A DNA stretch of 51,649 nucleotides from Clostridia bacterium (GTDB lineage Bacteria > Bacillota > Clostridia > Oscillospirales > Acutalibacteraceae). The stretch is from contig JAFQSP010000008.1 of NCBI GenBank assembly GCA_017409475.1, positions 1 through 51,649 on the forward strand, in the 5' to 3' direction. A program made the position numbers and the translations under genes. This document shows, in pieces, positions 1 through 51,649 of this stretch; within the stretch, counting starts at the first letter, position 1; each line of letters starts with the position of its first letter. The notes under the pieces are model-generated. The model was not told the DNA's origin and did no database searches. It saw only the letters and a program-made list of their open reading frames with translations.

Positions 1-960
1 GACTGCCCCGGACACGCTGACTATGTTAAAAACATGATCACCGGTGATGCTCAGATGGACGGCGCTATCCTCGTAATCGCTTCTACCGATGGCCCGATGG
101 CTCAGACCAAGGAGCACCTTCTCCTTGCTCGTCAGGTAGGCGTTCCCTACATTGTAGTATTCATGAACAAGGTTGACCAGGTTGACGACCCCGAACTTCT
201 CGAGCTCGTTGAAATGGAAATCCGTGAAACACTTGACAAGTACGAATTCCCGGGCGACGACACACCCATCATCAAGGGTTCTGCTCTTAAGGCTCTCGAA
301 GCTCCGAACGATGCTTCTGACGCAGCTTATGCTCCTATTCAGGAACTCATGGACGCTGTTGACAGCTACATTCCTACTCCTGACCGCAAGGCTGACCTCC
401 CGTTCCTTATGCCTATCGAGGATACTATGACCATTTCCGGTCGTGGTACTGTTGTTACCGGCCGTGTAGAACGTGGTGTTCTTAACGCAGGTGACGAAGT
501 TGAAATCATCGGTCTTACAGAAGAACGCCGCAAGGTTGTTGTTACTTCTATGGAAATGTTCCGCAAGACTCTTGATTACTGTGAAGCTGGCGATAACGTT
601 GGTGCACTCCTCCGTGGTGTTGCTCGTGACGAAATCGAACGTGGACAGGTTCTTTGTAAGCCGGGTTCAATCAATCCGCACACCAAGTTCCATGGTCAGG
701 TTTACATCCTCAGCAAGGAAGAAGGCGGCCGTCATACTCCGTTCTTCAACAACTACCGTCCTCAGTTCTACTTCCGTACAACTGACGTTACCGGCGTAAT
801 TTCTCTTCCGGAAGGCACAGAAATGTGCATGCCTGGCGATAACGTAGAGATGGACGTTGAGCTCATCACTCCTATTGCTATCGAAGAAGGTCTCCGTTTT
901 GCTATCCGCGAAGGTGGACGTACCGTTGGTTCAGGCGTTGTTACAAAGGTTAACGGCTAA
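1..960 (+). CDS. tuf: Elongation factor Tu, 3' part (5' end outside window)
   Basis: EF-Tu is the GTPase that delivers aminoacyl-tRNA to the ribosome. The window opens in frame inside the G domain at the G3 motif [12 protein letters not shown], which is near residue 80 in known EF-Tu. About 319 residues are present and roughly the first 80 are missing. The G4 motif NKVD and the GSALKAL (G5) segment follow, then the two beta-barrel domains, ending in the usual VVTKVNG. It stops with TAA and is followed at once by a strong terminator, so it is the last gene of its transcription unit. It is well separated from the ribosomal protein cluster further right, so a str-type operon, if present, lies to the left. 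Confidence 0.98.
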
Positions 961-996
961 TTTTAATTAGTAGTTTCTTTTAATAACAAATAATGT

Positions 997-1034
997 AGCC
1001 CTTTGTTGCTTACGGCAACAAAGGGCTATTTTTA
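997..1034 (+). terminator. Rho-independent terminator after tuf
   Basis: Perfect 13-bp stem (997-1009 with 1015-1027), 5-nt loop, then a T-rich tail. It lies 36 bases after the tuf stop codon. Confidence 0.93.
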
Positions 1035-1188
1035 TGTTTGCTGTTAAATGTGACTGTTTATATGTTTGCTGTACGAGCTCAATTTTTCAGTTTTAGCACA
1101 TTTTTTGATTGACAATGTTATTCTCGCATAAATCACAAAACAACAAATTTACCGCCGTTTAATCAGCAATAACCGTAATTTTGGTAAC

Positions 1189-1222
1189 AAAAAAAGGCTC
1201 GAAAATCTTTCGAGCCTTTTTT
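1189..1222 (-). terminator. Terminator of the GGGtGRT operon
   Basis: Perfect 10-bp stem (1195-1204 with 1208-1217) and a 3-nt loop, flanked by A-run and T-run. It can act in both directions but lies just past the stop of the minus-strand gene ending at 1239. The stretch from 1035 to 1188 shows nothing else I can support. Confidence 0.9.
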
Positions 1223-1238
1223 GTATCTAAAATCTAAA

Positions 1239-2237
1239 TTACTTGCAAGCCTCTTCGATAGCAACTGCAACTGCAACAGTAGCACCAACCATCGGGTTGT
1301 TACCCATACCGATAAGACCCATCATCTCAACGTGAGCAGGAACAGAAGATGAACCTGCAAACTGAGCGTCAGAGTGCATACGGCCCATTGTATCGGTCAT
1401 ACCGTAGGAAGAGGGGCCAGCTGCCATGTTGTCGGGATGGAGGGTACGTCCTGTACCGCCGCCCGAAGCAACTGAGAAATACTTAACGCCGTTTTCGTTG
1501 CACCATTTCTTATATGTGCCTGCAACGGGGTGCTGGAAACGGGTCGGGTTGGTTGAGTTACCGGTGATAGAAACGCCAACGTTTTCAAGCTGCATGATAG
1601 CAACGCCTTCCGGAACGTTGTCAGCGCCGTAGCATCTAACGTTTGCACGGGGACCGTTTGAATAAGCGGTTTCGCCAACAACCTTAACTGTTTCGGTGTA
1701 GGGATCAAACTCGGTCTTTACGTATGTAAAGCCGTTGATTCTCGAAATGATGAAAGCAGCGTCCTTGCCAAGTCCATTGAGGATAACCTGGAGCGGCTTT
1801 GTTCTAACCTTGTTAGCGTTGAGCGCAATCTTGATAGCGCCTTCGGCAGCAGCGAATGATTCGTGACCTGCGAGGAAGCAGAAACAAGATGTTTCGTCGC
1901 TGAGAAGCATAGCGCCGAGATTTCCGTGGCCGAGACCAACCTTTCTGTTTTCGGCAACAGAGCCGGGGATACAAAAGGCCTGGAGACCGATACCGATAGC
2001 GGCAGCGGCGTCAGAAGCCTTTGTGCAGCCCTTCTTGATTGCGATAGCAGCGCCTACTGTGTAAGCCCATTTAGCGTTTTCGAAGCAAATCGGCTGTGTT
2101 TCCTGAACGATGGTATAGGGGTCGATGCCCTTCTCGTCACAGATTGTCTTACATTCATCGATTGATGAAATGCCATATTCTTTAAGCACGTCGAGGATTT
2201 TCGCCTCGCGTCTTTCGTAACCTTCAAATTGTGCCAT
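1239..2237 (-). CDS. GGGtGRT family protein, function unknown
   Basis: A 332-residue cytosolic protein with no signal peptide or membrane segment. It carries the motif SGGGTGRTLHP that gives the family (Pfam GGGtGRT) its name. Other conserved-looking runs are glycine-rich (GLGHGNLGAMLL, GLIGMGNNPMVGA). Two cysteines lie in SCFCFLAGHESF. I know of no established biochemical role. It is the second gene of an operon behind a NifU-like iron-sulfur scaffold gene, with an 18-base gap, which suggests a link to metal cluster or cofactor handling (inference). The start is set by GGGAGG 12 bases upstream. Confidence 0.9.
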   Translation of the reverse strand: MAQFEGYERREAKILDVLKEYGISSIDECKTICDEKGIDPYTIVQETQPICFENAKWAYTVGAAIAIKKGCTKASDAAAAIGIGLQAFCIPGSVAENRKVGLGHGNLGAMLLSDETSCFCFLAGHESFAAAEGAIKIALNANKVRTKPLQVILNGLGKDAAFIISRINGFTYVKTEFDPYTETVKVVGETAYSNGPRANVRCYGADNVPEGVAIMQLENVGVSITGNSTNPTRFQHPVAGTYKKWCNENGVKYFSVASGGGTGRTLHPDNMAAGPSSYGMTDTMGRMHSDAQFAGSSSVPAHVEMMGLIGMGNNPMVGATVAVAVAIEEACK

Positions 2238-2255
2238 TTCGTAATACCTCCCTAA

Positions 2256-2948
2256 TTATTCTTTACGAGGGTCAATGTACTTAACAGCGTCAGCAAAACG
2301 TCCGTATGTACCCTTTGACTGTTCGTAAGCGTCGTTCGGTTCGATGCCCTTCTTGATAAGGTCGGTCATCTTACCGAGGGAAACAAATTCGTAGCCGATA
2401 ACCTGGTTGTCAGCGTCGAGAGCCACACGTGTGCAGTAGCCCTCGGTCATTTCAAGGTAACGAACACCCTTTGCCTTTGTTCCGTACATGGTACCAACCA
2501 TTGAACGGAAGCCTTTACCGAGGTCTTCCATACCTGCGCCGATTACCAAGCCGTCCTCAGAGAAAGCGGACTGTGAACGTCCGTAAACGATCTGGAGGAA
2601 AAGCTCTCTCATAGCGGTATTGATAGCATCGCAAACGAGGTCGGTGTTGAGTGCTTCGAGGACGGTCTTTCCGGGAAGAATTTCAGCAGCCATAGCAGCC
2701 GAGTGGGTCATACCCGAACAACCGACGGTCTCAACAAGAGCCTCTTCGATAATGCCGTTTTTAACGTTGAGTGAAAGCTTGCAGGCGCCCTGCTGGGGAG
2801 CGCACCAACCTACACCGTGAGTATAGGCTGAAATGTCCTTGATTTCCTTTGCTTGAACCCATCTTCCTTCTTCGGGAATGGGAGCAGGACCATGGTCCGG
2901 GCCTTTTGCAACAGGACACATGTGTTGAACTTCGAGTGAATAATTCAT
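2256..2948 (-). CDS. NifU-like iron-sulfur cluster scaffold-domain protein
   Basis: A 230-residue protein whose residues about 45-100 resemble the IscU/NifU N-terminal scaffold. The GACKLSL segment and the ETVGCSGMTHSA segment match the positions of two cluster-binding cysteines of IscU, and PGKTVLEAL follows as in that family. The third IscU cysteine is not clear. The rest (about 110-230) is an extension not typical of IscU. No iscS or other suf/isc gene is nearby. The only partner is the GGGtGRT gene downstream. Start chosen at ATG with GAAAGGAG upstream. Domain call is firm in kind, but actual cluster binding is inference. Confidence 0.8.
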   Translation of the reverse strand: MNYSLEVQHMCPVAKGPDHGPAPIPEEGRWVQAKEIKDISAYTHGVGWCAPQQGACKLSLNVKNGIIEEALVETVGCSGMTHSAAMAAEILPGKTVLEALNTDLVCDAINTAMRELFLQIVYGRSQSAFSEDGLVIGAGMEDLGKGFRSMVGTMYGTKAKGVRYLEMTEGYCTRVALDADNQVIGYEFVSLGKMTDLIKKGIEPNDAYEQSKGTYGRFADAVKYIDPRKE

Positions 2949-2977
2949 CTTGTTACTCCTTTCAATATTAACCGAAA

Positions 2978-3043
2978 CTTGAATTAAAGTCTCGACAAAA
3001 TTTGCTAAATAACATTATACCTTTAAAGTCCGCTTAATTCAAG
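2978..3043. repeat. 10-bp inverted repeat framing the promoter, possible operator
   Basis: CTTGAATTAA at 2978-2987 and its exact reverse complement at 3034-3043, 46 bp apart. One arm overlaps the -35 element and the other lies about 20-30 bp into the transcribed region. Placement fits a paired operator, but no regulator is visible in the window. Confidence 0.4.
3014..3042 (-). promoter_or_regulatory. Promoter of the NifU-like/GGGtGRT operon
   Basis: Minus strand -35 TTGAAT (3042-3037), 17-bp spacer, -10 TATAAT (3019-3014). The predicted start of transcription is near 3007, giving a leader of about 60 nt. Confidence 0.8.
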
Positions 3044-3165
3044 CAAAATTCGTAAATTTATAAGGAATTATGAACTTGTGACTTATAAACTTGCAACTTT
3101 TAAGCATTATGCCGTAAATTGAGTGAAAAAACATACTGTTTAATAAAAAAATTATATAATTCTAT

Positions 3166-3193
3166 TTGCAAAATGAAAAATATGTAATATAAT
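3166..3193 (+). promoter_or_regulatory. Promoter of galE
   Basis: -35 TTGCAA (3166-3171), 16-bp spacer, -10 TATAAT (3188-3193), followed by a ribosome binding site (AGGGG) before the ATG at 3236. Confidence 0.75.
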
Positions 3194-3235
3194 CTCAATA
3201 TAGACATAAAGTAAGTATGAAAAGGGGATAGAAAT

Positions 3236-4249
3236 ATGTCAATTTTAGTAACAGGCGGTGCAGGCTATATAGGTAGTCATGCTTGCGTTGAGCTTCTCAA
3301 TGCGGGATACGAGGTTGTCGTAGTTGACAATCTCTACAATTCAAAGGAGGAGTCGCTGAGCCGTGTTCAAAAAATCACGGGAAAAAGTCTCAAATTCTAT
3401 GAATGTGATATTCGCGATGCGGAAGGGCTCGAAAAGGTATTTACCGAAAATAAAATTGAATGTGTAATTCATTTTGCGGGATTAAAGGCGGTTGGCGAAT
3501 CGTGCAAAATTCCGCTTGAATACTATGATAATAATATCGGCGGTACTGTAATTCTTTGTCAGGTAATGGCTAAAATGGGGGTTAAAAAGCTTGTTTTCTC
3601 CTCATCAGCCACAGTTTACGGCGACTCGCCGATTCCTTATCGCGAGGATATGCACGTTGGCCATTGTACCAATCCGTATGGCAGAACAAAGTACATGATT
3701 GAAGAAATTTTGCGGGACCTTTACGCTTCCGATAACGAATGGAGCATTGCTCTTCTTCGCTATTTCAATCCCATCGGCGCTCACGAATCGGGACTTATCG
3801 GCGAGGACCCGAACGGAATACCGAACAACCTTTTACCCTACATATCACAGGTCGCAATCGGAAAGCTTGCTTGCCTTTCTGTTTTCGGCGACGATTACAA
3901 TACTCCTGACGGAACAGGTGTGCGCGATTATATTCACGTAACCGACCTCGCAATCGGTCACGTAAAGGCGGTTAAATATCTCGAATCAAGAACCGGCATT
4001 GATGCAATCAACCTCGGCGCAGGAAGAGGCTACAGCGTTCTCGAATTGGTAAAGGCGTTTGAAAAGGCCTGCGGTCACGAAATTGCGTACAAAATTGCAC
4101 CAAGACGTCCCGGCGACCTCGATGTTTCTTACGCCGACCCGCAGAAAGCTAAGGATTTACTCGGCTTTGAGACACAGCTTGACGTTGACAAAATGTGCGA
4201 GGATACTTGGCGTTGGCAGTCGAATAATCCCAACGGCTACGACGCATAA
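3236..4249 (+). CDS. galE: UDP-glucose 4-epimerase
   Basis: Interconverts UDP-glucose and UDP-galactose, feeding galactose use and cell-surface sugar synthesis. The 337-residue length is normal. An N-terminal Rossmann motif GGAGYIGSH binds NAD, and the catalytic SSATVYG serine/threonine region and YGRTK (Tyr148, Lys152) are present. The segment around [12 protein letters not shown] near the C terminus is typical. It is a single-gene unit with its own promoter and terminator, with no other Leloir gene adjacent, so a role in envelope precursors is as likely as galactose catabolism. An arnA/other SDR assignment is unlikely. Confidence 0.95.
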
Positions 4250-4265
4250 ATTTTAAAAAATAAAA

Positions 4266-4297
4266 ATGCTTTCCTAAAAAAAGGAAGGCATTTTTTT
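4266..4297 (+). terminator. Terminator after galE
   Basis: 10-bp stem (4266-4275 with 4282-4291, one G-T pair), A-rich loop, run of seven T. Confidence 0.85.
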
Positions 4298-4331
4298 ATA
4301 TCTTTGCGGCATAATAAGCTTCGGTGATAGA

Positions 4332-4517
4332 ATGAATAGGGAAAAGAAACGCGGTAAAAAATTAGACACCGAAATGTCGGTAACGGCCATTTTAGGTCAG
4401 CCCGAAACGCCTTTTGATTTAGTAAATAAATACGGCACCTACGAAATTCAGCCGACCAATGATTCGGGTAACGAATTTCCCACAATTTCGCAAGGGCTGC
4501 CCAAGGATTTGAAGTAG
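4332..4517 (+). CDS. Small protein of unknown function (61 residues)
   Basis: A short reading frame lying between two terminators. Residues 1-12 are strongly basic; the rest is polar with no membrane segment, for example TPFDLVNKYGTYEIQPT. I do not recognise a domain. Support for it being real: it fills the only gap between galE and the next terminator, its composition is protein-like, and its stop is followed by an 8-bp hairpin (4524-4545) and then a full terminator. Against it: the ribosome binding site (CGGTGATAG) is weak and no promoter is clear. It may be expressed by readthrough from galE. Confidence 0.55.
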   Translation: MNREKKRGKKLDTEMSVTAILGQPETPFDLVNKYGTYEIQPTNDSGNEFPTISQGLPKDLK

Positions 4518-4523
4518 ACCGCA

Positions 4524-4545
4524 ATCGGCGGAATGAGCCGCCGAT
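4524..4545 (+). repeat. Hairpin after the small gene
   Basis: Perfect 8-bp inverted repeat ATCGGCGG / CCGCCGAT with a 6-nt loop and no T-run. It is followed within 10 bases by the terminator at 4551-4591. Confidence 0.6.
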
Positions 4546-4550
4546 ACATA

Positions 4551-4591
4551 AAAAAAGCGTAAAACTCTAATTTAGAGTTTTACGCTTTTTT
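4551..4591. terminator. Bidirectional terminator
   Basis: Perfect 14-bp stem (4556-4569 with 4573-4586) with 3-nt loop, A-run before and T-run after. It ends both the plus-strand small gene and the minus-strand operon that stops at 4590. Confidence 0.92.
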
Positions 4592-5336
4592 ATCTGTTAA
4601 TGAGATAATCTGCGTTCATTTTTGCGCTAAGCATTTCGTCATCGGAGTTGTCCTGCTCGGTGATAATATGGTCGATACCAACCTTTTTACAAACCGAAAC
4701 AATCCGTTTCACGTCGATAACATTTCCGTTTTCAAATTCGGTAGTGATTCGCTCATTCATTGACTTTATTTGTTTAAGGTGAATGAGCTTTATTCGGTCG
4801 GCATATCTGCTGATGATGTCGCAGCTGTCACCGCCGCCAAAATTACACCAGCCTGTATCCAGCTCGAAAAAAACTTTTGCTGATGTGCCTTCGATTAGCT
4901 GTTCTAATATGCTTTTTTCGCCGTCGAGCGTTTTCATCTCGCCGTCGTGATTGTGAAAGTGAAATTCGATGCCTTCACGGCTCAGCATGTCGGCATATCG
5001 ATTAAATTTATCGCAAACGGTCTTAACGCCATCAATACTTTCGGGCGTCTTTATCCAAGCAAGCACAGCACGTTTGCAACCGAGCGCTTTGAGTATATCT
5101 ACCGTTTCATCAAATTTTTCATCCGTCAGGTCATTTTCGCCGATATGAGCCGAATAAATTTCAAGCTCTAATTGGTCGCAAATTGTCTTATATTCGCAAG
5201 GAGATAAACAACCAAGACCTGCTGCTTCAACGCCGTTGTAGCCCATTTTAGCCACTGATTCAAGCGCTTTTTGAGAATTGGCTTCAAAGCTTTCTCTCAG
5301 CGAAAACATTTGAATACCGAATTTATCCGTAATCAT
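4590..5336 (-). CDS. Sugar phosphate isomerase/epimerase-like TIM barrel protein
   Basis: A 248-residue protein of the xylose isomerase-like/AP endonuclease 2 superfamily. Likely metal ligands are seen in order: GVEAAG, the FHFHNHDGE run, FFELDTGW, LIHLKQ and ITEQDNS. These proteins isomerise, epimerise or dehydrate sugars and inositols, and the substrate cannot be told from the sequence. It is the last gene of the four-gene minus-strand unit that begins with the Ca2+-type ATPase. Its start lies 4 bases from the upstream stop, with its AAGGGA ribosome binding site inside the end of the cyclophilin gene. Confidence 0.85.
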   Translation of the reverse strand: MITDKFGIQMFSLRESFEANSQKALESVAKMGYNGVEAAGLGCLSPCEYKTICDQLELEIYSAHIGENDLTDEKFDETVDILKALGCKRAVLAWIKTPESIDGVKTVCDKFNRYADMLSREGIEFHFHNHDGEMKTLDGEKSILEQLIEGTSAKVFFELDTGWCNFGGGDSCDIISRYADRIKLIHLKQIKSMNERITTEFENGNVIDVKRIVSVCKKVGIDHIITEQDNSDDEMLSAKMNADYLINR

Positions 5337-5339
5337 TTT

Positions 5340-6242
5340 CTATCCCTTGTATTTGATGATTTCAGCGCTTTTGATTACAACGTCATTTACCGGCTTAGCT
5401 GAATTTCCATCAACTTCAACAGCGGCAATTGCGTCAACAATGTCCATGCCCTCATAAACCTGACCGAAAACGGTATGACCGCCGGTTGCCCTCCAGGCGC
5501 CGTCAAGGTGAATGTTTCCGCCTAAGCTTTCATAAATGTCCCAAACCTCATCGGGAACAAATTTTGAGTTAGGAGCAAGGTTAGCGTCAATAAATTCTTT
5601 TACGTTGGGATACTGTGCGGTGAATTGTTCGCCATAATACTGAACGTATTGGTCATAATAGCTCTCGAGGCTTTTCTTTGTCGTTTCGTAATCATAGTCC
5701 TCGCGCTTAATGTTTTCTGAGGCCTGATTTATAAAGAATTGGCTTCCGTTGGTATCAACTCCCGAGTTAGCCATAGCGAGTGAACCGCGAATGTTAAAAA
5801 GCTTTTCACAAAATTCATCCTCAAACGGTTCGCCCCAAACTGATTCGCCTCCTGTACCGTTCCCATCGGGGTCACCGCCCTGAATCATAAAATCCTTTAT
5901 AACGCGGTGAAAAATGAGTCCGTCATAATATCCGTTTTTGATGTGGGTTTTAAAGTTTTCTACCGCCTTCGGAGCGCCCTCGGGGAAAAGACGGATATAA
6001 ATATCGCCCATATTGGTGTGCAAAACGGCAACCTCTTCGTCCTTTTCGGGCATTTCGGTCTGGAATCCGTATTCCTTGTCGGCATAAGCGTTATTGAGCT
6101 CGTTTCTACCCATCGTAGAGTCACTTGTGCCGGTTTTGGACGAATTGTCTGCGGTAGTAGTTGCATCTTTTTTTTCGCAGGAAATTAACGAGAACATCAT
6201 GATTATAGCCAAAATAAGAGCGATAATTCTAATCTTTTTCAT
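5340..6242 (-). CDS. Lipoprotein peptidyl-prolyl cis-trans isomerase (cyclophilin type)
   Basis: Catalyses proline cis-trans isomerisation, probably helping fold exported proteins on the outer face of the membrane. Residues 1-22 form a lipoprotein signal ending in the lipobox LISC, so Cys22 should be lipidated. A Ser/Thr-rich linker follows, then a cyclophilin domain with [16 protein letters not shown] and NGSQFFI. An acidic, Tyr-rich insert of about 60 residues splits the domain before [17 protein letters not shown]. The start was set at ATG 6242, 9 bases after GGAGG; a TTG two codons earlier is too close to it. It is a paralogue of the cytosolic copy directly upstream. Confidence 0.92.
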
Positions 6243-6270
6243 TTTCAAATTCCTCCATTAAAGGATTGTT

Positions 6271-6861
6271 TTATAAAACAGAAACTTCAATTTCTATAAT
6301 CTTAACATCGTCAAGCGGCTTATCTCTTCCGTCAACGGCTACCGATGCGATATTGTTTACAATATCCATGCCGTCATAAACTTGGCCGAAAACGGTGTGA
6401 TGATAGTCGAGCCAGGGGGTACCGCCAACCTGCTTGTAAGCGGTAACACAATCGGCAGGATAGCTTTCGCTAAGCTCGCTCATCTGCTCAATCATGCTTT
6501 CGGGAGCGGTTGACGCGTGAACGATAAAGAACTGACTTCCGTTGGTGCAGGGACCTGCATTAGCCATTGAGAGAGCGCCGCAAAGATTGTGCAGCTCGGG
6601 AGTAAATTCGTCCTCAAAGCTTCGGCCCCAAATAGATTCGCCGCCCATACCTGTACCCGTCGGGTCACCGCCCTGAATCATAAAGTCCTTTATAACGCGG
6701 TGAAAGATAATTCCGTTGTAATATCCGTTTTTAGCGTGTGTGATGAAGTTCTCTACCGCTTTTGGAGCGTGTTCGGGAAAAAATTTTACCTTAATATCGC
6801 CGAGATTGGTCTTAATAACGGCAACTGTATCGTTTTTTACGGGTGCTGAGAGCTGATTCAT
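6271..6861 (-). CDS. Cytosolic peptidyl-prolyl cis-trans isomerase (cyclophilin type)
   Basis: A 196-residue single-domain cyclophilin with no signal peptide. [27 protein letters not shown] and [15 protein letters not shown] cover the active-site region, with the catalytic Arg in FHRV. It has a shorter insert (about residues 120-150) than the lipoprotein version. It sits between the Ca2+-type ATPase gene (20-base gap) and the lipoprotein cyclophilin (28-base gap), so the two probably arose by tandem duplication and split into an inside and an outside enzyme. Confidence 0.93.
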
Positions 6862-6881
6862 GGTTACTTAAAACTCCTTTA

Positions 6882-9521
6882 TTATTTCTTTTTGAATAAG
6901 CTTGTAATAAGCTTTACCGCTTCGCAAATGAAAAGCGGAGCTATCGAAAGCAATGATACTGTGATAATTTGGGCTGAACCAAGAGTAGAAAGCCCGAAAA
7001 TTGCGCTTATCGGGGTCAAAATAACAATAAGCATCAGTATTGCTGAAACGGCAACAGCGCCAAACATCCACTTGTTTCTGAATAAGCCGATTTTGAACAG
7101 TGAGTTATTTGAGCGTGCGTTGAATGAGTGAACGAGCTGCGAAAACGCAAGGGTAAGGAATGCCATGGTTTTAGCGGTTTCGATATTAACGCTTTTACCG
7201 AGAGCGAACGCAACAAGGGTAAGTATTCCAATCATAATACCCTGGTAAAGTGCGCCAAAGCCAAGTCCGTTAGCGAATAAGCTTTCATCCTTTTTACGAG
7301 GACTGCGCTGCATAATATCCTTTTCAACCGGTTCAACTCCAAGCGCAAGAGCAGGGAGACCATCGGTGACAAGATTTACCCATAAAAGCTGAATTGCACT
7401 AAGCGGTGAAACGTGCCAAATTAACATGCTTGCGAATACGGCAATAATTTCGCCGAGATTGCAGGAAAGAAGAAACTGTACCGATTTTTTAATATTTGCA
7501 TAAATGCCTCGACCTTCTTCAACGGCGGCTACGATTGTAGCGAAGTTGTCATCGGTGAGCGTCATGTCGGCGGCTCCCTTTGCAACGTCGGTACCTGTGA
7601 TTCCCATAGCGCAGCCGATGTCGGCGGCTTTAAGCGCGGGAGCATCGTTTACTCCGTCGCCCGTCATGGCAACGATGTGACCTTTTTTCTGCCAAGCGGT
7701 GACAATACGAATTTTATCCTCGGGTGAAACTCGACCGTAAACCGAGTACTCCTCAACGCATTCAAACAGCTCGTCGTCGGTCATTTGAGCCAGTTTATCT
7801 CCGGTAATAATTCCGGTTTCCTTGTCGGTGATAAGCCCGATTTGTTCACCAATAGCGGCAGCAGTAGCGGCGTTATCACCAGTAATCATTACGGTACGAA
7901 TACCGGCCGATTTGCATTTTTCTATTGCCGAAACGGCTTCGGGTCTCGGCGGGTCAATCATGCCGAGAAGACCGATGAATGTGAGGTCGTTTTCAAGCTC
8001 TTCGCTTGTCGGATTGGTGGTCAGCTCCACGTTATCAATCTTTTTAATTGCAACCGCAAGTACACGTAACGCCTGTGCGCTCATTGCAATATTTGCCTTT
8101 ATACCGTTTTCAACCCCTTCGCCAACGCAGCGGGGAAGAAGAATATCGGGCGCACCCTTTACGATAGCAAAGGTTTCGCCATCAATAATATTAACCGTCG
8201 TCATCAGCTTTCTGTCGCTGTCGAAGGGGATTGAGTTAAGCCGGGGATAGAAGTTTGTTATTTCAGCAGAGGTTTGACCTACATATTTTTCACAAGCGTC
8301 GATAATGGCGATTTCGGTCGGGTCGCCAATGCTGACCTTTTCGCCGTTTTCTTCATGAACGTCAGCGTCGCAGCAGATGGTACCGAGCCTAATCAGCTCA
8401 GCCGAAGCCTCACCGATTTCAATGCCTTCCTTTGAAATATTGGTGAAACCGCTTCTGTCAAAAAGCGCAACCATTGTCATTTTATTTTGGGTGAGGGTGC
8501 CTGTCTTATCCGAGCAAATGACCGATGCGCTTCCAAGCGTTTCAACAGCAGGCAAATTGCGGATAATTGCGTTGCGCTTTATCATTCGCTGAACGCCAAG
8601 TGCGAGAACGATTGTAACAATGGCGGGTAATCCCTCCGGAATTGCGGCAACAGCAAGTGAAACAGCCGTCATGAATACGCCTACAAAGCTGTCGAGGAGT
8701 GATAGCTCGGGATTTCTGTATATGAGGCCGATTACGAAAATAACGGCACAAATCACGAGGGCAACCGTGCCAAGCGTTTTTCCAAGCTCGGCCATTTTCT
8801 TTTGAAGCGGGGTAATGGTGTTTCCACCTTCGAGCATATCGGCGATTTTACCAACTTCGGTGAACATACCCGTACCGGTTACAACGGCAATTCCGTTTCC
8901 GTAAGCCACCGAGCAGCCGGAGAATACCATGTTTGAGCGGTCACCGATTGCAGTAATGTCGGTGAGGACTGCGTCGGCATATTTTTCGCTGCTGACGCTT
9001 TCGCCCGTAAGTGCCGACTCCTCGCATCTAAGCATGGTTGAGGAAATAAGTCGGGCATCGGCAGGGATAAAGTCGCCTGCTTCAAGGCAAATTACGTCAC
9101 CGGGCACGATTTCGTCGGCACGGATAATCGACTGAACGCCGTTTCTGATAACCTTTGCCGACGGTGCTGCCATGTTTTTGAGGGCTTCAAGAGCGTTTTC
9201 TGCCTTGTTTTCCTGAATAACGCCGAGAAGCGCGTTAAATACAACTATTGCAACAATTATAATTGGCTCAATCCAGTTGTTTTCATGCGACAGAAGGGTG
9301 GTCAAAAGCGAGATTGCCGCCGCGATTAAAAGAATTATTATCATGTAATCTTTGAACTGGTCAAAAAATCTTTGAGCCATTGTTTTTTTCTTTTTCTGAT
9401 TAAGCTGATTTTTGCCGTATTTTTCGAGCCTTCTTTGAGCATCTTCTGATGTAAGGCCGAGTTTTTCGTCGGTACCAAGCTCATTGATAAGGTCGTTTAG
9501 CTCTGCGCTATGCCAAATCAT
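6882..9521 (-). CDS. Calcium-type P-type ATPase (P2 family cation pump)
   Basis: An 879-residue pump using ATP to move cations, most likely exporting Ca2+. The order is the cation ATPase N domain, TM1-2, the actuator loop with TGES, TM3-4 with the PEGLPAIV motif, the phosphorylation site DKTGTLT (Asp338), the nucleotide domain, the hinge GDGVNDAPAL, and TM5-10. M4 (IPEGLP), M5 (NLGE) and M6 (NLVTDGLP) keep residues that bind Ca2+ in SERCA and PMR1. M8 has FSQL, so the SERCA Glu there is a Gln. The start at 9521 has GGGAGG 8 bases upstream; 24 further codons upstream are open but have no ribosome binding site. It is the first gene of the unit. Confidence 0.93.
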   Translation of the reverse strand: MIWHSAELNDLINELGTDEKLGLTSEDAQRRLEKYGKNQLNQKKKKTMAQRFFDQFKDYMIIILLIAAAISLLTTLLSHENNWIEPIIIVAIVVFNALLGVIQENKAENALEALKNMAAPSAKVIRNGVQSIIRADEIVPGDVICLEAGDFIPADARLISSTMLRCEESALTGESVSSEKYADAVLTDITAIGDRSNMVFSGCSVAYGNGIAVVTGTGMFTEVGKIADMLEGGNTITPLQKKMAELGKTLGTVALVICAVIFVIGLIYRNPELSLLDSFVGVFMTAVSLAVAAIPEGLPAIVTIVLALGVQRMIKRNAIIRNLPAVETLGSASVICSDKTGTLTQNKMTMVALFDRSGFTNISKEGIEIGEASAELIRLGTICCDADVHEENGEKVSIGDPTEIAIIDACEKYVGQTSAEITNFYPRLNSIPFDSDRKLMTTVNIIDGETFAIVKGAPDILLPRCVGEGVENGIKANIAMSAQALRVLAVAIKKIDNVELTTNPTSEELENDLTFIGLLGMIDPPRPEAVSAIEKCKSAGIRTVMITGDNAATAAAIGEQIGLITDKETGIITGDKLAQMTDDELFECVEEYSVYGRVSPEDKIRIVTAWQKKGHIVAMTGDGVNDAPALKAADIGCAMGITGTDVAKGAADMTLTDDNFATIVAAVEEGRGIYANIKKSVQFLLSCNLGEIIAVFASMLIWHVSPLSAIQLLWVNLVTDGLPALALGVEPVEKDIMQRSPRKKDESLFANGLGFGALYQGIMIGILTLVAFALGKSVNIETAKTMAFLTLAFSQLVHSFNARSNNSLFKIGLFRNKWMFGAVAVSAILMLIVILTPISAIFGLSTLGSAQIITVSLLSIAPLFICEAVKLITSLFKKK

Positions 9522-9564
9522 TAAATATTCCTCCCGAAATATAAGTAAAAATTTACGCATTATA

Positions 9565-9593
9565 ATTTTACACCATATTTCCAAAAATATCAA
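9565..9593 (-). promoter_or_regulatory. Promoter of the ATPase-cyclophilin unit
   Basis: Minus strand -35 TTGATA (9593-9588), 17-bp spacer, -10 TAAAAT (9570-9565). A TATAAT nearby is offset, so the exact -10 is uncertain. Confidence 0.65.
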
Positions 9594-9624
9594 ATAAAAT
9601 ATGGAAAATAATCGTCTCTAATTT

Positions 9625-9672
9625 TAAAAAAGCTACCGCATTTTTAAAAATCAAAAATACGGTAGCTTTTTT
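9625..9672 (-). terminator. Terminator of the Gld-like ABC operon
   Basis: Stem agctaccg/cggtagct (9631-9638 with 9660-9667) that extends through an A/T-rich part with one mismatch, flanked by A-run and T-run. It lies about 50 bases after the stop at 9722. Confidence 0.8.
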
Positions 9673-9721
9673 ATCATAGTATTAAGTCGGTGAAATATAG
9701 TGTTAAACACGCGTAATATTC

Positions 9722-11449
9722 TTAATTAGCGTATTTGTTGCCGATTTTTTCTCCGTTTTTAAGTGGTGTGAGGCAGTTGATAAGGTCGGTTACGAGTGTA
9801 CGACTGACAAGAGCGGTACCCTTTCCGTTTAGCCTGAAAATACAGCGACGAACATTCTTTTCGTAAGGATAAATCGAGATTTGGTCGGCTTCTTTTCCTT
9901 CGGTTGTATATGTGAGCCTGAAGCTGATTATACTGTCACCGCCGGGATTATATGATTCGTCGGCATTTTCGAGGGCTGACAAATAGAGCAATCTTGTATA
10001 GTAGTAACAGAATTCATCCTCATCAATTTCTTTTCCTTCGTTGGTGGTGACGGTAAAGAGTGCGGCATTTTCTTCATCGTGGTCGAGGATGAATTTTGTA
10101 TCCTTGCCATCAATAGTAACCGTTAAGCTGTCGACATATTTAACGTATTCGATAAACAGCTTTTCGAAATAAATATCTTTTGCCTTCATTTCAATAAATT
10201 CGTTGCTGTACGAATCAAGCCTATAAATAATATCCTTGCTTATCATAGTTTTTCCGCCGTCAACCGAGTATGAAACAATATAGGCATAGTAGCCGTTCTC
10301 GTCCTTATCACCTATTTTGATGTTGAGGAGATTGTTTCCTGCTTTGATGTTATAGGTAACATACGGGTTATCGAGTCCGTATTCCTTGAGGTCGCTCTTA
10401 TTATAATTGAGGACGTAAGCGCCACTGTTATAAACCCCGCTTGTGAGGGTCAAAATGCTGTTAACGCTTTCGTCGTTGGCTGCCTGGTCATCCGGCTCCT
10501 CAATCATATAGCTTAGCAGTGAAAGCTCATCTGACGGACAAACAATTTTAATTTGTTTTTTATGCAATCTTCCGCTAATGTAAATATGGTCGAACGAGAT
10601 AAGACTTCCTTCCTCAAAATAGGGGTCCTCATCACTTTCAGCGGCAAATGCAGGCGCACTAATCAAATTTACGCAGCTTTCGAGGCTGTTTCCTACACAG
10701 TTGATAACCGAAGTGTCGATGAGATAGGCGTAGCCTTCGAGTTCATCAATGTTACCGTCGCCGTTAAGCATAATATATCTACCCGATTTGTCGGGTGAAA
10801 CATCGCCGACAGTAACCTTGTATTCGGTGTTATCGGTGAGCGAAACGGTGAGGTTGGCATACGGTGATAAAAAGCCGTATTCGTCATTTTCTTCTTTGCC
10901 TTCGGAATTACTGCTCGGCTCAATCACTGTTTTTGTGTCAATTTTAAACTTTTTGAGCGCGGTGATTTCGGTTACTGCGCTGACCATGTATTCGGGGGTA
11001 CTGAAATCAATATTTTCGTATCCCTTTACAAGCCATTTGTACGCGTCGCTTCCGTCCTCTGCCTTTATTTTTTCGGGCAAAACGGTAAATTTCGAGTTTT
11101 CATTCTCGATGGTAACCTTGCTTATTTTATCCTTTTCGATATTCATTACCGAAAAGGAAGTTGCCTTTGATTCGGTTGATGAAGTGCCCGCAGTAGTGTC
11201 ATTATCCTGCGGAATAATAAACATAACGACCACAAGTACAATCGCGGTCAAAAGAGCAAGTGAGCCAATCGAAATGAGCCCCTTTTTGATGGGGGAAAGA
11301 CGGCCTTTTTTCTTCTTTTCCTCCGAGGCGCAGAAAACGGTCGAATTCTCAAAAAGGGCTTCGTCAACCTCGATTTTGTCGCGCTTAAAGCCGCGTTTTT
11401 CGCTTGTTTCATTTTCTGCGTCGGTTATTATTTTGTTTTCGTTATCCAT
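9722..11449 (-). CDS. DUF4340-type membrane-anchored protein of a Gld-like ABC system
   Basis: A 575-residue protein with a charged cytosolic N terminus of about 60 residues, one membrane helix (GSLALLTAIVLVVVMFII), then a large extracellular part rich in beta-strand-like repeats. The domain type (DUF4340) is recognised from its position and pattern, such as LNGDGNIDELEGYAYLIDTSVIN and the repeated YVDSLTVTIDGKDTKF-like segments. Its function is unknown. The start codon shares one base with the stop of the fused permease gene (TAATG), with AGAAGGAG upstream, so translation is coupled. It should work with the ABC ATPase and permease on its left partner genes (inference). Confidence 0.8.
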   Translation of the reverse strand: MDNENKIITDAENETSEKRGFKRDKIEVDEALFENSTVFCASEEKKKKGRLSPIKKGLISIGSLALLTAIVLVVVMFIIPQDNDTTAGTSSTESKATSFSVMNIEKDKISKVTIENENSKFTVLPEKIKAEDGSDAYKWLVKGYENIDFSTPEYMVSAVTEITALKKFKIDTKTVIEPSSNSEGKEENDEYGFLSPYANLTVSLTDNTEYKVTVGDVSPDKSGRYIMLNGDGNIDELEGYAYLIDTSVINCVGNSLESCVNLISAPAFAAESDEDPYFEEGSLISFDHIYISGRLHKKQIKIVCPSDELSLLSYMIEEPDDQAANDESVNSILTLTSGVYNSGAYVLNYNKSDLKEYGLDNPYVTYNIKAGNNLLNIKIGDKDENGYYAYIVSYSVDGGKTMISKDIIYRLDSYSNEFIEMKAKDIYFEKLFIEYVKYVDSLTVTIDGKDTKFILDHDEENAALFTVTTNEGKEIDEDEFCYYYTRLLYLSALENADESYNPGGDSIISFRLTYTTEGKEADQISIYPYEKNVRRCIFRLNGKGTALVSRTLVTDLINCLTPLKNGEKIGNKYAN

Positions 11450-14088
11450 TACAGGTGTCTCCTTCTGACACAAATAACGATGCATGCGAGGAGAATTGCA
11501 AGCGGAATAATTCCTACAAATATGATGTACATGAAGGTCGCTGTGTTTCCGCTTACCTCAAATGTGTCATAGCTCAGTGTTCTCGGGTCAAATGAAATTG
11601 TTTCACCCTTAATATCGTACATGTGGTTTACTGCCGAAAGAATGGCTTTGAGGTTTCCTACCGAGGCTTCGGTGTTAAAGCCGGAGTTAATATATTGCAT
11701 ACCGGCAATAACCATAACACGTGAATAGCTTGGATTGTATTCCTCGTCATAGCCTACGTCGGAACCGATACCAATAGCGGCAAACGGGCCCTTTTCCTCT
11801 GCTATTTCGGGAGCCCACTTGTCGTCAGCGTCTACCGGATAAACTACTGCCGACTCGGGCAAGGAAATGACCGTTTCGGTCTTTCTCTTTTCGTCTTCGT
11901 CAAAGCTCACGCTGATAGCGGTGTATGCTTCGGCGATATACATATAATCTGTGTCGCCCAGTCCGCCTAAATATTCCGATTCTTCGGCTGTACCCATTAT
12001 AATTGTCGGTGAGTAATAGTATGTGCTGTCATCTGTAGCAAAGGCAAAGCCGTTATGCACCTTAAAGCCCCACTCACCGATGAATGCGGTGAGGTTGGGT
12101 ACATTTTCTCCCTGCGTTGTCGCATCGGGGATATAAATGATATTCTTGCCTCTTTCTCCCTCTAAATCGAGGAATTCGTCAAGCTTTTTGAGCTCGTTTT
12201 CGGAATAGTCCATTGTCGGAGCCGCGATTATAACAAGGTCGGTGTTTTCGGGAATGTTCTTTGTAACGAGGCTGTCAATTTCTGTAAACGAATAGTTGTT
12301 AGCCTCCATAACGTTTTGAAGAGCGTCAACCGTCTGACCGCCGTTGGCAGTTATAATTGCAACCTCAAACGTTTTATCCGAGGTGACGGCATAAATCGAT
12401 GAGGTAACAGCGGTTTCTACCTTTGATTCGTGTAAAATATAGGAATAGCCATAGTAATAATATTGATAAAATTCCTGACTTTGCTGTGTGCTTTCAATGG
12501 TATAGAGGTCGAATGCGTCAAGGTGACGGTAGTGCTTAATGTTTTTACCGTCAAGCTCAAATTCACATTCAATAAGAATGTCACCCGTCGAGAAGGTTTC
12601 TGATGGATACTTTGACGAATAGGCTGAAAATTCAGGGCTTTGCGGGTCAATGTATTGAACGCTAACCTTATCGCTTCTCATTTCGTACTCTTTAAGCAAA
12701 AGCTCGGTCTGCTGAAAGAATGAGCCGCTTGAAATATCAAATATTCCGTTGGAGGAAATAAGACTTGAATATGTTCCGTCGCTGTATTCCTTTTTATCGG
12801 CGCAAACGGTAACGGTAACGTCGCGTGAAATTTTTTCAATATATGCGAGGTTTTCTTCGCTTACCGAATAGTCCTTATCTTCTGTAAGGTCGAGTGTAAG
12901 GGGATATGCCTCGGCAAGAGCTGATGCAGCAACGTTAAGGCCGATAATAACGGCAACGAATACCGCCGAAATAACAAGCGCATATGCTCCGTGCTTTACC
13001 GATTTTTTCTTGCTCGGCTTTACGTAAGCGGCGGCTTGCGCCTGATTTGAAACGCGCTGAATGTCGCATTTTACACAGAAGTTGTTGAGGTCGGTGTTTC
13101 GTGTGTTACAAAGGGGACATTTCCATTCGCCCTTGTGGTCGAGCGAAACGATAACAGTACCCTTTTTACGCGAATCGTGAATTTTAGTAAATTTAGTTGC
13201 ACTGAATACCGAGCCTACCGCCGAAACAAGTGTAATGAGTGTGAAAACGATGGCAAAAACGAGGGTCGATGTATTCGGGTTGTTGCTGTTAGTTATAAAC
13301 TGATTAGCCGCCGACCAGCCGAATATAATGGTCGACGCGAATGTGAGCAGGGTAACGAGAGCATAGCCCTGTTCCTTTGAGCCGCCGGCCCATCTGCGTT
13401 TTTCGATAATTCTAACCGTGAGGAAGAGGAATATCGCCGTAAAGCTGATGAAATAGGCAACGTCGGTATAGCTGAAAAGTCCGCTGATGAACGAATTGTA
13501 TCGTGTTCCGAATGCGATAAAATTGAATGCTTTATATAGCAGGTCGATGCTTTCGACAAGAGAAGCTATGGTTTCCATCATCATGATAACGAGGGTTGCG
13601 GCAAGGCTTCCCATAGCGGCGACCATTTGGTTTTCGGTCAGGGCAGAAATGAATAAACCGAGCGAAATAAGTGCCGCGGAGAAAAGCATTGTACCAAGTA
13701 AGCAGCTTAAATAGCTGACCCAGTTTACGCTTATCATAACCGAGAAAATAAACTGATATATGAATGTAATAACGTTAACCAGACCGATTACAGCCAGCGC
13801 GGCAAAGAATTTGCCCATAACGATATGGGTAATCTTTATCGGTGCGGTGAAAAGCGCCTGGTCGGTTTTTGCGCGTTTTTCCTCGCTAAAAAGTCGCATT
13901 GTAAGCACGGGAATGAGGAAAAAGCTGAAATTAGACATGTATGAGAATATGCTTTCAATCTGAGCATATCCAGAGCGGAACATATAGCCGAAAAGGGCGC
14001 CTCCGAGTAATAAATAAAGGAGAACGACAATGTAGCCGAGAGGGGAGGTGAAATATGATTTAAATTCGCGCTTAAATATAGCTGACAT
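11449..14088 (-). CDS. Fused ABC-2 permease (GldF-like) and GldG-like protein with zinc ribbon
   Basis: An 879-residue fusion. Residues 1-230 are an ABC-2 type permease with about six helices and the typical FKREFKSYFTSPLGYI start and RLFSEEKRAKTDQALFTAP. Two or three more helices (about 240-300) precede a zinc ribbon with Cys324, Cys327, Cys338 and Cys341 (CPLC and CVKC). A further helix (about 365-390) starts a GldG/IFT52-like extracellular region, with LDLTEDKDYSVSEEN at its head, and a C-terminal helix ends in RRRHL. In Bacteroidetes GldF and GldG are separate proteins of a gliding-linked ABC transporter. The substrate here is unknown. The RBS GGAGG lies in the end of the ATPase gene. Confidence 0.87.
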   Translation of the reverse strand: MSAIFKREFKSYFTSPLGYIVVLLYLLLGGALFGYMFRSGYAQIESIFSYMSNFSFFLIPVLTMRLFSEEKRAKTDQALFTAPIKITHIVMGKFFAALAVIGLVNVITFIYQFIFSVMISVNWVSYLSCLLGTMLFSAALISLGLFISALTENQMVAAMGSLAATLVIMMMETIASLVESIDLLYKAFNFIAFGTRYNSFISGLFSYTDVAYFISFTAIFLFLTVRIIEKRRWAGGSKEQGYALVTLLTFASTIIFGWSAANQFITNSNNPNTSTLVFAIVFTLITLVSAVGSVFSATKFTKIHDSRKKGTVIVSLDHKGEWKCPLCNTRNTDLNNFCVKCDIQRVSNQAQAAAYVKPSKKKSVKHGAYALVISAVFVAVIIGLNVAASALAEAYPLTLDLTEDKDYSVSEENLAYIEKISRDVTVTVCADKKEYSDGTYSSLISSNGIFDISSGSFFQQTELLLKEYEMRSDKVSVQYIDPQSPEFSAYSSKYPSETFSTGDILIECEFELDGKNIKHYRHLDAFDLYTIESTQQSQEFYQYYYYGYSYILHESKVETAVTSSIYAVTSDKTFEVAIITANGGQTVDALQNVMEANNYSFTEIDSLVTKNIPENTDLVIIAAPTMDYSENELKKLDEFLDLEGERGKNIIYIPDATTQGENVPNLTAFIGEWGFKVHNGFAFATDDSTYYYSPTIIMGTAEESEYLGGLGDTDYMYIAEAYTAISVSFDEDEKRKTETVISLPESAVVYPVDADDKWAPEIAEEKGPFAAIGIGSDVGYDEEYNPSYSRVMVIAGMQYINSGFNTEASVGNLKAILSAVNHMYDIKGETISFDPRTLSYDTFEVSGNTATFMYIIFVGIIPLAILLACIVICVRRRHL

Positions 14089-14090
14089 GA

Positions 14091-15185
14091 TTATTTATCC
14101 TCCTTTTCGGTTTTGTTTTCGTCGGGATGGTCAAATTGCTCGATGACCTCTCCCATAATTTCGTTTACTACGTTTATAGCCGCGGTGTTATCGGCTTTTT
14201 CATCCTCAGCGGCTGTTGCAGGCTGAGTAATATTTTCAATTTGAGTTACGTCGGCTGTACCGTCGACCAGCTTCATAAACACTTCTTCGAGCGTAAGCTC
14301 GTTTGGCTTTAACATAAGCAGCGGCCAGTTGCGGTCGGCAAGACGTGAAAAGAGCTCACCGCGAATATCATTGTTTCCTGCAACGTCAATTTTGAATTCG
14401 AACGAGCCAAGCTCACTTTTGCCAAGGAGGGTAACGTCGCTTACTCCGGGGATGGTCTTAATGAGCTGTAATACGTTTTTGTCGGGGCCTTTTACCCTTG
14501 TGATTAGGGAATTATCCTCGCATAATACTTTCGAAAGGTTGTCCATCTTGTCATCGGCAATGATTCTACCCTTGTTGATGATGATAACCCTTTCGCAAAC
14601 CGCCTGAATTTCGGAAAGAATGTGTGACGAAAGGATAACAGTATGGTTTTTTCCGAGATATGTAATGAGCTTGCGAATTTCGATAATCTGCTTTGGGTCA
14701 AGACCAACAGTCGGCTCGTCGAGAATAAGCACGTCGGGGTTGCCGATAAGCGCCTGGGCGATACCTACACGCTGTTGATAGCCCTTTGAAAGATGCTTAA
14801 TGATTCGATGACGAACGTCGTGAATTCTTACCAAGCGGCAAATTTCGTCAAGGTGAGGCTTTTTCGGTAATTTCGACTTTTTAAGGTCGAACATAAAGCT
14901 GAGATATTCGTTTACCGTCATATCGGGGTAAAGGGGCGGATGCTCAGGAAGATAACCGATGTGACACTTAGCCTCGTCGGGATTTTCGAGAACGTCGTAG
15001 CCCGAAATTGATACACTTCCCGTAGTAGCCGAAAGGTAACCCGTGAGAATATTCATGGTTGTCGATTTACCTGCGCCGTTAGGACCGAGAAAACCGAGAA
15101 CCTCTCCGTCTTTTATAGTGAAGCTGATGTTATCTACTGCAAGCTGATTGCCGTAGCGCTTCGAGAGATTTTTAATCTCAATCAT
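14091..15185 (-). CDS. ABC transporter ATP-binding protein (GldA-like)
   Basis: A 364-residue ATPase that should drive the fused permease encoded next. Walker A GPNGAGKST is at residues 34-42, the signature LSKGYQQRVG near 134, and Walker B LILDEPTVGLDP follows, with the switch His in ILSSHIL. After the core ATPase domain (1-220) is a C-terminal extension with a DUF4162-like region ending in LTLEEVFMKLVDG, then an acidic tail of about 60 residues. It is first in a three-gene unit with stop and start only 3 bases apart at the next junction. The RBS TTGGAGG lies 7 bases upstream of the ATG. Confidence 0.92.
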   Translation of the reverse strand: MIEIKNLSKRYGNQLAVDNISFTIKDGEVLGFLGPNGAGKSTTMNILTGYLSATTGSVSISGYDVLENPDEAKCHIGYLPEHPPLYPDMTVNEYLSFMFDLKKSKLPKKPHLDEICRLVRIHDVRHRIIKHLSKGYQQRVGIAQALIGNPDVLILDEPTVGLDPKQIIEIRKLITYLGKNHTVILSSHILSEIQAVCERVIIINKGRIIADDKMDNLSKVLCEDNSLITRVKGPDKNVLQLIKTIPGVSDVTLLGKSELGSFEFKIDVAGNNDIRGELFSRLADRNWPLLMLKPNELTLEEVFMKLVDGTADVTQIENITQPATAAEDEKADNTAAINVVNEIMGEVIEQFDHPDENKTEKEDK

Positions 15186-15357
15186 ATTTATACCTCCAAT
15201 TAAACTTTAAGCAGAGTATAATTGCCATAATAGAATATTTATACCTGAATTTTAACAAGTTGTGGTGATAAAAGTGTTAATATTCAATGAACTATCCCAC
15301 CAAATTAATATTATACTATAACTTCGTAAATAAATAAACAGTTTTTTTATTTATTTG

Positions 15358-15386
15358 TTGACTAAAAAGTGGATTTGTTATAAAAT
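15358..15386 (+). promoter_or_regulatory. Promoter of the DUF1015 gene
   Basis: -35 TTGACT (15358-15363), 17-bp spacer, -10 TAAAAT (15381-15386); GGAG at 15404-15407 precedes the ATG at 15418. Confidence 0.75.
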
Positions 15387-15417
15387 TATCTTAATATTTT
15401 TTTGGAGTTGATATAAA

Positions 15418-16701
15418 ATGGCAGAAATTAAAGCATTTAAGGCGCTCCGCTTTACCCAAAAGGCAGGAGAAATAGCCGAGCTTTGCTGTCCTCCTTATGA
15501 CATTATTTCCGAGGAGCAGCGACTTGAATTTTTAAAGAAAAACGAGCATAACATCATCCGTCTCGAATTGCCGAAGGGTGACGACCCGTATAAAGAGGCG
15601 GCCGACGTGCTTGCCGATTGGGAAGAGAATGGAATTATTGCTTGCGATGATAAGGAAGGAATCTACGTTTACGAGGAAAAATTCAGCGTAGAGGGCGTAA
15701 ATTATTCCTTCAAGGGTATCGTTTGCCGAGTAAAGATTGAGGAGTTTTCAAAGGGTGTTGTCCTCCCTCATGAAGAAACCTTGTCAAAGGCAAAGCAGGA
15801 TAGATTCAATCTTTTCAAGGCTACCCGTTGCAATTTTTCACAGATTTATTCACTTTATAAGGATGAAAAGGGCGAAACAGCCGAGCTCATCAATAGTTTG
15901 TCAAGCGGTACACCTGACCAGAGCTTTACCGATTCCGACGGCGTAACCCATTCACTTTGGGCAATTTATGACGAGAATGCTCTTGCCACCCTCACAGCCC
16001 AGTTTGCCGATAGAAAGTTATATATTGCCGACGGTCACCACCGCTATGAAACCTCGCTTAATATGCGAAATCACCTTCGCGAAACCGAAAATGCCGAAAT
16101 CGGAGCAGCTTCGGACTATTGCATGATGACACTTGTTGACCTCGACGATGACGGACTTGTCGTATTCCCGACACATCGAATTGTACGCGACCTCGACAGC
16201 TTCAATGCCGATGAAGTAATCGCAAACTGTGCCGACTATTTCGACATTACTCTTCTCGCTAACGAGAGCGAAATAAAGCCCTTCCTCGATATGAAATATG
16301 CCGATGGAAAGAAGGCTGTTGTCATGTACAGCGGCGATAAGATTGCCCTCATGACACTTAAATCAATGCAGCCGCTTTGCGATATGTACCCAAATGCAAG
16401 TGAAGCATTACGCGGACTTGACGTAACCGTATTGCATAGCCTTATTTTAGAAAGAATTATGAAGATTGATAAGGAAAACATGGCTAATCAAATCAATCTT
16501 ACTTACACCCGCGACCAAGCGGAAGCTATCGAATGGGTGAACACAAATAAGGCAAATTGTTGCTTTATCATGAATCCTACACGAGTTAGCGAAATTAGCG
16601 CAGTTGCTACTGCAGGCGAAAAAATGCCGCAAAAGTCAACCTATTTCTATCCCAAGCTTATCACGGGTCTTGTAATGAATAAATTCGGCGAAATGAAATA
16701 A
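15418..16701 (+). CDS. DUF1015 family protein
   Basis: A 427-residue soluble protein of the DUF1015 family, recognised by the N-terminal CCPPYDIISEEQ, the central LPHEETLSKAKQDR, and ADGHHRYETSL. The histidine-rich GHHRYE segment looks like an active or metal site. Members are common in Clostridia and are often found beside serine biosynthesis genes. Here serC-serA lies over 30 kb away, so that link is not shown by this locus. No enzyme activity is established to my knowledge. It is a single-gene unit with its own promoter and terminator. Confidence 0.88.
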   Translation: MAEIKAFKALRFTQKAGEIAELCCPPYDIISEEQRLEFLKKNEHNIIRLELPKGDDPYKEAADVLADWEENGIIACDDKEGIYVYEEKFSVEGVNYSFKGIVCRVKIEEFSKGVVLPHEETLSKAKQDRFNLFKATRCNFSQIYSLYKDEKGETAELINSLSSGTPDQSFTDSDGVTHSLWAIYDENALATLTAQFADRKLYIADGHHRYETSLNMRNHLRETENAEIGAASDYCMMTLVDLDDDGLVVFPTHRIVRDLDSFNADEVIANCADYFDITLLANESEIKPFLDMKYADGKKAVVMYSGDKIALMTLKSMQPLCDMYPNASEALRGLDVTVLHSLILERIMKIDKENMANQINLTYTRDQAEAIEWVNTNKANCCFIMNPTRVSEISAVATAGEKMPQKSTYFYPKLITGLVMNKFGEMK

Positions 16702-16711
16702 GAATTGAATA

Positions 16712-16754
16712 GTAAAAAACGCTGTGAAACGTTTGGTTTCACAGCGCTTTTTTT
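16712..16754. terminator. Bidirectional terminator between DUF1015 and pheA
   Basis: Perfect 11-bp stem (16720-16730 with 16736-16746), 5-nt loop, A-run on the left and T-run on the right. It ends the DUF1015 gene and the aromatic operon, whose last stop is at 16790. Confidence 0.88.
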
Positions 16755-16789
16755 ATCGATTGTTTATAATGTTTTTATAAAGTGATAAA

Positions 16790-17914
16790 TCAGTCGATTT
16801 TTATCTCTTTTTCTTCATAGTTGCCCATTAAAGTGAATTCGTCAAGCTCCTCACTGAGCGAATTTATCGTGCAAAGGGTGTCCTTGCTAATCAGCTTTCC
16901 GATAAGGTCAACGTAGAAAAGATATTCAAAATTATGATTTTTAATCGGTCTTGATTCGATTTTTGACATATTGAGACCTGCCGCGGCAAATCGTGAAAAC
17001 ACCGAATATAAAGCACCAGGCTTATGCGGAATACTGAAAACGATGCTGATTTTATCGGCGTTTTCGCTTGTATAGAATTTGTTAGATACCGAAACGAATC
17101 GCGTAACGTTGCAGTCGGATGAGGCGATATTTTGCGCCAGTATTTTCATACCGAATTCGTTTGCAGCGGCTGTCGAGCCGATTGCACCTATCTGTTTGTT
17201 ATTCATTTCAGCCGCTTTTTTGACGCCAATTGCGGTGTTAAGACAGCCGATGGGCTCGATGTCTTTTTTATCAAGAAACTCGGCGCATTGACGAAGCGCC
17301 TGTTCATGAGAAAGAGCCTGCTTAATGTCGCTGATTTCGGCATCTTTTGTGCCAATCAGGTTGTGAGAAATTCTCGCATCAACCGCATTTGCAATATAGA
17401 ATTTTCTCTCAATCAAAAGGTCATACACCTCATGCACCGAGCCGGCCCACGAATTTTCGACCGGGACAACGCCGATTTCGGCGTCACCTCTTTCAACCGC
17501 GTCAAAAACGTCGCTAAATCTTTCGCAAAAGATGATTTCAGCGTTTTTATAAAGCTGTTTTGCTGTAACGTATGAGTAGGCACCCTTAACGCCCTGACAG
17601 GCGACCTTTTTAATGCTGTCGGGGTCGAGCGGTTCCGCTTTTATTCCGAGTTCTGAGTTCACGAGAGGGTATTGAAGCGCACGGCTTTGCTCCATAATGG
17701 TCGAGTAAATAAGCCGTGCCGCATGTCCGTATTCACCGCCGAGATTGTCTACTTTATCGAGTATTGTCTTTTCTCTTTCGGCATCGAACACCTTTTTGCC
17801 GTTATTGATTTTATACTCGGCAACCGAAAGGGAAAGATTCATTCTCTTTTTTATCAGCTCAACAATATCCTTGTCAATTTTATCTATATCGACTCTAATT
17901 TCGTCCAAGTTCAT
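16790..17914 (-). CDS. pheA: Bifunctional chorismate mutase / prephenate dehydratase (P-protein)
   Basis: Turns chorismate into prephenate and then phenylpyruvate, the branch to phenylalanine. Residues 1-85 are an AroQ-type chorismate mutase with the helix carrying KKRMNLSLSVAEYK and DAEREKTIL. Residues about 105-285 are the prephenate dehydratase with GVKGAYSYVTA, PVENSWAGSV and the NVTRF motif. A C-terminal ACT domain has KPGALYSVFSRFA and ESRP, the signature of phenylalanine feedback inhibition. It is the last gene of the aromatic operon and its ATG overlaps the aroC stop (ATGA). As tyrA here has no mutase domain, this protein should supply prephenate for both branches (inference). Confidence 0.96.
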   Translation of the reverse strand: MNLDEIRVDIDKIDKDIVELIKKRMNLSLSVAEYKINNGKKVFDAEREKTILDKVDNLGGEYGHAARLIYSTIMEQSRALQYPLVNSELGIKAEPLDPDSIKKVACQGVKGAYSYVTAKQLYKNAEIIFCERFSDVFDAVERGDAEIGVVPVENSWAGSVHEVYDLLIERKFYIANAVDARISHNLIGTKDAEISDIKQALSHEQALRQCAEFLDKKDIEPIGCLNTAIGVKKAAEMNNKQIGAIGSTAAANEFGMKILAQNIASSDCNVTRFVSVSNKFYTSENADKISIVFSIPHKPGALYSVFSRFAAAGLNMSKIESRPIKNHNFEYLFYVDLIGKLISKDTLCTINSLSEELDEFTLMGNYEEKEIKID

Positions 17915-18999
17915 ATAATTCCGTTACCTTTCAAAATATCGCAAATTACAAAGCAGACAAGGTTTTCGATAGCCGCAAGTCCTCTTACTACAACACAGGG
18001 GTCATGTCTGCCCTTTATAGAAAGGGTTTCGGTCTCCATTGTAGTTAAATTGAGGGTTTCCTGAGTCTTTGAAATTGACGGTGTCGGCTTTAAAACCGCC
18101 CTGAAAATAATCGGCATTCCGCTCGAAAGACCGCCTAAAATGCCACCGTTATTATTGCTTACGGTAGCGATTTTTCCGTCAATGCTTATGTATCGGTCGT
18201 TGGCTTCGCTTCCAAGCATTTTATCAAAGCCAAATCCTGCGCCGAATTCGATTCCCTTTACGGCAGGAACGCCAAAAAGCGCCTCGCTGATTCGACCTTC
18301 TATCGAGCCGAACATAGTGTCACCGCAACCGGCAGGAAGACCTACTACTGCGATTTCAACAGTGCCGCCAATCGAGTTTCCGTCCATTCGAGCGGCCTCG
18401 ATTTTTTCACGCATTTTATCCTCAGCCGCCTTGTCAACGGTCGGAAACGCAAGTTTGTTCAGTCCATTCAGTTGCTCGGCATCAACGTTCACGGGGTCAA
18501 AGGCGGTGTCGCCAACTCCGCCGATTGAATATACATGACCGCCAACGGTGATACCGCGCTTTTCGAGAATTTGACGGCATACGGCGCCTGCAAATGTCAT
18601 CGGGGCGGTAAGTCGTCCCGAAAAATGCCCGGAGCCGCTTAAATCATTGTTTCCGTCAAAGCGAATCGATGCGGGATAGTCGGCGTGCGACGGTCTTGGC
18701 ATGGCCTCAAATTCGCTGTAATCGCTCGACCGAGTATTAGTATTGTATATAACTGAACAAAGAGGCGCACCCGTAGTTGCCGAGCCCTTTATTCCTGATA
18801 AAATTTGGGGAATGTCATCCTCTTTTCTTGGTGTTGCGGTTTTATCCTTGCCGGGAGCCCGTCTTGCCATCTGTTCGGCAATTTTATCAAGGTCGAGTTC
18901 AATTCCCGCAGGTAATCCGTCGATAACTGCACCAATCGCCTTTCCGTGACTTTCGCCGAATATTTGAAGCGAAATATATTTACCTATATTAGATGACAT
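17911..18999 (-). CDS. aroC: Chorismate synthase
   Basis: Last step of the shikimate pathway, converting EPSP to chorismate with reduced FMN. A protein of 362 residues of normal length. Family landmarks are FGESHGKAIG at the N terminus, RRAPGKDKTATPRKEDD, GSGHFSGRLTAP and the C-terminal IKGRHDPCVVVRGL. The start was set at the ATG at 18999, 8 bases after GGAGG; a GTG three codons earlier overlaps that ribosome binding site. The start lies 11 bases inside the end of aroA, so translation is probably coupled. Confidence 0.96.
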   Translation of the reverse strand: MSSNIGKYISLQIFGESHGKAIGAVIDGLPAGIELDLDKIAEQMARRAPGKDKTATPRKEDDIPQILSGIKGSATTGAPLCSVIYNTNTRSSDYSEFEAMPRPSHADYPASIRFDGNNDLSGSGHFSGRLTAPMTFAGAVCRQILEKRGITVGGHVYSIGGVGDTAFDPVNVDAEQLNGLNKLAFPTVDKAAEDKMREKIEAARMDGNSIGGTVEIAVVGLPAGCGDTMFGSIEGRISEALFGVPAVKGIEFGAGFGFDKMLGSEANDRYISIDGKIATVSNNNGGILGGLSSGMPIIFRAVLKPTPSISKTQETLNLTTMETETLSIKGRHDPCVVVRGLAAIENLVCFVICDILKGNGII

Positions 19000-20245
19000 T
19001 AACAGCACCTCCGATGCTCATAAAATCTTCAAAAAATTTGGGATATGATTTATTTACCGCTTCTGCGCATGAAATTGTACTTTTGTTTTCGGCATATGCG
19101 GCGGCAATACTGAAAGCCATAACAATTCGGTGGTCGGCAAATCCGTCGATGTTTCCGCCCTTTAATCGTTCGCCGTCGATGACGAGAAAATCTCTTCCTT
19201 CGACAACGCTTATTCCGTTCATGACCAGCCCTCTTGCAATGGCAGAAAGGCGGTCACTTTCTTTTATTCTCAGTCGGTAAGCGTTATTTATGGTTGACCT
19301 GCCGTTACATTCGCCCAAAACGGCGGCAATCGGAGGTATAATATCGGGAATTTGAGACGCGTCGATGGTTACGGGTAAAAGCTCACCCTTTTCGGCGCAA
19401 AGAACGCCATCCTTCCATTCGATTTTTGCACCGATTTCCTTAAATATTCTTTCGCATTCGCGGTCACCCTGTAACGAGTTTTTATTTAGTCCGTGTATTC
19501 TTATTTCGCCGCCAAGAGCCGCAGCCGCAAGAAAAAATGCCGCCTGCGACCAATCTCCCTCAACCGTAATGTCGGTAGCTGTGAGGGTTGACGGGTGGAT
19601 TAAATATCCGCATTCGGTCTTTTCAATTTTTGCGCCAAATTGTGAAAGTGTATCTACCGTCATATCAACGTATCCCGCCGATTCGAGAGGTGAGGATATA
19701 ATGATTTCCGCCTCTTTACCTATGTATGCGAGGGCAAAAAGAAGCCCCGTGATATACTGTGAGCTGACCGAGCCGCCGATTACAAATCGACCTTCGCCGA
19801 GTTTACCGCTTATTTCGAGCGGCAGATTTACGTTTGAGGTGTAGTGGCAGTTGATGTTATGCTCACCAAGAAGATTTGTAATCGCGGAAAGCGGTCTTTC
19901 TATAAGTCGACCGTGTCCTTCGAATACTGCGCTAACGCCGAGAGCTGCCGCAATCGGAATAAAAAATCTAAGCGTCGAGCCGGATTCGCCGCAATCAATT
20001 ACGGCGCTTTTTTTCGGCTCGGTTATTCCCATGATAATGTAATCGTCACCGTCGGTTTCGACGGTAGCACCGAGCGCTTTTATTGCGCCGAGGGTTGCAA
20101 GAATATCGTCAGAAAGCGAAACACCTTTAATTCGGCTCTTTCCTTTTGCGAGAGCGGCGCAAATGATTGCGCGGTGAGACGCGCTTTTTGACGAGGGAAC
20201 GGTTACGTCGCCCGAAAGTCGCTTTGGCGTAATTATCGCATTCAC
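18989..20245 (-). CDS. aroA: EPSP synthase (3-phosphoshikimate 1-carboxyvinyltransferase)
   Basis: Joins shikimate-3-phosphate and phosphoenolpyruvate; the target of glyphosate. A 418-residue protein with SKSASHRAII near the N terminus, the PEP-loop CGESGSTLRFF, SQYITGLLFALA, and the C-terminal RIKESDRL and DHRIVMAFSIAA. By alignment with E. coli EPSPS (GNAGTAMRP), the Gly96 equivalent is kept, Thr97 is Ser and Pro101 is Phe. Starts with GTG, as no in-frame ATG is near and GGGAGC stands 10 bases upstream. It begins 2 bases after the aroB stop and overlaps aroC by 11 bases. Confidence 0.95.
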   Translation of the reverse strand: MNAIITPKRLSGDVTVPSSKSASHRAIICAALAKGKSRIKGVSLSDDILATLGAIKALGATVETDGDDYIIMGITEPKKSAVIDCGESGSTLRFFIPIAAALGVSAVFEGHGRLIERPLSAITNLLGEHNINCHYTSNVNLPLEISGKLGEGRFVIGGSVSSQYITGLLFALAYIGKEAEIIISSPLESAGYVDMTVDTLSQFGAKIEKTECGYLIHPSTLTATDITVEGDWSQAAFFLAAAALGGEIRIHGLNKNSLQGDRECERIFKEIGAKIEWKDGVLCAEKGELLPVTIDASQIPDIIPPIAAVLGECNGRSTINNAYRLRIKESDRLSAIARGLVMNGISVVEGRDFLVIDGERLKGGNIDGFADHRIVMAFSIAAAYAENKSTISCAEAVNKSYPKFFEDFMSIGGAVNVI

Positions 20246-20247
20246 TT

Positions 20248-21297
20248 TTACTCAGCTCCCTTTAAAAAGTCTCCGAATTTGTCACACTCGGTTTTGTAAA
20301 TATACCCCTCGCCAATATCCTTGATTAGAATGATATTGAGGCTGTCAGAGCGTCTCTTTTTATCATTCATTGCGGCATTGGCTATAATCTCTTTTTCATA
20401 ATCGGTTTCGGTCGGCATACCGTATTTTTCAAGTAGTTTTTCTATTTTCTCAGCGACACCAACCTTTGTCAGTCCTTTTGCTTCGGCGGCTTTTGAAAGC
20501 GCAACCATACCTACGCCAACCGCCATTCCGTGAGAGAGACCGCTGAAATTATCCAGCTTTTCAATCGCGTGACCTACCGTGTGACCAAAGTTGAGGAGCA
20601 TTCTTTCATTCCGCTCCATAAAATCAGTCTCAACAATATCCGCCTTAATTTTCACACATTCGTAAATAATTTCGTCAATGTCGGCGTATTTTTCTCCGCT
20701 TTCGAGCTTTTCAAAAAGTCCTTTTGAGCGAATACAACCATATTTAATAATTTCGCCCATACCGTCGGCCATATATTTTTCATCAAGGGTTGACAGGGTA
20801 TCGGGGTCGATAAGCACAAGCGAGGGATGATGAAACGCCCCGACAAGATTTTTGCCAACTTTAAGGTCGCAGCCCGTCTTTCCGCCGACCGATGAATCAA
20901 CCTGCGCAAGTAATGATGTCGGTATCTGCACAAAGCTGATTGAGCGCAGATAAATTGCCGCCGCAAAGCCGCACATATCGCCGCAAACACCGCCACCGAG
21001 CGCAACGGCAATATCCGAACGGGTAAGTCCGCATTCGGCAAAAAACTCGACCATTTTCATTACCGTTTCTATGGTTTTATTCTCTTCTCCGTGAGGAAAA
21101 ATGAAGCTAAACACCTTGAAACCGGCTCCTTCAAGCGAAGCTGTAACAGCGTCAAGATAGTGCTTTGCCACGTTGTCGTCGGTTACAATGGCGGCGGTAT
21201 TGGCCTTTGAAATCTTCTTAATCTCTTCGCCACAGCTGTTTATAATTCCTCTTTTGATTAAAATATTGTATTTATTAAGTACGTTTATGCTTTTCAT
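20248..21297 (-). CDS. aroB: 3-dehydroquinate synthase
   Basis: Cyclises DAHP to 3-dehydroquinate using NAD and a divalent metal. A 349-residue protein with ALGGGVCGDMCGFAA, the IPTSLLAQVDSSVGGKTG loop, FHHPSLVLID, and the metal site histidines in LLNFGHTVGHAIE. This is the first committed ring-forming enzyme in the operon. DAHP synthase, which supplies its substrate, is not in the window. Its ATG shares one base with the tyrA stop (TAATG). Confidence 0.96.
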   Translation of the reverse strand: MKSINVLNKYNILIKRGIINSCGEEIKKISKANTAAIVTDDNVAKHYLDAVTASLEGAGFKVFSFIFPHGEENKTIETVMKMVEFFAECGLTRSDIAVALGGGVCGDMCGFAAAIYLRSISFVQIPTSLLAQVDSSVGGKTGCDLKVGKNLVGAFHHPSLVLIDPDTLSTLDEKYMADGMGEIIKYGCIRSKGLFEKLESGEKYADIDEIIYECVKIKADIVETDFMERNERMLLNFGHTVGHAIEKLDNFSGLSHGMAVGVGMVALSKAAEAKGLTKVGVAEKIEKLLEKYGMPTETDYEKEIIANAAMNDKKRRSDSLNIILIKDIGEGYIYKTECDKFGDFLKGAE

Positions 21298-22121
21298 TAT
21301 GTTTTCTCTTTCAGTTCACGTGATTTTATCATCATTCGGCTGAGAGCGCCCTTGTCCTCGTTTTTGATTGCCGTTTTGAATGCCGAAAGATTTTTTATCA
21401 GCTCGTCAATTTCGTCGCAAAGATGGTCGGCGTTGTCGATAAAAAGCTCCGACCACATAACGTCGTTTATGAATGCAACCCTCGTAACGTCGAGGAATGA
21501 GCCGGCCGAAAATCCCTTGTGTGAAAGGGCAAGCGGGTCGGAAATATAGCTGCAAGCAAGCACGTGGGGAAGCTGGGAGGTAAAGGCAATCATTTTATCG
21601 TGCCTTTCGGGGGTGCAAACTGTACAGCGGATGAATCCGATTTGCTCGGCGATATTTTGAAGTAGCTTCGCCGCCTCGCTATCAGGTTCATCGGTTGTGA
21701 TAATGAGACTTGCCCCTTTATAAAGGTCGGCGTCGCTGTAATCAAAGCCGCTGTGTTCCTTTCCTGCCATGGGGTGAGCACCGATAAAGGTGAATTTGCC
21801 ATCGAATACCTTGTCCGAAAGTTGACTGTAAATGGCTCTCTTAACGCCGCAGCTATCGGCGACAACAGCACCCTCTTTGAAGAGGTCAACATTATTATTT
21901 ATAAAATCGGCGGCAGCCTTTGGATAAAGCGAAACGATTACAAGGTCGGCGTTTTTAATATCGTCATTATCGGCTACCTTGTCAATTGCGCCGTGAGAAA
22001 GGGCATATTTAATTACGGTTTCGTCAGCGTCAATGCCAATTACGCGGTTATCTGTATATCGCTTAATTGCCTTTGCGTATGAGCCGCCGATAAGACCGAG
22101 CCCGACAATTAAAATGTTCAT
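21297..22121 (-). CDS. tyrA: Prephenate dehydrogenase
   Basis: Oxidatively decarboxylates prephenate to 4-hydroxyphenylpyruvate, the branch to tyrosine. A 274-residue protein with an N-terminal NAD site GLGLIGGSYAKAI and the catalytic region IGAHPMAGKEHSGF. The helical C-terminal domain contains FTSQLPHVLACSYI and GSFLDVTRVA. It is the short form with no chorismate mutase domain and no C-terminal ACT domain, so tyrosine feedback through an ACT domain is not expected. It sits within the shikimate genes, overlapping aroK by 4 bases (ATGA) and aroB by one. Confidence 0.94.
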   Translation of the reverse strand: MNILIVGLGLIGGSYAKAIKRYTDNRVIGIDADETVIKYALSHGAIDKVADNDDIKNADLVIVSLYPKAAADFINNNVDLFKEGAVVADSCGVKRAIYSQLSDKVFDGKFTFIGAHPMAGKEHSGFDYSDADLYKGASLIITTDEPDSEAAKLLQNIAEQIGFIRCTVCTPERHDKMIAFTSQLPHVLACSYISDPLALSHKGFSAGSFLDVTRVAFINDVMWSELFIDNADHLCDEIDELIKNLSAFKTAIKNEDKGALSRMMIKSRELKEKT

Positions 22122-22624
22122 TTTGCCTTTTCTCCTTTTATGTAATATTTAATGATATTATCCGCAATTTCCCTTGCCGAAACGTCACCGCATACGGTAA
22201 TCGTAAAGTCGCAATTTTTATTATAAATCGGGTTTCGTTTATCAAAAAGTGCCTTTGTTTCATCGTTCAAAAGGGGGCGCCGACTATCATTGCCGATTCT
22301 TTTCAGTATGGTTTCGAGGTCAACATCGATAAAGATAACCTTACCGTTTTTTGAAAGCACCTCTTTGTTTCGGTCAAAGGTGAGAGCACCGCCGCCCGTT
22401 GCGATAATTTTGTTATCCTCGCGCGAAAGCTCGGCGCAAATTTCGTGTTCCTTATCTCTAAAATAAGCTTCGCCTTCGGTGTCAAAAATTTCTCTTATTT
22501 TTCGGCCTTCTCTTTCTTCAATGACCTTGTCGGTGTCGATAAAATCGAGGTTTAATCTTCGCGCAATAATTTTGCCTATGGTGGTTTTTCCGCAGCCCAT
22601 AAATCCGCTGAGAATTATGTTCAT
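22118..22624 (-). CDS. aroK: Shikimate kinase
   Basis: Phosphorylates shikimate at the 3-hydroxyl. A 168-residue P-loop kinase with Walker A GFMGCGKTTIG, the shikimate-binding DFIDTDK and EGEAYFRDKE, ATGGGAL, and the lid Arg in NDSRRPLL. Start and stop overlap with both neighbours by ATGA (aroE stop and tyrA start), giving tight translational coupling. Confidence 0.96.
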   Translation of the reverse strand: MNIILSGFMGCGKTTIGKIIARRLNLDFIDTDKVIEEREGRKIREIFDTEGEAYFRDKEHEICAELSREDNKIIATGGGALTFDRNKEVLSKNGKVIFIDVDLETILKRIGNDSRRPLLNDETKALFDKRNPIYNKNCDFTITVCGDVSAREIADNIIKYYIKGEKAK

Positions 22625-23478
22625 GCTTCGTCACCGCCCTTGAAAACAACACTTAACTCACTCGAAGCATCCTTTATAATTCGGTCGATTTGGCGGTCGT
22701 CGAATTTAGCGTCGTACCATATTTCGTGCGCTTTTGCCGCTTGCAGTACCAGCATTGACATTCCGCCATCGGATTTTATTCCGTTTTTTCTCGCCAGTCG
22801 CAAAAATTCGGTTTCTTCGGGATTGTATATGAGGTCATAAACAGCTTTACAGCGGCAAATTTGCTCCTCGGTAAGTACTGATTTTTCGGTGTTTGGGTAC
22901 ATTCCAACGGGTGTAGCGTTTACAGCAAGGTCGTATTCGCCGCTAATTTCGTCATAGCTTATGATTTCAATTTCGATTTCGCTGAAATGAGTATGTATTT
23001 CGTCGCAAAGAGCCTTTGCCTTGTCCTCACTACCTTTTCTGATTCCAAAGGTCATTTTGCATCCCTTTTCAGCGGCGGCAAAGGCAACCGCACGCGAAGC
23101 ACCGCCGATTCCACATATCAAAACATTTCCCGAAAGGCTGATGTTTGCGCGCGAAAGAGCGGTCATAAAGCCGTATTTATCGGTATTGTAGCCGGTCGCT
23201 TTTTCGCCGATAGCAACGGTGTTAACCGCGCCGCAAAGCTCGGCTGATTTATCAAGCTCGTCAAGCAGCGGTATTATTGCCTGTTTGTGAGGTATTGTGA
23301 CGTTAAAACCGTTAAGAAGCGAAAGATTACCAAATTCTTCTTTTAATTCTTCGGGGGCTATGTCGGATTTTGTATATTCGGCATTTACTCCGCTTATTTG
23401 AAATAAACGTCCGTGAATAAAAGGTGACATGGTGTGACCGATGGGATGACCTATAACCGAATATTTTTTGTTACTCAT
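22621..23478 (-). CDS. aroE: Shikimate dehydrogenase
   Basis: Reduces 3-dehydroshikimate to shikimate with NADPH. A 285-residue protein with the substrate-binding IGHPIGHTMSPFIHG, the catalytic FNVTIPHKQAI lysine and the CGAVNTV loop. A Rossmann domain follows with ICGIGGASRAVAFAA and VNATPVGMYPN. First gene of the aromatic operon, with AAGGAGG 9 bases upstream. Dehydroquinase (aroQ or aroD), needed to make its substrate, is absent from the operon and the window. Confidence 0.95.
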   Translation of the reverse strand: MSNKKYSVIGHPIGHTMSPFIHGRLFQISGVNAEYTKSDIAPEELKEEFGNLSLLNGFNVTIPHKQAIIPLLDELDKSAELCGAVNTVAIGEKATGYNTDKYGFMTALSRANISLSGNVLICGIGGASRAVAFAAAEKGCKMTFGIRKGSEDKAKALCDEIHTHFSEIEIEIISYDEISGEYDLAVNATPVGMYPNTEKSVLTEEQICRCKAVYDLIYNPEETEFLRLARKNGIKSDGGMSMLVLQAAKAHEIWYDAKFDDRQIDRIIKDASSELSVVFKGGDEA

Positions 23479-23528
23479 TTTTCGACCGCCTCCTTAAACT
23501 TAAAAATCAAAAAAATTATCAAAACCTA

Positions 23529-23557
23529 TTGACAAAGGGCTAATACTTAAATATTAT
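23529..23557 (+). promoter_or_regulatory. Promoter of acpP
   Basis: -35 TTGACA (23529-23534), 17-bp spacer, -10 TATTAT (23552-23557). Predicted transcription start near 23564, 77 bases before the acpP ATG. Confidence 0.8.
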
Positions 23558-23575
23558 TTATTAAGACATTTCATT

Positions 23576-23604
23576 ATAATATCATATTTATTTTGAGATG
23601 TAAA
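23576..23604 (-). promoter_or_regulatory. Promoter of the aroE-pheA operon
   Basis: Minus strand -35 TTTACA (23604-23599), 17-bp spacer, extended -10 TGaTATTAT (-10 at 23581-23576). Predicted start near 23569, about 90 bases before aroE. It faces the acpP promoter, with the two -10 elements 18 bp apart. Confidence 0.7.
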
Positions 23605-23640
23605 CAAATTGACGCAACTTTTTTGTTAAGGAGAGTATTT

Positions 23641-23868
23641 ATGGTATTCGAAAAGGTTAGAGATATTCTTTGTGATCAGCTCGATCTTGAGCAGGATGAA
23701 GTCACCATGACATCAAATATTGTCGAAAATCTTGGCGCAGACAGTCTTGATATGGTTGACCTTGTTATGTCTATCGAGGATGAATTCGAGCTCGAAGTAG
23801 CCGACGAAGATATTGAAGGAATTAAAACAGTTGGCGATATCGTTCGCTATATTGAAGAGAATAAATAA
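23641..23868 (+). CDS. acpP: Acyl carrier protein
   Basis: Carries growing fatty acyl chains on a phosphopantetheine arm. A 75-residue acidic helical protein with the attachment site GADSLDMVDL (Ser35). The start is the ATG at 23641 after AAGGAGAG; an in-frame extension upstream covers the promoter region and lacks a ribosome binding site. No other fatty acid gene adjoins it, so this may be a stand-alone or secondary carrier protein. It shares its control region with the aromatic operon. Confidence 0.94.
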   Translation: MVFEKVRDILCDQLDLEQDEVTMTSNIVENLGADSLDMVDLVMSIEDEFELEVADEDIEGIKTVGDIVRYIEENK

Positions 23869-23909
23869 TTTTATCGATACATACGACACACCATTTTTAT
23901 TTAATCAAG

Positions 23910-23946
23910 CCGTTTTAAGGGAAAAAAGCCTTTAAGACGGTTTTGG
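23910..23946 (+). terminator. Probable terminator after acpP
   Basis: Stem of about 11 bp with one bulge (23910-23920 with 23929-23940), 8-nt loop, short T-run. Weaker than the other terminators here, so partial readthrough into the next gene is possible. Confidence 0.6.
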
Positions 23947-23964
23947 TGTATTTTTGGAGTTAAT

Positions 23965-24777
23965 ATGAAGCTTGAATTTGGCGTTTTTCCATACGGAAAG
24001 AAAAAGGCTTTGACCATGAGCTATGATGACGGTCCCATCTACGACCGTCAATTAGTAGAAATCTTTAACAAATACGGTATAAAGGGTACGTTTCATCTTA
24101 ATAGCGGACGTAATTCGGCTGACGGTTGGAGCCTTTCGGCTGAGGAGTGTATCGAGCTTTTTTCGGGACACGAAATTTCCTGTCACGCAAAAAATCATCC
24201 GAATATGACCGAGCTCACAGACGAGGAAAACGTGAACGAAATTTTGGCCGACCGCCTTATGTACGAGAATCGTTGCGGCTATGTTATCCGCGGAATGTCC
24301 TATCCATACGGCTGGTTTAACGATGATGTAATCGGCAGCTGTAAAAAAGCGGGAATGGTCTATGCCCGAACGGTTCATTCAACTGAAGCTTTTGATTTCC
24401 CGACCGATTTTATGAAGTGGCATCCAACAGCCCATCATAATAACGAGCGTCTTTTTGAGCTTCTTGACGAGTTTTTAAATGCCCCTGAGGAAAAGGCAAG
24501 GCTTATGTATATTTGGGGCCACAGTTACGAATTTGACCGCGATAATAATTGGAATGTAATCGAAGAATTTTGTAAAAAAGCGGGAAATAGAGACGATGTT
24601 TTTTATGCCACGAATATTGAAATTTACGATTATTTTACCTGTATGAATAAAATGAATGTAAGTGCCGACGGCACGGTAATAAACAATCCCACAGCGACTG
24701 AAATTTGGTTTTATGCCGACGATGAGCTCATGTCGGTAAAACCAGGCGAAACGATTAGATTAGGAGAGAGAAAATAA
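23965..24777 (+). CDS. Polysaccharide deacetylase family (NodB-fold) protein
   Basis: A 270-residue carbohydrate esterase 4-type protein with no signal peptide. Motif 1 TMSYDDGP gives catalytic Asp21 and metal ligand Asp22, motif 2 HAKNH gives His74 and His78, motif 3 [12 protein letters not shown] and a late YIWGHSYEF follow. Such enzymes remove N-acetyl groups from glycans. With no export signal, a cytosolic or unusual substrate is possible, and some relatives act on small amides. Its stop overlaps the proS start (TAATG), so the two are translated together. The reason for this pairing is unclear. Confidence 0.85.
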
Positions 24778-26213
24778 TGGCTGAAAAGAAAATGGTCGAA
24801 GCTATAACCTCAATGGATGTCGACTTTGCCCAGTGGTACACCGACATTGTAAAAAAGGCTGAGCTTATCGAATATACCAGCGTAAAGGGATGTATGGTTA
24901 TACGTCCTTACGGTTACGCAATTTGGGAGAATATACAGCGTATTCTTGACGGAATGTTTAAGGTAACAGGACACGAAAACGTATGTATGCCGATGTTCAT
25001 TCCCGAAAGCCTTTTACAGAAAGAAAAGGACCATGTTGAAGGATTTGCGCCAGAAGTAGCTTGGGTTACTCACGGCGGAAAGGATGAGCTTGAAGAAAAG
25101 CTTTGTGTCCGTCCTACGTCTGAAACTCTTTTCTGCGAGCATTATGCTAATATAATTCAGTCTTGGCGCGATTTGCCGAAGCTTTATAACCAGTGGGTAA
25201 GCGTTGTCCGCTGGGAAAAAACAACACGTCCTTTCCTTCGTTCACGCGAGTTTTTGTGGCAGGAAGGTCATACAATTCATGCAACAGCTGAGGAAGCAGT
25301 AACCGAAACCGAAAAGATGCTTAACGTATATGCCGATTTCTGCGAGCGTTATCTTGCTATGCCTGTTATAAAGGGAAAGAAGACCGAATCGGATAAGTTT
25401 GCAGGAGCTGAGGCGACCTACGCAATCGAGGCTCTTATGCATGACGGAAAGGCGCTTCAGGCTGGTACATCGCATTATTTCGGCGACGGTTTCGCAAAAG
25501 CGTTTGACATCACCTATGCTGATAAGGAGAATAAGCGAGTTCATCCGCATCAGACCTCTTGGGGAGTTACAACCCGTCTTATCGGTGCAGTAATCATGAC
25601 CCACGGTGACGATAACGGACTTGTTTTACCTCCCGATATTGCACCTGTTCAGGCGGTAATTATCCCCGTTGCATCGCATAAGCCCGGTGTTATCGAAAAG
25701 GCAACCGAGCTTAAAGAAATGCTTGCAAAGAACTATCGTGTTAAACTCGACGACAGCGATAACAGTCCCGGTTGGAAATTTGCGGAGTATGAGATGAAGG
25801 GTGTACCCCTCCGTATCGAAATCGGCCCCCGCGATATCGAAAATAATCAGTGCGTTGTTGCTATGCGTGTCGGTGGCGAAAAGGTTGCAGTTTCTCTTGA
25901 CGAAATCAATCTTGTTGTCGGTCAAAAGCTCGAAGAAATTCGTGCTTTAATGTATAAAAAAGCCCTCGAAAACCGCGAGAACAAGACCTATTGTTGCAAG
26001 ACGATGGACGAAATCAAGGATACTCTTGCCGAAAAGGGCGACGGCTTTGTTATGGCTATGTGGTGCGGCGATGAAGAATGCGAGGATAAGGTGAAGGAAA
26101 TTACCGGTGTCGGCTCGCGTTGCATCCCGTTTGACCAGAAAAATATTGATGATAAGTGTGTCTGCTGCGGAAAACCTGCAACCTGCATGGTTTGCTGGGG
26201 TAAGGCGTATTAA
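24777..26213 (+). CDS. proS: Prolyl-tRNA synthetase, archaeal/eukaryotic-type
   Basis: Charges tRNA-Pro. A class II synthetase of 478 residues, with motif 2 in [20 protein letters not shown] and the following [11 protein letters not shown]. It lacks the editing insertion found in the common bacterial ProRS of about 570 residues. It has the C-terminal cysteine-rich domain (CGDEEC, CVCCGK, CMVC) and ends in a tyrosine, as in archaeal and eukaryotic enzymes. This type is known from some Firmicutes. It is coupled to the deacetylase-like gene upstream by a one-base overlap. Confidence 0.95.
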
Positions 26214-26214
26214 A

Positions 26215-26712
26215 ATGAAACGGCTTTTATCGTTTGTCTGCTGCTTGCTGATTTTGATGGCTGCGCCTTCTACAATCAAAGCATCCGCTACCCAAGAGGT
26301 GAGCGGTACGGCTTCGGCTCCTGAAGTTAGCCAAGCTATGCCGTCAGAAACACCGTCAGAGCCGTCAATTCCCGAAAGCGAAATTCCGAGTGAAGCTCCG
26401 ACCTCGTCGGAGGAAGCTTCATCGGAGACTGTTTCATCCGAAGAGTCGAGCGAACCCGAATCTGTGTCATCTGACAATGTGAGTTCGTCTCGACCGACCG
26501 TTAACTCAAATGCTGTATCACGTCAGGAAGATGTCGATTCGACTGTCGAAAATCAGGGTAAGGATGAAAATAGGGGAGCGGCGATACTCATTTTTTGCTA
26601 TATAATTGCTGTGCTTATCGGCGTTTGTCTTGTGGTTTTGATTTTTGCGAATGTTTATATTCCTATTTCACGTAAGAAAAAGGAACTTGAACGGTTTGAT
26701 GAAGAAAAATAA
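26215..26712 (+). CDS. Secreted Ser/Glu/Pro-rich protein with C-terminal membrane anchor
   Basis: A 165-residue protein I do not recognise. Residues 1-25 are a signal peptide with a likely cleavage after IKASA. Residues 26-115 are a low-complexity stalk of Ser, Glu, Pro and Thr. Residues about 121-149 are one membrane helix, followed by a short basic tail (SRKKKELERFDEEK) inside the cell. The chosen ATG at 26215 sits one base after the proS stop, with GGGGTAAGG upstream inside proS. An in-frame extension back into proS is unlikely as it would bury the signal peptide. It may be a surface stalk or an envelope stress sensor, which is speculation. Confidence 0.75.
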   Translation: MKRLLSFVCCLLILMAAPSTIKASATQEVSGTASAPEVSQAMPSETPSEPSIPESEIPSEAPTSSEEASSETVSSEESSEPESVSSDNVSSSRPTVNSNAVSRQEDVDSTVENQGKDENRGAAILIFCYIIAVLIGVCLVVLIFANVYIPISRKKKELERFDEEK

Positions 26713-26788
26713 CCGATTTATCTTACATTATATATTGGCGTATATTGAAGCTATATTTGAAAGCGCAACTAAGATGATTTATGAACAA

Positions 26789-26822
26789 AACTCCGAGCTT
26801 AATTTAAGTTCGGAGTTTTTTA
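26789..26822 (+). terminator. Terminator after the proS unit
   Basis: 12-bp stem with one G-T pair (26789-26800 with 26806-26817), loop of 5, T-run. From 26823 to 27006 the sequence is A/T-rich; only the small palindrome TGACAAcTTGTCA at 26939-26951 stands out. Confidence 0.88.
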
Positions 26823-27006
26823 TACATTATGCTGATTTTATTATTAAATGGAAGCTGTTCCAACTTAAAAAAATACCTATTGATCTTCAAAAACACAAAA
26901 ATACCCCTAAAATTTCGTTATTTTGCACAAATTAAACTTGACAACTTGTCATTACTTATTAAAAAGGTAGAAAATGCAATAAAACAAGGAAAAAAATAAA
27001 AAAATC

Positions 27007-27035
27007 TTGCAAATAAAGGCTTGGTATGATATTAT
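27007..27035 (+). promoter_or_regulatory. Promoter of the S10-spc-alpha operon
   Basis: -35 TTGCAA (27007-27012), 17-bp spacer, extended -10 TGaTATTAT (-10 at 27030-27035). Predicted start near 27042. No other clear promoter was found before rpsJ. Confidence 0.8.
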
Positions 27036-27041
27036 ATTCAG

Positions 27042-27329
27042 GCACGCGTCTGAAAATATGCGTACAGATATGCGATGATGCGGGAGGTGGCCGACCTCTG
27101 AGTTGGGAAATTTCCGCGGAGTATGTCCGATTTTAAACCGGGCGATTAAAAAAACTTCACTGTTGAATTCGCTATTCCGGATTTGTTGGTCAAAAGCTAT
27201 GGTATTCCAGAGGTACTTGACCGCCTATGGACAAGTCCGGTTTTAAAACGGAAAGGGTTGAAACACCCGGAACGGTGTAAAGAAGTTTTAGAATCCTGCC
27301 CACCTATCAAATAAGGAGGCGAAATTCAA
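27042..27329 (+). promoter_or_regulatory. Long structured leader RNA of the S10 operon
   Basis: About 288 nt between the predicted transcription start and rpsJ, with no coding potential I can support. A 10-bp stem (27177-27186 with 27231-27240, one G-U pair) encloses a second stem (GGTCAA 27188-27193 with TTGACC 27217-27222) and a 23-nt loop. ACCTCTG at 27094-27100 can pair locally with GAGGT (27084-27088) or with CAGAGGT in that loop (27208-27214). A 17-nt motif recurs at 27125-27141 and 27235-27251 with two changes. It does not look like a T-box, and there is no terminator in it. Likely an autogenous ribosomal protein control element (inference). Confidence 0.6.
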
Positions 27330-27638
27330 ATGGCAAAGGAAAAAATCAGAATCAGACTGAAGAGCTACGATCACAAGCTTATCGATCAGTCAGCGGAAAA
27401 GATTGTTGAAACCGCAAAGCGCACCGGCGCAAGAGTTTCGGGACCTGTACCGCTCCCCACTGACAGAGAGATCGTTACAATTCTCCGTGCTGTCCATAAA
27501 TATAAGGATAGCCGCGAACAGTTTGAAACACGCACACACAAAAGGCTTATCGACATTCTCAGACCTTCAAACAAGACCGTTGAAGCTCTGATGAGTCTTG
27601 AGCTCCCTGCCGGCGTTGAAATCGAGATTAAGCTTTAA
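27330..27638 (+). CDS. rpsJ: Ribosomal protein S10
   Basis: Small-subunit head protein, also NusE in transcription antitermination. 102 residues, normal length, with [17 protein letters not shown] at the N terminus and the [11 protein letters not shown] loop. First gene of the S10 operon, with AAGGAGG 10 bases upstream and the structured leader before it. Confidence 0.98.
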
Positions 27639-27662
27639 TCGATTTTTCGCGGGTAAGGTCAT

Positions 27663-27679
27663 GTTGGCGAAATGCCAAC
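27663..27679 (+). repeat. Hairpin between rpsJ and rplC
   Basis: Perfect 6-bp stem GTTGGC/GCCAAC with a 5-nt loop (GAAAT) and no T-run, so not a terminator. It may protect or process the mRNA, or be part of rplC control. Confidence 0.45.
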
Positions 27680-27707
27680 CAATAACCTATTAAGGAGGAA
27701 ATAAAAG

Positions 27708-28343
27708 ATGAAAAAAGGAATCATTGGAAAAAAGCTTGGCATGACCCAGGTTTTTGACCAGAACGGCAACGTTATCCCTGTTACCGTAATCGAAGCAGGT
27801 CCTTGTCTCGTAACATTCAAGAAGACTGCTGAAAACGACGGCTACGATGCTGTTCAGCTCGGTTACGGCGAAATCAAAGCTAACAAGGTAACCAAACCGC
27901 TCAAAGGACATTTTGACAAGAACGATGTTGCTCCCAAGCGCGTACTCAAAGAGTTTAGACTCGATGATACATCAGCTCTCAACATCGGCGATCTTGTAAA
28001 AGCTGACGTATTTGCCGAAGGCGAATCGGTTGACGTAGTTGGCCGCAGCAAAGGTAAGGGCTACGCAGGCGTAATTAAGCGCCACGGCTTCCACAGACTT
28101 AAGATGTCTCACGGTACCGGTCCTGTAGCACGTCACGGCGGCTCATTGGGCGCTTGCTCAACCCCGTCAAGAGTTTACAAGAACAAAAAGATGGCAGGCC
28201 ACATGGGCGCTGTCCGTGTCACAGTCCAGAATCTGGCTGTTGTCAAGGTTGACGCAGAAAAGAATATCCTCGCAGTTAAGGGTGCAATCCCCGGACCTAA
28301 GGGCGGATATGTATTTGTCTCTGACAGCGTCAAGACGAAGTAA
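27708..28343 (+). CDS. rplC: Ribosomal protein L3
   Basis: Large-subunit protein near the peptidyl transferase centre. 211 residues starting [16 protein letters not shown]. It has the [13 protein letters not shown] and [22 protein letters not shown] loop that reaches the catalytic centre, with Gln/Arg positions typical of the family. Strong AAGGAGG site upstream. Confidence 0.98.
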
Positions 28344-28360
28344 GAAAGGAGAGTTGACTA

Positions 28361-28984
28361 ATGCCTAATCTTAATATTGTAGATATGACCGGCAAAAAGG
28401 TCGGCGATATCGAACTTGCCGACGGCGTTTTCGGCATCGAGCCCAATACAGCCGTTATGCACATGGCTGTTGTTAGCTATTTAGCTAATCAGCGTCAGGG
28501 TACACAGTCTACTCTGACACGTTCTGAGGTTTCCGGCGGCGGCAGAAAGCCTTGGCGCCAGAAAGGAACCGGTCACGCAAGACAGGGCTCTATCAGAGCT
28601 CCTCAGTGGTACCATGGCGGTATCGCCCTCGGACCCAAGCCCCGTGACTACGGCTTCACCCTCAACAAGAAGGAACGCAAGCTTGCTATCAAGTCTGCTC
28701 TGTCCAGCAAGGTCGTTGATAACGCTGTTATCATACTCGACTCAATGGCAGTTGATTCTTTCAAGACAAAGGTTGTTGTTAATTGCCTCAGCGCTATCGG
28801 TGCAGGTAAGAAGACACTTATTGTTCTCCCTGAAATGAACAAGTTCGCTATCAAGAGCGCAGCTAACATCCCGGGAACAAAGACCGCACAGGTTAACACA
28901 ATTAACACATACGACATCCTCAACGCTGACACAGTAGTTATCGTTAAGGACGCCATTAAGAAGATCGAGGAGGTGTATGCATAA
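28361..28984 (+). CDS. rplD: Ribosomal protein L4
   Basis: Large-subunit protein lining the exit tunnel. 207 residues with the extended loop GGGRKPWRQKGTGHARQGS. In gamma-proteobacteria L4 represses its own operon through the S10 leader, so it is the first candidate ligand for the leader RNA here, though that is not shown. Its stop overlaps the rplW start (TAATG). Confidence 0.98.
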   Translation: MPNLNIVDMTGKKVGDIELADGVFGIEPNTAVMHMAVVSYLANQRQGTQSTLTRSEVSGGGRKPWRQKGTGHARQGSIRAPQWYHGGIALGPKPRDYGFTLNKKERKLAIKSALSSKVVDNAVIILDSMAVDSFKTKVVVNCLSAIGAGKKTLIVLPEMNKFAIKSAANIPGTKTAQVNTINTYDILNADTVVIVKDAIKKIEEVYA

Positions 28985-29277
28985 TGAAACTCGCATCTGA
29001 AATCATTATTGCTCCGGTAATCACCGAAAAGAGCATGGCAGGCAGTGACATGAAGAAATACACCTTCAAGGTTGCCAAAGACGCTACCAAGATTGATATT
29101 GCAAACGCAGTTGCTGAGCTTTTCAAGGTAAAGGTAGCAAAGGTTAACACAATTAACGTACGCGGACACTTCCGCCGTTATGGCCGTTTCGAAGGCAAAA
29201 CTGCTTCATGGAAAAAGGCTGTTGTTACCCTCACCGCAGATTCAAAGCCGATCGAGTTCTTCGAAGGCATGATGTAA
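28984..29277 (+). CDS. rplW: Ribosomal protein L23
   Basis: Large-subunit protein at the tunnel exit, docking site for trigger factor and SRP. 97 residues with APVITEKSM and KVAKVNTINVRG, the usual pattern. Coupled to rplD by a one-base overlap. Confidence 0.97.
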   Translation: MKLASEIIIAPVITEKSMAGSDMKKYTFKVAKDATKIDIANAVAELFKVKVAKVNTINVRGHFRRYGRFEGKTASWKKAVVTLTADSKPIEFFEGMM

Positions 29278-29373
29278 TTTCTTACATTATATAGTTAGAA
29301 ATTATCAATAATCGCAATGTATGGGGAGAAAGGCAATCCCCGCTAAGCTATTATTTAAGGAGTGAAAACCGAA

Positions 29374-30204
29374 ATGCCAATTAAACATTATAAACCGACT
29401 ACTCCCGGTAGACGTGGAATGACGGTTATGGATTATTCCGGTCTTTCAAAGGTTGCTCCTGAAAAAAGCCTTCTTGCTCCACTCGACAAAAAGGCTGGAC
29501 GCAACAGCTACGGTAGAATCACAGTAAGACACCGTGGCGGCGGCAACCGTAGAAAGTATCGTATAATTGATTTCAAGCGCAACAAGTTTGATATTGCTGC
29601 AACAGTTGTTACTCTCGAGTACGATCCTAACCGCAGCGCTTTCATCGCTCTTGTTGAATATGAGGACGGCGAAAAGAGATACATTATCGCTCCCGTTGGC
29701 CTCAAGGTCGGAGACAAGGTAATCAGCAGCACAACCGCTGATATTAAGCCGGGCAACGCACTTCCGCTTGCTAACATTCCGACTGGTACCTTTATTCACA
29801 ACGTTGAGCTTTATCCCGGAAAGGGCGCACAGCTTGCCCGTTCAGCAGGAAACCAGGCTCAGCTTATGGCAAAAGAGGGCGGCAAAGCCCTTCTCAGACT
29901 CCCGTCAGGCGAACTTCGCTATGTACCGGTAAACTGTATGGCTTCAATCGGTCAGGTTTCAAATCCTGAACACGAGAACGTTAACTACGGTAAAGCCGGA
30001 CGCAAGCGCCACATGGGATGGAGACCTACCGTTCGTGGTTCTGTAATGAACCCCTGCGACCACCCGCACGGTGGTGGTGAAGGTAAGTCACCGATTGGAC
30101 GTCCGGGCCCTGTTACCCCGTGGGGTAAACCGACACTCGGATACAAGACCCGCAAAAAGCACAAGGCTTCCGATAAGTTTATTGCGAAGCGACGTACTAA
30201 ATAG
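29374..30204 (+). CDS. rplB: Ribosomal protein L2
   Basis: Large-subunit protein needed for subunit joining and peptidyl transfer. 276 residues, the normal length, beginning [16 protein letters not shown] and containing the conserved [14 protein letters not shown] with the functional His. The start is ATG 29374, 9 bases after AAGGAGTG; a GTG four codons upstream overlaps the ribosome binding site. The 96-base gap before it holds a small GGGGA/TCCCC hairpin (29323-29341). Confidence 0.98.
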
Positions 30205-30225
30205 TAGAGAGAGGAGCTAAGAATT

Positions 30226-30501
30226 ATGGGAAGAAGCGTTAAAAAAGGACCATACGTACAGCCTGTACTTTTAAAGAGAGTACTTCAGATGAACGAAGCT
30301 GGCGAAAAGCGCGTTCTCAAAACATGGAGCCGCTCGTCTACTATTTTCCCTGACTTTGTAGGTCACACATTTGCAGTACACGACGGCCGCAAGCATGTTC
30401 CGGTATATGTTACCGAAGACATGGTAGGTCATAAGCTCGGTGAATTTGCTCCGACAAGAACCTTCAAGGGTCACGCCGGATCAAAGACATCAGGCAAGTA
30501 A
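30226..30501 (+). CDS. rpsS: Ribosomal protein S19
   Basis: Small-subunit head protein contacting L5 in the intersubunit bridge. 91 residues with [45 protein letters not shown] (shown in part) and the C-terminal [14 protein letters not shown]. Confidence 0.98.
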
Positions 30502-30528
30502 TAACACCAGCCGAAAGGAGAGTTAACT

Positions 30529-30864
30529 ATGGAATCAAGAGCTACGGTAAAATTTATCCGCATCTCACCCCGCAAGGTTCAGATTGTATTGGATTTAATC
30601 CGCAATCAGCCTGCAGAAAAGGCCATGGCTATTCTCAAGCACACACCCAAGGCTGCGTGTGAACCGCTTGAGAAGCTGCTTAAATCAGCTATGGCAAACG
30701 CCGAAAACAATCACAACATGGACGTTTCAAAGCTTTATGTTGCTGAATGTTTGGCTTGCCCCGGACCGATTCTTAAGAGAATCCGTCCCCGTGCACATGG
30801 ACGTGCATACCACATTTACAAGAGAACTTCACATGTGACCCTGGTACTTAGGGAAGCAGAGTAA
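30529..30864 (+). CDS. rplV: Ribosomal protein L22
   Basis: Large-subunit protein whose hairpin lines the exit tunnel. 111 residues, with RISPRKVQIVLDLIR and the loop KRIRPRAHGRAYHIYKRTSH, site of macrolide resistance changes in other species. No unusual change is apparent. Confidence 0.98.
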   Translation: MESRATVKFIRISPRKVQIVLDLIRNQPAEKAMAILKHTPKAACEPLEKLLKSAMANAENNHNMDVSKLYVAECLACPGPILKRIRPRAHGRAYHIYKRTSHVTLVLREAE

Positions 30865-30880
30865 TTGAGGAGGATTTAAC

Positions 30881-31549
30881 ATGGGACAGAAAGTTCATCC
30901 ACACGGACTCCGTGTCGGCGTGATTAAAAACTGGGATTCTCGTTGGTTCGTGAAGGACGGCCAGTTTGGCGACACTCTTGTTGAGGATTACAACATCCGC
31001 AAGACCCTTAAGAAGCAGCTTTTTGCCGCTGGTGTTTCAAAGATTGAAATCGAGCGCGACGCTGCAAACAAGGTAAGACTTCACATCCACTGCGCAAAGC
31101 CCGGTATGATTATCGGCCGTAACGGTGCAGAAATTGACAAGCTCAAGGCTCAGTGTGAGCAGATGCTTGGTAAGTCTGTTAACATCAACATTGTTGAGAT
31201 TAAGAACCCTGACGTAAATGCTCAGCTCGTTGCTGAAAATATCGCTGCTCAGCTCGAAAAGCGTATATCTTTCCGCCGCGCTATGAAGCAGTGCATGGGA
31301 CGCGCTATGCGTCTTGGCGCTATGGGTATAAAGACTCAGGTATCAGGACGTCTCGGCGGTGCAGAAATCGCCCGTAGCGAGACATATCATGAAGGAACCA
31401 TTCCGCTTCAGACAATCCGTGCCGACATCGACTACGGTTTTGCAGAAGCAAGCACAACCTACGGCCGTCTCGGCGTAAAGGTTTGGATCTATTCCGGCGA
31501 GGTTCTTCATGACAATCGTAAGACCCGCAAGGAAGGAGGAGCCCGCTAA
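30881..31549 (+). CDS. rpsC: Ribosomal protein S3
   Basis: Small-subunit protein at the mRNA entry site with helicase function. 222 residues with the KH domain ([15 protein letters not shown]), then the C-terminal domain with GCMGRAMR-like [15 protein letters not shown] and [12 protein letters not shown]. Its stop overlaps the rplP start (TAATG). Confidence 0.98.
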
Positions 31550-31968
31550 TGTTAATGCCTAAGAGAGTTAAGTACCGCAGAGTACAGAGAGGTCGTTTGA
31601 CCGGTAAGGCTATGCGTGGTAACTTCGTTTCTAATGGTGAATTTGGCTTACAGGCTCTTGAACCGGCTTGGATTACCGCTAATCAAATCGAAGCAGCTCG
31701 TATTGCTATGACCCGTTACATCAAGCGTGGCGGTCAGGTTTGGATTAAGGTATTCCCGGATAAGCCTATCACAGAAAAGCCTGCTGAAACCCGAATGGGT
31801 TCAGGTAAAGGTTCACCTGAATATTGGGTAGCAGTTGTAAAGCCCGGTCGAGTAATGTTCGAAATTGCGGGCGTTTCAAAGGAAGTAGCACAGGAAGCTA
31901 TGCGACTTGCTGCTAACAAGCTGCCTATCAAATGCAAATTTATTACAAAAGAGGATGGTGAGCAGTAA
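31549..31968 (+). CDS. rplP: Ribosomal protein L16
   Basis: Large-subunit protein near the A site and 5S rRNA. 139 residues, beginning [14 protein letters not shown], with [17 protein letters not shown] and ETRMGSGKG. The start at 31549 keeps the usual MLMPKR N terminus and the one-base coupling to rpsC. Its stop overlaps rpmC in the same way. Confidence 0.98.
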
Positions 31969-32168
31969 TGAAGGCAAAAGAGTTCAGAGAACTGACTGAG
32001 GTTGAACTTCAAGAGAAGTTAAAGAACCTTAAAGAAGAGCTGTTCCACCTGCGTTTTCAGAATGCTGTAAACCAGCTCGAAAATCCGATGAGAATCAAGG
32101 CTGTTAAAAAGGACATCGCACGCGTACTCACCGTACTTCGCGAATACCAGAACAGCGCTAATTCTTGA
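31968..32168 (+). CDS. rpmC: Ribosomal protein L29
   Basis: Small helical large-subunit protein at the tunnel exit. 66 residues with the [18 protein letters not shown] pattern and [14 protein letters not shown]. Coupled to rplP by TAATG. Confidence 0.97.
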
Positions 32169-32185
32169 GAAAGGGAGGCTAAACC

Positions 32186-32443
32186 ATGAGTGAAAGAAAT
32201 CTTAGAAAAACTCGCGTTGGCCGTGTAGTCAGCGACAAGATGGATAAAACAGTTGTTGTTGCTATTGAGGACAATGTTAAGCATCCCCTTTACAACAAGA
32301 TTGTTAAAAAGACGGTTAAGTTCAAGGCTCATGATGAAGAAAACACATGCAGCGTTGGCGACCGCGTTATGATTATGGAGACCAGACCGCTGTCCAAGGA
32401 TAAGAGATGGCGTGTTGTCGAAATCATTACCAAAGCGAAGTAA
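32186..32443 (+). CDS. rpsQ: Ribosomal protein S17
   Basis: Primary 16S rRNA-binding protein with an OB fold. 85 residues with [19 protein letters not shown] and [14 protein letters not shown], all typical. Confidence 0.98.
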
Positions 32444-32491
32444 GTTTTACAATCTAAAATACTACTGCGCAATTATTAAGGAGGAATATCT

Positions 32492-32860
32492 GTGGTACAA
32501 CAGCAGAGTTACCTTAAGGTTGCCGACAACACAGGTGCAAAGGAGCTTATGTGCATTCGTGTACTCGGCGGATCTGGAAAAAGGTATGCCAATATTGGCG
32601 ACGTCGTTGTAGCCTCTGTAAAGAAGGCTGCACCCGGCGGCACAGTTAAAAAAGGCGATGTTGTAAAGGCCGTTATCGTAAGATCGGCACATGGCGTTCG
32701 CCGTGCTGACGGCACATATATCAGATTTGATGAAAATGCTGCCGTTATCATTAGAGATGACAAAAACCCGAGAGGTACCCGTATTTTTGGACCGGTAGCT
32801 CGTGAGCTTCGTGAAAAGGACTATGTAAAGATCCTTTCACTCGCTCCCGAAGTACTCTAA
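32492..32860 (+). CDS. rplN: Ribosomal protein L14 (GTG start)
   Basis: Large-subunit protein at the subunit interface. 122 residues, the exact usual length, only if the GTG at 32492 is the start: it gives [20 protein letters not shown], and AAGGAGG lies 7 bases upstream. [20 protein letters not shown] ends it as expected. Confidence 0.97.
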
Positions 32861-32875
32861 GAGAGGAGAATTTTG

Positions 32876-33196
32876 ATGAGCAAGATGAATATTAAAGTCG
32901 GCGATACTGTCAAAATTCTTACCGGTGACGACAAGGACCGCAACCAGACCGGTAAGGTTCTCGAAGTCAGCCCGACAGAGGGTAAGGTAATTGTTGAAAA
33001 ACACAATATCGTCACAAAACACGTAAAACCGCGCAAGGCCGGTGATCCTTCGGGCATCATCCAGGCAGAAGGCGCAATTTATGCCTGCAAGGTTCAGCTT
33101 GTTTGCCCCAAGTGCAAGCAGCAGACCCGCGTAGGCCGTAAGACAGTTGATGGTAAAAAAGTTCGCGTTTGCGCTAAGTGCAAAGCAGAGTTTTAA
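32876..33196 (+). CDS. rplX: Ribosomal protein L24
   Basis: Assembly-initiating large-subunit protein with a KOW motif (KVGDTVKILTGDDKDRNQTG). 106 residues. The C-terminal third has two CxxC pairs (CPKC and CAKC), a zinc-ribbon-like end seen in many Firmicute L24. ATG 32876 was chosen; the TTG just before it is the codon overlapping the spacer. Confidence 0.96.
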   Translation: MSKMNIKVGDTVKILTGDDKDRNQTGKVLEVSPTEGKVIVEKHNIVTKHVKPRKAGDPSGIIQAEGAIYACKVQLVCPKCKQQTRVGRKTVDGKKVRVCAKCKAEF

Positions 33197-33214
33197 GTTA
33201 GGAGGAACATGACA

Positions 33215-33757
33215 ATGGCAAGACTTAAGGAAAAATATAAAGCCGAAGTTGCGCCTGCAATGATGAAGAAATTCAGCTACAAGAGCGTCATGCAGATTCC
33301 GAAGCTTGAAAAGGTTATCATCAATGTAGGTTGCGGTGCAGAAGCACGCGAAAATTCAAAGGTGCTTGACGCCGTATGTAACGATTTGGCACAAATCACA
33401 GGACAGAAGGCAATCGTTTGCAACGCAAAGAAATCGGTTGCTAACTTCAAGGTTCGTGAAGGAATGCCTATCGGCGCCAAGGTTACACTCCGCGGTGAAA
33501 AGATGTGGGAGTTTGTTGACCGTTTGTTCTCTGCAGCTCTTCCGAGAGTTAGAGACTTCAAGGGCATCAACCCCAACTCATTTGACGGACGCGGAAACTA
33601 CTCGATGGGCGTTAAGGAACAGCTTATTTTCCCTGAAATCGAGTATGATAAGATTGACAAGGTTCGTGGTATGGACATTTGCTTCGTGACCACAGCCAAT
33701 AAAGACGAAGAGGCCTTCGAGCTGCTCAGCTTGCTTGGCGCTCCGTTTGCGAAATAA
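33215..33757 (+). CDS. rplE: Ribosomal protein L5
   Basis: Binds 5S rRNA and contacts P-site tRNA. 180 residues with [36 protein letters not shown] and [22 protein letters not shown] 33215 lies 9 bases after GGAGG; an ATG two codons earlier is only 3 bases from it, too close to be used well. Confidence 0.97.
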
Positions 33758-33772
33758 GGAGGAGGGACTGTA

Positions 33773-33958
33773 ATGGCAAAGACAGCTATGAAAATTAAGC
33801 AGACAAGAACTGCTAAATTCTCAACAAGAGCATACAACAGATGTAAAATTTGCGGCAGACCTCATGCTTACCTTCGCAAGTATGGAATTTGTCGTATCTG
33901 CTTCCGTGAGCTCGCTTATAAGGGCGAGATCCCGGGCGTAAAGAAATCAAGCTGGTAA
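33773..33958 (+). CDS. rpsN: Ribosomal protein S14, zinc-binding type
   Basis: Small-subunit head protein. 61-residue short form (type Z), with zinc ligands Cys24, Cys27, Cys40 and Cys43, and ending [11 protein letters not shown]. The longer, zinc-free form is not seen here. Confidence 0.98.
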
Positions 33959-33971
33959 GGAGGTTAATGAC

Positions 33972-34370
33972 ATGCAGATTACTGATACAATCGCTGATAT
34001 GCTTACTCGAATCCGTAACGCAAATTCAGCAAAGCACGAGTCAGTTGATATTCCTGCGTCAAACATGAAGAAGGCAATTGCTCAGATTCTTGTTGACGAG
34101 GGTTACATCAAGGGCTTCACGGTTACAGAGGACGGCAAGCAGGGCATGATTCACGTCACCCTCAAGTACGGTCCGAACAAATCTCAGGTCATTACCGGCC
34201 TGCGTAGGGTATCAAAGCCCGGTTTGAGAATATACACAAACGTAGAGGATATGCCCAAGGTCATGCGTGGCCTCGGAATTGCAATTCTCTCCACCTCCAA
34301 GGGTGTAATGACAGATAAGCAGGCTCGCGCTAACAATGTTGGCGGCGAAGTTCTCGCTTTCGTCTGGTAA
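33972..34370 (+). CDS. rpsH: Ribosomal protein S8
   Basis: 16S rRNA-binding protein; in E. coli it is the translational repressor of the spc operon. 132 residues with [18 protein letters not shown] and the C-terminal [28 protein letters not shown] overlaps the region after the rpsN stop. Confidence 0.98.
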
Positions 34371-34382
34371 GGAGGTGCCGAA

Positions 34383-34931
34383 ATGTCACGTATAGGAAAG
34401 AATCCGATTACAATTCCCGCAGGAGTTGACGTAAAGCTTGACGGTAACGTAATTACCGTTAAGGGTGCAAAAGGCACACTTACCCAGAAAATCCGTCAGG
34501 AAATCACAGTAAAAATCGAGGGTAACGAAATCGTTGTTGCTCGTATCAACGATGAAAAGACTGCTCGTTCACTTCACGGTCTTACCCGTACACTTATTGC
34601 CAACATGGTAGAAGGTGTATCAAACGGCTTTACAAAGACACTCGAAGTTAACGGTATCGGCTACCGTGCTCAGAAGCAGGGCAGCAACCTCGTAATGAAC
34701 CTTGGTTTCTCCCATCAGGTTATCATGCCTGAAATCGAAGGCATATCAATTGATGTTCCTAATCCGAACCTCGTCGTTGTTTCCGGTCCTGACAAGCAGG
34801 TTGTTGGTCAATTTGCTGCAGAGATCCGCGAAAAGCGTCCGCCCGAACCTTACAAGGGCAAGGGTATTCGCTATCAGGGCGAATATGTTAGACGCAAAGA
34901 AGGCAAGGCCGGTAAGGGCGCTAAGAAATAA
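34383..34931 (+). CDS. rplF: Ribosomal protein L6
   Basis: Large-subunit protein with two similar domains near the sarcin-ricin loop. 182 residues with [16 protein letters not shown], and the C-terminal [21 protein letters not shown] lysine-rich tail ends the protein. Confidence 0.98.
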
Positions 34932-34946
34932 AAGGAGTGAATTGAA

Positions 34947-35303
34947 ATGGTTAATAAGCCAAGTCGCAATAAGGCGAGACTTCACCGCCACGTTCGCGTT
35001 CGCGGTAAGATTTGCGGCACACCTGAGTGTCCGCGCCTTGATGTTTTCCGCTCCAACGCAAATATTTACGCCCAGATCATCGATGATGTAAACGGTGTTA
35101 CTTTGGTTGCCGCTTCCTCTAACGAAAAGGATTTCGGTTATGGCGGAAACAAAGAGGCAGCCTTCAAGGTTGGAGAATTATTGGCAGAACGTGCCGCAGC
35201 AAAAGGTATCAAAGACGTAGTCTTTGACCGTGGCGGCTATATTTATCACGGCCGCGTCAAAGAGCTGGCCGAAGGTGCCCGTAAGGGCGGCCTCAATTTT
35301 TAA
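34947..35303 (+). CDS. rplR: Ribosomal protein L18
   Basis: 5S rRNA-binding protein. 118 residues with [38 protein letters not shown] and the C-terminal [27 protein letters not shown] upstream. Confidence 0.98.
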
Positions 35304-35318
35304 GAGGGAGGAATAACT

Positions 35319-35822
35319 TTGGCTACAAATTTTGATGCTTCAACAATGGAGCTTCAGGAACGCATGGTTGCACTCAACCGCGTATCCAAAACCGTAAAGG
35401 GCGGACGTATCATGAAGTTCACCGCACTTATGGTTGTCGGCGATGGCAACGGTCACGTTGGCTTCGGTCTCGGCAAAGCTCGTGAAGTTCCCGATGCAAT
35501 CCGCAAGGGCATCGAGGACGCAAAGAAGAACATGATTGAGGTTTCCTTAAAGGGTACAACTATTCCTCATGAAATTATGGGTGAGTTCGATGCAGGTCGC
35601 GTTCTCTTAAAGCCTGCTGCACCTGGTACCGGTGTTATTGCCGGCGGCGCAGTTCGTGCAGTAATCGAGAGCGTTGGCATCAAGGACATCAGAACAAAGG
35701 CCCTTCGTTCTAACAATCCTTGCAATGTAGTAAGAGCTACAATTGACGGTCTTTCCAAGCTTCGCAATGTCGAAGAGGTTGCTGCTATCCGTGGCAAGTC
35801 CGTTAAGGAAATCTTAGGTTAA
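35319..35822 (+). CDS. rpsE: Ribosomal protein S5 (TTG start)
   Basis: Small-subunit fidelity protein at the mRNA entrance. 167 residues with the dsRBD-like fold: [35 protein letters not shown] and [15 protein letters not shown] at 35319 with GGGAGG 7 bases upstream is the best start. The next in-frame ATG (nine codons in) has no good ribosome binding site. Confidence 0.96.
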
Positions 35823-35837
35823 GGGGGATTATGAACA

Positions 35838-36038
35838 ATGTCACCTAGAGCTAAGAAGGTTGCAAGCCTTAAAGTAAAACTTGTAAAGAGCCTTATCGGT
35901 TCAAAGAAGGATCAGATTGCTACTGCTGAAGCACTCGGACTGCACAAAATCGGCGACGAAAGAGTACAGCCTGACAATGCAGCAACACAGGGCAAGATCC
36001 GCAAAATAAGCCACCTCGTCGAGGTTACCGAAGCATAA
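35838..36038 (+). CDS. rpmD: Ribosomal protein L30
   Basis: Small large-subunit protein. 66 residues, slightly longer than the usual 59-60, with KVKLVKSLIGSKKDQIATAE and the GLHKIGDERVQPDNA block. ATG 35838 is preceded by GGGGG at a 10-base distance; an out-of-frame ATG at 35831 was not used. Confidence 0.95.
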   Translation: MSPRAKKVASLKVKLVKSLIGSKKDQIATAEALGLHKIGDERVQPDNAATQGKIRKISHLVEVTEA

Positions 36039-36058
36039 ATTAGGGAGGTGTCATATAA

Positions 36059-36499
36059 ATGAAACTGCATGAACTTACAGCTGTTCCGGGCTCAACCTTT
36101 GAGCGCAAGCGCATTGGTAGAGGTCACGGTTCAGGTCAGGGTAAGACAGCCGGTAAGGGACATAAGGGCCAGAAGGCTCGTTCCGGCGGCAGTATCCGAC
36201 CCGGTTTCGAAGGCGGCCAGATGCCGCTCCAGAGACGTGTTCCTAAGAGAGGATTTAATAACATTTTTGCAAAGAAGATCGTTGCTATCAATGTATCTGA
36301 TTTAGCAAAATTCGAAAATGGTGCCACAGTTGATACCGAGGCTTTAATCGCCAGCGGACTTATTAAAAAGGCATACGATGGCGTAAAGATTCTCGGCAAT
36401 GGCGAACTTAACATTAAGCTTACCGTCAAGGCTGCAGCTTTTTCGGAAACTGCTAAGAGTAAAATCGAAGCAGCAGGCGGAAAGGCTGAGGTGGTATAA
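36059..36499 (+). CDS. rplO: Ribosomal protein L15
   Basis: Late-assembly large-subunit protein. 146 residues with [20 protein letters not shown], a long basic Gly-rich N-terminal extension, and [17 protein letters not shown]. Its stop overlaps the secY start (TAATG). Confidence 0.98.
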
Positions 36500-37812
36500 T
36501 GTTTCAGGTTCTTAAAAACTCGTGGAGAGTAACAGAAATCCGTAAAAAGATTCTTTATACCATCATGATTATCGCAATATTCCGTATCGGATCGGTAATT
36601 CCTGTTCCGTTTATCGATATTGCAGCGCTCAAGGCAGGAATGCAGAATGTCGTTTCAGGCGAGGGCATTGGCTCTTTCCTCAGCTATATCAACATTCTTA
36701 CCGGTGGCGGTTTGGAGTACGGCGCTATCTTCGCAATGAGCGTTACTCCATACATCAACGCATCAATTATTATGCAGCTTTTAAGTGTTGCAATTCCTGC
36801 CCTTGAAAGAATTTCAAAGGAAGGCGAAGAAGGCAGAAAGAAAATCGCAAAAATCACACGATTTGTTACTGTTATCCTCGGTCTTATTCAGGGAACTGCA
36901 TACTTCATTTACTTGCATGCAAGCGGATACGTTGACCGCGGCTACAACTTGGCAGAAGATATCTTTGCCGGTGTTGTAATCGTTCTCTGCTTTACAGCAG
37001 GTTCAGCCATTATGATGTGGCTTGGTGAGCGTATCGACGAGAAGGGTGTCGGCAACGGCATTTCAATTCTCCTCTTTGCCGGTATTCTTTCACGTGCAAA
37101 GTCTGCTGCTGCGATCTTATACAATTTCTGGCAATCAGGCGATTTCTTCGCTTTCTTTGCAACAATTATTGTATTCCTCGCAATCATCGTCTTTATCGTA
37201 TTCATGACCGGTGCAGAGCGTAGAATTCCCGTTCAGTACGCAAAGCGCGTAGTTGGCCGCAAGATGTACGGTGGAAACAGCTCACATATTCCGATTAAGG
37301 TAAATATGTCGGGCGTTATGCCTATCATCTTTGCAAGCTCATTCCTTTCAATCCCGACAATGATTCTTTCATTCATGGGAACCGATATGAAGACTGTTCA
37401 AGGCTTCTGGTATCAGTTACTTTCACTCTTCAGCTATCGTGGAGTGTTCTATGCGTTTCTTTATCTCGCAATGATTATTGGATTTGCTTACTTCTATGTT
37501 CAGATTCAGTACAATCCTGTCGAGATTGCTAACAATTTAAAGAAAAACGGCGGTTCAGTTCCCGGAATCCGTTCCGGAAAACCGACAGTTGAATTTCTTA
37601 AGAGAATTTTGTCAAGAGTAACATTAATTGGCGCTCTCTTCCTTGGAGTACTCGCTGTATTACCTATCGTAATCGGCTTCTTCAATTCGAGCATGACGTC
37701 AATTTCGCTCGGCGGTACTTCGGTACTCATCGTAGTAGGCGTTGCGCTTGATACAGTTCAGTCGCTTGAATCACAGGTAATGATGCGTCATTACAAGGGC
37801 TTGTTTGATTGA
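36499..37812 (+). CDS. secY: Protein translocase subunit SecY
   Basis: Central channel of the Sec translocon, ten predicted helices. 437 residues, with the plug/TM2 region GGLEYGAIFAMSVTPYINAS, the cytosolic loop with ERRIPVQYAKR, and VLIVVGVALDTVQSLESQ in TM10. Its place between rplO and adk is the usual spc operon order. Confidence 0.98.
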   Translation: MFQVLKNSWRVTEIRKKILYTIMIIAIFRIGSVIPVPFIDIAALKAGMQNVVSGEGIGSFLSYINILTGGGLEYGAIFAMSVTPYINASIIMQLLSVAIPALERISKEGEEGRKKIAKITRFVTVILGLIQGTAYFIYLHASGYVDRGYNLAEDIFAGVVIVLCFTAGSAIMMWLGERIDEKGVGNGISILLFAGILSRAKSAAAILYNFWQSGDFFAFFATIIVFLAIIVFIVFMTGAERRIPVQYAKRVVGRKMYGGNSSHIPIKVNMSGVMPIIFASSFLSIPTMILSFMGTDMKTVQGFWYQLLSLFSYRGVFYAFLYLAMIIGFAYFYVQIQYNPVEIANNLKKNGGSVPGIRSGKPTVEFLKRILSRVTLIGALFLGVLAVLPIVIGFFNSSMTSISLGGTSVLIVVGVALDTVQSLESQVMMRHYKGLFD

Positions 37813-37828
37813 TTTCGGAGGTAAAATT

Positions 37829-38461
37829 ATGAACCTTATTCTTTTAGGCGCGCCCGGTGCCGGTAAAGGCACCCAAGCAGAAATTATTTGTGAAAAGCTT
37901 TCGATTCCCGCCATTTCGACCGGCAACATCATCCGTGAAGCCCTCAAGAATGGCACAGAAATGGGACTCAAAGCAAAAGCATATATGGATGAAGGAAAGC
38001 TCGTTCCTGATGATGTCGTAATCGGCATCATCAGAGAGCGTCTCAGCGAGGACGATTGCCAGAATGGCTTTATCCTCGATGGCTTCCCCCGCACAATTCC
38101 GCAGGCCGAGGCTCTTGACCAGATGGGAATCGTAATCGACCGCGTAATTTCAATCGAGGTTCCGGATGATAAGATTGCCGCCCGTATGGCAGGTCGTCGT
38201 GTTTGCTTAAAGTGCGGTGCGTCATATCACACTGAATATAAAAAGCCTGCTAAGGAAGGCATTTGCAATGCCTGCGGCAGTGAGCTCGTTCAGCGTAAGG
38301 ATGACGCTCCCGAAACGGTACTCGAAAGACTTCATGTATATCATGAACAGACCGAGCCGTTAAAGGGGTATTACGAAAAAGCCGGAAAGCTCCGCCTTGT
38401 TGAAGGACAAGAAGAGGTAAAGGATACAACAGCCCTTACCCTCGCCGCCCTCAATGACTAA
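37829..38461 (+). CDS. adk: Adenylate kinase
   Basis: Balances ATP, ADP and AMP. 210 residues with P-loop GAPGAGKGT at 7-15, AMP site STGNIIREA and DGFPRTIPQAEAL, and a long LID holding zinc-type cysteines (CLKC and CNAC). ATG 37829 lies 8 bases after GGAGG. An in-frame TTG inside the end of secY is not needed. Confidence 0.98.
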   Translation: MNLILLGAPGAGKGTQAEIICEKLSIPAISTGNIIREALKNGTEMGLKAKAYMDEGKLVPDDVVIGIIRERLSEDDCQNGFILDGFPRTIPQAEALDQMGIVIDRVISIEVPDDKIAARMAGRRVCLKCGASYHTEYKKPAKEGICNACGSELVQRKDDAPETVLERLHVYHEQTEPLKGYYEKAGKLRLVEGQEEVKDTTALTLAALND

Positions 38462-38494
38462 TCGAGCTTTCGTGGCAAGAAACGGTGGTTAAGC

Positions 38495-39247
38495 ATGATA
38501 GTGCTCAAAACAGCTCGTGAGCTAAAGCTTATGAGAGAAGCAGGACGTATATCGGCCGGAGCACTCCGCGTTGCGGGGAAAGCAGTTGAGCCGGGAGTAT
38601 CTACTCGCGAAATTGATAAATTGGCTTACGATTATATAATAAGCCAAGGGGCTAAACCCAATTTTCTCAATTACAACGGTTATCCCGCAACGGCATGCAT
38701 TTCCATAAATGACGAGGTAATTCACTGCATACCGTCAAAGGACCGAATCATCAAGGCAGGCGACATCGTAAGTATCGATCTTGGAGCAGCCTTTGAAGGA
38801 TATAACGGCGACAATGCTGCTACTTTTGCTTGCGGAGATGTTTCCGACGAAGCAAAGCGGCTGATGAAGGCCACTGAGGAAAGCCTTTATGAAGGAATCC
38901 GAATGGCCATACACGGCAACAGAGTCGGCGATATATCAAATGCGATTCAACAGTATGTCGAGGCGCGCGGTTACTCGGTGGTCCGAGATTTCGTCGGCCA
39001 TGGCGTAGGCGCGAGCCTACATGAAGCGCCTGAAGTACCGAATTTCGGAAGATCCGGCAGGGGAATAAGACTCGTGTCGGGCATGACCCTCGCTATTGAA
39101 CCGATGATAAACGTGGGAACTCCTGATGTAAAGCAAATGCCTGATGGCTGGACGATAAAGACAGCCGACGGAAAGCTGTCAGCTCATTTCGAGCACAGTA
39201 TAGCAATTACTCCCGAGGGACCGGTCATTTTGACCATCCCCGATTGA
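38495..39247 (+). CDS. map: Methionine aminopeptidase, type I
   Basis: Removes the initiator methionine from new proteins. 250 residues with the five metal ligands in place: Asp95 (SIDLGAAF), Asp106 (YNGDNAATF), His in VGHGVG, Glu in AIEPMINVG and Glu in AHFEHSIAI. Typical position after adk. The ribosome binding site (GGTGG) is weak. Confidence 0.97.
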   Translation: MIVLKTARELKLMREAGRISAGALRVAGKAVEPGVSTREIDKLAYDYIISQGAKPNFLNYNGYPATACISINDEVIHCIPSKDRIIKAGDIVSIDLGAAFEGYNGDNAATFACGDVSDEAKRLMKATEESLYEGIRMAIHGNRVGDISNAIQQYVEARGYSVVRDFVGHGVGASLHEAPEVPNFGRSGRGIRLVSGMTLAIEPMINVGTPDVKQMPDGWTIKTADGKLSAHFEHSIAITPEGPVILTIPD

Positions 39248-39265
39248 TTTGGATGGTAGTTGACA

Positions 39266-39499
39266 ATGAAGAGAGGACAAATAGTTTTTGTCACCGCTGG
39301 TAAGGAAAAAGGGCAGTTTATGATTGTTCTTTCGGCCGATGAAAATACGGCAATGCTTACCGACGGACGTCATCGTCCATGCGACCGACCGAAGAAAAAG
39401 AGCAAAAAACACATCAGCGAAACAAAAACAATTGTATCAGAGGAAGATTTAGCGGCAAACAGCAGAATAAAGTCTATACTACGCAACTTTACTGCTTAA
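39266..39499 (+). CDS. KOW-domain RNA-binding protein (L14e-like)
   Basis: A 77-residue basic protein with an N-terminal KOW-like motif ([20 protein letters not shown]), a lysine-rich middle ([10 protein letters not shown]) and a short helical tail. Related to the archaeal and eukaryotic L14e/L6e/L27e group. Found between map and infA in many Clostridia. The function is unknown; RNA or ribosome binding is likely from fold and context. Start ATG 39266 was chosen over a TTG two codons earlier, with GGATGG upstream. Confidence 0.82.
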
Positions 39500-39519
39500 A
39501 TTTAGGGAGGTATCCTATA

Positions 39520-39741
39520 GTGTCCAAACAGGATATGATAGAGATTGAAGGTACAGTGGTAGAAGCTTTACCTAACGCAACATTCAAGGTAGAGTTACCA
39601 AACGGACATCAGATTTTAACCCACATTTCCGGAAAAATGAGAATTAACTTTATTCGAATCTTACCGGGAGATAAGGTAACAGTCGAGATGTCGCCTTACG
39701 ATTTGACAAAAGGACGTATAACATATCGTTCAAAGTCATAA
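39520..39741 (+). CDS. infA: Translation initiation factor IF-1 (GTG start)
   Basis: Binds the A site of the small subunit during initiation. 73 residues with an OB fold: [36 protein letters not shown] and [18 protein letters not shown] at 39520 gives the standard SKQD N terminus and lies 9 bases after AGGGAGG. Starting at the ATG five codons later would lose conserved residues. Confidence 0.96.
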
Positions 39742-39816
39742 TCAGTAAAAACTGAAAAAACAGCACATACATTATACTGCCGAATGAAACGGCACATAAT
39801 TTAGGAGGTAATACAA

Positions 39817-39930
39817 ATGAAAGTCAGACCTTCTGTCAAAAAGATTTGCGAAAAGTGCAAGATAATTAGGCGCAAGGGACGCATCATGGTTATCTGTGAA
39901 AATCCCAAGCACAAACAGCGTCAGGGCTAA
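39817..39930 (+). CDS. rpmJ: Ribosomal protein L36, zinc-binding type
   Basis: Smallest large-subunit protein, 37 residues: [18 protein letters not shown] and onward to HKQRQG. Zinc ligands Cys11, Cys14, Cys27 and His32 are all present. GGAGG lies 8 bases upstream. Usual position between infA and rpsM. Confidence 0.98.
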
Positions 39931-39966
39931 TTGACGCTAGCCAAATTACGGAGGTGCATTGAACAC

Positions 39967-40335
39967 ATGGCACGAATTGCTGGTGTTGACCTGCCAAGAG
40001 AAAAGCGGGTCGAAATTGGATTAACCTATATTTACGGTATTGGCCGTAAAACTGCTAACGATATCCTTACTGCTACCGGTGTAAACCCGGATACACGCGT
40101 AAAGGATCTCACCGAAGATGACGTAGCAAAGCTTCGTGATTATATCGAAAAGAACATCGCTGTTGAAGGTGACCTTCGCAGAGCTATCGCTTTCGATATC
40201 AAGCGTCTTGTAGAAATCGGATGCTATCGCGGCTTGCGTCATCGTAAGGGACTTCCTGTTCGTGGTCAGAGGTCAAAGACCAACGCACGTACAAGAAAAG
40301 GCCCGAAGAAGACAATCGCTAACAAGAAGAAGTAA
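39967..40335 (+). CDS. rpsM: Ribosomal protein S13
   Basis: Small-subunit head protein bridging to the large subunit. 122 residues, beginning [20 protein letters not shown], with [20 protein letters not shown] and a basic tail. ATG 39967 is 13 bases after GGAGG; in-frame codons upstream are not conserved. Confidence 0.97.
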
Positions 40336-40353
40336 TATAGGAGGAAGATAGTT

Positions 40354-40752
40354 ATGGCACAGGCTAAAAAAGCTACAACTACTCGCAGACGCCGCGAGAA
40401 GAAGAACATTGAAAAAGGCGCAGTCCATATTCAATCAACCTTCAATAATACCATTGTTACGATCACCGACGTTCAGGGAAATGCTATTTCATGGGCATCT
40501 GCCGGTGAACTCGGATTCCGCGGTTCAAGAAAATCAACTCCGTTTGCTGCCCAGTCGGTTGCTGAAACAGCTGCAAAGGCTGCAATGGATCACGGTCTTA
40601 AAACCGTTGAAGTATTCGTAAAGGGACCGGGTGCCGGTCGTGAAGCTGCCATCCGTGCGCTTCAGACTGTAGGTCTCGAAGTAACTCTTATCAAAGACGT
40701 TACTCCCATCCCGCACAATGGTTGCCGTCCGCCTAAGAGAAGACGCGTATAA
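40354..40752 (+). CDS. rpsK: Ribosomal protein S11
   Basis: Small-subunit platform protein near the E site. 132 residues with [35 protein letters not shown] and the C-terminal [16 protein letters not shown]. Confidence 0.98.
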
Positions 40753-40771
40753 TTTTTGGAGGTGTAACTAA

Positions 40772-41398
40772 ATGGCTAGATATACCGGATCGGTATGTAA
40801 ACTCTGTCGTCGTGAGGGAGAAAAGCTCTTCCTTAAAGGCGAAAGATGCTACTCTGATAAATGCTCTGTAAGCCGTAGAAATTATGTTCCCGGCCAGCAT
40901 GGTAAGGGCAGAAAGAAGACATCTGAATATGGTCTTCAGCTTCGTATGAAGCAGAAAGCAAGACGCTACTACGGCATTCTTGAAGGTCAGTTCCATCATT
41001 ATTTCGAGATGGCTGAGCGCAAGCAGGGTGTTACTGGTGAAAACCTTCTCCGTATCCTCGAAAGCCGTCTTGACAACGTAGTATATAGACTCGGTTGGGC
41101 AAGCTCCAGAGCCGAAGCTCGTCAGCTCGTTGTACACGGTCACTTCATGGTAAACGGTAAAAAGGTTGATATTCCTTCGTATCTTCTCAGAGCCGGCGAA
41201 GTAGTTGCTGTATCTGCAAAGAGCAAGGAAAGCACAAAGGTTAAGGCTGTTCTTGAAGCAAATTCAGGACGTCCCGTACCTGCATGGCTTGACCTCAATC
41301 GTGAAGCCTTAGAAGCAAAGGTTGTTAACCTTCCCGCAAGAGAAGAGATTGACACACCGGTTGAAGAACAGCTTATCGTAGAATTCTATTCTAAGTAA
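40772..41398 (+). CDS. rpsD: Ribosomal protein S4, zinc-binding type
   Basis: Primary 16S rRNA binder and assembly initiator. 208 residues with an N-terminal zinc site (Cys9, Cys12, Cys26, Cys31), [15 protein letters not shown], and the S4 domain [20 protein letters not shown]. In E. coli S4 represses the alpha operon; no matching target structure was seen here. Confidence 0.98.
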
Positions 41399-41451
41399 TC
41401 TGATTCTTTTGATGAATAAGTTTCAAATTTTATTATTTAGGAGGGTTTTGA

Positions 41452-42396
41452 ATGATTGAGATTGAGAAGCCCAATATTACAGTAGAATGCCCCGAGGATT
41501 CCTCATTCGGAAGATTCGTAATCGAACCTCTCGAACGCGGATACGGCCGTACTCTTGGCAATAGTCTCAGAAGAGTACTTCTTTCCTCGCTTCCGGGCGT
41601 TGCTGTAACGTCTGTAAAAATTGACGGAGTGGTACACGAATTTTCGACAGTGCCCGGAGTAAAAGAAGATGTTACAGAAATCGTTCTTAACATCAAAGGC
41701 ATTAACGCAAAGCTTCATTGCGACGGAGAAAAGAAGGTTTTCATCGACGCTGAAGGTCCTTGCGTAGTTACTGCAGGCTCAATTTTGGCCGACGCAGAGG
41801 TCGAAATTCTTAATCCCGATTTGCATATTGCAACCGTTGGTGCAGGCGGAAAGCTTAATATGGAACTCACCATGGATAAAGGTCGTGGCTATATTCCTGC
41901 TGAACAGAATAAGCAGAGCCAGACTGTAATCGGTGTAATTCCTGTTGACTCTATTTATACACCTGTATTGAAGGTAAACTACACAGTAGAAAACACTCGT
42001 GTAGGTCAGTTTACTGATTTTGATAAATTGATTTTCGAGGTTACTACCGACGGTACACTTACCGCTCAGGAGGCAGTATCTCTCGGTGCCAAGGTGCTCA
42101 CTGAACATCTCAACCTCTTCGTTGACCTTTCAGGTGATGTCTTTGATGGCGACATCATAGTTGAAAAGGACGACAAGGGCGTTTCAAAGATTCTTGAGAT
42201 GACCATTGAGGAACTTGATCTTTCAGTACGTAGCTTCAACTGCTTGAAGCGTGCAAGTATAAATACTGTTCAGGATCTCACCGAAAAGACAGAGGACGAA
42301 ATGATGAAGGTTCGTAACCTTGGACGTAAGTCACTTGACGAGGTTATCAACAAGCTTGCATCACTCGGATTCAGTCTTCGTTCAGAGGACGAATAA
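41452..42396 (+). CDS. rpoA: RNA polymerase alpha subunit
   Basis: Scaffold of RNA polymerase. 314 residues: N-terminal dimer domain with [20 protein letters not shown], an acidic linker, and C-terminal DNA-binding domain with [19 protein letters not shown] and [20 protein letters not shown] lies 7 bases upstream. Confidence 0.98.
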
Positions 42397-42456
42397 TCGT
42401 CCCGTATACTCTCGTCGAAATAATCGACGACAATTTGTTCAAGGAGTTGATTTTTG

Positions 42457-42798
42457 ATGCCAGGTACAAGAAAACTCGGAAGAACCAGCGATCACAGAAA
42501 AGCTATGCTTCGCGCAATGGTTACCTATTTGCTTGAAAACGGCCGTATTGAAACAACCGTTACTCGTGCAAAAGAGGTTCGCTCAATGACCGAGAAGTAT
42601 ATAACTTTGGCTAAGGATAACAGCCTCCACTCAAAGCGTCAGGCTATGGCGTTTATCACAAAGGAATCTGTTGTCAAAAAGCTGTATGATGAGATTGCTC
42701 CCAACTATTCAGCTAAAAACGGCGGTTACACTCGCATCGTAAAAACCGGTCCTCGCCGTGGCGATGCCGCAGAAATGGCAATCATCGAATTAGTCTGA
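42457..42798 (+). CDS. rplQ: Ribosomal protein L17
   Basis: Large-subunit protein at the tunnel exit and last gene of the superoperon. 113 residues with [20 protein letters not shown] and [19 protein letters not shown] 42457 was chosen; the TTG directly before it is in frame. Confidence 0.98.
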
Positions 42799-42830
42799 TA
42801 AAAGGAACTCCAGTTTCAGTAATAAAAAAT

Positions 42831-42860
42831 GCTGTCCGATAATAATCGGGCAGCTTTTTT
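42831..42860 (+). terminator. Terminator of the S10-spc-alpha superoperon
   Basis: 10-bp stem with one G-T pair (42831-42840 with 42845-42854), 4-nt loop, run of six T, 33 bases after rplQ. Confidence 0.92.
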
Positions 42861-42949
42861 ATTGCTTTTAGAATAATTAAAATTGTTACGGAACAGTTCC
42901 TTTTACTAATTTTTTATCCTTATTATAAAAAAACAGCTTCAAAAAACAG

Positions 42950-42978
42950 TTGAAATTCAGTTTGAAAGGTTGTATTAT
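42950..42978 (+). promoter_or_regulatory. Promoter of coaX
   Basis: -35 TTGAAA (42950-42955), 17-bp spacer, -10 TATTAT (42973-42978). AAGGAGG lies before the ATG at 43012. Confidence 0.75.
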
Positions 42979-43011
42979 AACAAATGTGATTCCATCTAAG
43001 GAGGATAACAC

Positions 43012-43788
43012 ATGATATTGACAATTGACATCGGTAATACCAACATTACCCTTGGCGTTTTTAATGGGGACGATCTCGTTTTTACCTCGCGCCTTGCAAC
43101 CGATACCCGAAGAACCGAGGATCAGTACGCTCTCGAGCTCAGAAACATCTTTGTTCTTCACGAGTGCAGCAAGAGCGAAATAGAGGGCGCAATTATAAGC
43201 TCGGTTGTTCCGCATGTTGGCGCTTTGATGAGCCGCGCGGTCGAAATTCTTTTCGGCTATGCGCCGATGATGCTTTGCCCGGGAATAAAAACCGGACTTA
43301 ATATTAAAATTGATAATCCTGCTCAGCTTGGCGCCGACCTTGCCGCAGGTGCAGTCGCTGCGATGACAAAATACTCGCTTCCATGCATCATTTTCGATTT
43401 AGGAACGGCTACAACCGTGAGCGTTGTTGATAGGGAAGGCGGTTTCCTTGGCGGAGCAATAGCAGCCGGTCCGTCAACTACTCTCGAAGCATTAGCTACA
43501 AAAACGGCCCAGCTTCCGTTTATTGATATCGAGGCTCCAAAATCGGTCATCGGCTCGAATACTGTTGACTGTATGAAATCGGGAATTGTATTTGGTACAG
43601 CCTCGATGCTCGAAGGAATGGCATCGCGAATTGAAAAAATTCTCGGTGAAGAAGCAACCCTCATTGCAACAGGCGGTCTGGCAGGCACAATCGTGTCAAA
43701 ATGCGAAAGAAAGATTATTCTTGATGACAACCTTCTTCTCGACGGCTTGCGCATCATTTATAATAAAAATAAGAACTGCATCCGTTAA
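43012..43788 (+). CDS. coaX: Type III pantothenate kinase
   Basis: Phosphorylates pantothenate, first step to coenzyme A, and is not inhibited by CoA. 258 residues of the ASKHA fold: TIDIGNTNITLGVF (phosphate 1), LGADLAAGAVAA, FDLGTATTVSVVD and GGAIAAGPSTTLEALA. The downstream S component probably brings in pantothenate, so the pair would form a vitamin-to-CoA unit. Confidence 0.96.
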   Translation: MILTIDIGNTNITLGVFNGDDLVFTSRLATDTRRTEDQYALELRNIFVLHECSKSEIEGAIISSVVPHVGALMSRAVEILFGYAPMMLCPGIKTGLNIKIDNPAQLGADLAAGAVAAMTKYSLPCIIFDLGTATTVSVVDREGGFLGGAIAAGPSTTLEALATKTAQLPFIDIEAPKSVIGSNTVDCMKSGIVFGTASMLEGMASRIEKILGEEATLIATGGLAGTIVSKCERKIILDDNLLLDGLRIIYNKNKNCIR

Positions 43789-43814
43789 CGGAGCAGTATC
43801 GGAGGTTTTAAGAA

Positions 43815-44477
43815 ATGAAAAAAGAAAAAACAAACAAAGAAGAAAAAGCAACTAAGAAAGATAAGAAAAAGCTGACACGCAAGCAACTTATCTTCCTAAT
43901 AATCACAGCGTTATTCATCGCTATTATTATGTTGATGGATTTTTCACCACTCGGCTATATTTATGCCGCAGGTTTGACGATAACGCTGATGCCGATTCCC
44001 GTTGTAGCCGGAGCAATTTCTCTTGGCCCCGTAGGTGGGATGATACTCGGCTTTGTTTTTGGATTAACCAGCTTTTTGCAATGTTTTGGAATTGGCTATG
44101 TTATCGACCCATCAGCCGGAACATTATTCCAAGCAAGTCAATTTGGTACAATAATTACTTGCTTTGTTCCTCGAATTTTAATGGGACTTTGCGTTTCATT
44201 GTTGTTCAAGGCGCTTATGAGATTCAACGCAACAAAAAAGGTCGCATATCCTGTTGCCGCAGTTTCGGGCGCGGTTTTCAATACAGCGTTCTTTTTGACT
44301 TCGTATATAGTTATGTTTAAAAATACTGTTTTAGCAGAAAAAAGTGTTATGTCGATTATTATTCCTGTTTTAACCCTTAATACATTGATTGAAATTTGTG
44401 TTACACTTGTAATCGGTGGTTCAATCGCAATAGCAGTTGACCGAGTAGTAAAAAAAGCATTAAAAACAACGAAATAA
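43815..44477 (+). CDS. ECF transporter S component, probably for pantothenate
   Basis: A 220-residue membrane protein with a very basic N-terminal 25 residues and about six helices, including MPIPVVAGAISLGPVGGMILGFVFG, shown here only in part as the S-component TM3-4 pattern GPVGGMILGFVFG. It captures a vitamin and pairs with the shared ECF module (EcfA, EcfA', EcfT), whose genes are not here. Substrate is inferred from coaX, 26 bases upstream; riboflavin, folate or other vitamins cannot be excluded from the sequence. GGAGG lies upstream of the ATG. Confidence 0.8.
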   Translation: MKKEKTNKEEKATKKDKKKLTRKQLIFLIITALFIAIIMLMDFSPLGYIYAAGLTITLMPIPVVAGAISLGPVGGMILGFVFGLTSFLQCFGIGYVIDPSAGTLFQASQFGTIITCFVPRILMGLCVSLLFKALMRFNATKKVAYPVAAVSGAVFNTAFFLTSYIVMFKNTVLAEKSVMSIIIPVLTLNTLIEICVTLVIGGSIAIAVDRVVKKALKTTK

Positions 44478-44483
44478 TTACCA

Positions 44484-44517
44484 CAAAAAAAGCCTCCCGG
44501 ATTCCAGGAGGCTTTTT
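44484..44517. terminator. Bidirectional terminator
   Basis: 7-bp stem AGCCTCC/GGAGGCT (44491-44497 with 44507-44513), A-run and T-run on its sides. It ends the coaX unit and the minus-strand HAD gene. Confidence 0.85.
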
Positions 44518-44524
44518 AGCATTC

Positions 44525-45304
44525 TTATAAGCTGTATATGTATTGGGCAATTCCGTTTTCTTCACAGTTTCCTATTACAATGTCGGCATTTTCCTTAACG
44601 TTATCGGGTGCGTTTTTCATCGCAACTCCAATATCAGCCGCCTTCATCAGTGGAATATCATTTTCATAGTCTCCAATGCCGATAACGGTCTGTATTTTGA
44701 CGTTATATACCTCTTCAATGATTTCCTTTACCTTGCTAATAAAACGGTCTTTTCCGCCTGTTTTACTGAATATTTCAAGCCCTGTTGGCCATGCACGAAC
44801 AACAGTACATCTTTTTCCGTATTTGCCTAAAAGATAGTTCTGCAACTCAAGGGTATCTTCGGGCTTGTCAAAGTCGATAACGAACTTACTTACCTCGCGA
44901 CCTTCAAGCGTGTCCATAACCATTTCTTCGGTATAATCGCTGATTTTAAACCACTTGGTATTTTCTCTGAATTCAAACCGCAGATTGTTTCCCTTATCAG
45001 CGTGATGAAAGGCGTCCAGAACAATATCGTAATCATCAGTACTTAAAAAGTCGGTATCAATCAGCTTATCATCGGTCATGTCATAAAGCATGGTTCCGTT
45101 AGCGAGAATGAGGGGAACGTGAGGCTTTATAATTCCCTCATATCTTTCGCGAATGAAGTCGGAGCGTCTACCCGTAGCAACGGTGAAAAAACCTCCGTTA
45201 TTTTGAAAATATTCGACCGCTTTTTTATTTTCATCAGAAATTCCGTTGTAACCCGAAAAAGTTCCGTCGTGGTCGGAGCAAATCAAAATTCCGTCAAATT
45301 TCAT
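44525..45304 (-). CDS. HAD superfamily hydrolase, Cof type
   Basis: A 259-residue phosphatase with catalytic Asp11 and Asp13 in SDHDGT, the Thr of VATGRR (motif II), a C2-type cap, the Lys in SKTGGKDRF, and motif IV GIGDYENDIPLMKAADIGVAM. Such enzymes dephosphorylate sugar phosphates, flavin or cofactor intermediates. The substrate is not predictable. It starts 91 bases after the rpmB stop, past the rpmB terminator, and no clear own promoter was found. Confidence 0.9.
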   Translation of the reverse strand: MKFDGILICSDHDGTFSGYNGISDENKKAVEYFQNNGGFFTVATGRRSDFIRERYEGIIKPHVPLILANGTMLYDMTDDKLIDTDFLSTDDYDIVLDAFHHADKGNNLRFEFRENTKWFKISDYTEEMVMDTLEGREVSKFVIDFDKPEDTLELQNYLLGKYGKRCTVVRAWPTGLEIFSKTGGKDRFISKVKEIIEEVYNVKIQTVIGIGDYENDIPLMKAADIGVAMKNAPDNVKENADIVIGNCEENGIAQYIYSL

Positions 45305-45329
45305 AATACATACCTTCCAGCGTTTGATA

Positions 45330-45367
45330 ATAAAAAATCTCCTGATTATATAATATAGTCAGGAGAT
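45330..45367 (-). terminator. Terminator of rpmB
   Basis: Stem of at least 10 bp (from 45336 with 45367), loop A/T-rich, with a T-run on the minus strand at 45330-45335. Confidence 0.8.
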
Positions 45368-45394
45368 TCGTTTGATTGGTATTATCTAAATAAA

Positions 45395-45583
45395 TTAGAC
45401 TGCACGTTCAACCTTACCTGAACGAAGGCAACGGGTGCAGGCATAAACTCTGCAAGGTGTACCGTTTACGATAGCCTTAACACGTTTAACATTGGGCTTC
45501 CATGTTCTGTTTGAACGTCTGTGTGAGTGGGAAACCTTAATACCGAACTGAATTTGCTTGCTGCAGAACTCGCATTTTGCCAT
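45395..45583 (-). CDS. rpmB: Ribosomal protein L28, zinc-binding type
   Basis: Large-subunit protein. 62 residues with Cys4, Cys7, Cys49 and Cys52 as zinc ligands. VSHSHRRSNRTWKPNVKRV is the standard core. ATG 45583 has AAAGGAGG upstream. Single-gene unit with its own promoter. Confidence 0.97.
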   Translation of the reverse strand: MAKCEFCSKQIQFGIKVSHSHRRSNRTWKPNVKRVKAIVNGTPCRVYACTRCLRSGKVERAV

Positions 45584-45625
45584 GGTCTGCACCTCCTTTT
45601 AGAATTAGGATAATCTGACCGAATA

Positions 45626-45654
45626 ATAATATCACAAATTGCGTATAATTGCAA
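45626..45654 (-). promoter_or_regulatory. Promoter of rpmB
   Basis: Minus strand -35 TTGCAA (45654-45649), 17-bp spacer, extended -10 TGaTATTAT (-10 at 45631-45626). Confidence 0.8.
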
Positions 45655-45739
45655 GTCTTTTTTTTATTTTTATTATTTTATTGAATATTCTGTCGAAAAA
45701 GTCTTTTTTGCTATATTATTTGCACATAAAAGCGGTTGG

Positions 45740-45767
45740 TTGAAAAAAATATTTTCAGTGATATAAT
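45740..45767 (+). promoter_or_regulatory. Promoter of the pseudouridine synthase gene
   Basis: -35 TTGAAA (45740-45745), 16-bp spacer, extended -10 TGaTATAAT (-10 at 45762-45767). The predicted start near 45774 is only about 10 bases before the likely start codon. Confidence 0.75.
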
Positions 45768-45784
45768 GGTTTTAGGTGATATTT

Positions 45785-46666
45785 TTGAATAAAATGGTTT
45801 TTACCATTCTCGACCATGAGGACGGAATGGAACTCAAAAATTGGTTTAGATTAAAGGGAATATCGACGCGAAGCGTCACACGGCTCAAATATTACGGCAG
45901 CATTTTGCTTAATGGAAAAAACGTCACCGTGCGCGAAAAAATTGCGACAGGAGACGTAATTGAACTTCACTTTGCCGATGATGAAAAGTCGGCAACACCC
46001 GAGGCATTACCACTGAGCATTTTGTACGAGGACAGCAGCGTTTTGGTACTCGACAAGCCGCCTCAAATGCCAACCCACCCGTCAAAAAAACTGCAATTGG
46101 GTACACTCGCAAACGCCTTTGCCTATTATATAGAAAGCAAGGGCAAACCCCATTCCTTCCGACCAATCAATCGACTCGACCGAGGCACGTCGGGGCTTGT
46201 TGTTGCCGCGCTTGACCCTCTTTCAGCAGGTAAGCTGTCGGGAAGGGTGGATAAGCGGTATATTTGCGTTTGCAGGGGCGAAATTGTCGAGAGTGGCACC
46301 ATTGACGCGCCGATAGCTCTCGAAAAGGATAGCAAGATAAAGCGTTGTGTCAGCCCTGACGGTCAGCATGCCGTCACTCATTTTAGGCGCCTTTTTACCA
46401 ATGGTCTTATTTCGGTCGCAGAGGTGTGGCTCGAAACTGGACGTACTCATCAAATCAGGGTTCATTTCTCGAATATGGGAAATGCGCTTGTCGGTGATAC
46501 CTTGTACGGCGAAGCGGATGATATAATTGACCGTCAGGCGCTTCATTGTATCAGCGTCAGCTTTGTCCATCCCATTACGAACGAAATTATAAGCGTAAGA
46601 GGGGAGTTACCACCCGACATTATTCACCTGCTTGAAGAAAACAATGTAACTGAATTTTATAAATAA
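45785..46666 (+). CDS. RluA-family pseudouridine synthase
   Basis: Converts uridine to pseudouridine in rRNA or tRNA. About 293 residues: an N-terminal S4-like RNA-binding domain (about 10-70, with RLKYYGSILLNGK) and a catalytic domain with NRLDRGTSGLVV, whose Asp132 is the nucleophile. TGRTHQIRVHFSNMG follows later. Which site it modifies is not clear; RluD-like 23S or a YlyB-like role are options. Start uncertain: TTG 45785 fits the AGGTGAT site best, ATG 45794 is possible, GTG 45776 overlaps the ribosome binding site. Confidence 0.9.
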   Translation: MNKMVFTILDHEDGMELKNWFRLKGISTRSVTRLKYYGSILLNGKNVTVREKIATGDVIELHFADDEKSATPEALPLSILYEDSSVLVLDKPPQMPTHPSKKLQLGTLANAFAYYIESKGKPHSFRPINRLDRGTSGLVVAALDPLSAGKLSGRVDKRYICVCRGEIVESGTIDAPIALEKDSKIKRCVSPDGQHAVTHFRRLFTNGLISVAEVWLETGRTHQIRVHFSNMGNALVGDTLYGEADDIIDRQALHCISVSFVHPITNEIISVRGELPPDIIHLLEENNVTEFYK

Positions 46667-46667
46667 C

Positions 46668-46706
46668 AAAAAATCCCGAAATGCGTCAGCATTTCGGGAT
46701 TTTTTA
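46668..46706. terminator. Bidirectional terminator between the pseudouridine synthase and serA
   Basis: Perfect 12-bp stem (46673-46684 with 46689-46700), 4-nt loop, A-run and T-run on the two sides. Confidence 0.92.
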
Positions 46707-46722
46707 CTAGTTCAATGTTAAA

Positions 46723-47883
46723 TTATTTAATAACTCTAACTCTGATAACGCCATCAATTGCCTTAATACCTTCGATAGCGGCATCGTCGATTGCTTCGAC
46801 GTCGAGGATGGTGTAAGCAAAGTCTTTTCTCGATTGGTTGTTGAGCTTTTCAATATTGATATTGCAAGCCGAAACAGCAGACGAAATCTGAGCAATCATG
46901 TTCGGGATGTTGTTGTGAATAATGCAAACACGAACTGTGGTAGAGCGGGGAACAACAACGTTCGGCATGTTAACCGAGTTAACAATGTTACCGTTTTCGA
47001 GATATTCCCTAATCTCGTTAGCGGCCATAACAGCGCAGTTTTCTTCGCTTTCGGGTGTCGAAGCGCCAAGGTGGGGGATAGCTATAACACCGTCAACACC
47101 GATAATATCGTCGCTCGGGAAATCGGTTACGTATGCGGCAACCTTTCCGTTTGCGAGAGCGTCGATGATAGCAGCGCTGTCAACGAGGTCGCCACGAGCA
47201 AAGTTAAGAATTCTAACTCCGTCCTTCATGGTTGCGATTGAGTCATTGTTAATGAAGCCCTTTGTATCGGGGGTAAGCGGAACATGAACGGTAATGTAAT
47301 CACATTCTTTAAAAATTTCGTTCATATCAGCTGCATGCTTAATGCTTCTCGAAAGCTTCCAAGCGGCGTCAACCGAAAGATAGGGGTCGTAGCCGTAAAC
47401 CTCCATACCGAGAGCCGATGCAGCATTTGCAACGAGGATACCGATAGCGCCAAGACCGATAACACCGAGCTTTTTGCCCATGATTTCGGGACCGGCAAAA
47501 GCACCCTTGCCCTTTTCAACCATTTTGCCAACTTCAGCGCCGTTACCTTTGAGTGTCTTTGCCCACTCGATAGCGGGAAGAACCTTACGGCTGCACATGA
47601 GGAGACCGGCAAGAACGAGCTCCTTTACTGCGTTTGCGTTTGCGCCGGGGGTGTTGAAAACAACGATACCTTGTTCAGCGCATTTGTCGCAGGGAATATT
47701 GTTAACGCCTGCGCCTGCACGAGCGATTGCGAGGAGAGATTCCGGCATTTCCATTTCGTGCATTGATGCCGAACGAACAAGTATAGCGTCGGGTGCGTCA
47801 ATTTCATCAGCGCAGTTGTAGTTAGCGTTAAAACGGTCGAGACCGTTCTTTGAAATTTTATTGAGAGTTTTAATCTGATACAT
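46723..47883 (-). CDS. serA: D-3-phosphoglycerate dehydrogenase
   Basis: First step of serine synthesis. 386 residues, the short form: substrate domain, NAD domain with GVIGLGAIGILVANAA, and a C-terminal ACT domain (about 315-386) but no intervening domain. The catalytic Arg (NFARGDLVD) and His (PHLGAST) are present. Where most 2-hydroxyacid dehydrogenases have the Glu of a DVFE-EP motif, this one reads VTDFPSDD. It lies 21 bases after the serC stop in a two-gene operon. Confidence 0.94.
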   Translation of the reverse strand: MYQIKTLNKISKNGLDRFNANYNCADEIDAPDAILVRSASMHEMEMPESLLAIARAGAGVNNIPCDKCAEQGIVVFNTPGANANAVKELVLAGLLMCSRKVLPAIEWAKTLKGNGAEVGKMVEKGKGAFAGPEIMGKKLGVIGLGAIGILVANAASALGMEVYGYDPYLSVDAAWKLSRSIKHAADMNEIFKECDYITVHVPLTPDTKGFINNDSIATMKDGVRILNFARGDLVDSAAIIDALANGKVAAYVTDFPSDDIIGVDGVIAIPHLGASTPESEENCAVMAANEIREYLENGNIVNSVNMPNVVVPRSTTVRVCIIHNNIPNMIAQISSAVSACNINIEKLNNQSRKDFAYTILDVEAIDDAAIEGIKAIDGVIRVRVIK

Positions 47884-47904
47884 GATAATTATCTCCTAAA
47901 CAAA

Positions 47905-48990
47905 TTACTTATTAGCGGCTTCGAATGCCTTCATAAAGTCAACAAGCTTTTCTACGCCTTCGACGGGCATAGCGTTGTAGATGGAGGCTCTCATACCGCC
48001 AACCGAACGGTGACCCTTGAGGTTAACGAATCCGGCAGCAGTAGCTTCTTTAACGAATTTAGCGTCGAGTTCATCATTTCCTGTAACGAAGGGAACATTC
48101 ATGAGTGAACGGTCCTCAGCAACGACTGTGCCTCTGAACATTTCGCTTGAATCGAGGAAATCGTAGAGAAGCTTCGCCTTCTTTTCGTTGATTTCCTTCA
48201 TCTTTTCAAGACCGCCGATGTCATTCTTGATCCATTCAAGAACAAGCTTTGCAATATAGATGCAGTAGCAGGGCGGTGTATTGAACATTGAACCGTTTTC
48301 GGAATGTGTCTGATAGTTGAGCATTGTCGGGGTGATGTCCATAGCGTTTCCGATAAGGTCCTCACGAATGATTACGATTGTAACACCGGCAGGAGCCATG
48401 TTCTTCTGAGCGCCGGCATAAAGCATACCGAACTTTGAAACGTCGATCGGCTCAGAAAGAATGCAGCTTGAAATATCACCGATAAGGGGAACGTCACCGG
48501 TTTCGGGGAGAGTGTTCCATTTTGTACCGTAAATTGTGTTGTTAACACAAATGTGGAAAAAGTCGGCGTTGGGTGTAAATGTAGCCTTGTCAAGCTTCGG
48601 AATGTAAGAGAATGTCTTGTCCTCGGATGAAGCGACAACGTTAGCTGTACCGTAACGAGCAGCTTCCTTATAAGCCTTTTTAGCCCACTGGCCTGTAACA
48701 ACAAAGTCAGCCTTGTTATTCTTGTTCATAAGATTGAACGGAATCATAGCAAACTGGGTAGAAGCGCCACCCTGTAAGAAAAGAACCTTGTAGTTATCGG
48801 GAATGTTCATAACCTCTCTGAGAAGAGCTTCGGTCTCGTCAAAGATAGCCTGATAGGTCTTTGAGCGGTGAGACATTTCCATAACCGACTGGCCTGAACC
48901 CTTATAATCTAGCATTTCTTCTGCTGCTGTTTTAAGAACCTTTTCAGGGAGCATAGAAGGGCCTGCGCTAAAATTGTAAACTCTTGACAT
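47905..48990 (-). CDS. serC: Phosphoserine aminotransferase
   Basis: Second step of serine synthesis, PLP dependent. 361 residues starting SRVYNFSAGPSMLPEKVL, with LFLQGGASTQFAMIP, the PLP lysine in AGAQKNMAPAG, and the C-terminal GHRSVGGMRASIYNAMP. Promoter-proximal gene of serC-serA. Phosphoserine phosphatase is not in the window. Confidence 0.97.
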   Translation of the reverse strand: MSRVYNFSAGPSMLPEKVLKTAAEEMLDYKGSGQSVMEMSHRSKTYQAIFDETEALLREVMNIPDNYKVLFLQGGASTQFAMIPFNLMNKNNKADFVVTGQWAKKAYKEAARYGTANVVASSEDKTFSYIPKLDKATFTPNADFFHICVNNTIYGTKWNTLPETGDVPLIGDISSCILSEPIDVSKFGMLYAGAQKNMAPAGVTIVIIREDLIGNAMDITPTMLNYQTHSENGSMFNTPPCYCIYIAKLVLEWIKNDIGGLEKMKEINEKKAKLLYDFLDSSEMFRGTVVAEDRSLMNVPFVTGNDELDAKFVKEATAAGFVNLKGHRSVGGMRASIYNAMPVEGVEKLVDFMKAFEAANK

Positions 48991-49045
48991 AATAAATTTC
49001 CTCCTGAATAAATAAAAAAATAACTAAATTAACAATATGTGATAC

Positions 49046-49074
49046 ATTATATTCTAATGCCATTCAAAAGTCAA
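49046..49074 (-). promoter_or_regulatory. Promoter of serC-serA
   Basis: Minus strand -35 TTGACT (49074-49069), 17-bp spacer, -10 TATAAT (49051-49046), with AGGAGG before the serC ATG. The leader is about 50 nt, too short for a riboswitch or T-box. Confidence 0.85.
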
Positions 49075-49162
49075 TAGGTTTGTTAAATAGTTAACGAAGA
49101 ATTTGTAAAATTTTCGCAAAAATTAAAAAAGATTGATATTTTTTTAACAAACTAATTAAATG

Positions 49163-49191
49163 TGGACAATTTTTATATTAAATGATATAAT
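49163..49191 (+). promoter_or_regulatory. Promoter of the LUD-domain gene
   Basis: -35 TGGACA (49163-49168), 17-bp spacer, extended -10 TGaTATAAT (-10 at 49186-49191). Confidence 0.75.
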
Positions 49192-49224
49192 TTTATCGAA
49201 CATTTTTTTGATAAAAGGGGTAGT

Positions 49225-49860
49225 ATGATAATGGATAAAAGCGTACAAGCCGTAATGGATAAGCGAATTGAAAAGGTGATTTCAAATCTCGAAAAGCGTA
49301 ATATGAAGGGTTATCATGTTCGAACAAAGGACGAACTTTATGATTTGTTATTCGAGCTTGTACCTAACGGGGCTACGGTTACTAACGGTGGCTCAATGAC
49401 CCTCGAAGGACTTGGAGCTTTTGATTGGCTTCGTGGACGCGATGACATTACTTATTATGATAGAGAGAACGGCGACCGACGTAAATGTATGGTTGCCGCA
49501 TACGATTGCGACGTTTATTTAACGGGGACAAATGCAATAACCGAAGATGGTGAGCTTTATAACGTTGACGGAAACGGAAACCGTGTTTCAGCTATGATTT
49601 ACGGACCGAAAAGTGTTGTCGTAGTTATCGGTACGAATAAAATTGTTGCCGATATTGATGCCGCAATAACCCGAGTGAAAAAGATTGCCGCTCCTGCAAA
49701 TACAGTTCGTCTTTCCTGCGATACCCCTTGCGTAAAAACGGGTGAGTGTATGAATTGTAATTCACCTGCACGAATTTGCTGCAATTTTGTAGTTATGTCT
49801 AATCAGCGCGTGAAGGATAGAATTAAGATAATAATCATGGACGAAACGCTCGGATATTAA
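49225..49860 (+). CDS. LUD-domain protein with cysteine-rich C terminus
   Basis: A 211-residue protein of the LUD family (lactate utilisation proteins LutB/LutC-like). The core has TNGGSMTLEGLG, LTGTNAITEDGELYNVDGNG, and VVVVIGTNKIVADIDAAI. It is a stand-alone copy with no lutA or lutB neighbours. The C-terminal part holds cysteines at 165, 169, 175, 178, 185 and 186 (CDTPCVKTGECMNC, then ICC), which could bind a metal or cluster (inference). Two ATG codons (49225, 49231) fit the AAAGGGG site; the first is used here. Role in lactate metabolism is not supported by context. Confidence 0.88.
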   Translation: MIMDKSVQAVMDKRIEKVISNLEKRNMKGYHVRTKDELYDLLFELVPNGATVTNGGSMTLEGLGAFDWLRGRDDITYYDRENGDRRKCMVAAYDCDVYLTGTNAITEDGELYNVDGNGNRVSAMIYGPKSVVVVIGTNKIVADIDAAITRVKKIAAPANTVRLSCDTPCVKTGECMNCNSPARICCNFVVMSNQRVKDRIKIIIMDETLGY

Positions 49861-49887
49861 GAAGTGATTTCGATTTCATATGGATAT

Positions 49888-49920
49888 AAAAAAAGCAACC
49901 GAATTTTCGGTTGCTTTTTT
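49888..49920. terminator. Bidirectional terminator between the LUD gene and 5S rRNA
   Basis: 9- to 10-bp stem AGCAACCGA/TCGGTTGCT (49894-49902 with 49907-49915), A-run and T-run on both sides. Confidence 0.92.
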
Positions 49921-49929
49921 GGTGTTTGT

Positions 49930-50045
49930 GTCGGCATCGCCCTATCTTCCCGTGGCGTCACCACCAAAGTATTTTCGGCACTGATGAGCTTAACTGCTGT
50001 GTTCGGGATGGGAACAGGTGTACCCTCATCGCCAAAGACACCGAC
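49930..50045 (-). rRNA. rrf: 5S ribosomal RNA
   Basis: On the minus strand this reads as a 116-nt 5S rRNA. The core CCCATCCCGAACACAGCAGT and AAGCTCATCAGTGCCGA are present, as is GGTGGTGACGCC. The ends pair as helix I (GTCGGTGTC with GATGCCGAC), which sets the boundaries to within one or two bases. No 16S or 23S gene is adjacent. It has its own promoter and terminator, so it is a solitary 5S gene. Confidence 0.95.
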
Positions 50046-50061
50046 TGTCAACAGGCACTAT

Positions 50062-50089
50062 ATTATCATATATGCTTGTCATTTGTCAA
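50062..50089 (-). promoter_or_regulatory. Promoter of the solitary 5S rRNA gene
   Basis: Minus strand -35 TTGACA (50089-50084), 16-bp spacer, -10 GATAAT (50067-50062). The -35 lies inside the inverted repeat GCTTG...CAAGC (50074-50091). The 5S coding end is 17 bases beyond the -10. Confidence 0.7.
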
Positions 50090-50116
50090 GCATTATTTAA
50101 TAAAAAAATATAAAAA

Positions 50117-51004
50117 TTATCTTATCGGAGATTTTACTGAATCGGGGTGAAGGGCTGATGCCATAATTTCAACTCCGAGAGCAAAATTTTCTCCGTATCG
50201 TTCAAAATAAAGGGGACTAAATGCCGTAATATTACCCTTTTTTACTGCATCAATTTTTGATAATACCTTATCATTTTTAATATCCTCTACCATATCGGCG
50301 GGGCAAAAGATATGCTCGGGATTTTTCTTTACAATTTCGGCATAATCGATGCTGTAACTGTTACCTGCAATATTTTTTCCGCCTGCAATCGTCAGCATTT
50401 CGTCATAAAGCGTATCTTTTGGTGCCGCAACAGCGTCGCTCAAAAGTATAATAGCGTTTACAGCCTTTTCGTCCTTTGTTTTTGATTTAACGGTGTCTAT
50501 TCTTTCGCTGATTCGCTCAAAGGTGTTTTTAGCGTTTGCACTACCCGTCGAATAACCGCTGAAAATTGATGCTACCGATTCGTAAAGCTTTTCTATATCC
50601 GCATATTTTTCAACCGCAGGATATATCATAACCGATTTTCCCGATTCGGTGATTTTATTTTTTGCATCGTCAGAAAGGTTTTTGTCGGCGATAATTATTT
50701 CGGCGTTTGATTTTATAATTTTATCGATTTCGGGTAATGCACTGCTTCCAAAAGTATCAAGCCCTCTATCATTGTCGCAGTTATCTGAAACGCCGATTAG
50801 CTGAGCATCTGAGCCGAGAGCAGTTATAATATCTGTAACGGCAGGGGAAAGGCAAATAATATGTTGCGGACAGCTTTCGATTTCAACTCCCCAAACGGTT
50901 ATAGGATAATCCGCACCCGTGATTTTATTCATTGTATTATCTTTACACGCTGTGAATGAAAAAGTCATCATAGCGGTGATAATAAAAATAATAAGCTTAC
51001 GCAT
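50117..51004 (-). CDS. Substrate-binding lipoprotein of an iron-siderophore/cobalamin type ABC importer
   Basis: A 295-residue lipoprotein with signal and lipobox FTAC (Cys20). The helical-backbone metal receptor fold (BtuF/FhuD family) is indicated by HIICLSPAVTDIITALG near the N terminus, IGVSDNC, LPEIDKIIKSNAEIIIA, and the C-terminal lobe with IDYAEIVKKNPEHIFCP. Binds a metal chelate, probably cobalamin or a siderophore, at the outer membrane face. No permease or ATPase gene is in the window. AAGGACGG lies upstream of the ATG. Confidence 0.85.
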   Translation of the reverse strand: MRKLIIFIITAMMTFSFTACKDNTMNKITGADYPITVWGVEIESCPQHIICLSPAVTDIITALGSDAQLIGVSDNCDNDRGLDTFGSSALPEIDKIIKSNAEIIIADKNLSDDAKNKITESGKSVMIYPAVEKYADIEKLYESVASIFSGYSTGSANAKNTFERISERIDTVKSKTKDEKAVNAIILLSDAVAAPKDTLYDEMLTIAGGKNIAGNSYSIDYAEIVKKNPEHIFCPADMVEDIKNDKVLSKIDAVKKGNITAFSPLYFERYGENFALGVEIMASALHPDSVKSPIR

Positions 51005-51016
51005 AAAAAACCGTCC

Positions 51017-51352
51017 TTAATTCATTTTCGTAAAAATACCGATAACCTTGTGCTTTTTACCTTCGTCGTCGTAGCCTTCGATTCTAACGCCGTTTCCGCT
51101 CATAAGAAGGCTTGCACGTACGCTTTCGACGGTGCAGCGGAAGGTTTCGCTGCCGTCTGAAATAATTGTAACATAATCGTCGGCGGTGAAATTAACACAG
51201 CCCGATTTTGCAATTACCTTTTCGTCGCCGTTATCGTTAAGCTCGGTAACTACGGCGAATCGCTTTGAGCTGATTTCCCGTATAACCCATATTGAATCGG
51301 GGTCCATTTTATGCCGAGAATCAACGTTTTTATTTTTCTTTTTCCAAAACAT
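51017..51352 (-). CDS. Unknown small protein (111 residues)
   Basis: A soluble-looking protein with a basic start (FWKKKNKN) and beta-rich pattern afterwards: SIWVIREISSKRFAVVTEL, YVTIISDGSETFRCTV, HKVIGIFTKMN. I do not recognise a domain. It sits 12 bases upstream of the binding-protein gene and 20 bases after the next gene on this strand, so it is probably cotranscribed. GAGG is 11 bases upstream of the ATG. Confidence 0.65.
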   Translation of the reverse strand: MFWKKKNKNVDSRHKMDPDSIWVIREISSKRFAVVTELNDNGDEKVIAKSGCVNFTADDYVTIISDGSETFRCTVESVRASLLMSGNGVRIEGYDDEGKKHKVIGIFTKMN

Positions 51353-51372
51353 TTTAAAGGCTACCTCGTTTT

Positions 51373-51649
51373 TTAGTTATCGTTGTTTTTCTGTTCCTTT
51401 TTACGAAGAGATTTTTTAAGCTTTTCTTTTCCGTTTGGATTGTTAACATAGTCGTCAATGGCTTTTTCCCAGTCGGCTGAGGTCATAATTCCATTTTCTA
51501 AGTTCTTATTCTGCTCATAAATTGACTGTAAAATATCGTCATATTTCTTGTTTATGGCTCTTTTTTCCTTAATGATAACATAGGTTATATGAATTAATCC
51601 GATTAATGAAAGGGTTGACGCGCCGAAATACATTAAAAAGTATTTAAGC
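51373..51649 (-). CDS. Membrane protein, 5' end outside window
   Basis: A partial gene reading out of the window at 51649. The last 86 residues from an internal ATG, plus five more codons upstream, are open, with no ribosome binding site before that ATG, so translation likely starts further right. It has one membrane helix (STLSLIGLIHITYVII) and a highly charged helical C-terminal part ending KKSLRKKEQKNNDN. Function unknown. First visible gene of the three-gene group with the 111-residue protein and the binding lipoprotein. Confidence 0.6.
   Translation of the reverse strand, partial: LKYFLMYFGASTLSLIGLIHITYVIIKEKRAINKKYDDILQSIYEQNKNLENGIMTSADWEKAIDDYVNNPNGKEKLKKSLRKKEQKNNDN

Follow-up and report, generated by a model that had tools for sequence, protein, structure and literature searches.

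An S10 leader RNA of the RF03136 class with a second folded domain upstream of rpsJ in a clostridial family

The untranslated RNA that precedes rpsJ in the 51,649-nucleotide stretch of DNA analysed here (the window) is a ribosomal-protein leader of a known kind, in a lineage-specific, extended variant. Its 5' part is the core of Rfam class RF03136, and behind this core the leaders of the window's family carry a second folded domain (about 27146-27304 in the window) that lies beyond the public RF03136 model. We propose that the RNA is an autogenous r-protein leader of RF03136 type that acts on the translation of rpsJ and thereby controls the S10-spc operon, a reading to which we assign a probability of about 0.6. 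The original prediction had likewise seen an autogenous leader of the S10 superoperon, and this stands as the best reading; its accompanying views, that the RNA is of no class that could be named and that it may form a kissing interaction, do not. The leader is framed by the following features.

27007-27035, plus strand: promoter-like site, TTGCAA-17-TATTAT with the TG of an extended -10 (consensus scan, 9/12)
27313-27319, plus strand: ribosome-binding site of rpsJ, AAGGAGG (sequence)
27330-27638, plus strand: rpsJ, encoding S10 (open reading frame list; NCBIfam match over the cut-off)

The window holds the S10-spc ribosomal-protein operon, in which the genes 3' of rpsJ encode L3, L4, L23 and, further on, S17 and L24, all above the NCBIfam cut-offs; proS lies upstream of the leader. 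The promoter-like site, present as predicted with TTGCAA and TATTAT plus a TG, lies about 290 nt from rpsJ, though such sites are frequent (6 in the 1.2 kb scanned vs. 3.1 +/- 1.6 in shuffles). Its -10 region is retained in three genomes of the same genus, and we infer from the sequence a transcription start near 27042. Between the upstream genes and the leader there is also a terminator-like hairpin (26790-26821, ACTCCGA..TCGGAGT followed by a T-run), which the pattern scan did not list.

27067-27145, plus strand: S10 leader core, Rfam RF03136 S10-Clostridia (cmscan of the whole window, 38.8 bits against a gathering cut-off of 35.1, E 1.8e-4)

The match is full length (model positions 1-81), lies upstream of rpsJ (27330) as in relatives and is single-copy in the window's genome; searched against Rfam up to E 5, the leader matched RF03136 only. 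The Rfam comparison proposed along with the original prediction thus placed the core in a named class and left the 3' domain outside the model. The leader used as a query found one other match in the same genome (locus L037, 1501-1534, contig C9), which falls on a ribosome-binding site and gene start, the translation of that gene reading as EF-Tu. Of 100 genomes sampled from the family, 83 contain RF03136 at E <= 1e-3, 76 of them above the cut-off; among the more complete genomes 68 of 75 have it. A phylum sample of 299 genomes has it in 122, with 70 above the cut-off. S10 could be placed in 86 of the 89 family loci fetched, and in these a core-like motif precedes it. Two of the 86 are the window itself, and in L087 the pattern misplaced the core, for which reason this locus is excluded from the tests below; the window (L001, L032) and L034, which is near-identical to L033, are excluded from most swap tests. 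The core is composed as follows.

27067-27073/27121-27127, plus strand: P0, outer stem (not clearly supported)
27074-27120, plus strand: kink-turn-like internal loop, GATGA 27074-27078 facing GA 27119-27120 (minimum free energy [MFE] helices, conservation)
27079-27086/27111-27118, plus strand: P1 (MFE, covariation)
27091-27095/27102-27106, plus strand: P2 (MFE, covariation)
27125-27143, plus strand: P3, GTCCG 27125-27129 with CGGGC 27139-27143, loop ATTTTAAAC (Rfam alignment)

Conserved stems with compensatory changes, which had been named originally as the test of a structured leader, were found in relatives by swap tests for P1 and P2 (z -11.1 and -9.4, n = 77) and for the helix P4 described below. 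The whole-leader fold is only mildly better than chance (z -1.90, with 10 of 200 shuffles as good). GATGA forms the 5' strand of the internal loop in 97 of the phylum sample's 121 leaders, and P1 is followed by GAG in 117. A kink-turn, with its 3-nt bulge and tandem GA/GA between two stems, would show such letters, and the core is a candidate for one; covariation of the outer stem P0 is slight, however (z -1.9, 138 of 5000 permutations, n = 116; z -2.0, 120 of 5000, n = 30; none seen within the family), and as a general helix P0 is unsupported by the swap tests. P3 we read as the last hairpin of the Rfam core, its pairing register being a reading of the alignment.

The kissing pair that had been predicted between ACCTCTG (27094-27100) and CAGAGGT (27208-27214) is present as a complementarity, of a kind expected by simple arithmetic about 2.4 times by chance for a perfect 7-nt complement in 288 nt. 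Both 7-mers occur in the window and in the relatives G052 and G101; in G102 (same genus as the window), G064 and G089 only the second survives, the first being altered, with a 5-nt match left in G064, which retains ACCTC. Lost in three of the five other leaders checked, which come from the window's genus and two sister genera, the pair is not kept beyond the closest relatives and we reject it.

The 3' domain of the window comprises four elements.

27151-27289, plus strand: P4, closing the 3' domain, AAAACTTC 27151-27158 with GAAGTTTT 27282-27289 (MFE, family swap tests)
27177-27244, plus strand: P5 hairpin, CCGGATTTGT..ACAAGTCCGG, with a long apical extension, then TTTT 27241-27244 (hairpin counts, relatives)
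27260-27278, plus strand: P6 module, GAAACACCCGG-AACG-GTGT, possible stem ACACC 27263-27267 with GGTGT 27274-27278 (pattern counts)
27298-27304, plus strand: GCCCACC, in the family GCCCGCC (sequence, MFE, accessibility model)

P4 covaries across the family: its two strands, one to the left of the P5 hairpin and one to the left of GCCCGCC, pair at a mean of -10.05 kcal/mol when taken from the same leader vs. -6.36 when permuted (sd 0.26; 0 of 5000 as good, n = 74). The own pairing beats swaps with the three nearest relatives in 58 of 73 leaders (Wilcoxon p 4e-9), and at least 7 contiguous pairs form in 44 of 73, all 44 of which differ, vs. 25% in swaps. Against a z of -13.9 for P4, the control with its left strand reversed gives -3.9 and two linker pairings give -1.1 and -1.2, so that composition and relatedness account for part of the signal, not most. 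Judged by eye, G102 retains a helix at P4 through indels. Swap tests also point to another, variable helix in the family, located between core and P5 (z -6.9, n = 67); on our reading it is missing from the window. RNAalifold returned no consensus structure on a MAFFT alignment of the 3' domain, probably because the variable flanks are misaligned.

The 10-bp stem (27177-27186/27231-27240) and nested 6-bp stem (27188-27193/27217-27222) predicted originally both exist in the sequence and are formed in the MFE fold, as part of P5. By a lax criterion, applied without a shuffle control, 80 of 84 family leaders have a hairpin followed by a U-run; four of these 80 hairpins are weaker than -8 kcal/mol, one of them reaching only -0.9, and L045, L048, L053 and L089 have no P5. 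CCGG occurs in both P5 arms in 49 of 78 leaders. Some changes among relatives are double-sided: in a MAFFT alignment of 56 leaders three of five basal pairs have changed on both sides, with 7 double-changed cells where shuffles give 2.1 (1 of 500 reaching 7), although sliding the register by -2 or -3 yields just as many such pairs, and the result of this test is modest. An inner-arm test gives z -12.3 on hairpins that had been selected for being hairpins. The long apex matches in 7 of 300 family genomes, from three genera, and in five genome-collection records that are apparently the same as G052, G102, G089, G101 and G064. From this distribution, and from a paired stem at the position of the P5 inner loop in the relative G180, we reject the apex as a mobile or shared element and read it as a lengthened P5. 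At least four leaders (L056, L059, L067, L068) have an ACCCCAG loop at the P5 apex in common. The 17-nt repeat noticed at 27125 and 27235 is real, with its two changes, and we take it for P3 and the 3' arm of P5 sharing a similar near-palindromic CCGG/UUUUAAA sequence.

The conserved module of the 3' domain in the family is ACACCCGG..GUGU. The pattern GAAACACCCGGN{3,5}GTGT occurs in 31 of 100 family genomes, once in each and always beside a leader match, and the reversed pattern occurs in none. Because its possible stem never changes on both sides among relatives, the module is conserved as sequence; the P5-P6 linker provides no extension of P6 (z +0.7). A loose form of the pattern matches 68 of 83 family leaders and a strict form 57 of 83; in the phylum sample the counts are 11 of 119 (shuffle mean 0.8) and 6 of 119 (shuffles 0), a control that flatters the pattern, which was drawn up after several of the counted sequences had been seen. 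The loose form matches none of 121 rpsJ coding stretches. When eight loci, five of them module-bearing, were searched against Rfam up to E 5, only RF03136 was found, with two weak snoRNA matches elsewhere in the loci.

Outside the family this second domain is uncommon. Among the 122 other loci fetched for the phylum sample, with core and start placed in 121, the core lies near the rpsJ start in 110 and a further domain stands between them in 12. From GATGA to the start the short leaders span 71-148 nt where measured, and the long ones have roughly 90 nt or more of additional sequence separating core and start; a second measurement gave 15 nt from core to start in L121 and L118 and 150 in L104. 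In family loci, L087 left out for its misplaced core, the core motif is 155-350 nt from the S10 start. The 12 long leaders are the seven loci with a match in the window's order and class, four of family f89 and one of family f63. Nine match the module, L104 has it by eye (it was not in the scan), L108 has a near form by eye and L224 is without it. L224 is also a long leader from outside the window's class, and what separates its core from the ribosome-binding site is a different insert. In L177 and L222 the module sits in an extension of P2 instead. A description of the extra domain was found neither in Rfam nor in the literature searched, and its novelty holds within these limits.

This distribution bears on what the domain does. 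The core alone might regulate, the 3' domain being a tolerated expansion folded away by P4, and both its absence from 110 of the 122 phylum-sample loci and the very variable inner lengths of the domain are as this would have it. We consider it possible but on the unlikely side, given that 47 of the 84 family leaders have GAAACACCCGG exactly and 63 have GCCCGCC exactly, which is more than a spacer needs. These exact counts cover all 84 leaders (no GCCCGCC anchor is present in L043, L045, L061 and L070); in the alignment of 56 of them (A2), chosen by anchors and length, anchor conservation is partly a matter of selection. The module is probably a second protein contact. We suggest, much more tentatively and as a conjecture we would not favor, that S10 leaders have gained AC(A/G)CNCG(G/A)..GU(U)GU as a second, portable binding site at two places (the 3' domain in several lineages, the P2 apex in two others) and that it makes two-input regulators of them; if so, such leaders would sense a second protein or the state of assembly.

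We favor translational control because the core, outside the family, mostly sits against the ribosome-binding site, with 13-18 nt from its end to the start codon in 24 of the 30 loci that score best there, and because GCCC(A/G)CC has two possible partners, GGGC of P3 and the ribosome-binding site. In the window GCCCACC can pair with GGGC 27140-27143, or its CCACCT (27300-27305) with AGGAGG 27314-27319. An excess of a ribosomal protein of the same operon (L4, by precedent) would bind the core and hold P3, whose 3' strand GGGC would then be unavailable to the GCCC just upstream of the ribosome-binding site; the free CC(A/G)CC would cover AGGAGG and translation of rpsJ would fall. With the protein on rRNA, GGGC would pair with GCCC and leave the ribosome-binding site freer. 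Forcing the outer GGGC:GCCC helix gives higher predicted access to the site than forcing P3 does in 61 of 71 leaders (means 0.51 vs. 0.40; window 0.37 vs. 0.22), an effect that is small, exceeding 0.2 in only 18 of 71 and opposite in the close relative L044, and that is partly built in because the forced outer helix occupies bases that would cover the site. GGGC:GCCC is hardly testable by covariation because both vary little, and the stretch next to it (z -3.3 or -3.5) does no better than the reversed-P4 control.

Attenuation at P5 is the main rival to translational control, and one that we regard as doubtful. A bound protein would here stabilise P3, and P5 with its U-run would end transcription, while in the absence of protein the 3' side of P3 (ATTTTAAACCGG) would pair with the 3' arm of P5 (CCGGTTTTAAAA) as an antiterminator. 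The lax count of P5 and U-run in the family agrees with this, as do the 88% complementarity of the P3 and P5 arms over 16 nt in the window and the joint presence of CGGTTT in P5 and AAACCG in P3 in 54 of 78 leaders; the B. subtilis L10 leader, with its kink-turn anti-antiterminator, offers a precedent (PMC10931766). As an intrinsic terminator, however, the GC-rich stem of P5 in the window is followed by a tract of U4 only, the run being TTTTAAAA, with a d'Aubenton-type score of -20, and only 23 of 78 leaders score above 0. The terminator scan did not call P5, its loop limit of 8 excluding so long a hairpin. Sequence conservation, moreover, extends past the U-run. We rejected the antiterminator pairing on its absent covariation (own -11.25, permuted -11.25), though the sequences hardly vary. 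Control of rpsJ by a leader peptide encoded in the region is scarcely credible: an open frame does end at 27313-27315, right before the ribosome-binding site, but within the stop-free stretch the only starts are internal TTG codons, ATG and GTG being absent, and G102 carries indels in it whose lengths are not divisible by three.

In the literature searched we found no ligand named for the RF03136 leader type. Another protein of the operon, such as L24, is an unlikely alternative to L4. The site of L24 on 23S rRNA is a kink-turn (Kt-7), the core shows the GA/GA pattern of kink-turns, a 23S alignment can be read as showing a comparable GGGGAGCC / UUUGACCC loop, and L24 is encoded in the S10-spc operon of the window. 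The outer stem of the kink-turn is unsupported, however, and in sequence the core resembles a relative's rRNA no more than shuffles do (p 0.21 with the family consensus, 0.96 with the window). Mimicry of rRNA by sequence was rejected more generally, no segment reaching the 5% level against shuffles in the rRNA operon of a relative (three module forms 0.72, 0.80 and 0.14; apex 0.87); the family core matches best at an exact GTGGAGTATGT in 16S, with a score that shuffles equal about one time in five. The window has a 5S rRNA gene of its own on the minus strand (49929-50045, RF00001, 89.1 bits), and 16S rRNA was not found in its genome, an incomplete assembly.

The S10-spc operon of a family of many genera appears to be controlled by an RNA that is only partly modelled. 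The extra domain deserves a proper model and, once defined, is a concrete target for a ligand search, and the case shows how an r-leader can grow by a domain added between sensor and ribosome-binding site.

Among known systems, RF03136 shares with the window the core at 27067-27145, above its gathering cut-off and upstream of rpsJ, whereas the 81 positions of its model end at 27145 and the window's P4, P5 and module fall outside. The Firmicutes S10 r-leader was reportedly described by Yao and colleagues in 2007. According to Eckert and Weinberg (2020), the Clostridia examples, and with them the window's class, are fundamentally the same motif as this established r-leader, and the Clostridia S10 motif is not discussed further apart from Fig. 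1 (PMC7247131). The L4-bound S10 leader of E. coli likewise acts from the 5' UTR of this operon, affecting both transcription and translation (PMC10931766), whereas the window's leader matched only RF03136 in the Rfam search up to E 5. The B. subtilis L10 leader is a model of working likeness with its kink-turn, alternative helices and terminator (PMC10931766); it differs in operon and protein, and support for a termination step is weak in the window. Like the window's leader, the rpsJ motif RLC-47-1 is a structured 5' UTR of rpsJ; first found in C. difficile and described as a candidate ribosomal leader in three genera of Peptostreptococcaceae, it may overlap the extra domain of the window's family (PMC11109978).
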